NCBI RefSeq assembly: GCF_902652685.1
Contig: NZ_CACRUY010000006.1
Location: 83,391-147,390 of the forward strand
DNA length: 64,000 bases
Direction of reading: 5' to 3'
DNA from: Mycobacterium sp. Marseille-P9652
GTDB taxonomy: Bacteria > Actinomycetota > Actinomycetes > Mycobacteriales > Mycobacteriaceae
This document shows, one piece after another, positions 1 through 64,000 of the stretch. The notes beneath the pieces were generated by a model, which had not been told where the DNA came from, did not search any database, and saw only the letters and a list, made by a program, of their open reading frames with translations. Every line of letters starts with the position of its first letter. Positions within the stretch are counted from its first letter, which is position 1. The position numbers and the translations under genes were made by a program.

Positions 1-863
1 CTCTCGGAGATGCACGAGACGAGCCTGGACAGCCGGCCCCCCTCGACCATGGAGAACGACACGCTCGCCACCGTCTTCATGTTGCGCATGTACTCCAGGT
101 GGAACGGGGAGACGCTGCGCAGCGCGGCACGGCTCAGGTCGAGACTTCGCCCCGCCATTCGCGGCGAGGGGATCAGGGCGACGTCGCCTTCGTCGACGTC
201 GGGGATGTAACGCGACGCCTTGCGGGTGTAGATCTGCCGGGCCTGGGGCGGAATGTCGGTGGCCGGGAAGTGGTGGCCGAGGTAGCGCACCAGTCCCGGA
301 CGGCGGTCGTCGGCGACGATCTCCCCGTGCTCGTCGTCGTGGAACCGGTAGACCATGGCGCGGTCGAACCCGGTCAGGGTGCGCAGCGCCCCGGCCACGG
401 CGGCCTCGATGTCGGGCACGCTGGTCGCCTCGCCGATTGCCTGCGAGGCGTAGAGGACTGGGACGAGATTGGACTGGTCGTCGCCGTGTGACCGCTCGAT
501 CTCAATGACGACCTGTTCGTCCACCCGGTGCAGGATCACGTCGACCCGGACCTCGTGGGATGCGCCCCCGGCGGCCGGGCGCATCCCGTAGAGGTCGGGC
601 GACGACGGCCGGTAGCCGGTCTGCTCGATCGCCTGGCCGAGTCGCTCGCGTTCGTCGGGGGAAAAGATGCCCGCGAGCGGCGCGTCGAGAAGCCGCTCGG
701 GCGGCGCCCCGATCACCTCGGCGGTGTTGGCGCTGGCGTACGTGATCCGGTAATCCTCCAGATCGGCGGCCACCAGCGCGCCATGCGCCTGGATCCGGCC
801 GGACAGGTGCAGCTGCTCGCTCGCGCAGTCCTCGGGCGACACCGGACGGCCGTGGGCGGTCAT
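1..863 (-). CDS. bphP: Bacteriophytochrome (PAS-GAF part; 3' end beyond window)
   Basis: Red/far-red photoreceptor, visible for its first 287 residues before the left edge cuts it. A PAS-like domain (about 13-120) is followed by a GAF domain (about 135-287). Cys13, in EDCASEQLHL, sits where bacteriophytochromes attach biliverdin, just before the family signature SGRIQAHGAL. The GAF pocket shows Tyr172 (VYRF), PATDIP with Asp203, and SPFHLEYMRNM with His255, all hallmark phytochrome positions. The usual LWGLxxCHH motif is altered to LSRLVSCIS at 278-286. The ATG overlaps the bphO stop by 4 bp (ATGA), so the two are translationally coupled. The PHY and output domains lie outside the window, so signalling type (kinase or other) is unknown. 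Family assignment is firm; light responsiveness is inferred. Confidence 0.9.
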   Translation of the reverse strand, partial: MTAHGRPVSPEDCASEQLHLSGRIQAHGALVAADLEDYRITYASANTAEVIGAPPERLLDAPLAGIFSPDERERLGQAIEQTGYRPSSPDLYGMRPAAGGASHEVRVDVILHRVDEQVVIEIERSHGDDQSNLVPVLYASQAIGEATSVPDIEAAVAGALRTLTGFDRAMVYRFHDDEHGEIVADDRRPGLVRYLGHHFPATDIPPQARQIYTRKASRYIPDVDEGDVALIPSPRMAGRSLDLSRAALRSVSPFHLEYMRNMKTVASVSFSMVEGGRLSRLVSCISE

Positions 864-1549
864 CGGGCCGCGCCCGGGGTGGTGGATGGCCCGTCCAGGA
901 GGTCGCGTATCAACGCGAAGGCGGCGAGCGCGCCCGCGACCACCCGGTCCGGGTTCGCCCCGGATTCGCCGAACACATCGAGCGCCGTCCTGAAGCGACG
1001 CCAGAGCCGGCCAAGGTCGAGATTCTCCGAGGCGAAGAACGACCGGGGAAAGTCGGCGCCGCTGGAGGCGGCGAGGTTGGCGACGATCACCCGGCCGCCG
1101 AGGACCGACCCGGCCGCCACGTATGCCGCGCCCACCTTCTCGTCGCGGCCCCCGCGCAACCCGGTGGCCAGGACGGGCGCGTCCCGTCGGGGGCCTCCGG
1201 CCGCGCAAGGCACCCGCTCCCGCATCGACGCGATGTCCGCACGCAGCGCATGCGTCCGCGTCAGCAGGTCGACGCCCGTGCCGAGCGTGTTCGTGACCGT
1301 CTCCCGGCTGAACTCCGTGACCGCGGTGTGGAACGTCAGCAGCGCGTCGAGGACGGCCAGGTACTCAGATGCATCGGGGCGGGTGAAATCGAGACGCATG
1401 GCCGCCTCGGCGGTCCGGTGTGCGTGCGCCGTGCTCTGGCGGAGCACTCGTGAGAGGCGAGGCCCGCTCGGCCGGGCTGAAGCGGCAGCCCCGGCCCCGC
1501 GCGCGCTGGCGTGATCCACCCTCGGAGGATAGAGCGTCGCCGATGGCAC
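860..1549 (-). CDS. bphO: Biliverdin-producing heme oxygenase
   Basis: Heme oxygenase of the bacteriophytochrome-partner type, opening heme to biliverdin IXalpha, the chromophore precursor. Near residue 33 LRQSTAHAHRTAE fits LRxxTxxxHxxxE with the proximal heme His, and AGSVLGGRVI matches the distal-helix GSxLGG signature. About 229 aa from the ATG; a GTG ten codons in (VDHASARG) is an alternative because the conserved fold starts only at about residue 31. It lies 97 bp downstream of glnA1 on the same strand and overlaps the phytochrome start by 4 bp, giving a bphO-bphP operon. I do not recall this pair at the glnA1 locus of M. tuberculosis, so it is probably an acquired island. Confidence 0.85.
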   Translation of the reverse strand: MPSATLYPPRVDHASARGAGAAASARPSGPRLSRVLRQSTAHAHRTAEAAMRLDFTRPDASEYLAVLDALLTFHTAVTEFSRETVTNTLGTGVDLLTRTHALRADIASMRERVPCAAGGPRRDAPVLATGLRGGRDEKVGAAYVAAGSVLGGRVIVANLAASSGADFPRSFFASENLDLGRLWRRFRTALDVFGESGANPDRVVAGALAAFALIRDLLDGPSTTPGAAR

Positions 1550-1646
1550 TGGAACCGTAATCTCGCGACAACGACATAGGTGTGCCCCCCGCTTCGCGAC
1601 GCCGTGGCGGCCGCCGCGAAGCAGGTGGACTCACCCGATGGTCGGG

Positions 1647-3083
1647 TTAGACGTCGTAGTAGAGGGCGAATTCGTACGGGTGCGGCCGCACCTGAACCGG
1701 CAGGATCTCGTTCTCGCGCTTGAAGCTGATCCACGTCTCGATGAGGTCGGGCGTGAAAACCCCGCCCTCGGTGAGGTATTCGTGGTCCTCTTCCAGGCGG
1801 TCGATCACCGCGGACAGCTGGGTGGGCGCCTGCGGGATGTTGGCGGCCTCCTCCGGCGGGAGCTCGTAGAGGTCCTTGTCGACCGGCGCCTGCGGCTCGA
1901 TCTTCTTCTTGATCCCGTCCAGGCCCGCCATCAGCATGGCGGCGAACGCCAGGTAGGGGTTGCCCGACGAGTCGGGGCAACGGAACTCCAGCCGCTTCGC
2001 CTTCGGGTTGCTGCCGGTGATCGGGATACGCACGCAGGCCGAGCGGTTGCGCTGGCTGTACACCAGGTTGATCGGCGCCTCGAACCCGGGAACCAGCCGC
2101 TTGTAGGAGTTCACCGTCGGGTTGGTGAACGCCAGCAGCGACGGCGCGTGGTGCAGCAGGCCGCCGATGTAGTGGCGGGCGGTGTCCGACAGGCCGGCGT
2201 AACCGGTCTCGTCGTACATCAGCGGGTTGCCGTCCTTCCACAGCGACTGGTGGGTGTGCATGCCGGACCCGTTGTCACCGAACAGCGGCTTGGGCATGAA
2301 GGTGACCGTCTTGCCGTTCTGCCACGCGGTGTTCTTGACGATGTACTTATACAGCTGCATGTCGTCGGCGGCGTGCAGCAGCGTGTTGAACTTGTAGTTG
2401 ATCTCGGCCTGGCCGCCGGTGCCCACCTCGTGGTGGCCCTTCTCCAGGCTGAAGCCGGCCTTGATCAGGTTCTGCAGCATCTTGGCGCGCAGGTCGACGT
2501 AGTGGTCGACGGGCGCGACGGGGAAGTAACCGCCCTTGGGGCGCACCTTGTAACCGCGGTTGGGGCTGCCGTCGAGCTCGGTCGGCGAGCCGGTGTTCCA
2601 CCACCCGGAGATCGCGTCGATCTCGTAGAACGAGCCGTTGGTGCGCGAGTCGAAGCTGACCGAGTCGAAGATGTAGAACTCGGCCTCGGCGCCGAAGTAC
2701 GCGGTGTCGGCCACGCCGGTGCTCACCAAGTAGTTCTCGGCCTTGCGGGCGATGTTGCGCGGGTCGCGCGAGTACGGCTCAAGGGTGAACGGGTCGTGCA
2801 CGAAGAAGTTCAGGTTCAGCGTCGGGGCCTCGGTGAACAGGTCGATCTGTGCGGTGGCCGGGTCGGGGAGCAGCAACATGTCGGATTCGTGGATCGACTG
2901 GAACCCGCGGATCGACGAGCCGTCGAAGGCCAGGCCGTCCTCGAAGACGCTTTCGTCGAAAAACGAGACCGGAATTGTGAAGTGCTGCATGATGCCCGGC
3001 AAGTCACAGAACCGGACGTCGACAAACTCGATGCCTTGGTCCTTCACGAGTTTGAAGACGTCGTCGGGCGTCGTTTCCGTCAC
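1647..3083 (-). CDS. glnA1: Glutamine synthetase type I, GlnA1
   Basis: Makes glutamine from glutamate, ammonia and ATP; the main ammonium-assimilating enzyme, a cytoplasmic dodecamer also exported by pathogenic mycobacteria. 478 aa, the expected length. Visible features: FDGSSIRGF near the N-terminus, the metal-binding AEAEFYIF, the ATP-site [15 protein letters not shown], the NRSACVRIP glutamate-binding region and [10 protein letters not shown] carrying the adenylylation tyrosine (about Tyr406). Starts at GTG with AAGGAG seven bases upstream. A GlnR-like site lies about 75-90 bp upstream. In M. tuberculosis the adenylyltransferase gene glnE follows convergently; here the bphO-bphP pair intervenes. 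Confidence 0.98.
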
Positions 3084-3156
3084 AGAAATGCTCCTTTACT
3101 TGGTGAGATCCGCGGCCGACGCTATGGAGCAGATGTTGCCCGCCAGTCAATTCGGT

Positions 3157-3172
3157 GTTGCACGGAGGTTAC
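3157..3172 (-). promoter_or_regulatory. Candidate GlnR binding site upstream of glnA1
   Basis: Read on the minus strand the site is GTAAC-CTCCGT-GCAAC, two half-sites with a 6-bp spacer. This resembles the actinobacterial GlnR consensus (GTnAC-n6-GAAAC). It lies 74-89 bp upstream of the glnA1 GTG in the region shared with the divergent RDD-protein gene. Nitrogen control of glnA1 by GlnR is established in mycobacteria; assignment of this exact site is by eye. Confidence 0.45.
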
Positions 3173-3302
3173 GTGACCACGCCGCCCGCAGCAGAGCCCG
3201 GTTTGCCGGCGGGATCTATTGTGGGGCCATGGACGGCAAGATCGTATCCGGTTCGGTGCCCGATCGCACCGCGGTGTGCCGGCGCGATCGGGGTTCCGGC
3301 CG

Positions 3303-3725
3303 ATGACCCAGGAATCCCGGCCGGCGTACCCGGGCGAGCGCCTCGGATTGCCCGAGAGCGGGCCCGGATCGCTGGCGCCGATGGGCCGCCGGCTGGCCGC
3401 CCTGATGGTCGACTGGCTGATCGCCTACGGCCTGGCGGCGCTGGCCCTGCGCTTCGGCGCGTTTCCTCCGTCGCAGCTGTCGACCGCGGTCTTGGCCATC
3501 TGGTTCGTGCTCGGCCTGGTGGCCGTCCGCCTTTTCACCTTCACACCCGGCCAGCTGGTGTTGCGGCTGCAGGTGGTGCCGGTCGACGGGCGGGCCTCCC
3601 TCGGGATCGGCCGGCTCGCGGCGCGCGGGCTGATCCTCGCGTTGGTGATACCGGCGCTGTTCACCGACGCCGACGGCCGCGGCCTGCACGATCGGCTGAG
3701 TGGGACCGCGGTGGTGCGGCGCTAG
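3303..3725 (+). CDS. RDD-family membrane protein (Rv2219A-like)
   Basis: Small integral membrane protein of 140 aa. The RDD hallmarks are visible: MGRRLAALMVDWLI with the R/D pair at the start of helix 1, a second hydrophobic stretch AVLAIWFVLGLVAVRLF, FTPGQLVLRLQVVPVDG, and the terminal DADGRGLHDRLSGTAVV. Three to four transmembrane segments. Start chosen at ATG 3303 because upstream in-frame sequence is not hydrophobic or conserved. Divergent from glnA1 across about 220 bp and convergent with the DUF4191 gene. Substrate or partner of mycobacterial RDD proteins is unknown. Confidence 0.85.
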   Translation: MTQESRPAYPGERLGLPESGPGSLAPMGRRLAALMVDWLIAYGLAALALRFGAFPPSQLSTAVLAIWFVLGLVAVRLFTFTPGQLVLRLQVVPVDGRASLGIGRLAARGLILALVIPALFTDADGRGLHDRLSGTAVVRR

Positions 3726-3745
3726 CAGGCGGGCCTTGGGCGGGC

Positions 3746-3805
3746 GCCGAACGTGCGGCCAGCTTCACGCTCGGCGCCGAGCGTTCGGCCAGCTTCACAC
3801 TCGGC
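3746..3805. repeat. Two 30-bp direct repeats with central palindrome
   Basis: Two tandem, slightly divergent 30-bp units (3746-3775 and 3776-3805), each running from GCCGA to CTCGGC around a shared GGCCAGCTTCAC core. At the junction ACGCTCGGC/GCCGAGCGT (3767-3784) is a perfect 18-bp palindrome. It lies between the convergent stops of the RDD and DUF4191 genes, so it may act as a two-way terminator. No coding function is seen. Confidence 0.6.
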
Positions 3806-3843
3806 GACCCGCGGCGGCCCGCTCCGCCGGCCTTGCGATCGCC

Positions 3844-4596
3844 TTATCGACGGCGGACGGTGCGTTGCACCCCGCGCATCTTGCCGGCGTTGGGCAGCGG
3901 CCCCTTCGGCATCACGGCGGCGCCGGCACGTGACCCGAGCGCGGCGAGGCGCGACTCCAGCGAGTCGATCTGCTTGGTGGTGATGTTCTTCGGCAGGCGG
4001 GTCAGGTGGCGCTCCAGCTTGGCCAGGGGTACCTCCCCGTCACCATGGCCCACGACGACGTCGTAGATCGGCACCTCGCCGACCAGCCGGGCGGTGCGCT
4101 TCTTCTCCTGCGCCAGAAGCGGTTTCACCCGCGCCGGCGCGCCCTCGCCGACCAGGATGACGCCGGGCCGGCCGAGCACCCGGTGCACGGCGTCGAAGTG
4201 GCCCGTCGCTGCCACACCCGGAGTCACCCGCCAACCGCCGCGCAGGTTGTCCAGCACCCAGGCCGCCGCGCCGGTTTGGCCCTCGGCCTTGGAGAAGACG
4301 GATCGCTGGGCCCGGCGGCTGAAGATGATGAACGCCACCAGGCCGCCCAGCACCACGCCGAACAGAATGAGGCTGATCATCGTGATCCCGCCGACCCACA
4401 CCCCGACGCCCACGGACACGCCGACGATCAACACGAAGGCGCCGACCATGTAGGGCAGCAGGCGCTTGTCCTCCTGGCGCTGCATGGTGAACGCCTGCCA
4501 CATTTGCGCCCGGCGCTCCTTTGCGGCCGCCTTGCGGGCGGCCGCCGCCTGCGCCCTCGCGGCCTTGTTCTCGGCGGCGGTGCGGGGTTTAGCCAT
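3844..4596 (-). CDS. DUF4191 membrane protein (Rv2219-like)
   Basis: Conserved actinobacterial protein of 250 aa. It opens with an Ala/Lys/Arg-rich helix (MAKPRTAAENKAARAQ onward). Two adjacent transmembrane helices follow at about 48-95 (LLPYMVGAFVLIVGVSV and MISLILFGVVLGGLVAFII), then a cytoplasmic domain with HFDAVHRVLGRPGVILVGEG and KNITTKQIDSLESRLAALGSR. ATG at 4596 is the only start giving the conserved N-terminus. It sits 23 bp downstream of lipA on the same strand, and the pairing with lipA/lipB is conserved in mycobacteria. Molecular function is unknown. Confidence 0.85.
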   Translation of the reverse strand: MAKPRTAAENKAARAQAAAARKAAAKERRAQMWQAFTMQRQEDKRLLPYMVGAFVLIVGVSVGVGVWVGGITMISLILFGVVLGGLVAFIIFSRRAQRSVFSKAEGQTGAAAWVLDNLRGGWRVTPGVAATGHFDAVHRVLGRPGVILVGEGAPARVKPLLAQEKKRTARLVGEVPIYDVVVGHGDGEVPLAKLERHLTRLPKNITTKQIDSLESRLAALGSRAGAAVMPKGPLPNAGKMRGVQRTVRRR

Positions 4597-4619
4597 AGTC
4601 AAAGAATACGTATGCGCCG

Positions 4620-5552
4620 CTACGGCGCCGAGGCGCGGCGGCGGGCGGCCTGCTCGTAGAGTCGACCCGCCCGGTACGAGGAGCGCACCAGCGGCCCGGC
4701 CAGCACCCCCGCGAAGCCGAGGGCCTCGGCGTGCTCGGCGAACTCGACGAACTCCTCGGGCCGCACCCAGCGCTCGACGGGGTGGTGGCGCGCCGACGGC
4801 CGCAGGTATTGGGTGATGGTGACGATGTCGCAACCGGCGGCGCGCAGGTCGGCCAGCGCGGCGCGCACTTCGTCGGGCGTCTCGCCCAGGCCCAGGATCA
4901 GGTTGCTCTTGGTGACCAGCCCGGCGTCGCGCGCCGCGGTCAGCACGTCCAAGCTGCGCCGGTAGGTGAACGCCGGGCGGATCCGCTTGAAGATGCGCGG
5001 CACCGTTTCGACGTTGTGCGCCAAAACTTCCGGCCGTGAGCCGAACACCTCGGCCAGCCGCGCGGGCTCGCCGTTGAAGTCGGGCACCAGGAGCTCGACG
5101 CCGGTCGACGGGTTGAGGTCCTTGATGGCGCGGACGGTCTCGGCATACAGCCAGGCCCCGCCGTCGGGCAGGTCGTCGCGGGCCACGCCCGTGATGGTGG
5201 CGTACCGCAGCCCCATGGTCCGGACGCTCTCGGCGACCCGGCGGGGCTCGTCGCGGTCCAGGGCGGCCGGCTTGCCGGTGTCGATCTGGCAGAAGTCGCA
5301 CCGACGGGTGCACTGGTCGCCGCCGATCAGAAACGTGGCTTCCCGGTCTTCCCAACACTCGAAGATGTTGGGGCAGCCGGCCTCCTCGCACACCGTGTGC
5401 AGACCCTCGCGCTTGACCAGGCCCTTGAGCTGGGTGTACTCGGGGCCCATCCGCGCCCGGACCCTGATCCACGGCGGCTTGCGCTCGATCGGGGTCTCCG
5501 CGTTGCGCACCTCGAGGCGCAGCAGCTTGCGGCCTTCCGGTGCGACAGTCAC
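4620..5552 (-). CDS. lipA: Lipoyl synthase LipA
   Basis: Radical-SAM enzyme inserting two sulfurs into octanoyl chains on E2 and GcvH proteins. 310 aa. Both Fe-S clusters are visible: the auxiliary cluster motif [12 protein letters not shown], and the radical-SAM motif CTRRCDFC. The C-terminal RSSYRAG serine that ligates the auxiliary cluster is present ([15 protein letters not shown]). Starts at GTG 5552, overlapping the lipB stop by 4 bp (GTGA), so lipB-lipA is a coupled operon. dlaT, whose product is a principal substrate, is encoded about 3 kb upstream. Confidence 0.97.
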
Positions 5553-6247
5553 GTCGCCGATGCTACGCGCGCGGCGGGCGAATGGTCCCGGACCGGCAGG
5601 GCGCCGTCCAGGGCATCGCACACGGCGACGGCGACGGCGGCGCGGACGTCGGCGACGGTGACGGTGCGGTCCAGCTCGGCCGACAGCGACGTCACACCCG
5701 CGTCGGTGATGCCGCACGGCACGATCGGGCCGTACGCGGACAGGTCGCAGTCACAGTTGAGCGCGAAACCGTGCAGGGTGGTCCCGCGCGACACCCGCAC
5801 CCCGATGGCGGCCACCTTGCGCTCGGGCCGTCCGCCGCCGGCCGGCACCCAGACCCCGGACCGGCCCTGGACGCGGATCGTGTCCAGGCCCAGGTCGGCG
5901 CACACCTTGATCAGCGATTCCTCAACGCGCCGAACGTAGTTCACCACGTCGAGCGGCTCGGCCAGCCCGATGATCGGGTAGCCCACCAGCTGCCCCGGCC
6001 CGTGCCAGGTGATCTTGCCGCCGCGGTCGGTGTCGACGACCGGGGCCCCGTCGGTGGGCCTCTCGTCCGGCTGCGTGCGGCGGCCGGCGGTGTAGACGGG
6101 CAGGTGCTCGAGAAGCAGCAGCGTGTCGGCACCGCCGGCGACCCTGGCGTCGGCCAATTCGCGCTGCAGTTGCCAGGCGGTGCGGTAGTCGACCGTCCCC
6201 AGCTGGCGAACGTCCACCGGAGCCGAGGCCGAGCGAATGGAGCTCAT
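5549..6247 (-). CDS. lipB: Octanoyltransferase LipB
   Basis: Moves octanoate from acyl carrier protein to lipoyl-domain lysines, first step of lipoate synthesis. 232 aa, the usual mycobacterial length. Motifs: the substrate-pocket [24 protein letters not shown] and [12 protein letters not shown] with the catalytic Lys, and FALNCDCDL with the catalytic Cys. ATG start; its stop overlaps the lipA start. An accessory SnoaL-like gene lies 51 bp upstream on the same strand, outside the lipB-lipA unit I remember from M. tuberculosis. Confidence 0.97.
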
Positions 6248-6298
6248 GCTCCCGAGGTTACTCAGGTGTCACGCGGCTCAGCGAGGCCCAAGTGACCC

Positions 6299-6712
6299 TC
6301 ACCACTGCACGGTGGTGCCGTCGACCTCGCGCGGGGGCGTCACCGTCGCCCAGCGCTCGACGATCTTGCCGTTCGCCAGCCGCCACAACACGAACCCGTG
6401 GAACTCCACTCGCTTGCCGGTGTGCGCGTCGGTGCCGGTCCAGATGTTGCGCACCATCACCTTGTCGCCCTCGGCGAGCGACTCGACGACCTCGACGTGT
6501 AGGTCGGGCATCGACTGGTGCATCGCCGCCATCATGGCCCGGTCACCCGCGCGATCGGTCGGCTTGCCGCCGGGGCCGTCGTGGTCGTAGAAGTCGTCCG
6601 ACAGGTTGCGGTCGATCGCCGTCAGGTCCTTCTTGTTCACGAAGTCGTCGAAATGCTCGATCACCAACCGGCGGTTGCGTTCGGGTTCGGAATCCGGGAG
6701 CCCCGACGACAC
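6299..6712 (-). CDS. SnoaL-like / NTF2-fold polyketide-cyclase family protein
   Basis: 137 aa with an NTF2-like cone fold signature of the SnoaL ester-cyclase group: NRRLVIEHFDDFVNKKD, LSDDFYDHDG, MHQSMPDLHVEVVE, and GTDAHTGKRVEFHGFVLWRLANGKIVERWA. These proteins are cyclases, isomerases or binding proteins, and a substrate cannot be assigned. Stop and start are 1 bp apart from the upstream F420-reductase-like gene, so the two form a transcription unit. I do not recall an equivalent between lipB and the epimerase gene in M. tuberculosis, so this is probably part of a small insertion. Confidence 0.8.
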   Translation of the reverse strand: MSSGLPDSEPERNRRLVIEHFDDFVNKKDLTAIDRNLSDDFYDHDGPGGKPTDRAGDRAMMAAMHQSMPDLHVEVVESLAEGDKVMVRNIWTGTDAHTGKRVEFHGFVLWRLANGKIVERWATVTPPREVDGTTVQW

Positions 6713-6713
6713 G

Positions 6714-7337
6714 TCAGGCTTCCTGCTCGGCCGACTTGCGGAGCAGGCCGAAGGCGAAGTTCGGCCCGAGTCCGCGGCGCAGCGCGAGGTGGATCCACAG
6801 CAGGCCGTAGGGCTCCAGCAGCCGGGCCACGGCCAGGTCCCCGGCGTCGACGGTCTCGAAGCCGAGTTCGGAGACCAAGCCCGCGCAGGCCGCCTTCGCG
6901 CCGTCGTCGCCGCACAGGAACATCACCGGGGCGCCCGGCAGCCGGGGACGGTCCATCAACGGTGCGCCAATCTGGTTCATCGCCTTGCACACTCGCGCGC
7001 CGGGCGCCCACCCGCCGATTTGCTCCGCCCCGGAGGTGGTGTGCCCGACCGTCAGCGCCGTCAGGTCGGGGGTGAGGGGATTGGTGCAGTCCATGAGGAC
7101 GGTGCCGGACAGGTCGCCGCATTCCTCGAGGGCCGCGCGGGTGTTCTGCCACGGCGTGCAGAGCACCACGACGTCGCTGCCGTCGGCGGCGACGGCGTTG
7201 GTGGCGGCCGGGATCCCGAGGTCGCCGTACTTGGGATCGCCGGGGTTGCGCACGCCGAAGGTGACGTCGTGGCCGGCGCTCCACGCGGTGCCCAGGGTGC
7301 GGCCGACATTGCCGGCCCCGATAATCGCGATCTTGAT
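6714..7337 (-). CDS. NADPH-dependent F420 reductase-like (NAD(P)-binding) protein
   Basis: About 207 aa with an N-terminal Rossmann motif KIAIIGAGNVGRTLG and the order found in F420H2:NADP oxidoreductase-like proteins: VTFGVRNP, DVVVLCTPWQNT, LMDCTNPLTPDL, KAMNQIGAPLM, VMFLCGDD and a C-terminal LEPYGLLWIHLALRRG helix. The start is unusual. The Rossmann fold begins at an ATC codon (7337) preceded by AAGGGAG at 6-nt spacing, and no ATG, GTG or TTG is nearby. The next in-frame GTG is at about 7445, inside the divergent promoter region. Divergent from an HxlR regulator that probably controls it. Cofactor (F420 or only NADPH) cannot be decided. Confidence 0.75.
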   Translation of the reverse strand: MKIAIIGAGNVGRTLGTAWSAGHDVTFGVRNPGDPKYGDLGIPAATNAVAADGSDVVVLCTPWQNTRAALEECGDLSGTVLMDCTNPLTPDLTALTVGHTTSGAEQIGGWAPGARVCKAMNQIGAPLMDRPRLPGAPVMFLCGDDGAKAACAGLVSELGFETVDAGDLAVARLLEPYGLLWIHLALRRGLGPNFAFGLLRKSAEQEA

Positions 7338-7476
7338 CGTCGGCTCCCTTGCGATGGTTTCAGCCCGGCGGGATACTGCTGCTCGCAGACTTCGTGCGTC
7401 TGCCCAGAACCTACGGGGCGGGCGGGGACGTGGACAAGAACGCACCTTTGTGTGGGGTACTGACCGGGAGGTTAGT

Positions 7477-7800
7477 GTGAGCGACGACTTCAACTGTCCG
7501 GTGGAGGCCACGCTCGCGGTGATCGGCGGCAAATGGAAAGCCGTGCTGATTTACCACATGATGACCGGCGGCACGCATCGCTTCGCCGAATTGCGGCGCA
7601 AGACAACGGGAATCAGCGAACGGGTGCTGTCGCGTCAGCTGCGCGAGCTGGAGGCCGACGGCATCCTGCGCAGGGAGGTGTTCCCTGAAGTGCCACCGCG
7701 CGTTGAGTATTCGCTGACCGAATACGGCATGACGCTGCGGCCGGTGACCAAGGCGATGTGCGACTGGGGCAAGCGGCATATGGCGGCGGGCGCCGCCTGA
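7477..7800 (+). CDS. HxlR-family transcriptional regulator
   Basis: 107-aa winged-helix regulator. It starts with SDDFNCPVEATLAVIGGKWKAVLIYHM, where the Cys in NCPVE is in the redox- or aldehyde-sensing position of YodB/QorR/HypR-type HxlR proteins. The recognition helix region is RFAELRRKTTGISERVLSRQLRELEADGILRR and the wing is YSLTEYGMTL (quoted in parts of the domain). GTG start at 7477 with GGGAGG five bases upstream. Divergently arranged with the F420-reductase-like gene, the standard layout for an HxlR repressor and its oxidoreductase target. The inducer is unknown. Confidence 0.87.
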   Translation: MSDDFNCPVEATLAVIGGKWKAVLIYHMMTGGTHRFAELRRKTTGISERVLSRQLRELEADGILRREVFPEVPPRVEYSLTEYGMTLRPVTKAMCDWGKRHMAAGAA

Positions 7801-7831
7801 TCCGGGTTGCCCGTCCGCAGGACGTGGCGGC

Positions 7832-8755
7832 TCAGTCGGGCTCGGGGCGGGCGGTCGCATAGCCGAGCGCCTCGCCGATCGTGTTGTGGTGGAACCGGAA
7901 TCCGGCGCGTTCCAGGGCCGACGGGATGGCGCGCTGACCGATCAGCAGGCCCTCGTCGGCGAACTCGCCGAGGACCGCCCGGATCGCGAAGGCGGGCACC
8001 ATGAGTGGGGTGGGCCGGTTGAGCGCGCGGCCGAACGCGGCGGTGAACTCCGCGTTGGTGACCGGCGCGGGCCCGGTCATGTTGACCGGCCCGGACAGCG
8101 ACGGATTGTTGATCGCGAAGAGGAGCGCCCGCACCTCGTCCTCGAGGCTGATCCACGACATGTACTGACGGCCGCTGCCCAGCCGGGCGCCCAGGCCGGT
8201 CGAGAACAGCGGCCGCATCATCCGCAGCGCACCACCCCCGGGCGACAGAACGATACCGGTGCGCGCCAGCACGACGCGGGCCCCGCCGTACTGGGCCGGC
8301 AGCGTGGCCGCCTCCCAGTCCTCGCATAGCTGGGCCAGGAAACCGCTTCCGGCGCGGTCGTTTTCGTCGACGACGCGGTCCTTGGTGTCGCCGTAGAAGC
8401 CCACCGCGCTCGCGTTGACCAACGTCTCGACGCCGGCGTCGGCGACGGCGTTGGCCAGCACCTCGGTGGGCGTGATGCGGCTGTCCCGCAGGTTCTGCTT
8501 GAACGCGCCCGACCAGCGTCGCTGGCCGATGTTGACTCCGCACAGGTTGACGACGGCGTCGACGTCGGCGAGCGCGTCGGCATCGAACTCACCGCTCTCC
8601 GGATTCCAGTGCAGCTCTTCGGAATTCGCCGGAGCGCGGCGCACGATGCGGAGCACCGGGTGGTCGGCGGCGCGCAGCGCGGCGGCCAGGGCCGAGCCGA
8701 TGAGCCCGGACGAACCCGCTATCGCGATGACGGCCTTGTGACCATCTCGAGCCAC
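7832..8755 (-). CDS. TIGR01777-family SDR epimerase (Rv2216-like)
   Basis: 307-aa extended short-chain dehydrogenase. NAD(P)-binding [21 protein letters not shown] at the N-terminus, [17 protein letters not shown], the active-site segment [13 protein letters not shown], and a C-terminal [12 protein letters not shown] element typical of the YfcH/TIGR01777 group. GTG start. It is 16 bp downstream of dlaT on the same strand and the two are adjacent in M. tuberculosis as well. Substrate unknown. Confidence 0.88.
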
Positions 8756-8771
8756 AGTTCGAAAGCCTCCC

Positions 8772-10589
8772 TCACAGTCCGAGATCGGCCTCGAATGCTC
8801 CCTCTTCGAGCCGATGCTTGATCGTGGTCACGAAACGTCCGGCGTCGGCGCCGTCGATCAAACGGTGGTCATAGGTCAGCGGCAGGTAGCAGATCGAGCG
8901 CACCCCGATCGATTCGTTGCCGAACTCGTCGACGATCACTCGCGGCCGCTTGACGATGGCCCCGGTGCCCAGCATCGCGGCCTGCGGCGGGACCAGGATC
9001 GGGGTATCGAAGAGCGCGCCCTGGCTGCCGATGTTCGTGATCGTGAAGGTGCCGCCGGACAACTCGTCGGGCTTGAGGTTCCCGGACCGGGCCCGCGCGG
9101 CGATGTCGGCGATCGCCCGCGCCAGCCCCGCCAGCGAAAGGTCACCGGCGTTGTGGATGACGGGGGAGAGCAGACCCTGCTCGGTGTCGACCGCGAAGCC
9201 GAGGTGCTCGGCCTCGTGATAGGTGATCTCTTTGGTGTCCTCGTTGTAGCTGGCGTTGATGTTGGGGTGGGTCTTCAGGGCGTCGATGACGGCGCGCGCG
9301 ATGAACGGCAGGTAGGTCAGGTTCACGCCCTCGCGCTCGGCGAACGCCTCCTTGGCCCGGGCCCGCAGGCCGACGATCCGGGTCATGTCGACCTCGTGGG
9401 TCTGGGTGAGCTGGGCGGTGGCCTGCAGGGACTCGCGCGTCTTGGCCGCCGTGAGCTGGCGGATGCGGCTGGCCTTCTGCGTGGTGCCGCGCAGGTGCGC
9501 CAGCGCCGGTGCCGGGGTCGGTGCGGCCGCCGGCGCCGCCTTGGCCGCGGGAGCAGGGGCTTGCGCCGGGGCGGGCGCGGGCGCTTGCCGCTGCGACTCC
9601 TGTTTCTTCTCTGCGGCGGCCAGGACGTCCTGCTTGCGGATGCGCCCGCCCACCCCGGTGCCGGTGACGGCGCTCAGGTCGATGTTGTGCTCGGACGCGA
9701 GCTTGCGCACCAGCGGCGTCACGTAGGGGCTGTCCGAGCTGCCCGTGTCGGACGGCTGCGCCTGCGCCGGTTGGGGTTTGGGCTCGGGCTTCGGCTGGGC
9801 CGCGGGTTGGGGCTGGGCCTGGGCCGCGGGTTGGGGCTGGGCCTCCGCCCTGGGCTCCGGTTTCGGCTCCGGCTTGGGCTCCGGCTTCGGTTCCGGTTTG
9901 GGTTCCGGCTTCGGCTGGGGTTGCGCGGGGCCGCGGCCGTCGGCGCCCTGGGCGCTCGAACCGATGCGCGCCAGCTCGCCGCCCACCGCGACGGTGTCGT
10001 CCTCCTCTGCGGTGATGCTGACCAGGACGCCGGCCACCGGGGAGGGGATCTCGGTGTCCACCTTGTCGGTGGAAACCTCGACGAGCGGCTCGTCGACCTG
10101 GATCGAGTCGCCCACCTTCTTCAGCCACCGCGTCACGGTGCCCTCGGTCACCGACTCGCCCAGTTCGGGCATCAGCACCGGAGTCGCGTCTCCGGAGCCC
10201 CCGCCGGATGGTTGCGGTGCCGGGGCGGCCGGTTGCGGCTCGGGCTCCGGCTGGGCGGCCTGCGGCTCGGGCTCCGGTTCGCTGGGGGCCGCCGGGGCTT
10301 CCGGAGCTGCTGGAGTTTCTGTGGGCGCCGGGGAGGACCCGCCGCCCTCGGACGCGTCGCCGATGAGGGCGAGGTCCCCGCCCACCTCCACGGTGTCGTC
10401 CTCCTGCGCGATGATCTTGGTCAGCACGCCGGCCGCCGGCGAGGGGATTTCGGTGTCGACCTTGTCGGTGGAGACCTCGACGAGCGGCTCGTCGACCTCG
10501 ACCGTGTCGCCCTCCTGCTTGAGCCAGCGAGTGACCGTCCCCTCGGTGACGCTCTCACCGAGTGCGGGCATCTGGACGGAGAAGGCCAT
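8772..10589 (-). CDS. dlaT: Dihydrolipoamide acyltransferase E2 (DlaT)
   Basis: E2 core of the mycobacterial pyruvate dehydrogenase, shared with the branched-chain complex and the peroxynitrite reductase system. 605 aa. Two lipoyl domains (about 3-78 and 137-212) carry STDK with lipoyl-lysines Lys43 and Lys176. A peripheral-subunit-binding domain follows at about 289-325 ([19 protein letters not shown]). The catalytic domain (about 370-605) has the active-site [11 protein letters not shown] with His575 and Asp579. The linkers are unusually long, with runs of Pro-Glu-Pro-Lys units (about 226-246) and Ala-Gln-Pro units. The protein is about 50 residues longer than M. tuberculosis DlaT (553 aa). 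Modified by LipB/LipA encoded nearby. Confidence 0.97.
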
Positions 10590-10783
10590 CTTTTCTGACT
10601 CCTCGATCGCTCGTGGGTCGGGGCTACATCTGGCGTACCACAGCGCGGTGTGGCGGGGGCGGAACCGAGAACCATCCTGTCACTGCGCGCCCACCGGCAC
10701 ACAGTCAGGGCGGCCCCGGCTTTGCCGGGTGCGGCGCTAACCGCTTGCTACGGTGTGCCCACGTAGCGAGACGTGGAGGTCTT

Positions 10784-12559
10784 ATGCCGGCGACATCACA
10801 GGCGCCCCAGCAGTTCGTCGACAGCGCGGACGGCGCGCGCATCGCGGTCTACGAGGAGGGCAAGCCCGACGGTCCCACCGTCGTGCTGGTGCACGGCTGG
10901 CCCGACTCGCACGTGTTGTGGGACGGCGTGGTTCCGCTGCTGGCCGAACGGTTCCGCGTCATCCGCTACGACAACCGCGGGGTCGGGCTGTCGTCGGCGC
11001 CCAGACCCGTCGCCGCCTATCGCATGGAACGCTTCGCCGACGACTTCGCCGCCGTGATCGGCGAGCTGAGCCCCGGCGGGCCGGCGCACGTGCTGGCCCA
11101 CGACTGGGGGTCGGTCGGGGTCTGGGAATACCTCACCCGGCCCGGCGCCGGTGACCGGGTCGCGTCCTTCACCTCGGTGTCGGGCCCCAGCCAGGATCAA
11201 CTCGCGGAGTTCATCTTCGGCGGCCTGCGCCGGCCGTGGCGGCCGCGCACCTTTTTGCGGGCGCTCGTCCAGGGCCTGCGCCTGACGTACATGGTGCTGT
11301 TCTCCATTCCCGTGCTGGCACCGTTGGCGTTGCGGCTGGCGCTGTCGAGCGCCGCGATCAGGCGCAGCATCGTCGACAACCTCCCCGCCGAGCAGATCCA
11401 CCATTCCGACAAGCTGGCCGCGGACGCGGCGCGCTCGGTAAAGGTGTATCCCGCCAACTACTTTCGGACGTATTCGCGCAAGCGGCCGGTGCCGGTGATC
11501 GACGTGCCGGTGCAGCTCGTCGTCAACACCGAGGACCCCTACGTGCGGCCGTACGGCTACGAACACACCGCGCGGTGGGTGCCGCGGCTGTGGCGCCGCG
11601 ACATCAAGGCCGGGCACTTCTCGCCGATGTCGCATCCGCAGGTGATGGCGGCGGCGGTGCACGACCTCGCCGATGTGGCCGAAGGGGGGCAGCCGGGCCG
11701 CGCCCTCCTGCGCGCTCAGGTCGGGCGCGCGCGCGACGAGTTCGGCGACACGCTGGTGGCCATCACGGGCGCCGGGAGCGGCATCGGCCGTGAGACCGCG
11801 TTCGCCTTCGCCCGCAAGGGCGCCGAGGTGGTGGTCAGCGACATCGACGAGGCCGCCGTCAAGGAGACGGCCGCCGAGATCGCCGCGCGCGGCGGGATGG
11901 CCCACCCGTACGTGCTCGACGTGTCCGACGCCGACGCGGTCGAGGCGTTCGCCGAACGGATCAGCGCCGAGCACGGCGTCCCCGACGTCGTGATCAACAA
12001 CGCCGGCATCGGGCAGGCGGGGGCCTTCCTCGACACCCCGGCCGAAACCTTCGAGCGGGTGCTCGAAATCAACTTCGGCGGCGTGGTCAACGGCTGCCGC
12101 TCGTTCGGTCGGCGCCTGGTAGACCGCGGCACCGGCGGGCACATCGTCAACGTGGCGTCCATGGCCGCCTACATGCCGCTGCAGTCGCTGAGCGCCTACT
12201 GCAGCTCGAAGGCGGCGACCTTCATGTTCTCCGACTGCCTGCGCGCCGAGCTCGACGCGGCCGGGGTCGGGCTGACGACGATCTGCCCCGGGGTCATCAA
12301 CACCAACATCCTCGACGCCACCCACTTCCACGCCTCCGCTGGGAAGGGGGCGGAGCACGTCGAGGGTCGGCAGGGGCAGCTCAAGAAGTTGTTCGCGCTG
12401 CGCCGCTACGGGCCCGACAAGGTCGCCGAGGCGATCGTGTCGTCGGTCGCCAAGAACAAGCCGATCCGCCCGGTGGCGCCGGAAGCCTATGCCGGCTACG
12501 TGGCCTCGCGCGTGGCGCCGCAGGCGCTACGCAGCACGGCCCGCGTGCGGGTCATCTAG
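10784..12559 (+). CDS. ephD: EphD: alpha/beta hydrolase fused to a short-chain dehydrogenase
   Basis: 591-aa bifunctional protein. The N-terminal half (about 10-300) is an epoxide-hydrolase-like alpha/beta hydrolase with VLVHGWPDSHVLWDG (oxyanion HGWP), nucleophile region LAHDWGSVGVWE (Asp) and KAGHFSPMSHP with the catalytic His. The C-terminal half (about 320-591) is a classical SDR with TGAGSGIG, NNAGIG, VNVASMAAY and catalytic YCSSK. ATG at 10784 preceded by GGAGGT. In M. tuberculosis EphD acts on epoxides and has been linked to mycolic acid metabolism. Divergent from dlaT. Confidence 0.95.
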   Translation: MPATSQAPQQFVDSADGARIAVYEEGKPDGPTVVLVHGWPDSHVLWDGVVPLLAERFRVIRYDNRGVGLSSAPRPVAAYRMERFADDFAAVIGELSPGGPAHVLAHDWGSVGVWEYLTRPGAGDRVASFTSVSGPSQDQLAEFIFGGLRRPWRPRTFLRALVQGLRLTYMVLFSIPVLAPLALRLALSSAAIRRSIVDNLPAEQIHHSDKLAADAARSVKVYPANYFRTYSRKRPVPVIDVPVQLVVNTEDPYVRPYGYEHTARWVPRLWRRDIKAGHFSPMSHPQVMAAAVHDLADVAEGGQPGRALLRAQVGRARDEFGDTLVAITGAGSGIGRETAFAFARKGAEVVVSDIDEAAVKETAAEIAARGGMAHPYVLDVSDADAVEAFAERISAEHGVPDVVINNAGIGQAGAFLDTPAETFERVLEINFGGVVNGCRSFGRRLVDRGTGGHIVNVASMAAYMPLQSLSAYCSSKAATFMFSDCLRAELDAAGVGLTTICPGVINTNILDATHFHASAGKGAEHVEGRQGQLKKLFALRRYGPDKVAEAIVSSVAKNKPIRPVAPEAYAGYVASRVAPQALRSTARVRVI

Positions 12560-12590
12560 CGGCGTCCCCACTGCGCCGCGCTTGTGGTCG

Positions 12591-12935
12591 TCACACGCCG
12601 GCTCTCGGCGCGCCCTCGCGCCGCATCAGCAGCGCGCCGGCGATCGCGATGATCCCGATGACGGCGAGCGGGATCGTCCACGTGCGCCGGCTGCCCACGG
12701 CCGACTGGCACTGCGCGACGTAGTCGGTGTGCGGCACGACCTGGTTGAGGATCGGGATGTTCGCCACGCTGGTGTCGTTGGCGTTCCGGGCCGCGGACAG
12801 GTCGGTCGCGACCGCGTTGCCGCAGCCGATGTTGTGGCCGTTGCCGTCCGAGATCGAAACCGGCGCCAGCAGCCCGATGACGCCGGCCAGCAAGAGCACG
12901 GCGCCCACTGCGATGATCAAACGTCGCACCGTCAC
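12591..12935 (-). CDS. Small membrane protein, unknown function
   Basis: 114 aa with a GTG start. Two hydrophobic helices, LIIAVGAVLLLAGVIGLLAPVS at about 6-27 and IPLAVIGIIAIAGALLM at about 88-104, flank a central extracytoplasmic segment. That segment contains two Cys (NIGCGNAV and VAQCQSAV) that could form a disulfide. No named family is recognised. It lies convergent with ephD and divergent from the SRPBCC gene, at the left end of a block I do not recall between ephD and pepB in M. tuberculosis. Confidence 0.7.
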   Translation of the reverse strand: MTVRRLIIAVGAVLLLAGVIGLLAPVSISDGNGHNIGCGNAVATDLSAARNANDTSVANIPILNQVVPHTDYVAQCQSAVGSRRTWTIPLAVIGIIAIAGALLMRREGAPRAGV

Positions 12936-13065
12936 GATGCGCCTCCGTCCCTGGTTGGGTCTGGTATCGGCGGATAGCCGCTGGCCAGGGAGGCTAAACC
13001 GCCGCGCGCATGGTTTAGGCCGGCCGGGGTACCCCTAGCCACATGCCGGTGCGAAAGGATAGTCG

Positions 13066-13533
13066 ATGACAGCGACCCGACAGATGGCCACGACGCGCGA
13101 GGTGCGGGCTTCCCGCAAGGAGATCTGGGACGCGTTGGCCGACGGATGGACCTACACGCAGTGGGTGGTGGGCAACAGCCGGACCCGTGCGGTCGACCAC
13201 AACTGGCCGGAGCCGGGTTCGGCCATCAAGCACTCGGTCGGGGTGTGGCCGCTGGTGATCAGCGACCAGACGGTGGTCGAAAGCTGCACGCCCGAGGAGG
13301 AACTCGTCCTGCGCGCGGGCATCGGACCGCTCGGCGCCATGCTCATCACGCTGCGGCTGGAGGACCTGCCCGACGGCGGCTGCCGGATCTACATGGTCGA
13401 GACGCCGGCCGAGGGCCCGGTCAACCTGATCCCGGACCGGCTTGTGCTGGCCGCGGTCTACCCGCGCAACCGCGAGTGCCTGCTGCGGCTGACGGCGCTC
13501 GCCGAGCGCCTTCAGCCCAGTCAGGTCGAGTAA
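13066..13533 (+). CDS. SRPBCC (START/polyketide-cyclase fold) protein
   Basis: 155 aa. The SRPBCC pattern is visible: MATTREVRASRKEIWDALADG with the first strand and helix, the WVVGNSRTRAVD loop, VWPLVISDQTVVES, LLRAGIGPLG-like strands and a long C-terminal helix YPRNRECLLRLTALAERL. Such proteins bind hydrophobic ligands or act as cyclases. Only 2 bp separate its stop from the GTG of the FAD oxidoreductase gene, so the two are co-translated. A joint lipid or isoprenoid substrate is plausible but not shown. Confidence 0.8.
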   Translation: MTATRQMATTREVRASRKEIWDALADGWTYTQWVVGNSRTRAVDHNWPEPGSAIKHSVGVWPLVISDQTVVESCTPEEELVLRAGIGPLGAMLITLRLEDLPDGGCRIYMVETPAEGPVNLIPDRLVLAAVYPRNRECLLRLTALAERLQPSQVE

Positions 13534-13535
13534 GC

Positions 13536-15125
13536 GTGCCCGAGACCGCGGACGCCGTCGTCATCGGAGCGGGACACCATGGCCTGGTCGCGGCGTCGAT
13601 GCTGGCGGACGCGGGCTGGGACGTGCTGGTCCTCGAGGCCCAGCCGGAGCCCGGCGGCGCCGTCCGCAGCGCCGAGCTGACACCGGGGTACGTCACCGAC
13701 CTGTTCAGCTCGTACTACCCCATGACCGCCGCCTCGCCGGCCATCGCGGCCCTGCACCTCGAGGACCATGGCCTGCGGTGGTCGCACGCGCCCGCGGTGG
13801 TCGGACACCCGCGCAGCGGCTCCGACGAGGATCCGCCCGTCATCTACCACGACGCCGCCCGCACGGCGGCGGAACTGGCGCGCCGCCACCCGTCCGACGG
13901 GGACAACTGGCTGCGGGCGGTCGAGCTGTGGGACACCGTGAAGGCCGCGCTGCTCGACACCCTGCTCGCGCCCTTCCCGCCCGTGCGCCCGCTGCTGCGG
14001 CTGCTCACCAAACTCGGCACGGCGGAGTCGATCCGGTTCGCCCGCCTGCTGATCGAGCCGGCCAACGACATGGCCAGGCACCTGTTCGACGGCGACGCGC
14101 CGCGAACGCTGTTGCTGGGCAACGCCATGCACGCCGACATCCCGCCGGACGCGCCGCTGAGCGGCGCCATGGGGTTCCTGATGACGATGCTCGCCCAAGA
14201 CGTCGGCTGGCCGGTGCCGGTCGGCGGGTCCGGTCAACTCACGGCCGCCCTGGTGCGGCGGGCCGAGTCGGCGGGGGCTCGGATCGAGTGCAACGAGAAG
14301 GTCGCGCGCATCCAGGTGCGCGGCGGCCGGGCGGTCGGTGTGACGACCGCCGCCGGCCGCACGGTGCAGGCGCGGCGGGCGGTGGTGGCCGACGTCACCG
14401 CGCCCCAGCTGTTCGGCGACATGTTGCCGCCAGACTCGCTTCCGGCCGGCATGCTGCGCGAACTGAAGGACTTCGAGTGGGATCCCCCCGTGACGAAGGT
14501 GAACTACACCCTCGACGGGCTGATCCCGTGGAAGGCCGAAAGCCTGCAAGGCGTGGGCACCGTCCACCTGGGCGCCGACGGCGACGGGCTGGTGCGGTGG
14601 ATGGCCGACCTGAACACCCGTGTCGTGCCCGAGCGCCCGTTCATGCTGCTGGGCCAGACCACCACGGCCGACCCGACGAGGTCACCCTCGGGCACCGAAA
14701 GTGTTTGGGCGTACACGCATTTGCCGCGCAACGTGGCCGACGACGCGTCCGCCGAGCGGATCGCCGACGCGATGGACCGCGTCATCGAGGACCACGCGCC
14801 CGGCTTCGGTTCGCGGGTCGTCGGCAGGTTCGTGCAGCGCCCGTCGGACCTGGAGGCCAGCGACGCCAACCTGCACATGGGTGCGGTCAACGGCGGCACG
14901 TCGCAACTGCAGCAGATGCTCGTGTTTCGCCCGCTGCCGGGGATGGGCCGCGCCGAAACACCCGTCGAGGGCCTCTATTTGGGCAGCGCGTCGGCCACGC
15001 CGGGCGGCTCGGTGCACGGCGCCTGCGGGCGCAACGCCTCCAAGGCCGCGCTGGCGGCCGGCCGCGTCACCGGGTGGCCGCGCCGGAAATTAAGCAGCGC
15101 GGTGCTGTCCCGAATGCTGAAATAG
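13536..15125 (+). CDS. Phytoene-desaturase-like FAD-dependent oxidoreductase
   Basis: 529 aa of the COG1233 (CrtI/PYROXD2) group. The FAD-binding Rossmann motif is VVIGAGHHGLVAASMLADAGWDVLVLEAQPEPGG at residues 8-41 (read in parts). The C-terminal FAD motif is LYLGSASATPGGSVHGACGRNAS. Internal PVPVGGSGQLTAALVRRAES and WAYTHLP are also typical of the family. GTG start at 13536. Members desaturate or oxidise isoprenoid or lipid substrates; this one is not adjacent to carotenoid genes. It is paired with the SRPBCC gene and convergent with pepB (8-bp gap). Confidence 0.88.
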   Translation: MPETADAVVIGAGHHGLVAASMLADAGWDVLVLEAQPEPGGAVRSAELTPGYVTDLFSSYYPMTAASPAIAALHLEDHGLRWSHAPAVVGHPRSGSDEDPPVIYHDAARTAAELARRHPSDGDNWLRAVELWDTVKAALLDTLLAPFPPVRPLLRLLTKLGTAESIRFARLLIEPANDMARHLFDGDAPRTLLLGNAMHADIPPDAPLSGAMGFLMTMLAQDVGWPVPVGGSGQLTAALVRRAESAGARIECNEKVARIQVRGGRAVGVTTAAGRTVQARRAVVADVTAPQLFGDMLPPDSLPAGMLRELKDFEWDPPVTKVNYTLDGLIPWKAESLQGVGTVHLGADGDGLVRWMADLNTRVVPERPFMLLGQTTTADPTRSPSGTESVWAYTHLPRNVADDASAERIADAMDRVIEDHAPGFGSRVVGRFVQRPSDLEASDANLHMGAVNGGTSQLQQMLVFRPLPGMGRAETPVEGLYLGSASATPGGSVHGACGRNASKAALAAGRVTGWPRRKLSSAVLSRMLK

Positions 15126-15133
15126 CCTGACCG

Positions 15134-16678
15134 TCAACCGTTTTCGGCGATGTCCTCGAGCACGGCGAACATCGTGCGGGTCGGGACGCCGGTCGCGCCC
15201 TTGGGCGTGTATCCCCACGGGCCGCCGGTGTTGTACGCCGGCCCGGCCACGTCGATGTGCGCCCAGCCCACCCCGTCGGCGACGAACTCGCGCAGGAACA
15301 CCCCGGCCACCAGCATGCCCGCGAACCGCTGCCCGCTGATGTTGGACAGGTCGGCCACGGTCGACTTCAGGTCGTCCTTGAGTTCGTCGGGCAGCGGCAT
15401 CGGCCAGGCGTTCTCGCCGACGCGCTGGGAAATGGCGGCGACGCGGTCGCGGACCTCGTCGCTGCCCATCACCCCCGGGATGCGCGCGCCCAGCGCGACG
15501 GTCTGGGCCCCGGTGAGCGTGGACGTCTCGATCAGGTAATCGGGGTTGTCCTCGCACGCGCGGACGATGGCGTCGGCGAGGATGAGCCGGCCTTCGGCGT
15601 CGGTGTTCTGCACCTCGACGGTGGTGCCGCCGTACTGGGTCAGCACGTCGCCGGGCCGCTGCGCCGTGCCCGACGGCATGTTCTCGGCCATCGGGACGGT
15701 GGCGATCACGTCGATCGGCAGTTGCAGCTGCGCGGCCAGGGCGACCGTCGCGATCACCGCCGCGGCGCCGCCCATGTCGGAGGTCATGTAGTGCATCGAC
15801 GCGGCCGGCTTGATCGAGATGCCGCCGGTGTCGAACGTGATGCCCTTGCCCACCAGCGCCACCCGCTTCGCCTTGCCGCGGCGGCCCTTGGCGCCCCGGT
15901 GCGTGAGCCGCACCAGCCGCGGCGGTCGCGACGAGCCCTGGCCCACCCCGATCAGCCCGCCGTAACCGCCCCTCTGCAAGGCCTTTTCGTCGAGGACCTG
16001 CACCTCGAGGCCGACGGCCTCACCGAACGCCTTTGCGCGGGCGGCGAACTCGGCCGGATACAGGTGGCTCGGGGGAGTGTTGACGAAGTCGCGGGCCGTG
16101 GCGACGGCGGTGGCGACGGCCGCCGCGTGCGCCGCCTGCTTCTTGGCGTCCTTGGCAATGGCGAGCACGGTGATCTTGCGCAGCCCTTTGTCTTTCGGCG
16201 CGGTCTTCTCGCTGCGGAACGCGGTGAACCGGTAGCTGCCCAGCACCAGGCCCTCGACGGCGGCCTCGCACACGCCGTCGCCGGGCAGCTCGGCCAGCGT
16301 GGTGAGCACCGACTCGGCGCCGTTGAGCGAGCGCGCGGCCACCCCGGCGGCGCGGCGGACGGTGTCGGCCGGCCACTGCGCGCGCGGCTTGCCCAGGCCG
16401 ACCGCCAGCACACTGGCCACCGGCAGCGACGGCACCACCAGGCGGTGCACCTGCTCGCTGCCGCCGGTCGCGTTCAGCGCCCGCAGCCCGGCCTCGATCT
16501 CCGCGACCGCCTCGGCGGGCAGGAACGGTTCCGCCGATGCGAGGGCCGCACCGGGGCGCTCCTCGTCGCCGGTCGAGACGACCGGCACGATCAGGACCGA
16601 TTCAGTGCCGCGTTTGGGCAGCGAGGCGGCGACGGTGACGGAGGGGGCCTGGTAGCCGGGTGCGGTGCTCACGGGCAT
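15134..16678 (-). CDS. pepB: Leucyl aminopeptidase (M17) PepB
   Basis: Cytosolic M17 metallo-aminopeptidase, 514 aa, removing N-terminal residues and active as a hexamer. The metal and catalytic residues are visible in [27 protein letters not shown], and the family signature [13 protein letters not shown]. The C-terminal catalytic fold continues to [22 protein letters not shown] start. The length matches the mycobacterial enzyme. It is followed 9 bp upstream by the adenylate cyclase gene on the same strand. Confidence 0.97.
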
Positions 16679-16687
16679 CCACCCTAG

Positions 16688-17806
16688 TCACCGGGGCGGC
16701 GGCGGTCCTCCGGCATCCCCGCGGCCCAACTCGTACGCGGTCACCGGGACGTCGAAGCCCTTGAGGGTCAACGGGCCAAGCGCGGTCGCGGGCCAGTCCG
16801 GGATTTCGTCGCGCAGCCCCGACGAGACCAGGACCTGGCCCGGCACCGCGACGCCCACGAGGCGCGCGGCCAGGTTGACCGGGCTGCCGAAGTAGTCGCC
16901 GTTGATGGCCAGCACCGGGCCGAAGGCGAGGCCGGCGCGCACCTGCAGGCCCACCTCGCGCGCCCGGGGGTGGTCGACGAGGTCGACGGCGGCCTTGGCG
17001 AGCCGCTCGGGCGACGCGCTGACCCACATCACCTCGTCGCCGATGAACTTCACCACCCGGCCCCCGTCGGCGTGCACCACGTCGGAGACGGCGCCGGCGA
17101 ACTCGTTGAGCAGCGCCGACAACTGGGCGGGGGTGAGCGCGTGGGTGAGCGCCGTGAACCCCGACAGGTCCGCAAACCCGATGCCACACACCACGCTTGC
17201 CGACGTGTCGCGCAGCACGCCCTCGAAATGCGCCCGCGCGCTGGTCAGGTGGTGGCGGTGCACGATGTCGATCAGCGCCCCGATCCGCGGGACGAACTCG
17301 GCGATGGCGCGGTACGCCTGCGCCGTGGCGAGCTCGTCGTTGGTGTAGTTCATCTGGATGTCGGGCATCCCGGCGCGGATCGTGGTCGACTCGGCCTCCG
17401 CCAGCCGGGCCATGGTGGCGCCCATGACCCGCAGCAGCCCGAACGCCCCGTCCTCCCCGACCACCCTTTTCAGGGCGACCCAGGTGGCCAGGGCGTCGAC
17501 GTCGGCCTGGCTGAGCACCGGCACGTCGGGACCGGCGACCGTCAGCCCCAGCAACGCCCAGGCACGACCCACGTCGTCGGCCGACAGGCCGAGTTCGTCG
17601 GCCGCGCCCTGCAGCGTGTACACCGGCCGTCCCGACCATTGCAGGACGTCACCCGCCAGACCGAACAGCCGTCCGCGGCGCTCGGCCTCGACCATGTCGT
17701 CGAGCGTGAAGCCGAGCCCGTCCAGGTACTTGATCAGGTCGGCCCGCTCGCGCGCGTTGGCGATTCCGGCTGCCTCGAGGACGTCGAAGTCCAGCGGATC
17801 GGACAC
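16688..17806 (-). CDS. Class III adenylate cyclase with N-terminal regulatory domain (Rv2212-like)
   Basis: Soluble cAMP-forming enzyme of 372 aa. Residues 1-190 form the helical regulatory domain of the Rv1264/Rv2212 family, with several HTH-like helices (GFTLDDMVEAERRGRLF, LSADDVGRAWALLGL). The cyclase homology domain (about 205-360) contains GFADLSGFTALTHALTP with the metal Asp, VVKFIGDEVMWV with the second Asp and substrate Lys, and GDYFGSPVNLAARL with the transition-state Asn/Arg. GTG start. Divergent from gcvT with a 41-bp gap. Confidence 0.93.
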   Translation of the reverse strand: MSDPLDFDVLEAAGIANARERADLIKYLDGLGFTLDDMVEAERRGRLFGLAGDVLQWSGRPVYTLQGAADELGLSADDVGRAWALLGLTVAGPDVPVLSQADVDALATWVALKRVVGEDGAFGLLRVMGATMARLAEAESTTIRAGMPDIQMNYTNDELATAQAYRAIAEFVPRIGALIDIVHRHHLTSARAHFEGVLRDTSASVVCGIGFADLSGFTALTHALTPAQLSALLNEFAGAVSDVVHADGGRVVKFIGDEVMWVSASPERLAKAAVDLVDHPRAREVGLQVRAGLAFGPVLAINGDYFGSPVNLAARLVGVAVPGQVLVSSGLRDEIPDWPATALGPLTLKGFDVPVTAYELGRGDAGGPPPPR

Positions 17807-17847
17807 CTCCCCAAGTGTGCCAGGGTTGGCGATTAGGGTGAATCGCC

Positions 17848-18945
17848 GTGACCGATGACGTGCAGCACGGACCGTTGGAAGAGCGCCACCGCGAGCTCGG
17901 CGCCACCTTCGCCGAATTCGGCGGATGGCTGATGCCGGTGGCCTACGCCGGCACCGTCAGCGAGCACAACGCCACCCGCAACGCCGTCGGGCTGTTCGAC
18001 GTCAGCCACCTCGGCAAGGCGTCGGTCCGCGGCCCGGGCGCCGCCGGGTTCGTCAACTCCGCGCTCACCAACGATCTCGACCGCATCGGCCCCGGCAAGG
18101 CCCAATACACGTTGTGCTGCAACGACTCCGGCGGCGTCATCGACGACCTGATCGCCTACTACGTCGACGACGACGAGATCTTCCTGGTGCCCAACGCCGC
18201 CAACACCGCCGCGGTGGTCGAGGCGCTTGCGGCGGCCGCACCCGACGGCGTGACCGTCACCAACCAGCACCGTTCCTTCGCGGTGCTGGCCGTGCAGGGG
18301 CCGCGATCCGCTGCCGTGCTCACCGAACTCGGCCTGCCGGCCGACATGGACTACATGGCCTACGCCGACGCGTCGTACTCGGGGGTGCCGGTGCGGGTGT
18401 GCCGCACCGGCTACACCGGCGAGCACGGCTACGAACTGGTGCCGCCCTGGGAGTCGGCGGCCGTGGTGTTCGACGCGCTGGCCGCGGCGGTCCGCGCCGC
18501 CGGGGGCGAGCCCGCCGGCCTGGGTGCGCGCGACACGCTGCGCACCGAGATGGGCTATCCGCTGCACGGCCACGAGCTTTCGCCCGAGATCTCGCCGCTG
18601 CAGGCCCGGTGCGGCTGGGCGATCGGCTGGAAGAAGGACGCCTTCTTCGGCCGCGATGCGCTGCTGGCCGAGAAGGAGGCGGGCCCCCGGCGGCTGCTGC
18701 GCGGACTGCGGATGGTCGGGCGCGGCGTGCTGCGCCCCGGCCTGACGGTGCTCGACGGGGACGCGCCCGTCGGCGTCACCACCTCAGGGACCTTTTCCCC
18801 GACCCTGCAGGCAGGAATCGGGCTGGCGCTGATCGACACCGACGCCGGGGTCGACGACGGCCGCCGCGTGACCGTCGACGTCCGCGGCCGCGCGGTCGAG
18901 TGCGAAGTGGTGCGCCCGCCGTTCGTCGCCACCAAAACTCGCTAG
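17848..18945 (+). CDS. gcvT: Aminomethyltransferase (glycine cleavage T protein)
   Basis: T protein of the glycine cleavage system, moving the methylene of aminomethyl-lipoyl GcvH to tetrahydrofolate. 365 aa, GTG start. Family segments include [35 protein letters not shown] with the catalytic Asp of the VSHM/L motif, [30 protein letters not shown], and the C-terminal [19 protein letters not shown] standalone gene here; its partners are elsewhere. The upstream 41 bp are too short for a glycine riboswitch. Confidence 0.95.
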
Positions 18946-18969
18946 CGGGGCGGATATACAATCGGGCCC

Positions 18970-20076
18970 ATGACCAGCGGCTCACTCGAGTTCACGGTTT
19001 CGCGCTCGTCGCACCCCGCGACCGACGCCGAACGTGAATCAATCCTGGCGGAGCCGGGTTTCGGCAAGCACTTCACCGATCACATGGTGTCGATCGACTA
19101 TGCCGACGGCCGGGGCTGGCACAACGCCCGGGTCATTCCGTACGGCCCGATCGAGCTGGACCCGTCGGCGATCGTGCTGCACTACGCGCAGGAGGTCTTC
19201 GAGGGGCTGAAGGCCTACCGCTGGTCGGACGGCTCGGTGGTGGCCTTTCGCGCCGAGGCGAACGCCGCCAGGATGCGGTCGTCGGCGCGGCGGCTCGCGA
19301 TGCCGGAGCTGCCCGACGAGCTGTTCATGGGGTCGCTGTGCCAGCTGGTCGAGGTGGACAACGCCTGGGTGCCCGCCGCCGGAGGCGAGGAGTCGCTGTA
19401 CCTGCGGCCGTTCATGATCGCCACCGAGCCGGGACTCGGGGTGCGGCCCTCCAAGCAGTACCGCTACCTGCTGATCGCCTCGCCGGCCGGGGCGTACTTC
19501 AAGGGCGGCATCAACCCCGTCACCGTGTGGGTGTCCACCGACTACGTGCGGGCCAGCCCGGGCGGCACCGGCGCGGCCAAGTTCGGCGGCAACTACGCCG
19601 CCTCGCTGCTGGCCCAGGCCGAGGCGGCGGACAACGACTGCGACCAGGTGGTGTGGCTCGACGCCGTCGAGCGCCGCTTCGTCGAGGAGATGGGCGGGAT
19701 GAACATCTTCTTCGTGTTCGGCAGCGGCGGCTCGGCCCGGCTCGTCACCCCCGAGCTGTCGGGGGCACTGCTTCCCGGCATCACCCGAGATTCGTTGCTG
19801 CAGTTGGCGATTGACGCCGGGTTCAGCGTCGAGGAGCGCAAGATCGACATCGACGAGTGGCAGAAGAAGGCCGCCGCCGGCGAGATCACCGAGGTGTTCG
19901 CCTGCGGCACCGCCGCCGTGATCACCCCGGTCGCGCGGGTGAAGTACGGCGACAGCGACTTCACCATCGCCGACGGCGAGCCCGGCGAGGTGACGATGGC
20001 GCTGCGCGACACGCTCACCGGCATCCAGCGGGGCACCTTCGCCGACACGCATGGCTGGATGGCGCGACTCGGCTAG
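18970..20076 (+). CDS. ilvE: Branched-chain amino acid aminotransferase IlvE
   Basis: Fold-type IV PLP transaminase, 368 aa, last step of Leu/Ile/Val synthesis and also active in methionine recycling in M. tuberculosis. The PLP lysine lies in [15 protein letters not shown]. Other conserved stretches are [37 protein letters not shown], and [17 protein letters not shown] start 24 bp after gcvT, same strand. Only 8 bp separate its stop from the convergent cobS stop; the membrane-protein gene Rv2209 that I recall between them in M. tuberculosis is missing. Confidence 0.97.
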
Positions 20077-20084
20077 CCGACGGC

Positions 20085-20825
20085 CTAGAACCGCACCACC
20101 GCCGCCAGCGTCACCGCGCACACCGTGGTCGTGAGCTCGATCGCGGCGCCCAGCACGTCGCCGGTGATCCCGCCGAACCGGCGGGTGCAGTGCGCGACCA
20201 GGGCCGCCGAGCAGCCGAGCGCCAGCAGCGCCGCGCCGGGGCCCTGCCACACCCGCGGGCCCGCCGCCGCCGACCCGGCGAGCAGCACCGCCACCCAGGC
20301 CGCCACCACCGGCGCCGGCTGGCTGGCCGCCACCCGCGCCCCCAGCGCGCTGCCCTCGGCGGCGGGCACCGCCCGCCGGCACGCCAACACCGCGGCCACC
20401 CGGCCGGCGGCCACTGCGACGACGATCGCCGCCGGCCGCAGCGCGGGAAAAGCCAAGCCCTGCAACAAGACAACGAAGACGATCGCCGCCACGCCGAACG
20501 GTCCCGTCGAGCCGTCGCGCATCACCGCCAGCGCCCGCGGAGGCGGTCCGTAGCAGCCGAGCCCGTCGGCCGTGTCGGCCACGCCGTCGAGGTGCAGGCC
20601 GCGGGTCGCGAGCGCCAGCGCGGCGACCGCCAGCACCCCGGCCAGCGGGCTGGACCGGCCGAACGCCAACTCGCCGCCCCACGTCACACCGGCGACCAGC
20701 GCGCCCAGCGCACAACCCACGAGCGGCAGCGCAGTCATCGCGCCGCGGCCCAGCGGCGCGTGCCCGCCGCGCCCGACCGGAAGCACCGTCCCGAACGCGA
20801 AAGCGCTTGCCAGCGAACGGATCAC
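20085..20825 (-). CDS. cobS: Adenosylcobinamide-GDP ribazoletransferase (cobalamin synthase)
   Basis: Integral membrane enzyme joining adenosylcobinamide-GDP to alpha-ribazole to form the cobalamin nucleotide loop. 246 aa with six or so hydrophobic helices. The family signature is [13 protein letters not shown] with the Asp-rich metal site, followed by [15 protein letters not shown] and a terminal [15 protein letters not shown]. Starts at GTG 20825, overlapping the cobT stop by 4 bp (GTGA). Last gene of the cobU-cobT-cobS operon. Confidence 0.95.
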
Positions 20826-21865
20826 GAGGGCGAACGGTCGGAGACGCCGGCCTCGCCGAACGTTGCCATCGACGCGAGCGTGGCGACGGCGGCCCGCAGC
20901 ACCGGCACCGCGAGCGCGGCGCCGCTGCCCTCGCCCAGCCGCATGCGCAGGTCCAGGATCGGCTCGAGTTCCAGCGCCCCGAGGGCCAGCGCGTGCGCCG
21001 GCTCGGTCGACCGGTGACCGGCCTGCCACCACTGCCGCGCGCCCGGCGCCAGGCGCTCGGCCACCAGCGCGGCGGCCGTCACCGCCATGCCGTCGAGCAG
21101 CAACGGCGTGCGCCGCACCGCGGCCTGGGCGCAAAAGCCGGCCAGTGCGGCCAGATCCGCGCCGCCGGCGCAGCGCAGCAGCGCGACCGGATCGGGCAGC
21201 ACCCGTCGGGCCCGGAACAGGGCGTCGCGGACCGCGGCCGTCTTGCGGGCCCAGCCGGCGTCGTCGATCCCGCTGCCGAGGCCCACCACCGCCACCGGTT
21301 CGGTGTTGGTCAGCGCCGCCACCAGCACCGACGCGGGTGTGGTGTTCCCGATGCCCATGTCGCCAGCGACGAGCAGGTCGGCGCCGCCGTCCACCTCCTC
21401 GTCGGCGATGGCGCGGCCCGCGGCGATCGCGGCGCTGGTCTCGTCGTCGGTCAACGCGTCCTGCGCGCTGATGTCCCCGCTGGAACGGCGCACCTTGTGG
21501 GTGCCCGTGCCCGGCTGCGGCGGGGCGTCGACCGCCAGGTCGGCCACCCGCACCGTCGCCCCGGCGATTCCGGCCAGCACGTTGACGGCCGCGCCGCCGG
21601 CCTCGATGTTCGCGACCATCTGCGCCGTCACCTCCGGCGGGTAGGCCGACACGCCGGACCGCGCGACGCCATGGTCGCCGGCGAACACCACGATCCGAGC
21701 GCGTTCCAATTGGCGTGGCGGACAACAACCTTGGCATGCGGCGACCCACGCCGACAGCTCCTCCAGGCGGCCCAGGGCGCCGCGCGGTTTGGTCAGCGTG
21801 TCCTGCCGTGCGCGGGCGGCCGCGGCCGCGTCCGCGTCGGGCGGCGACACCGGCGCGAAGTCCAT
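20822..21865 (-). CDS. cobT: Nicotinate-nucleotide-dimethylbenzimidazole phosphoribosyltransferase
   Basis: Makes alpha-ribazole phosphate from nicotinate mononucleotide and dimethylbenzimidazole, the lower ligand branch of B12. 347 aa. Visible: [54 protein letters not shown], and the C-terminal [21 protein letters not shown] with the catalytic Glu. ATG at 21865 shares its A with the cobU stop (TGATG), so the genes are coupled. Sequence upstream of this ATG in the same frame is the cobU gene. Confidence 0.96.
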
Positions 21866-22410
21866 CAGCCTTCCGACCGCTTGATCGGCAGCGCCTGCCC
21901 CGCCACCACCAGCACCACGCGGTCGCACAGCTCGGCGACCCGCTGGTTGAGGCCGCCCAACTCGTCGGCGAACCGCCGCCCCGCGGCGGTGGCCGGCACG
22001 ACGGTCAGCCCGACCTCGGGGCTGACCAGCACCAGCGCGGCCCCGAAATCACCGATGGCGTCGAGCATCTCGTCGACGGGGCCGGCCACCGAGCCGCCCT
22101 CCCAGGCGCCGGCGCGGTCCATGGCGCAGGTCAGCCAGGTGCCGAGGTCGTCGACGAGCGTGGGGACATCCGGCGACCGCCGCAACTGCGTTGCCACGTC
22201 GCCGCTTTCGACCGTGGACCAGTGGGCCGGCCGGCGGTGGCGGTGCTCCGCGATCCGCCGCGCCCAGGCGGGGTCGGCCTCACCCACTGAAGACGAGGCC
22301 CCCGGCGCCACGTAGCGCACCGGGCCGTCGGGCGGCAGACCCTGGGTGATCGCGTCCTCGGCCCACCGTGACTTGCCCGAACGGATTCCGCCAAGCACCA
22401 GGGTGCGCAC
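21865..22410 (-). CDS. cobU: Adenosylcobinamide kinase / guanylyltransferase
   Basis: 181 aa. Starts [19 protein letters not shown], with the P-loop GGIRSGKS of CobU/CobP. The guanylylated His region is [19 protein letters not shown], and [29 protein letters not shown] is the conserved C-terminal signature. Phosphorylates adenosylcobinamide and converts it to the GDP form used by CobS. First gene of cobUTS. In M. tuberculosis cobU sits elsewhere (Rv0254c, from memory), so the complete operon here is a difference. No B12 riboswitch can fit in the 27 bp upstream. Confidence 0.95.
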
Positions 22411-22437
22411 CGCGGTCAGACGGCCTTCGCGCGACGA

Positions 22438-23094
22438 TCAGGCGACACGGCTGCCGCGCTCGACCTGGGGCCGCGGTGCCCGCATGCGGCGCATCTGGGA
22501 AGCCCGCCCCGCGGCGTAGAGGCCGAGCTTCCAACGGCTCTCGGTGTTGTTCGGGAACTTCGCGTCGACCAGCCGGCTGATCTTGCGCGCGAGGATGAGC
22601 CCGTCGACGGTCATCACGGCCATCAGCACCAGCATCGCCGGGGAGACATACAGCTGCAGCTGGGGCACGGCGAACATGACGAACATCAGGACCAGCGTCG
22701 ACGGCATGAAGAGGCCCAGCGCATTGCGCCGCGAGTCGACGATGTCGCGCACGTAGCGGCGCACCGGTCCCTGGTCGCGGGGCAGGAGATAGGCCTCCTC
22801 GCCGGCCAGCATGCGTTCGCGGCGCTCGGTCATGCGGGCGCGGCTGGCCAGCTTGTCCGCCCTGCGCTCCTCGCGGGTGAGCTTGGTGGCCATGGCCTTA
22901 CGGCGGGCCCGCGCCTCGGCGGCGGTCATCGGCGCCGGCGCGACCGGCTTGCGTCGGGTGTCGGTGCGCTTGGGTGTGGGCCGGCCCTTGGGGCCCGTCC
23001 GGCGCGCGCCGCCGGTGTCCGTCGTGGCGACTTCGACCACCGGCGCGGCGTCGGCGCTTTCGCCCTGGCCCTTTTTGCGGCCCATCAGCTTCAC
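22438..23094 (-). CDS. DUF3043 membrane protein (Rv2206-like)
   Basis: 218 aa. The N-terminal third is highly basic, with KGRPTPKRTDTRRKPVAPAP, and is followed by a charged coiled helix (ARRKAMATKLTREERRADK). Two transmembrane helices occur at about 127-170 (GLFMPSTLVLMFVMFAVPQ, VSPAMLVLMAVMTVDGLIL). The C-terminus is LVDAKFPNNTESRWKLGLYAAGRASQMRRMRAP. Start is GTG 23094; ATG 23085 (MGRKKGQG) is an alternative. Conserved in actinobacteria next to the cobalamin genes and glycerate kinase; function unknown. Confidence 0.87.
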   Translation of the reverse strand: MKLMGRKKGQGESADAAPVVEVATTDTGGARRTGPKGRPTPKRTDTRRKPVAPAPMTAAEARARRKAMATKLTREERRADKLASRARMTERRERMLAGEEAYLLPRDQGPVRRYVRDIVDSRRNALGLFMPSTLVLMFVMFAVPQLQLYVSPAMLVLMAVMTVDGLILARKISRLVDAKFPNNTESRWKLGLYAAGRASQMRRMRAPRPQVERGSRVA

Positions 23095-23281
23095 AGTCGC
23101 CAGGTTACTTCGCCGGGCGGCCCTCCCGAAATTGCCTCAACTGCGTGTGTATTAGTCATGCGCCAGCCGACCGTGAACCCCTACGCTTACGGGTAATGAA
23201 CGGCAACGTGTGATGAGCGGCACCATGGCCCCGGATGACACCGCCACCGGTCTGGCGCCCGGCCGTCTCCAACTCCCGGCC

Positions 23282-24361
23282 ATGCAGGTCCTGGTGGCCC
23301 CGGATTGCTACGGCGACACGCTGTCGGCGGTGGAGGCCGCCGCCGCGATCGCGACCGGCTGGACCAGGTCGCGCCCGGCCGACCGGTTCATCGTCGCGCC
23401 GCAGTCCGACGGCGGCCCCGGTTTCGTCGAGGTGCTCGCCGAGCGGCTGGGGGAGAAGCGGCGGCGCCTGCGGGTGACGGGCCCGCTCGACAACACGGTC
23501 ACCGCCGAATGGCTGTTCGAACGACGCTCGAAGACCGCGTACCTGGAGTGCGCGCAGGCGTGCGGGCTGGCGAAGCTGGGCGGCCCGCCCACCCCGGAGA
23601 CGGCGCTGGCGGCCCACAGCAGGGGGGTGGGGCAGCTCACCGCCGAGGCGCTGGGGGCCGGCGCGACGCGAATCGTGGTCGGGCTGGGCGGCAGCGCCTG
23701 CAGCGAGGGCGGGCAGGCGATGATCACCGAGCTCGGCGGCCTCGAGGCGGCCCGCGGGAAGCTGGCCGACGTGGAGCTGATCGCCGCCTCGGACACCGAA
23801 TACCCCATGATCGGGCCCTGGGGGGCGGCCAGGGTGTTCGGGCCGCAGAAGGGCGCCGACAGCGCCACCGTCGCAAAGCTGGAGGTCCGTCTCGAGGCGT
23901 GGGCGCTGGAACTGGAGGCTTTCGCCGGCCGCGACGTCAGCTCCGAGCCGGGCGCGGCCGCCGCCGGGGGCATCGGCGCCGGACTGCTCGCGCTCGGCGG
24001 CCGGTGCGAGTCGGGCGCGGCGATCATCGCCGAGCACACGCTGCTGGCCGACGACCTCGAGACCGCGGAGATGATCGTCACCGGTGAGGGCCGCTTCGAC
24101 GAGCAGTCGTTGCACGGGAAGGTGGTGGGCGCGCTGGTCGACCTCGCGCGTCCGCTCGGCATTCCGGTGATCGTGCTGGCCGGCCAGGTGGGCCTCGAGA
24201 ACTCGGTGGTGCGCTCGTCGGGCATCATGTCGGCGTTGTCGATCGCCGACTACGCGGGCTCGGTGCGGTTGGCGCAGGCCGACGCCGCCAATCAGCTGAT
24301 GGGATTGGCCTCACAGGTGGCGGCGAGGCTCGGGAATAGCGGTCCTGCAAGGTACCGTTGA
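23282..24361 (+). CDS. Glycerate kinase (GlxK family, Rv2205c-like)
   Basis: Phosphorylates glycerate with ATP, feeding it into glycolysis. About 359 aa from ATG 23282. Motifs: [21 protein letters not shown] at the N-terminus, [40 protein letters not shown] and the C-terminal [22 protein letters not shown]. The frame is open further upstream to 23210 with several GTG/ATG codons. The 23282 start is chosen because the fold begins there and M. tuberculosis Rv2205c has about the same length, but no clear ribosome site precedes it. Confidence 0.88.
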
Positions 24362-24431
24362 GGGAGTGGGTGACACCCCGGCGCGGCTTGCGCGGGCATC
24401 CACTCAAACCATCAGGCATGTAGGAGAAGCA

Positions 24432-24788
24432 ATGACGGTGCAAAACGAGTCGACCGCCAAGACCCACGGCGTGATCCTGACCGAGGCCGCCGCCGCCAAG
24501 GCGAAGTCCCTGCTCGACCAGGAGGGGCGCGACGACCTGGCGCTGCGCATCGCGGTCCAGCCGGGCGGCTGCGCCGGGCTGCGCTACAACCTCTTCTTCG
24601 ACGACCGGACGCTGGACGGCGACCTGACCGCCGAGTTCTCCGGCGTGACGCTGACCGTCGACCGGATGAGCGCGCCCTACGTCGAGGGGGCGTCCATCGA
24701 CTTCGTCGACACCATCGAGAAGCAAGGCTTCACGATCGACAACCCCAACGCCACCGGCTCCTGCGCCTGCGGCGACTCCTTCAACTGA
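24432..24788 (+). CDS. erpA: A-type iron-sulfur carrier / insertion protein (ErpA-like, Rv2204c)
   Basis: 118-aa HesB/IscA-family protein that delivers Fe-S clusters to target enzymes. The three cluster cysteines are visible: one in QPGGCAGLRYNLFFDD and two in the C-terminal SCACGDSF (CxC). ATG at 24432 preceded by AGGAGAAGC. Near-identical to M. tuberculosis Rv2204c as remembered. Client proteins could include LipA and the Rieske protein encoded in this window, but that is inference. Confidence 0.94.
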   Translation: MTVQNESTAKTHGVILTEAAAAKAKSLLDQEGRDDLALRIAVQPGGCAGLRYNLFFDDRTLDGDLTAEFSGVTLTVDRMSAPYVEGASIDFVDTIEKQGFTIDNPNATGSCACGDSFN

Positions 24789-24804
24789 GGTCAGCTGAGC
24801 GGCG

Positions 24805-25443
24805 CTAGTACGACGCGCCGGTGCGCAGCACGTACGAGCACACCGTGATCTGCCCGCGCTGGAACAGCAGCTGGGCGATGCCCTGCACTTGGTCGTGCGA
24901 CGGCCCCGAGGAGAGCGGCGACACCCGCAGGGTGAACAGCGCCTGCGCCTGGTACTGCGACAGATAGACGATCTTGTCGATCGAGGTCACCTCGGCCTCG
25001 GAGAACTGCTTGCGGAACGCGTCGCTGCTCTGATGGGCCAGCGACAGGTCGAGCCGCTTGTCGCGGACCCCGTCGTACATGCCGCACAGGGCGTTGCGGA
25101 CGATCTCGTCGACGTCCCGGCGCTCGAGGGCGTTGAAGTAGTTCTGGATCGCGCTCTTGGCCGCTCCCTCGGAGAAGGCGGCGCCGGTGTTGGCCCCGTT
25201 GGTCCGGACGCCGTACACGATCGCGACCGTGAGGGCGGCCACCACCGCCAGGGCCAGCGCAACGCCGATGACCAGCCGCCGCCTGGACCGTCGTGCCGGG
25301 TAGGGCACCGGCGCACCCTGACCGGCATAATTGGCCGGCGGGGGGCCGGGCTGATCGTGCGGGTATTCCAGCGGCGCGTTACCCGAGGGAGTCTGGGGTC
25401 CGTCGCTGCCGACACTGTCGTTCGGCGGGTGCGGACCGGCCAT
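24805..25443 (-). CDS. Membrane-anchored conserved protein (Rv2203-like)
   Basis: 212 aa. A Pro/Gly-rich cytoplasmic N-terminus (MAGPHPPNDSVG, then QPGPPPANYAG) precedes one transmembrane helix, LVIGVALALAVVAALTVAIVYGV. The extracytoplasmic domain begins GAAKSAIQNYFNALERRDVDEI and resembles the NTF2-like domains of mycobacterial membrane proteins. Cys in NALCGMYDG and TVCSYVL may pair. ATG at 25443 is preceded by AGGAG at 7 nt, which favours it over an upstream start. Function unknown. Confidence 0.83.
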   Translation of the reverse strand: MAGPHPPNDSVGSDGPQTPSGNAPLEYPHDQPGPPPANYAGQGAPVPYPARRSRRRLVIGVALALAVVAALTVAIVYGVRTNGANTGAAFSEGAAKSAIQNYFNALERRDVDEIVRNALCGMYDGVRDKRLDLSLAHQSSDAFRKQFSEAEVTSIDKIVYLSQYQAQALFTLRVSPLSSGPSHDQVQGIAQLLFQRGQITVCSYVLRTGASY

Positions 25444-25569
25444 CGAGGTACTCCTACGGCGGTAGACGGGGCTGGACGGGGCCAGGAGCGGTTGCCGCCC
25501 AGATCGGGTCGGTGGCAACGCAAGTTCCCTAGGCAGGCTAGCGCACGACTTCGGGACGTCTGAGCGTGA

Positions 25570-26583
<1,014 letters not shown>

Positions 26584-26625
26584 TTCGGCTGCTCGCACGG
26601 CCCTGGCCGGCTAACCGCCCGGCGG

Positions 26626-26676
26626 GCAGACCAAAAGCACAGCGACACGCCGGTTTTCGTGTGCTTGTGTGTCTGC
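26626..26676. terminator. Imperfect hairpin between convergent adoK and asnB
   Basis: Nested inverted repeats GCAGAC...GTCTGC (outer) and AAGCACA...TGTGCTT (inner) lie between the two convergent stops and could serve as a bidirectional terminator. There is no strong U-tract. By eye only. Confidence 0.45.
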
Positions 26677-26682
26677 TCGCCG

Positions 26683-28641
26683 TCAGAGCTGGACCGGGTA
26701 GACCGGCTCGCTGATCTGCGGCACCACGCTGTGCTCGACGAAGATCGCGTACCAGAGCAGGAAGATCAGGACCGTCCACAGCCGGCGGCTGTGGTCGGCG
26801 TCGCCGTTGCGGTGCTCGTCGAGCATGCGGCGCACGGCGTCGAGATCCACCAGTTGACCGGCCTGCCCGGCCCGCGACGCCGCGACCAGCGCATAGGCCC
26901 ACTCCTGCAGCTCGCCCGCGCGCAGCCAGTGCCGGATCGGCACCGGAAACCCGAGCTTGGGCCGGTGCAGCACGTGCGCCGGAACGATCGGCTCGAGAGC
27001 CCGCCGTAGCGCGTACTTGGTGGTGGTGCGGGTGATCTTGGCGTCGACCGGCAGCCGGGAGGCGACGGCGAACACCTCGGGGTCCAGGAACGGCACCCGC
27101 AGCTCCAGCGAGTTGGCCATGGTCATCTTGTCCGCCTTGACCAGGATGTCGCCGCGCAGCCAGGTGAACAGGTCGATGTGCTGCATGCGGGCCACCGGGT
27201 CCCAGCCGGCCGACTCGGCGTACACCGACGCCGTCACGTCGGTGTGGGTCCACTCGTCGCGGAACCCCGGCAACACGTCGCGAAGCTGGGCGTCGGAGAA
27301 GCTGCGGGCGTTGCCGTAGTAGCGCTCCTCGAGGGTCAGCGAGCCGCGGTGCAGCAGGCTCTTGCCGCGCATCCCCTCGGGCAGCGGCCGCGACACCTTG
27401 CCCATCGACCGGCGCAGCGGCCGGGGGAGATAGTCGAACGGCTTGAGCGACAACGGTTCCCGGTAGATCGTGTAGCCGCCGAACAGCTCGTCGGCGCCCT
27501 CCCCGGACAGCACCACCTTGACGTGCTTGCGGGCCTCCCGGGCGACGAAGAACAGCGGCACCAGCGCGGGATCGGCGACGGGTTCGTCGAGGTACCAGAC
27601 GATTTCGGGCAGGGCGGCGACGAATTCGTCCGGGTGCACCACCTTGGCGATGTGGCGGGCGCCGATCGCCTCGGCGGAGGCCACCGCGACGTCGATCTCG
27701 GAGAAGCCCTCCCGCTCGAAACCGGTGGTGAACGTGATCAGCCGGGGGTTGTGGCGGATGGCCAGCGCCGCGATGGCCGTGGAGTCGATGCCGCCGGACA
27801 GGAACGCCCCGACGGTGACGTCGGCCCGCATGTGCTTGGCCACCGAGTCCTCGAGAACGGCGGTGATCTCGTCGTAGCGGGCCTGCTCGGTGTCGCGGGA
27901 GATCGGCGTGGCGGCGAAGCGCGGCGCGAAGTAGCGGGTTATTTCGGGCGGCCGGCCCGGGCGGATGCGGGCGTAGCAGCCCGATTCCAGGCGGCGCACG
28001 CCGCGGGTCAGCGTCTCGGGCTCCGGCACGTACTGCAGAACCGTGTAGTGCTGCACCGCCCGTTCGTCGATGGCCGTGTCGAACCCGACCAGATCGGCGA
28101 TGTCGAGCAGGCACTTCTTCTCGCTGGCCACCGCCGTGCCGCCGGTGCCGGTGGCCATGAACAGCGGCTTGATACCGAAAGGGTCGCGGGCGCAGAACAA
28201 TTCGCGGTTGACGGTGTCCCACAGCGCGAACGCGAACATCCCGCGCAGCCGGGTCAGCACGTCGGTGCCCCAGTGGTGGTAGCCGGCGACGATCGCTTCC
28301 CCGTCACCGTCGGTGGCGAACGCGGCGCCGTGGCGGGCGGCCAGTTCGTCGCGCAGTTCGAGGTAGTTGTAGATCTCGCCGTTGAACACCAGCACGTAGC
28401 GGCCGGGCGCCTCGGGTGGCCCCCACCGCAGCGGCTGGTGCGAATGCGCGATGTCGATGATGGAGAGCCGGTTGAAGCCGAACACGACGCTGCCGTCGTC
28501 GGGGTCCGTCCACGTGCCGGGCTCGTCGGGCCCCCGGTGACGCATCAGGTGCGACGAGCGGGCGATCGCACCGGCGGCGTCGTCGGTCGCGGCCGGTTCA
28601 CCCCCGGCCGGTGCCGCGAGGAACGCCAACAGACCACACAC
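26683..28641 (-). CDS. asnB: Asparagine synthetase, glutamine-hydrolysing
   Basis: Class II amidotransferase, 652 aa. The GTG-initiated protein begins [11 protein letters not shown], so Cys2 becomes the N-terminal nucleophile. The glutaminase domain (1-220) has [12 protein letters not shown] and [15 protein letters not shown]. The synthetase domain has the ATP PP-loop [15 protein letters not shown] and [17 protein letters not shown]. In mycobacteria this member is conserved beside the cytochrome genes and is thought to act in cell-wall amidation or amidotransfer as well as Asn synthesis; that role is not visible here. Divergent from ctaC. Confidence 0.95.
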
Positions 28642-28786
28642 GGCGCCCCAGTATGCCGCACTCCGGCGGCATGCGTGGACGCCGCACCGGACGCGCTGGG
28701 CGGCCGACCGGCCGGGGTTTCGTCGCCCTCCTCAGCGGCGTGGTCTACGCTGCGTAGTATTCGATGTCCGAGCAGGAGGCGCCAAC

Positions 28787-29884
28787 GTGACACCCCGCGA
28801 GCAGGTCCGTTCGCACCGTTTGTCGCAGGGCCGGTTCCAGCGTCGTGCCCGAGGCGCTGACCGGGGCCTGGCCCGCCGTCTTCGCCCGTTGGCGCTGGCC
28901 GGAGTGCTCGGCGCGCTGGCGGTGAGCCTGAGCGGCTGCAGCTGGCAGCACGTGCTGGCCTTCGGCTGGCCGGACGGCATCACGCCGCAGGCGCACTACA
29001 ACCGGGAGCTCTGGATCGGCTCGGTGATCGCCGCCCTGGTCGTCGGCGTCATCGTCTGGGGCCTGATGTTCTGGTCGTCGGCGTTCCACCGCAAGAAGGC
29101 GACCGACACCGACCTGCCGCGGCAGTTCGGCTACAACATGCCGCTGGAACTGGTGCTCACCGTCACGCCGTTCCTCATCATCTCGGTGCTGTTCTACTTC
29201 ACGGTGGTGGTGCAGGAGAAGATGCTGCACGTCGACAAGGACCCCGAGGTGGTCGTCGACGTCACCGCCTTCCAGTGGAACTGGAAGTTCGGCTACCAGA
29301 GCGTCAAGTTCAAGGACGGCACCCTCAACTACGAAGGCGCCGACGAGGCGCGTAAGGCCGCCATGGTGTCCAAGCCCGAAGGCAAGGACGCCCACGGCGA
29401 GGAGCGCGTCGGCCCCATCCGCGGGCTCAACACCACCGACCGGACGTACCTGAACTTCGACAAGGTGGAGACCCTGGGGACGGCCACGGAAATCCCCGTT
29501 CTCGTGCTGCCGACCGGCAAGCGCATTCAATTCCGCCTGGCGTCGGCGGACGTGATCCACACATTCTGGGTGCCGGAATTCCTGTTCAAGCGCGACGTAA
29601 TTCCCAACGCCGAGGCGAACAACTCCGTCAACGTTTTCCAGGTCGACGAAATCACCAAGCAGGGCGCATTCGTCGGACACTGCGCCGAGTTCTGCGGCAC
29701 CTACCACTCGATGATGAACTTCGAAGTCCGGGCGGTGTCGCCCAACGACTTCAAGGCCTACCTGCAACAGCGGATCGACGGCAAGACCAACGCCGAGGCG
29801 TTGCAGGCGATCGCGCAGCCCCCACTTGCGGTGACGACCCACCCATTCGACACGCGCCGCGGCGAAATGACCCAAAGCCAGTAG
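28787..29884 (+). CDS. ctaC: Cytochrome c oxidase subunit II, CtaC
   Basis: Electron-accepting subunit of the aa3 oxidase, 365 aa. A lipoprotein signal ends in VSLSGC with Cys51. Two transmembrane helices (about 75-98 and 120-143) lead to the periplasmic CuA domain. CuA ligands are visible: [12 protein letters not shown] (His258) and [14 protein letters not shown] (Cys299, Cys303, His307, Met310). An actinobacterial insert rich in charged residues occurs at about 180-215. GTG start with AGGAGG upstream. Begins the ctaC-ctaF operon. Confidence 0.97.
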
Positions 29885-29901
29885 GTGAGAGGACTTCCCC
29901 A

Positions 29902-30321
29902 ATGCGTATCGAAGCGAGGCTGTTCGGCTTCATCTTCGGCTTTTTCATCTTCGCGACGGTGTTGTACATCGTCCTGACCGCGCTGTTCGCCACGGGCGGC
30001 ACCGAATGGGCCGGCGCTACCGCGCTGGCGCTGACCGCCGGCCTGGCCTTCATCATCTTCACCTTCTTCCAGTTCGTCTCGCGCCGGATCGACACCCGCC
30101 CCGAGGACTACGAGGGTGCCGAAATCAGTGACGGCGCAGGCGAATTGGGCTTCTTCAGCCCGCACAGCTGGTGGCCGATCCTGATTGCGCTGTCCGCTTC
30201 GGTGGCGGCGGTCGGCATCGCGCTGTGGCCGCCGTGGCTCCTCGCCGCCGGTGCGGTATTCATCCTGGCCTCCGTCGGCGGACTGGTTTTCGAGTACTAC
30301 ATCGGGCCCGAGAAGCACTGA
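29902..30321 (+). CDS. ctaF: Cytochrome c oxidase subunit IV, CtaF
   Basis: 139-aa actinobacterial oxidase subunit with four hydrophobic helices: [59 protein letters not shown], and [19 protein letters not shown]. The central loop is [31 protein letters not shown], read in parts. Starts 17 bp after ctaC and completes the aa3 terminal oxidase with CtaE, encoded opposite the qcr genes. Confidence 0.95.
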
Positions 30322-30501
30322 CGAGCGGCCAAAGGTCACAATCAGGCCAACACTTGTTCGGTGCGGCTTCGCCCGTACTTCTTTGCTCCGCACCGTTCGG
30401 TAGGGTTGCCCAAGCACCATGAGTACGTCCCAAGCGCGCGCGCAACGAGGTAGCCGCGGAGCCCCGCGCGCTGGTGATGCAGTTGGACAGGGCAGGCAAC
30501 A

Positions 30502-31296
30502 ATGAGCGGGCCGAAAACGCCGGAATTCGAACCTGAGGAACACAATTCCGCCAGCGAGCTCAGCGCCGACCACGAGCCGGGCGGCGAATGGGAACCGCAC
30601 GAGGAATTGGATCCCGCGGGGGAGTCCGAGCCATTCGGAGAACCGGCCGGCGACAGCGCCGAAATGGCGGAAGTCGAACAGACGGGACAGACCGACGCAT
30701 ATTCGCGGGCGTACTCGGCCCCGGAGTCCGAGCACTTCGTCACCGGCCCCTACGTGCCGGCCGACCTCCGGCTGTACGACTACGACGGCTACGACGACTC
30801 GGCGGACTTCGACGACGAACACCGCGCCCCGCGCTGGCCGTGGGTGGTGGGGTGGGCCGCCATCGTGGCCGCGATCGCGCTTGTGGTCTCGGTGTCGCTG
30901 CTGGTGACGCGGACGGACACCAGCAAGCTCGCCAACCCCGGCACCACCACCACGGCGTCGACGCCGCCGACGCAAGATGAGATCACGACCACCAAGGCGC
31001 CGCCTCCGCCCACCACTCCCGCGGGGCCGCGACAGGTGACCTACTCGGTGACGGGCACCAAGGCGCCCGGCGACATCATCTCGGTGACCTACGTCGACGC
31101 CTCCGGCCGGCGCCGCACCCAGCACAACGTCTATATCCCGTGGTCGATCACGGTCACACCGATCTCGCAGTCCGACGTCGGCTCGGTCGAGGCGTCCAGC
31201 CTGTTCCGGGTCAGCAAACTGAACTGCTCGATCACCACGAGCGACGGGACCGTGCTCTCGTCGAACTCCGGTGACGGACCGCAGACGAGCTGCTGA
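30502..31296 (+). CDS. mmpS3: MmpS3-type membrane protein
   Basis: 264 aa. A long acidic, disordered cytoplasmic N-terminus (about 1-110) contains many Glu/Asp and [18 protein letters not shown]. One transmembrane helix, [21 protein letters not shown], is followed by a Thr/Pro-rich stretch ([20 protein letters not shown]). The MmpS periplasmic domain then shows [21 protein letters not shown] and [15 protein letters not shown], ending in Cys. Unlike MmpS4/5 it is not next to an mmpL gene. The stop shares one base with the next start (TGATG). Confidence 0.9.
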
Positions 31297-31928
31297 TGGT
31301 GAGCAAATACTCCGCATACCGGCGCGGCGACGACACGATCGCGCCGGACGTCATCGACCGCATCCTGGTCGGCGCGTGCGCCGCCGTGTGGCTGATCTGG
31401 CTGGGCGTGAGCGTGGCTGCCGTGGTCGCGCTGGTCGACCTCGGTTCGGGCTTCCACAAGGTGGCCGGCAACTCGCACACGACGTGGGTGTTGTACGCCG
31501 TCATCATCGTTTCGGCCCTGATCATCGCCGGGGCGATTCCGGTGCTGGTGCGGGCCCGGCGGATGGCCCGGGCCGAGCCGTCGGCCGAGGCGATGACCGC
31601 CCCGGGCCGGCCGCAGGTGCGGCCCGGCCCGGCCGGGGTGCGCCCCGGCCTCGACCGTGCGCACCCGCCGCGGACCCGGTCCGCCGGCCCGGACAGCGAA
31701 TGGTCCGGCGCCGCGGTCGACCGGGTGTGGCTGCGCGGCACCGTGTTGCTGGCCGGCTCGATCGGCATCGCGCTGATCGCCGTCGCCGCGGCGACGTACC
31801 TGATGGCCGTCGGTCACGATACGGCCGCCTGGATCGTCTACGGGCTGGCCGCGGCCGTCACCGTGACGATGCCGGTGGTGGAGTGGCTGCAGATTCGCCA
31901 GCTGCGCCGCGTGGTCGACGAGCGCTAG
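31296..31928 (+). CDS. DUF2561 membrane protein (Rv2197c-like)
   Basis: 210 aa with four hydrophobic helices: ILVGACAAVWLIWLGVSVAAV, WVLYAVIIVSALIIAGAIPVLV, VLLAGSIGIALIAVAAATYLM, and WIVYGLAAAVTVTMPVVEWL. The two pairs are separated by a basic, Pro/Arg-rich loop (about 85-140). ATG overlaps the mmpS3 stop by 1 bp, so the two are coupled. Mycobacteria-specific; function unknown. Conserved position beside the bc1-aa3 genes hints at envelope or respiratory-complex association. Confidence 0.87.
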   Translation: MVSKYSAYRRGDDTIAPDVIDRILVGACAAVWLIWLGVSVAAVVALVDLGSGFHKVAGNSHTTWVLYAVIIVSALIIAGAIPVLVRARRMARAEPSAEAMTAPGRPQVRPGPAGVRPGLDRAHPPRTRSAGPDSEWSGAAVDRVWLRGTVLLAGSIGIALIAVAAATYLMAVGHDTAAWIVYGLAAAVTVTMPVVEWLQIRQLRRVVDER

Positions 31929-31970
31929 CGGGACGCCTCACCGGGCGGGCGCCGCGTCTTCGGGACGGTG

Positions 31971-32050
31971 GGGTTGAGTGTGCGTCCTGGGCGTCGAGTG
32001 TGCACCCTGGGTGTCGAGTCTGCATCCTTGGCGTTGAGTCTGCGCTAGGG
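31971..32050. repeat. Four degenerate 20-bp tandem repeats
   Basis: Four consecutive 20-bp units (31971, 31991, 32011, 32031) share the core GTcGAGTsTGC followed by a CCTGG-like end. The third and fourth units drift. Located in the convergent intergenic region between the DUF2561 gene and qcrB, about 80 bp before a strong hairpin. No open frame of interest. Confidence 0.7.
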
Positions 32051-32128
32051 GCGGCGTATCCGCCGATTTCCCGCCCTGGATGCAATCTCAACGCCGTGAA
32101 TTCACTCTCGAAAGCCCGCCCCGTCAAC

Positions 32129-32162
32129 ACAGTGAGGGCCGCGTCGCCGCGGCCCTCACTGT
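32129..32162. terminator. 15-bp perfect hairpin, bidirectional terminator
   Basis: ACAGTGAGGGCCGCG (32129-32143), loop TCGC, then the exact reverse complement to 32162. It lies 14 bp beyond the qcrB stop, between convergent genes. It is followed on the plus side by GTTGTAG rather than a U-tract, a common form in mycobacteria. The stem is perfect and GC-rich, so a transcription stop for both operons is likely. Confidence 0.75.
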
Positions 32163-32176
32163 CGTTGTAGGGACTG

Positions 32177-33892
32177 CTAGTGCCCGCCGTGCTCCCCGTT
32201 GGACCCGTTGGACCCGTTGGATCCGTTGGGCGAACCGACGATGCTCGCCTGCTCCTCGCGCAGCGCGGTCAGGAGGCGTTGCTCCGACGCGTGCGCCGCC
32301 TCGCGCAGCGCCGCGTCCTCGGACGCGGGGTCGGCGCGCAGGAAGCTGCCGCTACCCGGGGTGCCGCCGTAGCCGAGCTTGTTCATCCGCTTGGGCAACG
32401 CGGTGCCCTGGTACTCCAGGGCCAGCGGGTGACCGTGGTCGTCGACGGGCCCGAGCGGCTGGTGCAGCTCGATGTACGCGCCGTGCGGCAACCGCTTGAT
32501 GATGCCGGTCTCGATGCCGTGCTCGAGCACCTCGCGGTCGCTGCGCTGCAGGCCGACGGCCCACCGGTAGGCGATGAAGTAGACGATCGGCGGCAGGACC
32601 ACCATCCCGATGCGCCCGATCCAGGTCGTCGCGTTCAGCGAGATGTCGAACTTCAGCGCGATGATGTCGTTCATGGCGCTGAACGTGAGCACCATGTAGA
32701 ACGCGATCGCCATCGCGCCGATCGACGTGCGCACCGGGGCGTCCCGCGGCCGCTGCAGCAGGTTGTGGTGGGCATGGTCACCGCTGAACCGCTTCTCCAG
32801 GAACGGGTAGACGATCAGCAGGATGAAGATCAGGCCCATCAGCAGCGCCACCCAGACGGGGGCCGGGATGGTGTGGTGCCAGAAGTAGAACTCCCAAGGC
32901 GGCCAGACACGGGCCAGGCCTTCGGTCCACATCATGTAGAAGTCGGGCTGCGATCCGGCCGAGACGTGGGATGGCTTGTAGGGCCCCAGGTTCCAGATCG
33001 GGTTGATCTGCAGCAGGCCGCCCATGAGGCCGAGCACGCCGACGATCGCGGCGAAGAACGCGCCGGACTTGACCGCGAAGATCGGCATGACCCGCACGCC
33101 GACCACGTTGTGCTCGGTGCGGCCCGGTCCGGGGAACTGGGTGTGCTTCTGGAACCACACCATGGCCAGGTGCAGCCCGATCAGCGCCAGGATGATCCCC
33201 GGCAGCAGCAGGATGTGCAGGGCGTACATGCGCGGGATGATGTAGCCGTTGGTGGCGCATTCGTATCCCACACCGCCGCAAGGGAAGTCGCCGCCGAACA
33301 GCGCCCAGTGCAGCCAGGTGCCGATCACCGGCATCCCCAGCGTGATCGACGACAGCGACGCCCGGATCCCGATGCCCGAGAGCAGGTCGTCGGGCAGCGA
33401 GTAGCCGAAGAAGCCCTCGAACATCGCCAGGATCAGCAGCAGCGAGCCGATGACCCAGTTCGCCTCACGCGGCCGCCGGAACGCGCCGGTGAAGAAGATG
33501 CGCGCGAGGTGCACCATGATCGAGGCGGCGAAAAGCAGTGCCGCCCAGTGGTGTACCTGGCGCACGAACAGGCCGCCGCGCACCTCGAACGAGATGTCGA
33601 GCGTGGACGCGAAGGCCTTGGACATGTCGACGCCGCGCAGCGGCTGGTACACGCCGTTGTAGGTGACCTCGGCCATCGACGGGTCGAAGAACAGCGACAG
33701 GTAAACGCCGGTGAGCAGCAGCACGATGAAGCTGTACATCGCGATCTCGCCCAGCAGGAACGACCAGTGGGTCGGAAAGACCTTGTTGAGCTGCCTGCGG
33801 ACCGCAGCCGACGGGTGGTAGCGGGTGTCGATGTCCTCGCCCTGACGGGCCAGGACGTCACCGATCTTCGGGGGACTCAGCCGTGGACTCAT
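32177..33892 (-). CDS. qcrB: Cytochrome bc1 complex subunit b, QcrB
   Basis: Diheme cytochrome b of the quinol:cytochrome c reductase, 571 aa, plasma membrane. Heme-ligand histidines occur in [22 protein letters not shown] and in the third/fourth-helix [31 protein letters not shown] is the mycobacterial form of the Qo-site PEWY motif. Thr323 in MMWTEGLAR likely equals Thr313 of M. tuberculosis, the Q203 (telacebec) resistance position. Relative to the remembered M. tuberculosis sequence there is a 10-residue insert with two Cys at about 205-216 and a Gly-Ser-Asn repeat tail. ATG overlaps the qcrA stop (ATGA). Confidence 0.97.
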
Positions 33893-35094
33893 GTTGTCGT
33901 CCTTTCCCAGAATGCCGGTCCGACGGGCTCGACGAAGTCACCGTTGGCGACCAGATACCCATTGGTGTCGATTGTGATGGGCAGTTGCGCCAGAGCGCGC
34001 GCCGCCGGGCCGAAGATCGGCTTGGCGAAGTGCAGCGCGTCGAACTGCGACTGGTGGCACGGGCAGAGAATCCGGTAGGTCTGCTCCTCGTACAGCGATG
34101 CGGGGCAGCCCAGGTGCGAGCACACCTTCGTGTAGGCGAACAACTCGCCGAAGTTGAAGCTCTCCTGGCCCTGCCGCTTGACGACCCGCTGCATGTCGCC
34201 CGGCCGGATGCGGATGAGCATCACGGGGTTGCGGACGCCCTGGTTGATCGCCCGGAGCTTCTCCTGCGACTCCGGCGTGGTGCCGTCGCCGTCGGACTCG
34301 CGCCACGGGAAGACGGTCTCCATGCCGCCGGCGTCGATGTCCTCGGGTCGCATCCTGATGAACGGCGCCCCGGTGTAGTCGCCGGTGGCCCGGGCCAGGT
34401 AGATGGTCTCGCCGGGGTAGCGCGGGGTCCAGCCCGACGTCCACAGCACGGCCTTCTTGCCGCTGGCGGTGGGCACCACCGGCTTCCACGGGTTCTTGAT
34501 CAGGCCGCCGGCAAACGCGACGAGGGTACCCAGGCCGAACGCGCCCAGGCCCATGCCCAGCGACAGCCCGATGAGCTTGCGGCGCCGCACCGTGGAGCCC
34601 TCGAGGGCGTCGCCGAGGTTCGCCAGTACCGTCTTGCGGTCGATGTCGCGGGAGGCGCCGTCGTGCCGCTGCTGGATCGAAATCTCTTCCGGGATGAAGC
34701 GTTTCTGGTACAGCACCACGCCGATGGCGATCGACAGGATCGACATGCCGAACGTCAGGCCGTACAGCGGGGTGGCCAGGGTGTAGAACCAGCTGCCCGC
34801 CGCCTCCTTCGGCTTGTACTCCCACGGCCAGAACAGGAACACGAGCAGCAGCGCCAGGCCGAACCCGCCGCCCAGCAAAAGCCACCGGGCCACCGACTTC
34901 TCGGCGCGCTTCTCGGCCTTGGTGCCCTCGATCGGCCAGCGCGGCTCCTTGAAGACGGTTTCGACCCCGTCGAGCTTGCCGCCGAGCGCGACGAGTTCCT
35001 CGCGCGACATCGCGGCCAGCGCGGCCTGGTCCGGCTCGCCCGAACCCCCGCCCTTGTCGGTGTCGGAGCCGTGAACGGTGCCTGAGTCGCTCAT
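33889..35094 (-). CDS. qcrA: Rieske iron-sulfur subunit QcrA
   Basis: 401 aa. Three transmembrane helices, as in actinobacterial QcrA, at about 70-90, 105-130 and 175-195 ([56 protein letters not shown]). The Rieske 2Fe-2S motifs are CSHLGCP and CPCHQSQFD with two Cys and two His ligands. ATG at 35094 overlaps the qcrC stop by 4 bp and its own stop overlaps qcrB by 4 bp. The frame extends upstream through qcrC but that is antisense-free overlap only. Confidence 0.96.
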
Positions 35095-35945
35095 GATGCT
35101 CGTGCCCCAATCCAGAGTGCCAACCCGATGGCCGCGACCATCCCGATGATCCAGGCGGCCATGCCCTCGGGCGCCGGACCGAACCCGCCGAGGCCGTAGC
35201 CGCCCGGCTGGCGCTCCTCGGTCACGGCCTTGACGTAGCCGATGATGTCCTTCTTGGCGTCCAGGGACAGCTGGCGGTCGGAGAACTTGGGCATGTTCTG
35301 CGGCCCGGTCCGCATGGCGGCCAGGATCTGCTGCTCGTTGGCGGGCTCCAGCGGCGGTGCGTACTTGCCGGACGACAGGGCGCCGCCCTTGCCGGTGAAG
35401 TTGTGGCACGACGAGCAGTTCAGCCGGAACAGGTCGCCGCCGCGGCCCAGGTCCTGCCCGCGCAGCGACCGCATCGCGAGACTGCCGTCCGGGTTGCGCT
35501 CGACGGTGGGGCCGCCGCCGTTGGCCTGGACGTAGGCGCCGATCGCGTCGACCTGGGCGTCGTCGAAGATGGGCTCCTTGCGGGGAGCCTGGGCCTCGCC
35601 GCGCATGGCGGGCATCCGGCCGGTCGACACCTGGAAGTAGACGGCCGCCTCGCCGACGCCGATCAGGCTGGGGCCGTGGTCGGGGACGCCCTGGAGGTTG
35701 GCGCCGTGGCAGGACACGCACGAGGTCTCGAACAGCTGCTTGCCGGTGCGCAGCGTGGCCGAGCCCGATTCGTCGGCCACGGCCACCTGTGGCCGCGGCG
35801 TGAGGACGGCGGCCAGTCCGCCGGCGATCGTCAGCGCGATCAGCAGCAGCAGTCCGCCCGACAACCGGCGGCGAAGGCGGCGCCGCGAGCGGTCACTGCG
35901 CGGGCTGGCCGACTTGCGGTTTCGCATGGACCCCAGCTTCTTCAA
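35091..35945 (-). CDS. qcrC: Diheme cytochrome c subunit QcrC
   Basis: Membrane-tethered diheme cytochrome c that wires the bc1 complex directly to the aa3 oxidase. 284 aa from TTG. N-terminal helix [21 protein letters not shown], heme sites [11 protein letters not shown] and [12 protein letters not shown], and a C-terminal anchor [19 protein letters not shown]. The TTG at 35945 is chosen because AGGAG lies 7 nt upstream and the resulting LKKLG matches the M. tuberculosis MTKLG start. An upstream ATG (35963) would add six residues. qcrC-qcrA-qcrB are linked by two 4-bp overlaps. Confidence 0.94.
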
Positions 35946-35985
35946 CCGAGCTCTCCTGTTCATTCCAGTATTCGGAGCCGCGGGC

Positions 35986-36597
35986 TCAACGGATGAAATA
36001 GATCACGGCGAACAGCGCGATCCACACGATGTCGACGAAATGCCAGTAGTAGGAGACGACGATGCTGGCCGTCGCCTGTGCGGGGGTGAACTTGGTCATC
36101 GTGGTGCGGACCAGCAGGAAGATGAATGCGATCAACCCGCCGGTGACGTGGAGGCCGTGGAAGCCGGTGGCCAGGTAGAAGACGCTGCCGTACGCGCTGC
36201 CGGCGATGGTGGTCCCGTGGGTGGCCAGGTGGTAGTACTCGTAGCCCTGGCCGATGACGAAGAACAGGCCCATCAGGAAGGTGATCACGTACCACCGGCG
36301 CAGGCCGAAGACGTCGCCGCGCTCGGCGGCGAACACGCCCATCTGGCAGGTGAACGACGACGCGATCAGCACCAGCGTCACGGGGACGGCCTGATACAGG
36401 TTCAGCTCGGTGGGCGGCGGCGGCCACTTCCCACCGGACTGCGACCGCGCGGTGAAGTACATCGCGAACAGGCCGGCAAAGAACATGAGCTCGCTGGAAA
36501 GCCACACTATGGTGCCGACACTGACCATGTTGGGGCGATTCAGCGAATGCACTCTGGACGTGATCGCAGTACCCGAGGTCCCTACAGCGCTGGTCAC
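35986..36597 (-). CDS. ctaE: Cytochrome c oxidase subunit III, CtaE
   Basis: 203 aa from GTG 36597, same length as the M. tuberculosis protein. Five transmembrane helices, for example [75 protein letters not shown] and [19 protein letters not shown]. The family motif HGLHVTGG and the C-terminal WHFVDIVW are intact. First gene of ctaE-qcrCAB (40-bp gap to qcrC). Divergent from trpD. Confidence 0.96.
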
Positions 36598-36701
36598 ATC
36601 CGCAAGTATGACGCTTTGTAGTTGTCGAACTCTACCCGGGTGGCCAATTGGCTCCCGTGGTGTCGTTTTCGGGCGGCCGGGCTGCGTGGGACCATCGGCG
36701 C

Positions 36702-37805
36702 GTGGCCCCTGGTTCGTCCGCGTCATCCGAGGCTTCCTCTGACGCCTCCCCGCCGCACCCGGCACCGTCGTGGCCGCAGGTGCTGGCCCGGCTGACGGCG
36801 GGTCGCGAACTGGCCCGCGGCCAGGCCGCGTGGGCGATGGACCAGGTCATGACCGGCGCGGCGCAGCCCGCGCAGATCGCCGCGTTCGCGGTGGCGATGC
36901 AGATGAAGGTGCCCACCGCGGCCGAGGTGGGCGAGCTGGCCGACGTGATGCTGAGCCACGCCCGCAAGCTGCCGGCCGGCGCGATCCCCGATGACGCCGT
37001 CGACATCGTCGGCACCGGCGGCGACGGTGTGAACACGGTCAACCTTTCCACGATGGCGGCGATCGTGGTCGCGGCGGCCGGCGTGCCGGTGGTCAAGCAC
37101 GGCAACCGGGCCTCGTCGTCGCTGTCGGGCGGCGCCGACACGCTCGAGGCCCTTGGGGTGCGCATCGACCTCGGGCCCCAACAGGTCGCGCAGAGTCTGG
37201 CCGAGGTCGGGATCGGGTTCTGCTTCGCGCCGCTGTTTCACCCGTCGTACCGGCACGCGTCGGTGGTGCGCCGCGAGATCGGGGTGCCGACGGTCTTCAA
37301 TCTTCTTGGGCCGCTTACCAATCCGGCCCAGCCGCGGGCCGGGTTGATCGGTTGCGCGTTCGCCGACCTGGCCGAGGTGATGGCCAGGGTGTTCGCGGCT
37401 CGCCGGTCCAGCGTGCTGTTGGTGCACGGCGATGACGGGCTCGACGAGCTGACCACCACCACGACGAGCACCATCTGGCGGGTGCAGGCCGGCACGGTGG
37501 ACCGGCTGACCTTCGACCCGGCCGGCTTCGGCTTCGCCCGGGCCGACCTGGAGGACCTGATCGGGGGCGACGCGCAGGCCAACGCGGCCGAGGTGCGGGC
37601 GGTGCTGTCGGGTGCCCAGGGGCCGGTCCGGGACGCCGTCGTGCTCAACGCCGCGGGAGCGATCGTGGCGCACGCCGGCCTATCCAGTCGCGCCGAATGG
37701 TTGCCGGCGTGGGAGGACGGGCTCCAGCGCGCCCGCGCGGCCATCGACTCGGGCGCGGCCGAACAACTCCTCGCGCGATGGGTGCGGTTCGGCCAGCAGG
37801 TCTGA
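36702..37805 (+). CDS. trpD: Anthranilate phosphoribosyltransferase TrpD
   Basis: Second committed step of tryptophan synthesis, 367 aa. Visible: the PRPP-binding [17 protein letters not shown] and [21 protein letters not shown], the anthranilate-site [15 protein letters not shown], and [15 protein letters not shown] at 36702 chosen to match the M. tuberculosis length; an ATG frame extends upstream to 36648. The last 126 bp overlap, tail to tail, the coding sequence of the DnaQ/UvrC-like gene on the other strand. Confidence 0.96.
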
Positions 37806-39563
37806 GGCCGCCTGTTCGGCGGCGACCCGCGCGGAGCGCGCCGCCGCCGCCCACGCCGCCCAGGCGCCCGCCGATCGCAGCGGCGAGGCCCACCCTTCCT
37901 CCGAGACGCCGGCGACGCGGACGATGCGCACGCCGGGGGCGGACAGCCACCGCGCGATGAGCGCGGTCTCCTCCACGAGCGCGCCGCCCAGCGGGCCCGG
38001 CGCCGGCAGAATCGTCTGTGCCCCAGCGCAAATCGCGTCGATCACCGGCATCGGCCGCACGCCCCGCCGGGCGGTGCCGGCCGCGGCGAGCTGTCCGTGG
38101 CGGACGACGGCGAGGTGGTATCCGCCCTCGCCGTCGGGCGCGGCGGCGATCAGCTCGGGCAGGGCCGCCAGGGCGCGCAGCCGCTGACCGCGCCACAGGG
38201 CGTCGACGGCGGCGGCGGTGCGGTGGGGCAGGCGCGCGGCGCTCTCGAAGTGGTGCCGGCCGCCCAGGGCGGTCACCTCGGCCACGGCGGCCCCCAGCGC
38301 GCCGTTGTCGGATCCGTCGATCAGGGACGCGGCGCGCGCCACGGCGGCCGCGTACTCGGTGGCCGTCGCGTTGCGGGCGGCCGGGCACGGCGAGACCTCG
38401 ACCTCCGGACAGGCCGGTCCGTGCAGCGCCGAGCGTGCCAGCCGCGCGGTGCACGTGCGCAGGCCCGTGAACCGGGCGAGCAGGTCGGCGGTGTCGGCGG
38501 CGTCGGTGCGGGACCGGAACGGTCCGATCGCGCGGTCGTGCTTCGGGCCCCGCACCACCGCCAGCCGCGGAAACGCCTCGTCGGTGAGCGTGACCCACCA
38601 CCACCGGTGCGGAAACCGCGACCGGCGGTTGTACGGCGGGGCGTGGGCCGCCAGCAGCCTCAGCTCCCGAACGCCGGCCTCCAAAGCGTGCGCGCATTCG
38701 ACGTGGTCGACGGCGGAGGCGAGCCCGACCATCTCCTTCATGCGGCCGCGCGGGTCGGTGCCGTTGAAGTACTGGCTCACCCGGCGGCGCAGGTCGACGG
38801 CGGTCCCGATGTACAAGACTTCCCCGGCCGGCCCGCGAAAGAGGTAGACACCCGGGCGGCGCGGCAGGCCGTCGGCGAGCACCCGCTTGCTGCGCTGGGC
38901 CGGCGTCACGTCGGGCAGGTAGGACCGCAGGTCGGCGTACGTGTGCACCCCCTGGTTGCCGACCCGCTCGATGAGCGCGTGCAGGACGTCGACGGTGGCG
39001 CGGGCGTCGTCGAGGGCGCGGTGGGTGGGCTGCGTGGCGACGGCGAACAGTCGCGCGAGGGCACCCAGGCGCACGCTCGGCGCCTCCTCCCGGCTCAGGA
39101 CGCGGCGCGCCAGCCGGACCGTGCACAGCACCCGCGGCCGCGGCCAGGCGATGTCGCACTGCTGCGCGGCGGCGCGCAGGAAGCCGATGTCGAACCCGGC
39201 ATTGTGCGCGACGTACACGGCGTCACCGGCGAACTCGAGGAACATCGGAAGCACGGCGTCGATGGTCGGCGCGTCGCACACCATGGCCGTCGTGATCCCG
39301 GTCAGCCGCACCACCTGGGGAGGGATGCTGCGCTGGGGGTCGACCAGGGTGGCGAACTCGCCGAGGACGGCGCCGCCGCGCACCTTGACCGCGCCGATCT
39401 CGGTGATGGCGTCCGCAACCGCGCCGCCGGTGCCCTTGCTGCGGCCGCCGGTGGTTTCCAAATCGACCACCACGAAGGTGGTTTCGCGCAGCGACACCTC
39501 ATCGGGGCCGAAGGGGCCGCCCACGTCGGCGAAACTCAGCTGAGCCGCGCCGCCTGCACTCAT
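37680..39563 (-). CDS. DnaQ-like exonuclease fused to UvrC-type GIY-YIG nuclease (Rv2191-like)
   Basis: 627 aa. Residues about 28-200 form a DEDDh exonuclease resembling the DNA polymerase III epsilon subunit: [35 protein letters not shown], and [15 protein letters not shown] UvrC-like GIY-YIG domain follows from about 237: [36 protein letters not shown] (read in parts). The C-terminal part resembles UvrC/Cho but lacks a visible RNase H catalytic set. Probably acts in DNA repair. ATG at 39563; a GTG ten codons upstream is an alternative. C-terminus [11 protein letters not shown] and tail length match M. tuberculosis, supporting the 126-bp antisense overlap with trpD. Confidence 0.92.
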
Positions 39564-39707
39564 GGCCGAAACGTTAGGGAGGCCCACCGACACCCGCGGG
39601 TTCCCACGCCGGTCGCGCGGGCGGCGAAACGTGTCGGTGGTCGCGGTTAGCGTGCGGTCAGTGCGACGTCCCGTTCGCCCCGAGCCCGACCGAGAGGACC
39701 AACCCCG

Positions 39708-39965
39708 ATGGCACAGATCCCGTTCGGAGAGGACAGTCCGGATGCCCGCGCTTGCGCCCGCACCGGGCCGGTGGTCATCGACTGCGACGAATGCGCGGTG
39801 CGTGGCCCCGGATGCCGCGACTGCGTGGTCAGCGTGTTACTCGGCGTGCCCGAGACGTTATTGCAGGACGAACGCGCCGCACTCGAGGTGCTCGCCGATG
39901 TCGGATTGGCGCCGCGACTGCGGCTGGTGCCGATTCGGCGCGACCGCGGTTCTGGTGTAGCGTAA
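39708..39965 (+). CDS. Small Cys-rich conserved protein
   Basis: 85 aa, ATG start. Five Cys, four of them spaced as CDEC and CRDC ([20 protein letters not shown]), suggesting a zinc-knuckle or ribbon-like metal site. The second half is an amphipathic helix ([21 protein letters not shown]). Conserved in mycobacteria upstream of the NlpC/P60 gene as far as I remember, but no function is known. It is 170 bp upstream of that gene, in the same direction. Confidence 0.75.
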
Positions 39966-40135
39966 TCGCCTTGTGCGCCAACGAACCTGACTCACTCTCA
40001 CGGAAATGACAGAAATCTTTCCAATTTCTTAATCGCCCGCTTTGGACAAACGCCGATATCGTTTCGTAACCTGTTTGAGACCTAAACCCAGCTCGACGCC
40101 ACGTCCGTCGAACGGCCGTTTAAGGAAGACAAATC

Positions 40136-41290
40136 TTGAGGCTCGATTCTAAGTACCCGATCGCGCGTGTCACTACACGAATTCTCGTCGGGACGTTAGC
40201 GAGCTTGACCGTCTCCGCCGGAGTGCTGGCCGCCAACGCGGTGGCCGACCCGGCCGACGACGCGCTCGCCAAGCTGACCGCGCTGTCGCGCCAGGCCGAG
40301 CAGACCACCGAGGCGATGCACAGCGCGGAGCTGGACCTGGGCGCGAAGCTGGCCGCCCAGCACGCGGCCGAGAAGAAGCATGCGGACGACCAGGCCGCCG
40401 CCGACGCGGCGAAGGCGCGCCTCGCCGACTTCCAGGGCGCGGTCAACAAGCTCGCCGCCGCCACGTACATGGGCGGCAGCGTCGACGGCATGCAGGCCAT
40501 CCTCACCGCGGGGTCGCCGCAGGGGCTCATCGACAAGCTCGCCGTCCAGCGGGTGATGGCGTCGCAGATGGTCAACCAGATGGCGAAGTTCCGCGCCGCC
40601 GGCGAGCAGGCCGCCAAGGCCGAGCGCGAGTCCGCCAAGTCCGCGGCGGACGCCAAGAGCGCCGCCGAGCAGGCGGCCGCCGTGGCGGCGAGCCTGCAGT
40701 CCAAGCAGAGCCAGTTGCAGGTCCAGATTGCCGTGGTCAAGTCCCAGTACGTGGCCCTGACGCCGCAGCAGCGGACCGCGCTCGCCGAGCCGGGCGCCGT
40801 GCCCGCGGCGGCTCCGGGACCCGGCGCGCCGGCGCCCGACGCCGCGCCGCCGGGCGCGCCCCTGCCCGGCCAGGCACCGGGTGAGCCCCCGCCGGCGGGT
40901 CTCATGCCAGGACTTCCGCCGGGCGTTCCGGGTGGTGGCACCGGCGACCGCGCGACCGTGGTGCAGGCCGCGCTGACCCAGGTCGGGTCGTCCTACGTCT
41001 GGGGCGGCGCCTCGCCCGGCGCGTTCGACTGCTCGGGGCTGGTGATGTGGGCGTTCCAGCAGGCCGGCATCTCGCTGCCGCACTCCAGCCAGGCGCAGGC
41101 CCAGGGCGGTCAACCGGTGGCGCTCAACGACCTGCAGCCGGGCGACGTAGTGACCTTCTATTCCGACGCGTCGCACAGCGGCATCTACGTCGGCGACGGC
41201 ATGGTGATCCACTCCTCCACCTACGGGGTTCCCGTGCGGGTGGTTCCGATGAACGCCGCTGGCCCGATCCACGACGCGCGTCGCTACTGA
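40136..41290 (+). CDS. Secreted NlpC/P60 peptidoglycan peptidase (Rv2190c-like)
   Basis: 384 aa. A Sec signal peptide (ILVGTLASLTVSAGVLAANAVA, cleavage before DPADD) is followed by a long Ala/Lys/Glu coiled coil (about 42-205) and a Pro/Ala-rich linker. The catalytic NlpC/P60 domain (about 275-384) has the Cys in GAFDCSGLVMWAF and His residues in ASHSGIYVGDG and VIHSSTYG. Cleaves peptidoglycan stem peptides; needed for normal virulence in M. tuberculosis. TTG start with AAGGA upstream. The 170-bp leader (39966-40135) is AT-richer than its surroundings and may be regulated. Confidence 0.93.
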   Translation: MRLDSKYPIARVTTRILVGTLASLTVSAGVLAANAVADPADDALAKLTALSRQAEQTTEAMHSAELDLGAKLAAQHAAEKKHADDQAAADAAKARLADFQGAVNKLAAATYMGGSVDGMQAILTAGSPQGLIDKLAVQRVMASQMVNQMAKFRAAGEQAAKAERESAKSAADAKSAAEQAAAVAASLQSKQSQLQVQIAVVKSQYVALTPQQRTALAEPGAVPAAAPGPGAPAPDAAPPGAPLPGQAPGEPPPAGLMPGLPPGVPGGGTGDRATVVQAALTQVGSSYVWGGASPGAFDCSGLVMWAFQQAGISLPHSSQAQAQGGQPVALNDLQPGDVVTFYSDASHSGIYVGDGMVIHSSTYGVPVRVVPMNAAGPIHDARRY

Positions 41291-41354
41291 CCCTCGGGGG
41301 CGACGCCGGCGGCTCGCGGTTCTGCTGGGCCTGGTTTTCGTTGTCGAACTGATC

Positions 41355-42167
41355 GTGGCCGCGGCCGTGCCGTTCGACGTGGCACGCGACCGCCGCGCGC
41401 GACCCGCCCAGGTCGTCACGCCGGCACCCGAACCGGCCCGGGTCGTATCCAAGTCACTGGTCGCCGGCGATCGGACGGTCAGGATCCAGGCTCCCGCCGG
41501 CCCGGCCGGTGACCGGCTCGTCTCCCGCGTCGCCTCGGACGTCGGGGCGGCGGTCACCGCCGTCGAGGCCTTCTGGGGCTTTGATTGGTCCCGCGACATC
41601 GCCATCGTCGTTGCCCGGACCGACGAGGAGTTCCGCGCGGCCGCGGGCGGGGGACCGCCGGCGCAGTGGGCCGACATCGCGGCCGTGACGGTCGTCGACC
41701 GGGTCGACGTCGCGCACCGGCTGGCGGTAGGCCAGCGGATCGTCTTGGCGCCGGGCGCCGCCGGGATGAGCGAGTCGGGGCTGCGAATCGTGTTGGCGCA
41801 CGAGCTGTTTCACTACGCCGCGCGAGTGGACACCGCCGCGGACGCGCCCCGGTGGCTCACCGAGGGCGTCGCCGACTTCGTCGCGCGGCCGCCGACGCCG
41901 GTGCCGCCGGGCGCCCTCCCGGTGCCGCTGACGTTGCCGTCGGACGCCGACCTCGACGCGCCCGGGCCGCAGCGCTCACTGGCCTACGACCGCGCGTGGT
42001 GGTTCGCCCGTTTCGTCGCCGACACGTACGGGCCGGCGAAGCTGCGCGAGCTGTACCTGGCCACCTGCGGCGTCCGGCACTCCGACGTGCCCACCGCCGT
42101 CCGCGACGTCCTCGGCACCGACACGGCCGGCCTCCTGGTGCGCTGGCACCAGTGGCCCACCGGCTGA
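41355..42167 (+). CDS. Zinc metallopeptidase, HExxH type (Rv2189c-like); true start unclear
   Basis: Gluzincin-like protein. The zinc motif HELFH is in IVLAHELFHYAAR and the third-ligand Glu is probably in RWLTEGVADFVA. About 270 aa from GTG 41355. The reading frame upstream encodes a good signal-anchor (RGRRRRLAVLLGLVFVVELIV, positions about 41292-41354). However, back to the in-frame stop at 41250 there is no ATG, GTG or TTG, only CTG codons. Either a CTG start or reinitiation after the NlpC stop is used, or a base has been lost. Likely extracytoplasmic given the hydrophobic leader and the coupled peptidoglycan peptidase. Confidence 0.75.
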   Translation: MAAAVPFDVARDRRARPAQVVTPAPEPARVVSKSLVAGDRTVRIQAPAGPAGDRLVSRVASDVGAAVTAVEAFWGFDWSRDIAIVVARTDEEFRAAAGGGPPAQWADIAAVTVVDRVDVAHRLAVGQRIVLAPGAAGMSESGLRIVLAHELFHYAARVDTAADAPRWLTEGVADFVARPPTPVPPGALPVPLTLPSDADLDAPGPQRSLAYDRAWWFARFVADTYGPAKLRELYLATCGVRHSDVPTAVRDVLGTDTAGLLVRWHQWPTG

Positions 42168-42337
42168 TTTTGATTGCCCGGCTCCGCCTCGGCGTGGTCG
42201 TCAGACCGGCGCCGAGACTGCACCCAGCGCGCGATTTCGCGCAATTTCTCGATCTCTGCGCAGGATCGGGTCGCTCACCGCAGGCTCGGCGCGCGACGGG
42301 CGAGCGCCTCGCGGACGCGACCGACAAAGTCGGAGGG
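42168..42337. other. Intergenic stretch before pimB', no gene seen
   Basis: GC-rich spacer between the metallopeptidase stop and the duplicated 46-bp element. It contains small inverted repeats such as GCGCGATTTCGCGC near 42228. No plausible coding frame is seen. Confidence 0.5.
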
Positions 42338-42442
42338 CTGGCTCCTCCTCGGACCGGTACCCGGTCCGCATCGTCGCCAGGCTGACGCTCGATTGCCTGG
42401 CTCCTCCTCGGACCGGTACCCGGTCCGCATCGTCGCCAGGCT
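42338..42442. repeat. Two identical 46-bp repeats, each with nested palindromes
   Basis: Copies at 42338-42383 and 42397-42442, identical by eye and separated by 13 bp. Each contains the inner hairpin GGACCGG-TAC-CCGGTCC and outer arms CTGGC...GCCAG. The second copy ends 13 bp before the pimB' start, so the structures lie in its leader or promoter. Confidence 0.8.
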
Positions 42443-42455
42443 AGCCTGTGCCCCT

Positions 42456-43598
42456 GTGAGCCGAGTGCTGCTGGTCACCAACGACTTTCCGCCCCGGCCG
42501 GGCGGGATCCAGTCGTATCTCGGCGAGTTCGTCGGCCGGGTGGTGGCCGGCGGCGCACACTCGGTGACCGTGTACGCCCCGCAGTGGAAGGGCGCCGACG
42601 CCTACGACGACCAGGCCCGGGCGGCCGGTTACCGGGTGGTGCGGCATCCGGGCACGCTGATGCTGCCGGGTCCGGCGGTCGACGGGCGGATGCGCCGGCT
42701 GATCGCCGACCACGAGGTCGACACCGTCTGGTTCGGGGCCGCGGCCCCGTTGGCGCTGCTGGCGCAGCGGGCCCGGGGGGCCGGTGCGAAACGGGTGGTG
42801 GCCAGCACGCACGGGCATGAGGTCGGCTGGTCGATGCTGCCCGTCGCGCGCTCGGTGCTGCGCCGCATCGGCGAGGATACCGACGTCGTCACGTTCGTCA
42901 GCCGCTACACGCGGTCCCGGTTCGCCCCCGCCTTCGGGCCCGCGGCGAGGCTGGAGTACCTCCCCTCCGGGGTGGACACCGACCGGTTCAAGCCGGATCC
43001 GAAGGCCAGGGTCGCGCTGCGCGACCGTTACGGGCTGGGCGAGCGGCCGACCGTGGTCTGCCTGTCCCGGCTGGTGCCGCGCAAGGGCCAGGACACGCTG
43101 ATTCGCGCGTGGCCGTCGGTGCGGCGGCAAGTCGACGGGGCGGCCCTCGTCATCGTCGGCGGCGGGCCCTACTCCGACGAGTTGCGCAAGCTCGCCCGCG
43201 AATCGGGGGTGGCGGCCGACGTCACGTTCACCGGCGGTGTGCCGGCGGCCGAACTGCCGGCGCACCACGCGCTGGCCGACGTGTTCGCGATGCCGTGCCG
43301 CACGCGCGGCGCCGGGATGGACGTCGAGGGGCTCGGCATCGTGTTCCTGGAGGCCTCGGCGACCGGCGTCCCGGTCATCGCCGGCGACTCGGGCGGCGCC
43401 CCGGAAACCGTGCGGCACAACGAGACCGGGCTGGTCGTCGACGGACGTTCGGTGAGCCGGGTCGCCGACGCCGTCTGCGAGTTGCTCGCCGACCCCGAAC
43501 GGGCCGCCGCGATGGGGGCGGCGGGGCGGGCCTGGGTGACGTCGCAGTGGCGTTGGGACACGCTGGCCGCCCGCCTGGCCGAACTGCTCGAGGGGTAA
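42456..43598 (+). CDS. pimB: GDP-mannose-dependent PIM1 mannosyltransferase PimB'
   Basis: Adds the second mannose to phosphatidylinositol monomannoside, an essential step of PIM/LM/LAM synthesis on the cytoplasmic face. 380 aa GT-B fold (GT4). Starts VSRVLLVTNDFPPRPGGIQSYL with the acceptor-site GGxxxY loop; ASTHGHEVGWS, YLPSGVDTDRFKP, CLSRLVPRKGQDTLIRAW, and the donor-site GLGIVFLEASATGVPVIAG with the EX7E motif. GTG start. M. tuberculosis homologue Rv2188c. The duplicated hairpins just upstream may affect expression. Confidence 0.95.
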   Translation: MSRVLLVTNDFPPRPGGIQSYLGEFVGRVVAGGAHSVTVYAPQWKGADAYDDQARAAGYRVVRHPGTLMLPGPAVDGRMRRLIADHEVDTVWFGAAAPLALLAQRARGAGAKRVVASTHGHEVGWSMLPVARSVLRRIGEDTDVVTFVSRYTRSRFAPAFGPAARLEYLPSGVDTDRFKPDPKARVALRDRYGLGERPTVVCLSRLVPRKGQDTLIRAWPSVRRQVDGAALVIVGGGPYSDELRKLARESGVAADVTFTGGVPAAELPAHHALADVFAMPCRTRGAGMDVEGLGIVFLEASATGVPVIAGDSGGAPETVRHNETGLVVDGRSVSRVADAVCELLADPERAAAMGAAGRAWVTSQWRWDTLAARLAELLEG

Positions 43599-43623
43599 CC
43601 CGCGAGGGGGCGCACGCCCCAGA

Positions 43624-45423
43624 TCAGTGCGCGTAGATCGCCTCGATGTCGGAGGCGAACTTCTCGGCCACCACCTTGCGCTTCACCTTCATCGTCGGCG
43701 TCAGCTCCCCGGTGTCCTCGGTGAAGTCGACCGGCAGGATGCGGAACTTGCGGATCGACTCGGCGTGCGACACCGCGAGATTCGCCTGCTTGACGGCCGC
43801 GTCGACCTCGGCGACCAGGTCCGGGTCGGTGGCCAGGTCGCCCACCGACGCGCCCGCCGCCTTCGAATTGCGCTGCTTCCAGCCCTCGAAGGCCTCCGGA
43901 TCGATGGTGATCAGCGCGCCGATGAACGGCTTGTTGTCCCCGACCACCAGCGCCTGGCTGATCAGCGGGTGCGCCCGCAGCTGGTCCTCGAGGACCGCCG
44001 GCGCGACGTTCTTGCCGCCCGCGGTCACGATGATCTCCTTCTTGCGGCCGGTGATCGTCAGGAAGCCGTCGTCGTCGAGCTTGCCGAGGTCGCCGGTCTT
44101 GAACCAGCCGTCGGCGAACGCCTCCTCGGTGGCCTGCTCGTTGCGCCAGTACCCGCTGAACACGACGCCCCCACGTACCTGCAGCTCGCCGTCGTCGGCG
44201 ATGCGAAGGCTGTTGCCGGGCACCAGCGTTCCGACCGTCCCGATCCTGACGTCGCCGACCCGGTTGACCGTGATCGCCGCGCTGGTCTCGGTCAGCCCGT
44301 AGCCCTCGTGGATGGTGACGCCCACCCCGCGGAAGAAGTGGCCCAGCCGCGCGCCCAGCGGCGCCCCACCCGAGACGGATGCGCGGCAGTTGCCGCCGAG
44401 CGCGGCCCGCAGCTTGCGGTAGACCAGCCGGTCGAACACCGCGTGCTTGGCGCGCAGGAGCGGCCCGGGCTTCCCGCGGTCGTAGGCGCGGCTCCAGTCG
44501 ACCGCCGTCTGCGCGGCGAGCGCGAAGATCCGCCCGTTGCCGTCGTTGGCGGCGTTCTGCTCGGCGGTGTTGTACACCTTCTCGAAGACGCGCGGCACCG
44601 ACACCACCACGGTCGGCTTGAACACCGCGAACATGGGGAGCAGGTTCTTGATGTCGCTGGTGAACCCGACGGTCACCTTGTTGGCGAACGCGCCGAGGGT
44701 CAGGGCGCGGGCCAGCACGTGCGCCAGTGGCAGAAAGATCAGCAGCCGCTGGCCCTCGTGCAGCAGCGTCGGGAGCGACTCCTTGGTGCCGCGGATCTCG
44801 TGCAGCAGGTTGGAGTGGGTGAGCTGGCAGCCCTTGGGCCGTCCGGTGGTGCCCGAGGTGTAGATCAGGGTCGCGGGGTGGTCGGCGCGCAGGCCGTCGA
44901 GCCGGGCGGTCAGCTCGGCCGGGTCGACGGACGCGCCCGCCTCGACGAGCTGGTCCACCGCCTTCGGGCCCGACCCGTTGATGTGCAGCACGCGGCGCAG
45001 GGCCGGCAGTTCGGCGGTGAGCTCGGTGACGATCGCGGCGTGCGCGTCGGTCTCGGCGAAGGCCAGCACCGCCTCGGAGTCCTGCAACACCCAGCGCACC
45101 TGCTCGGCCGACGACGTCTCGTAGATCGGCACGACGACCGCGCCGACGGACAGGATGGCCAGGTCGAGGATCGCCCACTCGTAGCAGGTGGCCGAGAAGA
45201 TCGATACCCGGTCGCCGGCCTGCACGCCCAGCGCGATGAGACCCAGTGCCGCCGAACGGATTTGGGCGGCCGCCTCGGCGCAGGTGACGTCGGTCCACTG
45301 GCCCTCTACCTGGCGCTGGTAGATCGCGAAGTCGGGGTCCTCGCGCTCGTGGGTGTAGACCATGGCCGCGACGTTGTCGTGCTCGCCGACCGAGAAGTGG
45401 GCGGGGACGCTGTACTCACGCAC
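43624..45423 (-). CDS. fadD15: Long-chain fatty-acid-CoA ligase FadD15
   Basis: ANL-superfamily acyl-CoA synthetase, 599 aa. Core motifs: P-loop [32 protein letters not shown], the Asp of [18 protein letters not shown], and the hinge and C-terminal Lys region [17 protein letters not shown] and [10 protein letters not shown]. Cytosolic or membrane-peripheral, activating fatty acids for lipid synthesis or oxidation. GTG start. Convergent with pimB'; divergent from the SRPBCC gene. Confidence 0.95.
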
Positions 45424-45558
45424 GTGATGACCTCGTTTGACTAGTGACGTTCCCGGACGACGTTCGCGAGCCGGCTTGCTGATGCCCAGCCTAATGCGGC
45501 CGCCGGCGCGGTCAGCCCGGTGCGGGAGCGCCGGTCATCGATGTGTGAAGCTGTGGTG

Positions 45559-45948
45559 GTGAACTCCATCCAGATCGCCGACGAGACGTTCGTCGCCGCC
45601 CCGGGGGCCCGGGTGGGCGCGGCGGTCGCCGATCGGGCCAGCTGGCGCCGGTGGTGGCCCGACCTGCGGCTGGAGGTCGTCGAGGACCGCGCCGACAAGG
45701 GCATCCGGTGGGCGGTCACGGGGGCCTTGACCGGCACCATGGAGATCTGGCTCGAGCCGTCGCTGGACGGCGTGGTGCTGCACTATTTCCTGCACGCCGA
45801 GCCGACCGGTGTGGCGGCGTGGCAGCTGGCCAAGCTGAACTTGGCGAAAATGACGCACCGCCGTCGGGTGGCGGGCAAGAAAATGGCGTTCGAGGTCAAG
45901 ACGAACCTGGAACGCCTCCGTCCGGTGGGGGTTTCTCCGGTAGGTTAG
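45559..45948 (+). CDS. SRPBCC polyketide-cyclase-like protein (Rv2186c-like)
   Basis: 129 aa. The START-like fold is suggested by SIQIADETFVAAPGARVGAAVAD, WRRWWPDLRLEVVEDRADKG, TGTMEIWLEPSLDGVVLHYF and a long basic C-terminal helix (KMTHRRRVAGKKMAFEVKTNLERL). Three GTG codons in a row precede the first conserved residue; the third (45559) gives the length seen in M. tuberculosis. Probably a lipid-binding or cyclase-like protein; followed by a paralogous SRPBCC gene. Confidence 0.82.
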   Translation: MNSIQIADETFVAAPGARVGAAVADRASWRRWWPDLRLEVVEDRADKGIRWAVTGALTGTMEIWLEPSLDGVVLHYFLHAEPTGVAAWQLAKLNLAKMTHRRRVAGKKMAFEVKTNLERLRPVGVSPVG

Positions 45949-46051
45949 CCGGGTCCGGTGTGCTCACCGGAGTACCGTTTCGCACCGACGGCCCGGGGTA
46001 GTCCTGCACTCGCCGGGGGCAGCCGATCGCGGGAGAGAGGGCAGCAACCAG

Positions 46052-46489
46052 GTGGCCGAGAAGACGACGCAGACCATCTACATCGAAGCCGACCCCGCCA
46101 CGGTGATGGGAGTCATCGCGGACATCGATTCCTACCCGGAGTGGATCTCGGAGTACAAGGAAGCCGATGTCCAGGAAAAGGACGCGGACGGCTACCCGAA
46201 GGTCGCCCGGTTCGTGCTGGATGCCGCCGTCCTCAAGGACACCATGGTGATGTCCTACCAATGGCCGAAGGACCGTCAATCGGTCAGCTGGACGCTGGTC
46301 TCGGGCTCGTTGCTGCGTTCGCTGGAAGGTTCATACCGCTTGGTGCCCAAGGGATCTGGCACCGAGGTGACCTATGAGCTGTCGGTGGACCTGGCCGTCC
46401 CGATGATCGGGCTGCTCAAGCGCAAGGCCGAGCGCCGGCTGACCGACACCGCGTTGAAGGATCTGAAGAAACGAGTCGAGGCTGAGTGA
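46052..46489 (+). CDS. SRPBCC / CoQ10-binding-like protein (Rv2185c-like)
   Basis: 145 aa, GTG start. The SRPBCC order is clear: TTQTIYIEADPATVMGVIADIDSYPEWISEY, DAAVLKDTMVMSYQW, SWTLVSGSLLRSLEGSYRL, GTEVTYELSVDLAVPMIGLLKRKAERRLTDTAL (read in parts). Probably binds a hydrophobic ligand. Its final codons overlap the putative CTG start of the next gene, forming the Rv2185c-Rv2182c-like operon of envelope-lipid genes. Confidence 0.85.
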   Translation: MAEKTTQTIYIEADPATVMGVIADIDSYPEWISEYKEADVQEKDADGYPKVARFVLDAAVLKDTMVMSYQWPKDRQSVSWTLVSGSLLRSLEGSYRLVPKGSGTEVTYELSVDLAVPMIGLLKRKAERRLTDTALKDLKKRVEAE

Positions 46490-47750
46490 GTCCGCTACGC
46501 CTGCCCCGGCCCGGATCAGTCTCTTCCTGGGGAAGGGCGGGGTAGGAAAGTCCACCCTGGCGTGCGCCACCGCCGTCAGCGATGCCGGCGCGGGCCGGCG
46601 GGTGCTGGTGGTGTCCACCGACCAGGCGCACTCGCTCGGCGACGTGCTCGGGGTGGCCGTGCCGGCCACCGGCCGGGGCGAGCCCGTCCGCGTCCTCGCC
46701 GACTTCGACACCGCGGGGACGAGCGGCGGATCCCTCGACGCCCTGGCCCTGGACACCCTGGCCCTGCTCGAGGACCGGTGGCACGCCGTGGTGGACGCCG
46801 TCGACCGGCGGCTGCCCGATTCGGAGCTGGGAACCATTGCCCCCGAGGAACTTTCGGCGTTACCCGGGGTGCAGGAGGTGCTCGGGCTGCACGCGGTCGG
46901 GGAGCTGGCGGCCTCGGGGCGCTGGGACCGCATCGTCGTCGACTGCGCCTCGACCGCCGACGCCCTGCGGATGTTGACGCTGCCCGGCACCGTCGGGCTC
47001 TATGTCGAGCGCGCGTGGCCGCGCCATCGCCGGCTTTCCGGCGTCGTCGACGACGCCCGCTCGGCGGCGCTCGTGGAACTGCTCGAACGCATCAGCGCCG
47101 GCGTCGAGCGCCTCGGCGCGCTGCTCTCCGACGGCGGGTCGGTGGGTGCGCACCTGGTGCTGACGCCCGAGCGGGTGGTGGCCGCGGAGGCGGTCCGCAC
47201 GCTCGGGTCGCTGGCTCTCATGGGCGTGCACGTCGAGGAGCTGATCGTCAACCAGGTGCTCGTCGAGGACGAGTCCTACGAGTACCGGAACCTGCCCGAC
47301 CATCCGGCGTTCGCGTGGTACGCCGAACGCATCGGCGAACAGCGCGCGGTGCTCGGCGAACTCGAGGCCACCATCGGGGACGTCGCCCTGGTGCTGACGC
47401 CGCATCTGTCCGGCGAGCCGATCGGTCCCAAGGCGCTCAGCGCGCTGCTGGACGCCGCCCGCCGTCGCGGCGCGGCCGCACCCCCCGGACCGCTGCGGCC
47501 GATCGTGGACCTCGAATCCGGCGAGGGGCTTGGGTCGATCTACCGGTTGCGGCTAGCGTTGCCCCAACTCGACACCGGCGCGTTGTCCCTGGGCCGCGTC
47601 GACGACGACCTGATCATCAGTGTCGGCGCGTTGCGGCGCAGGGTCCGGCTGGCTTCCGTGCTGCGACGCTGCACGGTACTGAACGCCAGTTTGCGCGGTA
47701 GCGAGCTGACAGTCCGCTTTCAACCGGATCCGGAGGTGTGGCCTAAGTGA
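46482..47750 (+). CDS. ArsA/MinD-like P-loop ATPase (Rv2184c-like), probable CTG start
   Basis: About 422 aa. The deviant Walker A LFLGKGGVGKSTLACATAV lies at about residues 14-32, followed by VLVVSTDQAHSLGDVLGV (switch I), as in ArsA/GET3 ATPases. The central ELIVNQVLVEDE and C-terminal GSIYRLRLALPQLDTGALSLGRVDDDLI also fit ArsA-like proteins. The first ATG/GTG in frame is the GTG at 46602, after the P-loop, which cannot be the start. Between the in-frame stop at 46464 and the P-loop the only start-like codon is CTG 46482 (CTG AGT GAG), overlapping the previous stop. Role unknown, perhaps membrane-protein targeting or lipid transport. Confidence 0.83.
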   Translation: MSESATPAPARISLFLGKGGVGKSTLACATAVSDAGAGRRVLVVSTDQAHSLGDVLGVAVPATGRGEPVRVLADFDTAGTSGGSLDALALDTLALLEDRWHAVVDAVDRRLPDSELGTIAPEELSALPGVQEVLGLHAVGELAASGRWDRIVVDCASTADALRMLTLPGTVGLYVERAWPRHRRLSGVVDDARSAALVELLERISAGVERLGALLSDGGSVGAHLVLTPERVVAAEAVRTLGSLALMGVHVEELIVNQVLVEDESYEYRNLPDHPAFAWYAERIGEQRAVLGELEATIGDVALVLTPHLSGEPIGPKALSALLDAARRRGAAAPPGPLRPIVDLESGEGLGSIYRLRLALPQLDTGALSLGRVDDDLIISVGALRRRVRLASVLRRCTVLNASLRGSELTVRFQPDPEVWPK

Positions 47751-48148
47751 CGGGGGCTCATGCCGACATCGGTCCCGAACTGCGCAGGCTCGCGCAGGCG
47801 ATCCTGGACGGCATCGACCCGGCGGTGCGGGCGGCGGCCGCGCTGTCGGCCGGTGCCGGCCCGGGCACGGGCAAGTGCCAGCAGGTGTGGTGCCCGGTGT
47901 GCGCCCTGGCCGCGGTCGCGACCGGCGAGGAGCACCCGCTGCTCACCGTGATCGCGGACCACAGCGTCGCCCTGCTGGACGTCATCCGGCGCATCGTCGA
48001 CGACATCGACCGCTCGGCGGGAGCCCAGCCGGACGGGGAGCCGCCGGACAGCGGACCACCCGAGGGCCCGGGGCCCGGGGGCGGCGCCGACGGGGACGCC
48101 GGCGCCAGAACCCGGTACCAGTCCATCCCGGTCGTCGTCGAGGAGTGA
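47747..48148 (+). CDS. Conserved protein with CxxC-like cluster (Rv2183c-like)
   Basis: 133 aa, GTG start overlapping the ATPase stop by 4 bp (GTGA). The N-terminal helical part has KCQQVWCPVCALAAVATGEEHPLL with three Cys in a possible metal or disulfide site. The C-terminal third is Gly/Pro/Asp-rich and probably disordered (GPPEGPGPGGGADGD). Mycobacterial, function unknown. Translational coupling suggests it works with the ArsA-like ATPase. Confidence 0.8.
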   Translation: MTGAHADIGPELRRLAQAILDGIDPAVRAAAALSAGAGPGTGKCQQVWCPVCALAAVATGEEHPLLTVIADHSVALLDVIRRIVDDIDRSAGAQPDGEPPDSGPPEGPGPGGGADGDAGARTRYQSIPVVVEE

Positions 48149-48232
48149 CGCGGCGGGGAGAAGGTGGTCGCGCCTGCCTCCGGTCGGTACAGTTGGCGAA
48201 AAGCATTTTCCGCACGGGCGAGAGGGAGGGCC

Positions 48233-48961
48233 ATGTGGTACTGGCTTTTCAAGTACATCCTGCTCGGCCCGCTGCTGTCGCTGCTCGGCCGGCCGAAAGT
48301 CGAAGGGCTGCAATACGTTCCGGGGCACGGCCCGGCGATCCTGGCCAGTAACCACCTGGCGGTGATGGACAGCTTCTACCTGCCGCTGGTGGTGCGGCGG
48401 CGGATCACGTTCCTGGCGAAGCTGGAGTACTTCACCGGCACGGGACTCAAGGGCTGGTTCAAGCGCTGGTTCTTCACCGCCGTCGGTCAGGTGCCCATCG
48501 ACCGCTCCAACGCCGACGCCGCGCAGGACGCGCTGGACACCGCCGAGCGGGTGCTCTCGCAGGGCAAGCTGCTGGGCATGTATCCCGAGGGCACGCGCTC
48601 GCCGGACGGTCGCCTTTACAAGGGCAAGACCGGGCTGGCCCGGCTGGCCTTGCACACCGGCGTCCCGGTGATTCCCGTCGCGATGATCGGCACCAACGTC
48701 GTGAACCCGCCCGGCTCCAACATGTTGCGGTTCGGCCGGGTGACGGTCCGCTTCGGCAAGCCGATGGACTTCTCCCGATTCGAGGGCCTGGCCGGCAACC
48801 GCTTCATCGAGCGGGCCGTCACCGACGAGGTCATCTACGAGCTGATGCGGCTGTCGGGGCAGGAATACGTCGACATCTACGCCGCCAGCCTCAAGGAGCG
48901 CGCCGACGGCGACGGGTCGACCGACGAGGCCGCGCGGATTCCCGCGACCGCCGCCGGCTAG
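48233..48961 (+). CDS. 1-acylglycerol-3-phosphate O-acyltransferase-like (PlsC family, Rv2182c)
   Basis: 242 aa membrane-associated acyltransferase. The catalytic NHX4D motif is [12 protein letters not shown], followed by [16 protein letters not shown], the substrate motif [11 protein letters not shown] and [11 protein letters not shown] at 48233 preceded by GAGGGAGG. Hydrophobic N-terminus [19 protein letters not shown]. Likely acylates lysophosphatidate or lyso-PIM-type lipids. The stop shares the palindromic CTAG with the convergent mannosyltransferase stop. Confidence 0.93.
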
Positions 48962-50271
48962 CCTCCCACGTCGCTCAACTGCCGCCGCGTGCCCGCGCCG
49001 ACCGCCGGCTCGTCGGTGCCTCCCGACGCCCGCCGGGCGGTGACGGTGAGCCCGGCGACGACGATGACCGCCAGCGCCCACCACACATACGACATGCCGA
49101 GGAGCTGACGCCACCACGACGCGGTGGTCTCGTGATGCTTGGGCAGCAGGTCGATCGGCGTCCACCGCATCAGGGCCATCCCGGCCAGGGTGACCAGCGC
49201 CAGCGCCACGTTGCGCCGCCGCCAGGCCGCCACGCCGGTCACGAGCACGACCGGTAGCACCCACACCCAGTGGTGTGACCACGACACGGGCGACACCAGC
49301 AGGCCGAACAGGGCGACGCAGACGAGCGCGAGCATGGGTTCGCCGGCCGCCAGCACCCGCCGCATCGCCCAGACCGTGAGCGCCAGGATGGCCAGAGACA
49401 CGGCCACCCACAGCAGGAACTGCGGCTGATGCCCCAGGCCCACCCGGGCCAGGGCCCCGGCGACGTTCTGGTCAGTGTTCAGCGCCGCCTCACCGATCCG
49501 GTCCGTGTGATGCAGGGTGTAGGTCCAGTACTCCCACGAGTCGTTCCACGCCAGCGCGAACCCGAGCAGCGTCGCGACCGCGAACGAGGCCAGCGCGGTC
49601 AGGGCGGCCCGGGTGTCGCGGCGCAGCAGGAAGTAGAGCAGGAACACGGCCGGCGTGAGCTTCAGCGCGATGCCCAGGCCCAGCAGCAGGCCCCGCGGCC
49701 ACGGCGTGCGGCGCGGCACGCAGTCGGCGATCACCAGCGTCATCAGCACGACGTTGATCTGGCCGAACGCGAAGTTCGCGGCGATCGGCTCCAGCCACAG
49801 CGTCGCCGGCACCACGATGACGGCGGCCAGCCAGCACCGGCGCAGCCAGGCCGGACCGGCCAGCCACGACGACGTCGCCCACACGTCGAGGCGGGTCAGC
49901 AGGATCGCCGTCGACATGATGAGCAAACCCAGCGTCAGCGCCGTGATCGCCACGCTGGCCGCCGGCATCTGCAGCCAGGCGAACGGGCAGAACACGATGG
50001 CCGCCAGCGGGGGATAGGTGAACGGCAGGTCGATGCCGATCGGTGTGTGGAACAACACATCGCCGTGGTGAGCGCCGTGGTAGAGCGGGCGCCCGTCCAT
50101 CCAGGCCCGGCCGCCCATCTGATAGACGTCGATGTCGATGCGGTAGGGCGTGTGGCCGAACAGCTGCCAGCCGATGTAGCCCAGGCCCGCCGCCGCCAGC
50201 AGCCACAGCACGGACCACAACAGCGCCCGCCCCGGTCGAGAGCCCACGCCGGGCGCCTGCGTTTCACTCAT
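48958..50271 (-). CDS. Alpha-(1->2)-mannosyltransferase, GT-C (Rv2181-like)
   Basis: Polyprenyl-phosphate-mannose-dependent glycosyltransferase that adds single alpha-1,2 mannose branches to lipomannan and lipoarabinomannan. 437 aa with about ten transmembrane helices. The GT-C signature loop after the first helix is [21 protein letters not shown], with catalytic-type Asp residues, and [13 protein letters not shown] follows. Further conserved are [13 protein letters not shown] and [13 protein letters not shown] at 50271 chosen over an upstream frame extension. Extracytoplasmic active site expected. Confidence 0.93.
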
Positions 50272-50362
50272 GTCGCAGAACAGCGTAACGGTGCGGGCGT
50301 CCGGCACGCTGGCGCAGCGCGGCATCCGCGGCGATCCGCCCGGCAGGCGTAGCTTTCTTTAA

Positions 50363-51253
50363 GTGCTCCATTGGTTCGTGTTCGGCGTTTCCCGGTGGTT
50401 CGCGCACGACATCGTCGGCCGCGGCCGGCTGCCCCTGCTGTGCTGCCTGGTCGCGTTCATCCTCACCTTCTTCGTCACACGCAGCTTCGTCCGGTTCATC
50501 CGCCACCGCGCCGAGAGCGGTCACCCGCCGCGCTGGTGGCATCCGCGCAACGTCCACGTCGGGGGAGTGCACATCCACCACGTGACGTTCGGGGTGGTGT
50601 TGGTGATGGTGTCGGGGCTGACGCTGGTGACGCTGTCGGTCAGCGGTCGGGAACCCGAATTCACCTTGTCCGCAACACTTTTCGGCATCGGCGCCGCACT
50701 GGTGCTGGACGAGTACGCCCTCATCCTGCACCTGTCCGACGTCTACTGGTCGGAGGACGGCCGCACGTCGGTGGACGCGGTGTTCGCCGCCGTGGCGGTG
50801 GGCGGGCTGCTGATCATGGGTCTGCACCCGCTGATGTTCTTCCTGCCGATCTGGCACAGCGCCGAATCCGTGCCGCTGCGCGCGGTGGTCGGGGGCGCGA
50901 TGGCGCTCACGCTGCCGCTGGCGGTCGTGGTGGTGCTCAAGGGCAAGGTGTGGACGGGGCTGCTCGGCATGTTCATCGTCGTGCTGCTGGTGATCGGCGC
51001 GGTCCGGCTGTCCCGCCCGCACGCGCCCTGGGCCCGGTGGCGATACACCAGTCAGCCGGACAAGATGCGCCGCGCGCTGCAGCGGGAGCGGACGCTGCGC
51101 CGGCCGGTGGTGCGGGTCAAGCTCTACGTGCAGGGCGCGATCGCCGGCACCCCGCACCTGCCCGACGAGCGCACCGTCGACGCCCAGCTCGACCACGAGG
51201 TGCACCCCGCGCCGCCGCCCGGAGACACCGAGCCGATCCTCATCGGCAGGTAG
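50363..51253 (+). CDS. Multi-spanning membrane protein (Rv2180c-like)
   Basis: 296 aa, GTG start. About seven hydrophobic helices, for example LPLLCCLVAFILTFFVTRSFV, FGVVLVMVSGLTLVTLSV, FGIGAALVLDEYALILHL, and LLGMFIVVLLVIGAV. A His-rich segment HVGGVHIHHVTFG and DEYALILHLSDVYW suggest a possible metal or quinone site. The cytoplasmic C-terminus is about 75 residues. Function unknown. It is 9 bp upstream of the RNase AS gene in the same direction. Confidence 0.85.
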   Translation: MLHWFVFGVSRWFAHDIVGRGRLPLLCCLVAFILTFFVTRSFVRFIRHRAESGHPPRWWHPRNVHVGGVHIHHVTFGVVLVMVSGLTLVTLSVSGREPEFTLSATLFGIGAALVLDEYALILHLSDVYWSEDGRTSVDAVFAAVAVGGLLIMGLHPLMFFLPIWHSAESVPLRAVVGGAMALTLPLAVVVVLKGKVWTGLLGMFIVVLLVIGAVRLSRPHAPWARWRYTSQPDKMRRALQRERTLRRPVVRVKLYVQGAIAGTPHLPDERTVDAQLDHEVHPAPPPGDTEPILIGR

Positions 51254-51262
51254 CCTCGCCCG

Positions 51263-53181
<1,919 letters not shown>

Positions 53182-53189
53182 CTGCCGCC

Positions 53190-53245
53190 GAGCGTGCATG
53201 TTTGTACGCCGACACGCCGTTGCGGGCGTACAACTGCGCACGCTC
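53190..53245. terminator. Long stem-loop between convergent aroG and pknL
   Basis: Outer arms GAGCGTGC/GCACGCTC (8 bp) and inner arms TTGTACGCC/GGCGTACAA (9 bp) around a 13-nt loop. Located directly after the aroG stop and just before the pknL stop, so it could end both transcripts. The M. tuberculosis transposase gene between these loci is absent. Confidence 0.6.
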
Positions 53246-53259
53246 GCGAGGTCTGGCTT

Positions 53260-54531
53260 CTAAAGCAGCCCGTTCAGGTTGCTGCCGATCGTCCAGGCCG
53301 CCGCCGCGGCCAGCCCGGTGAGTGCGAGGATCACGGCAACCCAGATCAGCACCATGCGCCGCGACCGCTGGCGGGCCCACGCGAACTCGCTCATCGCGAT
53401 GCCGGCGAAATGCCCTGTGGCGGGCTGGTATTCGAACTCTTCGAGGTCGGGATCCGGCTCGGGCGGGGGGCGGGGCGGCTCCTGCCAGTCGCCGGGGCCG
53501 CGGGTCAGCTGGCGCGTCGGGTGGCGGACCGGCGCGGGGGCCGACGGCCCGGCGGGGGGCCGCGCGGGCTGCTGCGCGGCGGCCCGGCGCTCGGTGATCC
53601 GCGTCTGGTGCAGCGCCGCCGAGCGGTGCTGGGCGGAGTTGCGCGGCGCCGGCACCCGGAAGTCGGGCAGCCCGAGCTCGTCGGCGATCGCGTCGAGCTC
53701 GGCGCCCATCTCGATCGCGTCGGCGAATCGGCCCGCCGGGTCGCGGGCCGTCGCGCGCGCCACGAACTCGTCGAACTCCGCGGGCACGCCCTCGATCGCG
53801 GCGCTGGGCGGCGGCACGTCGGTGTCGAGCCGCTGGTAGGCGATCGACAGCGCCGAGTCGCCGGTGAAAGGCGTGCGCCCGGTGAGCATTTCGTAGGCGA
53901 GTATCCCGGTGGAATAGACGTCGCTGCGGGGACCGGCGTTCCCGTCGCGCACCTGCTCGGGCGACAGGTAGGCGGCGGTGCCCAGGATGACGCTGGTCGA
54001 GGTGATCCCGGCGGCCGCGACGGCGCGCACCAGCCCGAAGTCGGCGATCTTCACCTCGCCGTCGTCGGAGATCAGCACGTTCTCGGGCTTGACGTCGCGA
54101 TGCACCAGGCCCGCCCGGTGCGCCGCGGCCAACCCGCCCAGCACCGGGCGCAGCACGGCCGCCACGGCGTGCGGCGGCATCGGACCGCGCTCGGCGAGCA
54201 GCTCGCGCAAGGTGCCGCCCTCGACGAGCTCCATCACCAGGAACGGGTGCCGGGCGTCCATGCCCTGGTCGTAGACCGCCACGAGGCCCGGGTTCTTCAG
54301 CCGGGCGACCGTGCGCGCCTCGAGCCGGAAGCGGGTGAGGAACTGCTCGTCGCCGGCATAGCGGGCGTCCATCACCTTTACCGCCACGGGCCGGTCGAGC
54401 CGAACGTCGACGCCGCGGTAGACGGTCGAGGTTCCGCCGCTGGCGATCTTGCACTCGACGAGGTAGCGGCCGTCGAGCAAGGTTCCCTCCAGCGGGTCGC
54501 CCATACCGGCTTCCGTCCCAGCCACAGCCAC
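53260..54531 (-). CDS. pknL: Serine/threonine protein kinase PknL
   Basis: 423 aa from GTG 54531 (ATG 54504 gives 414). Kinase domain about 20-285: glycine loop KIASGGTSTVYRG, AVKVMD (Lys), VHRDVKPENVLISDD (catalytic Asp), ADFGLVR, activation loop through STSVILGTAAYLSPEQV. A basic, Pro-rich juxtamembrane stretch follows, then one transmembrane helix, MVLIWVAVILALTGLAAAAAW, with almost no extracytoplasmic tail and no PASTA domain. In M. tuberculosis PknL phosphorylates the DNA-binding protein encoded divergently next door. A possible role at the division/dcw region is inferred from position. Confidence 0.94.
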   Translation of the reverse strand: MAVAGTEAGMGDPLEGTLLDGRYLVECKIASGGTSTVYRGVDVRLDRPVAVKVMDARYAGDEQFLTRFRLEARTVARLKNPGLVAVYDQGMDARHPFLVMELVEGGTLRELLAERGPMPPHAVAAVLRPVLGGLAAAHRAGLVHRDVKPENVLISDDGEVKIADFGLVRAVAAAGITSTSVILGTAAYLSPEQVRDGNAGPRSDVYSTGILAYEMLTGRTPFTGDSALSIAYQRLDTDVPPPSAAIEGVPAEFDEFVARATARDPAGRFADAIEMGAELDAIADELGLPDFRVPAPRNSAQHRSAALHQTRITERRAAAQQPARPPAGPSAPAPVRHPTRQLTRGPGDWQEPPRPPPEPDPDLEEFEYQPATGHFAGIAMSEFAWARQRSRRMVLIWVAVILALTGLAAAAAWTIGSNLNGLL

Positions 54532-54585
54532 GGGCCAATCGTAGGTGCGGCGGCGGCCGCGCCCGTGTGGACGGGCCGCGAAAAC

Positions 54586-55029
54586 ATGCCTCGCCGGGCA
54601 CCGGGCTGGGCCTACACTGGCGCCGTGGGCAGTATTCCGGCCGGCGACGATGTGCTTGACCCCGACGAACCCATCTACGACCTGCCCCGGGTCGCCGAGT
54701 TGCTCGGCGTGCCGGTCACCAAGGTCCAGCAGCAGCTGCGGGAGGGGCACCTGGTGGCGGTGCGCCGCGACGGCGGGGTGGTGGTGCCCCAGGTCTTCTT
54801 CACCCGCTCGGGCGAGGTGGTCAAGAGCCTGCCCGGGCTGCTGACGATCCTGCACGACGGCGGCTACCACGAGACCGAGATCGTGCGCTGGCTGTTCACC
54901 CCGGACCCGTCGCTCACGGTCACGCGCGACGGCAGCCGAGACGCGCTCAACAACGCCCGTCCCGTCGACGCGCTGCACGCCCACCAGGCGCGCGAGGTGC
55001 TGCGCCGGGCGCAGGCGATGGCGTACTAG
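54586..55029 (+). CDS. DNA-binding protein, PknL substrate (Rv2175c-like)
   Basis: 147 aa. A winged-helix/MerR-like N-terminal domain shows YDLPRVAELLGVPVTKVQQQLREGHLVAVRR. The C-terminal part is FTPDPSLTVTRDGSRDALNNARPVDALHAHQAREVLRRAQAMAY in pieces. In M. tuberculosis Thr9 in the flexible N-tail is phosphorylated by PknL and this abolishes DNA binding. Here residue 9 is Ala (MPRRAPGWAYT) and the only nearby Thr is Thr11. Divergent from pknL with a 54-bp gap; its stop shares CTAG with mptA. Confidence 0.93.
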   Translation: MPRRAPGWAYTGAVGSIPAGDDVLDPDEPIYDLPRVAELLGVPVTKVQQQLREGHLVAVRRDGGVVVPQVFFTRSGEVVKSLPGLLTILHDGGYHETEIVRWLFTPDPSLTVTRDGSRDALNNARPVDALHAHQAREVLRRAQAMAY

Positions 55030-56552
55030 GCGGACGCGGCGGCCCGGGTTTCGGCCCGGTGCAGCGAGTACCAGGCGGCCAACGCGCAGGCCGCGGCGAT
55101 CGAGACGTGCAGCCACGAGTACATGCCGTGCGACCCGTCGGGCTTGAAGATCACCATGACCCACGTCGACAAACCCGCGATCAGGGCGACGGCCTTCCGC
55201 GACTGGGCCAGCGGGGCCACGACCGCCAGCGGCCAGGAGTAGTACCAGGGCAGCGCGGCCGGCACGAACAGCACGACGATCACCATCGACCAGGCGATGC
55301 CGGCCAGGGCTTCGCGGTCGTCGTGCCGGAACCGCCACCACAGCAGCGGCAGCGCCACCGCGATGACGGCGATCCCGATGAAGCGCGTGATCCGCAGCGT
55401 GGCATAGAAGTTCACCGCGAAGAACGGGCTCCCGAGGGCGTGGATCAGGTTGGCGGCCGCGGTGGGGACGGTGAGCCAGTTGATGATCTTCACCGATCCC
55501 GCCAGCGCGGTGAGCCACCCGAGGCCGACCCCGGCCACCGCGGACAGCACCCCGAAGACAACGGCGAAGATCGCCAGGGACACGGCCGAGGCCGTCACGA
55601 ACGCGCGGGCGGACCCGTACCCCCGCTCCTGGCGCAGGTGGCGCATCCACACCCACACCAGGAACGGCAGCGCGATCCCGGCCGTGGCCTTCACCGCGAT
55701 CCCGACGGTGATCAGGGTGACGCCCAGGACGTGCCGCCCCTCGAACGTCAGCGCGATGCCGGCGGCCATCAGGCCGACCATGAGCATCTCGTTGTGCACG
55801 CCGCCCATCAGATGGATCAGCACCAGCGGGTTGAGCACGCAGATCCACAGGGCGATCGCGCCGTCGGTGCCCAGGTGGCGGGCCATCCGGGGCGCGGCCC
55901 AGATCAGCAGCGCGAGCCCGGGCAGCATGCACAGGCGCAGCAGCATGGTCCCGGCGACCACGTTGTTGCCGACGATCATCGTGACGAGTTTCGCCACCAG
56001 GATGAAGGCCGGGCCGTAGGGGGCCGTGGTGATCGTCCAGATCGGACTGACGTTGTCCAGCAAGGGATTCGGGTTGGCGACGGGCCCGACGTTGTAGGGG
56101 TCGAGGCCGTCACGCAGCAGCGCCCCCTGCGCGAGGTAAGAGTAGGTGTCGCGGCTGAAGACGGGCACCGACAGCAGCAGCGGCGCCAGCCAGAAGCCGG
56201 TGGTGGCCTTCATCGTGAACTCGGTGGCCCGCCCGGCCAGCGCGCGCCGGCCCAGCTTCAGCCACGCGAACAACATGAGGCCGACGCCGGCCCACAACAG
56301 GATCGACGACAGCACCAGGCCGTGGCCGAACCGCAACCAGGACAGGTGCAGCGACTCCAGCAGCGGGTCGTGCTGGCGGGTGCTGCCCGCGCCCAGGCCG
56401 CCCACGGTGATGAGGACCGAGCCCAGTAGGCCCAGTTTCGCCGGTCCGGAGTCGGGGCCGGCCGCGAACGCGATGAGCCGCGAAAAGCGTTGCCGGGCAG
56501 GCGGGTTCGGCGCCGGTTCCTCGGCGGGTGGGGTGTGGGTGGGGATGGTCAT
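55026..56552 (-). CDS. mptA: Alpha-(1->6)-mannopyranosyltransferase MptA
   Basis: GT-C enzyme elongating the alpha-1,6 mannan core of LM/LAM from polyprenyl-phosphate-mannose. 508 aa with about 12 transmembrane helices. The signature loop after the third helix is VPVFSRDTYSYLAQGALLRDG (read in parts), with catalytic Asp, then DPYNVGP and PYGPAFILVAKLV. Other conserved stretches: LNPLVLIHLMGGVHNEMLM and PWYYSWPLAVV. ATG at 56552, 13 bp after... the idsA2 stop on the same strand. Works downstream of PimB' and PIM synthesis. Confidence 0.94.
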   Translation of the reverse strand: MTIPTHTPPAEEPAPNPPARQRFSRLIAFAAGPDSGPAKLGLLGSVLITVGGLGAGSTRQHDPLLESLHLSWLRFGHGLVLSSILLWAGVGLMLFAWLKLGRRALAGRATEFTMKATTGFWLAPLLLSVPVFSRDTYSYLAQGALLRDGLDPYNVGPVANPNPLLDNVSPIWTITTAPYGPAFILVAKLVTMIVGNNVVAGTMLLRLCMLPGLALLIWAAPRMARHLGTDGAIALWICVLNPLVLIHLMGGVHNEMLMVGLMAAGIALTFEGRHVLGVTLITVGIAVKATAGIALPFLVWVWMRHLRQERGYGSARAFVTASAVSLAIFAVVFGVLSAVAGVGLGWLTALAGSVKIINWLTVPTAAANLIHALGSPFFAVNFYATLRITRFIGIAVIAVALPLLWWRFRHDDREALAGIAWSMVIVVLFVPAALPWYYSWPLAVVAPLAQSRKAVALIAGLSTWVMVIFKPDGSHGMYSWLHVSIAAACALAAWYSLHRAETRAAASA

Positions 56553-56565
56553 GGCGGCGTCGTCG

Positions 56566-58702
<2,137 letters not shown>

Positions 58703-58703
58703 C

Positions 58704-59420
58704 TCACCCCGGCGGCTGGTCGCGCGGCGCGGTCATCCGCGGTGACCGGTCCCGGCTGTTCCAGGCCAGCAGCGCCACCACGCCGGCGGCGGCGAACGAC
58801 GCGATGCCCAGCCAGACGCCCGCGCCGGTGAACGAGCGGGTGTTGGGGTCGGTCGAGCGGGCCTGCGCGGTCATCGTGGTGACGACGCCGGGCTTGAGCT
58901 TCCACGACACCACCTCGGGCTCGACGTGGTCGCCGTTGGTCGACGTCACGACGCCGGGGAAGGCGACCGTCAGCTCGACGTCGGCCTCCGGATCGGTCAC
59001 CGACGTCAGGTCCGCCCGCCCCTCCAGGATCACCAGGTTGCCGTTGCGGCGCAGCGACAGGTTCACCCCGGAGGCGTCGGAATTCATGTTGGCCAGCTGC
59101 GGCAGCTCGGAGAACGTCAGGTCGGAGAACACCGCCTGCGATCCCACGTAGCCGTCGCTGTCGTAGTTCGACACCGCCACCTTCTGGCCGAACGGCAGGT
59201 TGTTGGTGTCGAGCTGCGGGCCGGTGTCCTTGGAGGTCTTGGGCTTGGCCGCGGCGACGACTTCGCCGGACACCAGGTCGTCGGGGGAGATGGTGAGCGA
59301 CGCCCGCACGCGCAGGCAGCCGGTGGCCAGGGGGACCACGAGCATCAGCATCGCCAGCGCCAGCACGCGGCGGCGGGTGGCGGATCGTGGTGCCCGGGGT
59401 CGCGGGGAGCTGGCTCGCAC
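58704..59420 (-). CDS. lppM: Lipoprotein LppM
   Basis: 238 aa. A lipoprotein signal (RRRVLALAMLMLVVPLATGC) ends in the lipobox LATGC. The body begins LRVRASLTISPDDLVSGEVVAAAK and continues through VAVSNYDSDGYVGSQAVFSDLTF, with a C-terminal transmembrane helix GVWLGIASFAAAGVVALLAW. In M. tuberculosis LppM is anchored by that helix and influences phagosomal maturation. GTG start at 59420. Adjacent to envelope mannosylation genes. Confidence 0.93.
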   Translation of the reverse strand: MRASSPRPRAPRSATRRRVLALAMLMLVVPLATGCLRVRASLTISPDDLVSGEVVAAAKPKTSKDTGPQLDTNNLPFGQKVAVSNYDSDGYVGSQAVFSDLTFSELPQLANMNSDASGVNLSLRRNGNLVILEGRADLTSVTDPEADVELTVAFPGVVTSTNGDHVEPEVVSWKLKPGVVTTMTAQARSTDPNTRSFTGAGVWLGIASFAAAGVVALLAWNSRDRSPRMTAPRDQPPG

Positions 59421-59497
59421 CAGGTCATCGTGCCAGATGCGCGTGCGGCGCCCGGCCGGAGGCGCGCCGGGGCCGCTGCCTCTTCGGGGGCACGGGT

Positions 59498-60100
59498 CTA
59501 GAGGGGGAGGGCGCGCCCGAGGATGGCGAACGCACGTGGGTCGCCGGCGAAGTGGTAGCCCCGGATGATGTCGGCGAAGCCCAGGCGGCGGTACAGGCGC
59601 CACGCGCGGTTGGGTTCGCCGTTGGTCTCGGGGGTGGAGAGCAGGACGTTGTGCTCGGTCCGGCGGTCGAGCAGCCGGCGGGCCAGCGCCTCTCCGAGGC
59701 CGTGGCCCTGGGCGCGCGGGTGGATGTGCAACTCGGTGAGCTCGAAGTAGCTGCTCATGAGCCGGGCGATCTCCTCGGGCGGCATCCCCGCCCGCTGCAG
59801 GCCCAGCACCACCTGCTGCTGCCACCACTGACCCGGCGCCCCCGGATACCCGTAGGCCACCCCCCGCAGCGGCGCGTCGCTCAACTGGGCGGCCGTCGGG
59901 GCTTCCGCGCCCTCGGGCAGGTCGGCCTCGACGACGGCAGCCCCCTGCCACCCGGGTCGCCGGATGTGCTCCAGCCACATGGCGGCGCGCTGATTCTCGG
60001 TGCCCCGGGGGTAGCGCATCGCGTCGACGTACACGCCCAGCGCCTCGCCAAGGCGCCGCTCCATGTCGTGCGGCGGCAGGTCGATGAGGAAGATCGCCAA
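59498..60100 (-). CDS. GNAT-family acetyltransferase (Rv2170-like)
   Basis: 200 aa, ATG start. The acetyl-CoA-binding motif is HIHPRAQGHGLGEALARRLL; LTELHIHPRAQG and AWRLYRRLGFADIIRGYHF complete the GNAT fold. The N-terminal half is WLEHIRRPGWQGAAVVE and QWWQQQVVLGLQRAGM, special to actinobacteria. The M. tuberculosis homologue has been reported to acetylate isocitrate lyase. Divergent from the DUF3040 gene. Confidence 0.9.
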   Translation of the reverse strand: MAIFLIDLPPHDMERRLGEALGVYVDAMRYPRGTENQRAAMWLEHIRRPGWQGAAVVEADLPEGAEAPTAAQLSDAPLRGVAYGYPGAPGQWWQQQVVLGLQRAGMPPEEIARLMSSYFELTELHIHPRAQGHGLGEALARRLLDRRTEHNVLLSTPETNGEPNRAWRLYRRLGFADIIRGYHFAGDPRAFAILGRALPL

Positions 60101-60425
60101 CGTGCGGTGCCCTCCTCATCCACTGCGCGGGTCCGGTGCCTGTCGTGACCCCGGCCGCGGCCGAGTTGCGCTTCGGCAATTATCTCCACCCGGCCCCGGC
60201 CGCCCGACGCGCGGGCACGGCACCGACGGGCCCGCCCGGCAACCGGTTGGGGCGCAGCGCCGTTGCGGGTGTCGAGGGTGTCGGCCGGCGACCGGGATAG
60301 AATCGCCGCAGAACCAGTGGTACGGCGCAGATTGACCTCGTATCATCTGATTTAGGTGCCTTCACAACGGGCATCCGCGTGCTATCGAATTAGTGACGCG
60401 CCAACGTGTCGGCAAGGAGGGACGA

Positions 60426-60827
60426 ATGCCACTCTCCGATCATGAGCAGCGGATGCTCGATCAGATCGAGAGCGCTCTCTATGCCGAGGATCCCAAGTTC
60501 GTCTCGAGCGTTCGCGGCGGCGGCTTCCGGGCACCGACCGCGCGCCGTCGGCTGCAGGGCGTGGCGCTGTTCGTCATCGGTCTGGCGATGCTGGTCTCCG
60601 GCGTGGCATTCAAGGCCACCATGATCGGAAACTTCCCGATCCTGTCCGTCATCGGTTTCATGGTGATGTTCGGGGGCGTGGTCTTCGCGGTCACCGGTCC
60701 GCGCCTGTCGGGCAGGCCGGGGCACCCCAGTGCCGGCCCGTCACCGCGTCAGCGCCGCAACAAGGGCGCCGGCGGTTCCTTCACCAGCCGCATGGAGGAC
60801 CGCTTCCGCCGCCGTTTCGACGACTAG
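60426..60827 (+). CDS. DUF3040 membrane protein (Rv2169c-like)
   Basis: 133 aa. Typical MPLSDHEQRMLDQIESALYAEDPKF start, two transmembrane helices at about 47-90 (GVALFVIGLAMLVSGVAF and ILSVIGFMVMFGGVVFAV), and a basic C-terminus (RMEDRFRRRFDD). ATG at 60426 with AAGGAGGG upstream. Widespread in actinobacteria near the dcw cluster; function unknown. Followed by a strong hairpin terminator. Confidence 0.9.
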   Translation: MPLSDHEQRMLDQIESALYAEDPKFVSSVRGGGFRAPTARRRLQGVALFVIGLAMLVSGVAFKATMIGNFPILSVIGFMVMFGGVVFAVTGPRLSGRPGHPSAGPSPRQRRNKGAGGSFTSRMEDRFRRRFDD

Positions 60828-60849
60828 CGACGTCGTCACGACACTCACC

Positions 60850-60870
60850 GGGGTAGCCACTGGCTACCCC
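60850..60870 (+). terminator. Rho-independent terminator after the DUF3040 gene
   Basis: Stem GGGGTAGCC/GGCTACCCC with a 3-nt loop, followed by GTTTCCTTTCT. It lies 23 bp beyond the stop codon. A clear intrinsic terminator by mycobacterial standards. Confidence 0.85.
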
Positions 60871-61247
60871 GTTTCCTTTCTCGCTTCGCCGCATTGGCTT
60901 CCCCCGCACCGAGACTGCGACGAACGCGTGCCGTCGCGGCTCGATGAGGCCGTGGCCGCAGGCTCGGCGCCATAGTTTCAGGCTCGACCCCGTTACGCGG
61001 CGATTGATCGGCTCAAGTGTCGCGCTCGATGCGCAACTGAGGCCGAATCGAGTCCCGGTCCTTCTTCCATGCCCCACTGCGCCCCACTCCGCGCCATCGC
61101 CGGGCGGAGTCGCGATTTCGGGGCTCTGAAGAGCCGTTTTACGACGCCCCGCCAGCGGCGGCGACGGCCGGTGCGGAACTCGTCGGGGCGCTTCGACCGC
61201 CCTGCGTGGCGGATAGCCCCGAAAACACGGCCGCGACACCGCGCTAA
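60871..61247. other. Intergenic region upstream of the mraZ operator, no gene seen
   Basis: About 380 bp between the DUF3040 terminator and the MraZ box cluster. In M. tuberculosis an IS6110 copy occupies this interval; here no transposase, inverted repeats or target duplications are seen. Possible promoter elements for the dcw cluster lie in its 3' part, but none is clear enough to name. Confidence 0.5.
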
Positions 61248-61283
61248 TGGGGCAAAGTGGGGGATTGTGGGGTATGGTGGCTC
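61248..61283 (+). promoter_or_regulatory. MraZ operator: TGGGGN boxes at exact 10-bp period
   Basis: Boxes TGGGGC (61248), TGGGGG (61258), TGGGGT (61268) and a degenerate TGGCTC (61278), each exactly 10 bp apart, lie 48-83 bp upstream of the mraZ start. MraZ binds TGGGN direct repeats with 10-bp spacing in E. coli and other bacteria, so autoregulation of the dcw operon is expected. Confidence 0.85.
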
Positions 61284-61330
61284 AAGTGTTCGGGTGACCG
61301 CAGAGCCGCTTTCGGCGGGAGGTGAAGCGA

Positions 61331-61762
61331 GTGTTTCTCGGCACCTACACGCCCAAACTCGACGACAAGGGGCGGCTGACGTTGCCCGCCAAGTTCCGCG
61401 ACGCGCTGGCAGGGGGGTTGATGGTCACCAAGAGCCAAGACCACAGCCTGGCCGTCTACCCGCGGACGGAATTCGAGCAGCTCGCCCGCCGGGCCAGCAA
61501 GACGTCGCGCAGCAACCCGGAGGCCAGGGCGTTCCTGCGCAACCTCGCCGCCGGGACCGACGAGCAGCACCCCGACGCGCAGGGGCGGATCACGTTGTCG
61601 GCCGACCACCGCCGCTACGCCGGCCTGTCCAAGGACTGCGTGGTGATCGGGGCGGTCGACTTCCTCGAGATCTGGGACGCGCAGGCCTGGCAGGACTACC
61701 AACAGACCCACGAAGAGAACTTCTCCGCGGCCAGCGATGAAGCACTCGGCGACATCATCTAA
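61331..61762 (+). CDS. mraZ: Transcriptional regulator MraZ
   Basis: 143 aa, first gene of the division and cell-wall cluster. Two AbrB-like repeats: [26 protein letters not shown], and [32 protein letters not shown] (with the DxxGRxxxP and DAQGR signatures). GTG at 61331 gives the conserved MFLGTY; the GTG at 61322 would add three residues. GGGAGGTG is 6 nt upstream. Represses its own operon in other bacteria; the matching box cluster is 48 bp upstream. Its stop TAA overlaps an ATG at the start of a 57-bp minisatellite. Confidence 0.96.
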
Positions 61763-63053
61763 TGCGTGGCGACCCGCAGCGCGCGGCGCCGCCGCGCTCG
61801 CGATCACCACGCGATCCAATGCGTGGCGACCCGCAGCGCGCGGCGCCGCCGCGCTCGCGATCACCACGCGATCCAATGCGTGGCGACCCGCAGCGCGCGG
61901 CGCCGCCGCGCTCGCGATCACCACGAGATCGGAGGCGCATGCCCGTGCATCGTGGCCTCTGCCCGAACCGACCCTGGCGTACTTCCCCAACGCCAGGTTC
62001 GTGCCTTCGGACAGGGACCCGGATGCAGGGGCACCCCGCCGGATCCCCGGAGGCGTTGCAGTGGTTGACGATTCAGGCGACTTCGGGCACGTGCCCGTCC
62101 TGCTGGACCGCTGCGTCGAGTTGCTCGCCCCGGCCCTGACCCGCCGCCACGCCGACGGCTCGGGGGCCGTCCTGGTCGACGCCACCCTCGGCGCCGGGGG
62201 TCATGCGGAGCGGTTCCTCGCCGAGCTGCCCGGGCTGCGCCTGATCGGTCTCGACCGCGATCCCGGCGCGCTGTACATCGCCGGGGAACGGTTGGCGCGG
62301 TTCGGCGACCGAGTCACGCTGGTGCGCACCCGCTACGACGGCATCGCCGACGCGATCGTCGAATCCGGTTGCGACACCGAGGAATCCGTCGACGGGATCC
62401 TGTTCGACCTCGGGGTCTCGTCCATGCAGCTCGACCGCCCGGAGCGGGGGTTCGCCTACGCCCAGGACGCGCCGCTGGACATGCGCATGGACCCCGACTC
62501 GCCGCTGACCGCCGCCGACATCCTCAACACGTACGACGAGGCGGCGCTGGCCGGCATCCTGCACCGCTACGGCGAGGAGCGGTTCGCGCGGCGCATCGCC
62601 GCGCGGATCGTCCGCGAGCGCACGGACGTCCCGTTCACCTCGACGGCACAACTGGTGGCCCTGCTCTACGAAGCGATCCCGGCTCCGGCCCGGCGCACCG
62701 GCGGGCACCCGGCCAAGCGCACGTTTCAGGCGCTGCGGGTCGCGGTCAACGACGAACTCGACACCCTGCGGCGCGCGCTGCCCGCCGCCCTGGACGCGCT
62801 CGCCCAGGGCGGGCGCATCGTCGTGCTGGCCTACCAGTCCCTCGAGGACCGGATCGTCAAGCGCGTGTTCGCGGACGCGGTCGCGTCCCGCACGCCGGTG
62901 GACCTGCCGGTCGAGCTGCCCGGCCACGGGCCGCGATTCCGCTCACTGACGCACGGCACCGAACGGGCCGACGCCGACGAGATCGAACGCAATCCCCGCA
63001 GCGCCGCCGTGCGGTTGCGGGCCCTGCAACGCATCGAGAAGGGCGACTCATGA
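61737..63053 (+). CDS. rsmH: 16S rRNA (cytosine1402-N4)-methyltransferase RsmH (MraW)
   Basis: SAM-dependent methyltransferase of C1402 in 16S rRNA. The fold from about residue 115: [21 protein letters not shown] site [54 protein letters not shown] and [16 protein letters not shown]. The mycobacterial N-terminal [10 protein letters not shown] segment is present at about 80-89. To include it in frame the only canonical start is ATG 61737, inside the mraZ 3' end. This makes the first 65 residues mostly three copies of a 19-aa repeat ([19 protein letters not shown]). A GTG at about 62059 with GGAGG upstream would give a shorter protein. 438 aa versus about 396 in M. tuberculosis. Confidence 0.93.
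61761..61931 (+). repeat. 57-bp minisatellite, three tandem copies (MIRU/VNTR-like)
   Basis: Units begin AATGCGTGGCGACC at 61761, 61818 and 61875, an exact 57-bp period (19 codons). The first two are identical by eye; the third diverges in its last few bases (CACGAGATCGG). The first unit overlaps the mraZ stop as TAATG, the stop/start junction at which mycobacterial interspersed repetitive units insert. Copy number probably varies between strains. Confidence 0.9.
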
Positions 63054-64000
63054 AGGTAAAGGACGAGGCGCCGAAGCGCCGTCGCGACACCAGCCGTCGC
63101 GACGGTGCCGCCCGCAAGGGCAGGCGCGCCGCGGCCGAATCGGTGCCTTCGCGCGACGCCCGGCGCCGCACCCGGCCCGGCCAGGGCGCGGCGCGCGAGG
63201 CCCGCGCGCCCCGATCCGGTCCGGAGACCAGCCCGATCACCCGGCCGGTCGAACGGCCGGGCCGCCCCAAGAGCACCAGCCAGGCCAAGGCGCGTGCCAA
63301 GGCGCGCAAGGCCAAGGCGCCCAAGGCGATCCGGCCCCGCCTCACCGAACGGCTGGCCACCCGGCTGGCGTCCATCGACCTGCGGCCGCGGACCCTGCTG
63401 AGCCGGGTTCCGTTCGTGGTGCTGGTGATCGGGGCGCTGGGGCTGGGTCTGGGGCTCACGCTGTGGTTGTCCACCGACTCCGCCGAGCGGTCCTATCAGC
63501 TCAGCCACGCCCGCGAGAAGAACCGCATGCTCCAACAGCAGAAGGAGGCGCTGGAACGCGATGTGCGCGAGGCGGAGTCGGCGCCGGCGCTCGCGGAGGC
63601 GGCCCGCAAGCAGGGCATGATCCCGTCGCGGGACACCGCGCACCTGGTCCAGGACCCCTCCGGGAACTGGGTGGTCGTGGGCACCCCGAAGCCGGCCGAC
63701 GGTGTCCCGCCGCCGCCGCTGAACAGCAAGATCTCCGACGCGCCGCCGCCGGCGCCGCCGCCGCCAGCCCTTCCGCCGGAGGTTCCGGTCGTGGTGCAGC
63801 CGGCGCCCGGCGCGCCGCCCGCCCCGGCCCGTTCGGGCCCGGAGGCGCTGCTGCGCGCGCCGGACGGCTCGTCCACCGTCGGTGGCCAGCACCTGCCGCA
63901 GACCGTGCCGCAGTTGCCCGGGCTGCCCAACGGCCCGCTCGCCGGGCTGACCCCCGGTTCGGTGCCGATCCCCGGGGCGCCGCGGTCGGCCGCCCCGGCG
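63050..64000 (+). CDS. ftsL: FtsL-like division protein (Rv2164c), 3' end beyond window
   Basis: Bitopic membrane protein of the divisome, at least 317 aa before the right edge. The N-terminal cytoplasmic tail is very basic (about 1-115; [19 protein letters not shown]). One transmembrane helix is [22 protein letters not shown] coiled coil follows ([22 protein letters not shown] in part), and a long Pro/Ala-rich extracytoplasmic tail. ATG overlaps the rsmH stop by 4 bp (ATGA). Expected to pair with the DivIC-like protein and FtsQ during septation. Confidence 0.92.

Follow-up and report, generated by a model that had tools for sequence, protein, structure and literature searches.

Two adjoining genes of Mycobacterium sp. 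Marseille-P9652, bphO and bphP, probably constitute a self-contained operon for red-light sensing that tunes the synthesis of c-di-GMP, with BphO supplying the biliverdin. This reading is built on the gene structure, the motifs, their conservation, a promoter-like element, the phylogeny and the distribution of heme oxygenases, from which c-di-GMP synthesis driven by light is predicted as the most probable function. The genes lie at the edge of the window, the whole 64 kb stretch of DNA that was analysed (G000:C6:83391-147390; the genome comprises 5.70 Mb in 128 contigs). An earlier note on this DNA had described a bphO-bphP operon directly downstream of glnA1 in a Mycobacterium, and this was borne out: both genes are genuine by their minus-strand open reading frames and Pfam matches, they overlap by ATGA (863-860, common to the TGA stop of bphO at 862-860 and the ATG start of bphP at 863), and the hallmarks that had been named, HRTAE with the heme His, Cys13, PATDIP and SPFH, were found as claimed. 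The features are collected in Table 1.

Only residues 1-287 of bphP fall inside the window. The leftward extension proposed in the earlier note, for which a stretch of the same contig reaching beyond the window edge was used (L002 = G000:C6:66500-86400), added PHY and a GGDEF output and gave an intact protein of 678 aa; a disrupted bphP was ruled out, the frame being open over all 678 codons. On the plus strand, 3' of bphP and convergent with it, there are a GAF-ANTAR gene, a luciferase-like oxidoreductase gene, a thioesterase-family gene, glnE and glnA2, the first three assigned by Pfam and the last two by synteny. The names glnA1, glnE and glnA2 are presumed throughout from synteny with M. 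tuberculosis. The GAF-ANTAR gene (L002:14700-15437) was considered as a partner of bphP and rejected, no match to it being found in the corresponding stretches of E787 or M. helveticum, the two relatives that also carry the pair.

Table 1. Features of the bphO-bphP locus and of loci discussed in the text; positions refer to the window unless a locus label (L) is given.
Feature	Position	Strand	Remark
bphP, 5' part	1..863	-	residues 1-287 (N-terminal segment, PAS, most of GAF); start ATG 863
bphP, complete	L002:15718-17754, i.e. window 863 to -1173	-	678 aa, frame open throughout
bphO, divergent heme oxygenase	860..1519	-	219 aa; probable start GTG 1519; longest ORF to 1549
Cys13 codon, presumed biliverdin attachment site	825..827	-	bphP
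PATDIP motif of GAF domain	249..266	-	bphP; holds Asp203
His255 codon in SPFH, presumed conserved chromophore-pocket His	99..101	-	bphP
Ile285 codon, place of the usual second pocket histidine	9..11	-	bphP; Thr289 of SaBphP1
TATCCT, -10-like box (TANNNT)	1526..1531	-	six bases 5' of GTG; common to three species
Strong hairpin between glnA1 and bphO	1572..1644	-	terminator-like, without U tract; limits by hand from the fold
glnA1, type I glutamine synthetase	1647..3083	-	TIGR00653 match; neighbour
STAS-like and ABM-like ORFs	L171:2314-2703, 5162-5467; L172:2424-2825, 5277-5582; L177:2193-2585, 5071-5364

Pfam assigned GGDEF (129.5 bits), PHY (110.6 bits), PAS_2 (60.1 bits) and GAF (26.2 bits) to the complete BphP, all four above cut-off. 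A histidine-kinase output was rejected because Pfam gave GGDEF and no kinase; the output would be a diguanylate cyclase, whose predicted product is c-di-GMP. PMC9587094, in which about 140 phytochrome-activated diguanylate cyclases (PadCs) are listed, defines these proteins by an N-terminal Cys, DIP, PRXSF and GGDEF/GGEEF. All four motifs occur in BphP, as Cys13, the DIP of PATDIP (residues 200-205), the PRRSF of the PHY tongue and RFGGDEF, and Cys is present in 9/9 PadCs of the genus that extend to the N-terminal region. Asp203 of PATDIP is taken by us to be Asp207 of D. radiodurans BphP, and His255 of SPFH to be the conserved chromophore-pocket His. By a hand count, the stretch between the last PHY helix and DXLT, the linker, comprises 22 residues in BphP and 33 in IsPadC (+7), i.e. 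it is 11 residues shorter and corresponds to -4, one of the known PadC linker lengths, which BphP thus fits. By its motifs and linker, BphP is classed as a PadC of the architecture PAS-GAF-PHY-GGDEF. According to PMC9587094, the -4 branch is restricted to Actinobacteria, and the three proteins tested from it (two -4, one -7) absorb near 698/740-745 nm and respond to red light with a 2.2- to 13-fold activation. The NCBIfam equivalog for bacteriophytochrome BphP (NF041576) gave 216 bits, below its cut-off of 1040. The PDB matches spanning both the sensor and the cyclase were 5llw/5llx and the near-identical 6et7, which ranked top for the PHY-GGDEF part; 6et7 is named as IsPadC in PMC9587094.

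A PHY match was found in 99 of the 396 genomes of the genus (E <= 0.001; 98 over the cut-off; 110 rows) and a heme oxygenase match in 126, the two occurring together in 52 and within 6 kb of each other in 26. This co-occurrence gave a Fisher p of 8e-7 with kinship ignored. The remaining 47 of the 99 PHY genomes had no Pfam-detectable heme oxygenase, so that the phytochrome is not always paired with one, which counts against the proposed function. The output class was read for the 30 strongest of the 110 PHY rows (L003-L032), twenty others (L113-L132) and the present locus, with Pfam applied to L006, L003, L125 (SpoIIE), L126 (GGDEF-EAL) and three PadCs. Three classes were met, SpoIIE/PP2C, GGDEF-EAL and GGDEF; among the 30 strongest, the PP2C motif was present in 27, GGDEF in two (L003, L004) and neither in L025. 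The loci read yielded eleven PadCs of the genus, of which nine are full length and two partial. A tree of 38 rows, with several long branches, groups them in a single clade (100/100) that is distinct from the GGDEF-EAL-type proteins and from the main PP2C group. The suggestion of the earlier note that such a system is undescribed in mycobacteria holds in part: no description of a mycobacterial phytochrome was among the matches listed from open-licence literature (titles and abstract starts), but the PHY matches in about one quarter of the genomes show that the present case is not isolated.

Several other phytochrome loci of the genus were observed in the course of this reading. Seven proteins of about 930-950 aa (L126-L132) represent a separate lineage and align without a linker gap relative to the present PadC; for L126, Pfam gives PAS-GAF-PHY-GGDEF-EAL. 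In three of ten further loci, from genomes without a Pfam heme oxygenase, a PP2C phytochrome lies between a STAS-like ORF and an ABM-like ORF of about 100 aa, as called by Pfam for L171 (both) and L177 (ABM) and by likeness for the remainder. The ABM family includes the IsdG fold. Such loci are candidates for a light-driven partner switch and an unusual pigment source, and are worth testing. ORFs resembling response regulators and histidine kinases, judged from the sequence starts, lie near PP2C phytochromes at L170:6284-8499, L174:5537-8600 and L175:3-2191. In G336 (L124:7923-13819) a phytochrome-like ORF of 486 aa without visible output starts where a 1479-aa protein of the architecture CheB-CheR-PAS-GGDEF-EAL ends, Pfam being run on the large protein only; a split light/c-di-GMP sensor is possible there.

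Among the known systems, the PadC^-4 proteins of Actinobacteria (MtPadC, AsPadC) resemble BphP in architecture, in the four motifs, in the -4 linker and in the actinobacterial host, as described in PMC9587094. The differences within the -4 kind rest on L158 and L159, two proteins of the same class (39-40% identity) that fall beside the genus PadC clade in the tree, and not on the sequences of MtPadC or AsPadC. The pocket position holds Ile or Thr in the genus PadCs and Ala in L158 and L159, the nearest two proteins from outside the genus. IsPadC, L158 and L159 all possess the RxxD inhibitory site, with FxDLD and GGDEF 38 residues apart, whereas RxxD is absent from 11/11 genus PadCs, in which this spacing is 48-49 residues. 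RxxD is the product-inhibition site of diguanylate cyclases, and since it is missing, the output of BphP should escape canonical product inhibition. Overall, BphP is assigned to the actinobacterial -4 kind of PadC, with clade-specific changes in the pocket and in the inhibitory site.

IsPadC (PDB 5llw, 5llx, 6et7), presumably from Idiomarina, has the full architecture of BphP and provides the best PDB match to its PHY-GGDEF part, but differs in the +7 linker and in the presence of RxxD. The best PDB match to the photosensory part is SaBphP1 of Stigmatella aurantiaca (6bao), which also naturally lacks the pocket His, with Thr289 where BphP has Ile; it was deposited as a photoreceptor-histidine kinase, whereas BphP is a predicted cyclase. 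The GGDEF-EAL phytochromes of Cereibacter plasmids, which we take to be probably BphG1, match over 99% of BphP including GGDEF with 34% identity, but are annotated as EAL-domain proteins, and BphP has no EAL. A plasmid origin of bphP found no support: all 118 plasmid records matched stayed below 60% identity, and the 15 among them that were listed come from proteobacteria, their presumed class. The PP2C-output phytochromes of mycobacteria share the genus and the photosensory core with BphP and differ in their SpoIIE phosphatase output and in keeping the pocket His; eight of them in the tree form a separate branch.

The bphO product matched the Pfam family Heme_oxygenase (PF01126) over nearly its full length with 38 bits, the cut-off being 23. 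The His of HRTAE and the GSVLGG stretch, which are presumably the proximal heme His and the distal Gly-rich helix, are invariant in the three BphO proteins. No NCBIfam match was obtained even at E 1, and a PDB sequence search gave nothing significant, the best heme oxygenase (E 0.097, profile) ranking below an unrelated chain (0.074); this modest family support counts against the role assigned to BphO. A profile made from the three BphO proteins matched in three of the 396 genomes, namely the present one, M. helveticum and E787, and in addition a fragment of 38 N-terminal residues in G244 (E 1.6e-4). In the latter (L116:6678-8771) the putative promoter, the GTG and about 31 bphO codons are fused in frame to bphP by a natural deletion. 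An 81-base piece of bphO precedes bphP in G047 (E 7e-12 over six loci); G006 retains a promoter-like box and GTG only, too short for the profile, and no remnant was seen before bphP in G387, G228 and G120. The three genomes with bphO contain no other Pfam heme oxygenase, while all six with a full-length PadC and no bphO hold one or two unlinked heme oxygenases. This pattern suggests that the receptor depends on a heme oxygenase and that another such enzyme took the place of bphO in relatives, although the nine genomes are related and not independent. As four of the six (G047, G228, G120, G006) possess a second phytochrome, the unlinked enzyme need not serve the PadC, and two incomplete genomes (64% and 88%) with partial PadCs showed no heme oxygenase match, which also counts against the interpretation preferred here.

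The loss of the usual pocket histidine, whose position we take to be His290 in DrBphP numbering, bears most directly on whether light is the signal. This residue is replaced in 11/11 genus PadCs, by Ile in two (Ile285 of the present BphP, and E787) and by Thr in nine; Ser is found in G159a, a PP2C-type genus protein that joins L158 and L159 with weak support (89/58). His is found in the other 24 of the 38 rows, among which are L003, L126-L132 and, from the genus, eight PP2C rows, so that it is kept in 16 of the 17 PP2C-type and GGDEF-EAL-type genus rows, G159a being the exception. A cyclase lacking this His may respond weakly to light, and may mainly sense a non-light input such as the supply of biliverdin or heme, through its apo and holo forms; the Ile of BphP does count against light sensing. 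In other BphPs, alteration of the pocket His impairs photoactivity or stability (PMC6126659), and a comparison of apo and holo forms in PMC9587094 led to the suggestion that PadCs with a +2 linker might not be light sensors. However, BphP retains PRxSF as well as the Cys, the Asp of DIP, the Tyr of the GAF domain and the His of SPFH. For wild-type SaBphP1, with its Thr in the pocket, spectra of Pr-to-Pfr illumination are described in a figure legend of PMC6126659, and a response to red light is reported for those members of the -4 branch that were tested (PMC9587094). A predominantly non-light input is thus considered unlikely. That BphO degrades heme for iron use and adjoins bphP incidentally would agree with its weak family score and with the 74 of 396 genomes that have a heme oxygenase and no PHY match, but appears highly improbable, given that bphO adjoins bphP on the same strand in three species, with the ATGA overlap in this genome, and given the replacement pattern among the PadC genomes and the linked pairs counted above.

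Transcription from glnA1 and decay of the locus were weighed against the same preferred reading of a functional light-sensing unit. The earlier note had suggested read-through from a nitrogen-controlled glnA1 promoter, and the adjacency on one strand, with the bphO start 127 bases after glnA1, stands, as does the identical order glnA1, bphO, bphP in M. helveticum. Yet TATCCT or TATTCT followed by six bases and GTGGATC is kept in all three species with bphO, where the DNA 5' of the gene otherwise aligns poorly, and the bphO box agrees at the sequence level with mycobacterial leaderless promoters in both sequence and spacing. In M. tuberculosis, 73% of primary starts have a TANNNT box 7-12 bases ahead of them, and leaderless genes make up 26% of those with a primary start (PMC3898074). 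Across both strands of the window, TANNNT-N6-RTG occurs seven times, that of bphO included; this pattern was searched because a sigma-70 consensus scan, which returned no promoters, does not cover those of mycobacteria. From the conserved block, bphO probably starts at GTG 1519 with its own putative leaderless promoter, and the position 1549 given earlier marks only the longest ORF. A hairpin of -50.5 kcal/mol (z -4.5) separates glnA1 from bphO in this genome, which a U-tract terminator scan did not pick up, though M. helveticum has none between the two genes. E787 shows no glnA1 within the approximately 6 kb read 5' of bphO and still has the promoter block, so that read-through is unnecessary. 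Transcription of the pair mainly from glnA1, with nitrogen control as its consequence, is therefore quite improbable, and glnA1 probably lies outside the unit. In M. helveticum (L118:5395-5490) the last bases of glnA1 are present as several near-identical tandem copies 3' of the stop. Upstream of bphO in E787 there is a large ORF with matches to WD40 repeats and nSTAND (L119:2-3136), and the oxidoreductase adjoining bphP is a stub of 63 aa (L119:8848-9039), from which the locus looks rearranged. Both genes are under purifying selection: dN/dS, with ratios calculated by hand, was 0.19-0.26 for bphP (eight pairs) and 0.32 and 0.36 for bphO (two pairs); the single pairs compared for glnA1 and glnE gave 0.08 and 0.17, respectively. 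A decaying, functionless remnant might be read from the values of bphO above that of glnE and from the bphO remnants showing that this gene can be lost, but with values well under 1, open frames in 9/9 full-length bphP and 3/3 bphO compared, and intact motifs, it is scarcely credible.

For the light-sensing operon the following course of events may be proposed, in which biliverdin binding, photoconversion, cyclase activity and an activating rather than inhibiting effect of light are predicted steps. The putative leaderless promoter just 5' of bphO would drive both genes; BphO would open heme to biliverdin, which would attach at Cys13 of BphP. Red light would then alter the chromophore and the PHY tongue, the short coiled-coil linker of the -4 class would relay the change to the GGDEF dimer, and c-di-GMP synthesis would rise. 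The genome contains nine GGDEF and three EAL matches, and the lack of any match to a PilZ receptor in it counts against this reading. Regulation of pigment, which had been suggested earlier as a possibility, found no support, carotenoid control included: a single SQS_PSY gene (phytoene/squalene synthase family) is located on another contig, and no link to the pair was seen.

Light in mycobacteria has mostly been discussed in terms of pigment induction by blue light. With somewhat more doubt than confidence, one may speculate that mycobacteria are a largely red-light-sensing genus, phytochromes occurring in its genomes in separate lineages, and that in the type described here, having neither the pocket His nor the product-inhibition site and provided with a leaderless mRNA and a private heme oxygenase, red light could raise c-di-GMP without canonical I-site feedback. 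The gene making the pigment was apparently lost in relatives while the photoreceptor stayed, and among the PadCs and their relatives the pocket residue varies naturally (Ile, Thr, Ala, Ser) at a site that is reportedly important for phytochrome photochemistry. If the proposal is true, red light would be an input to c-di-GMP in some mycobacteria, through a compact unit of two genes that is directly testable.
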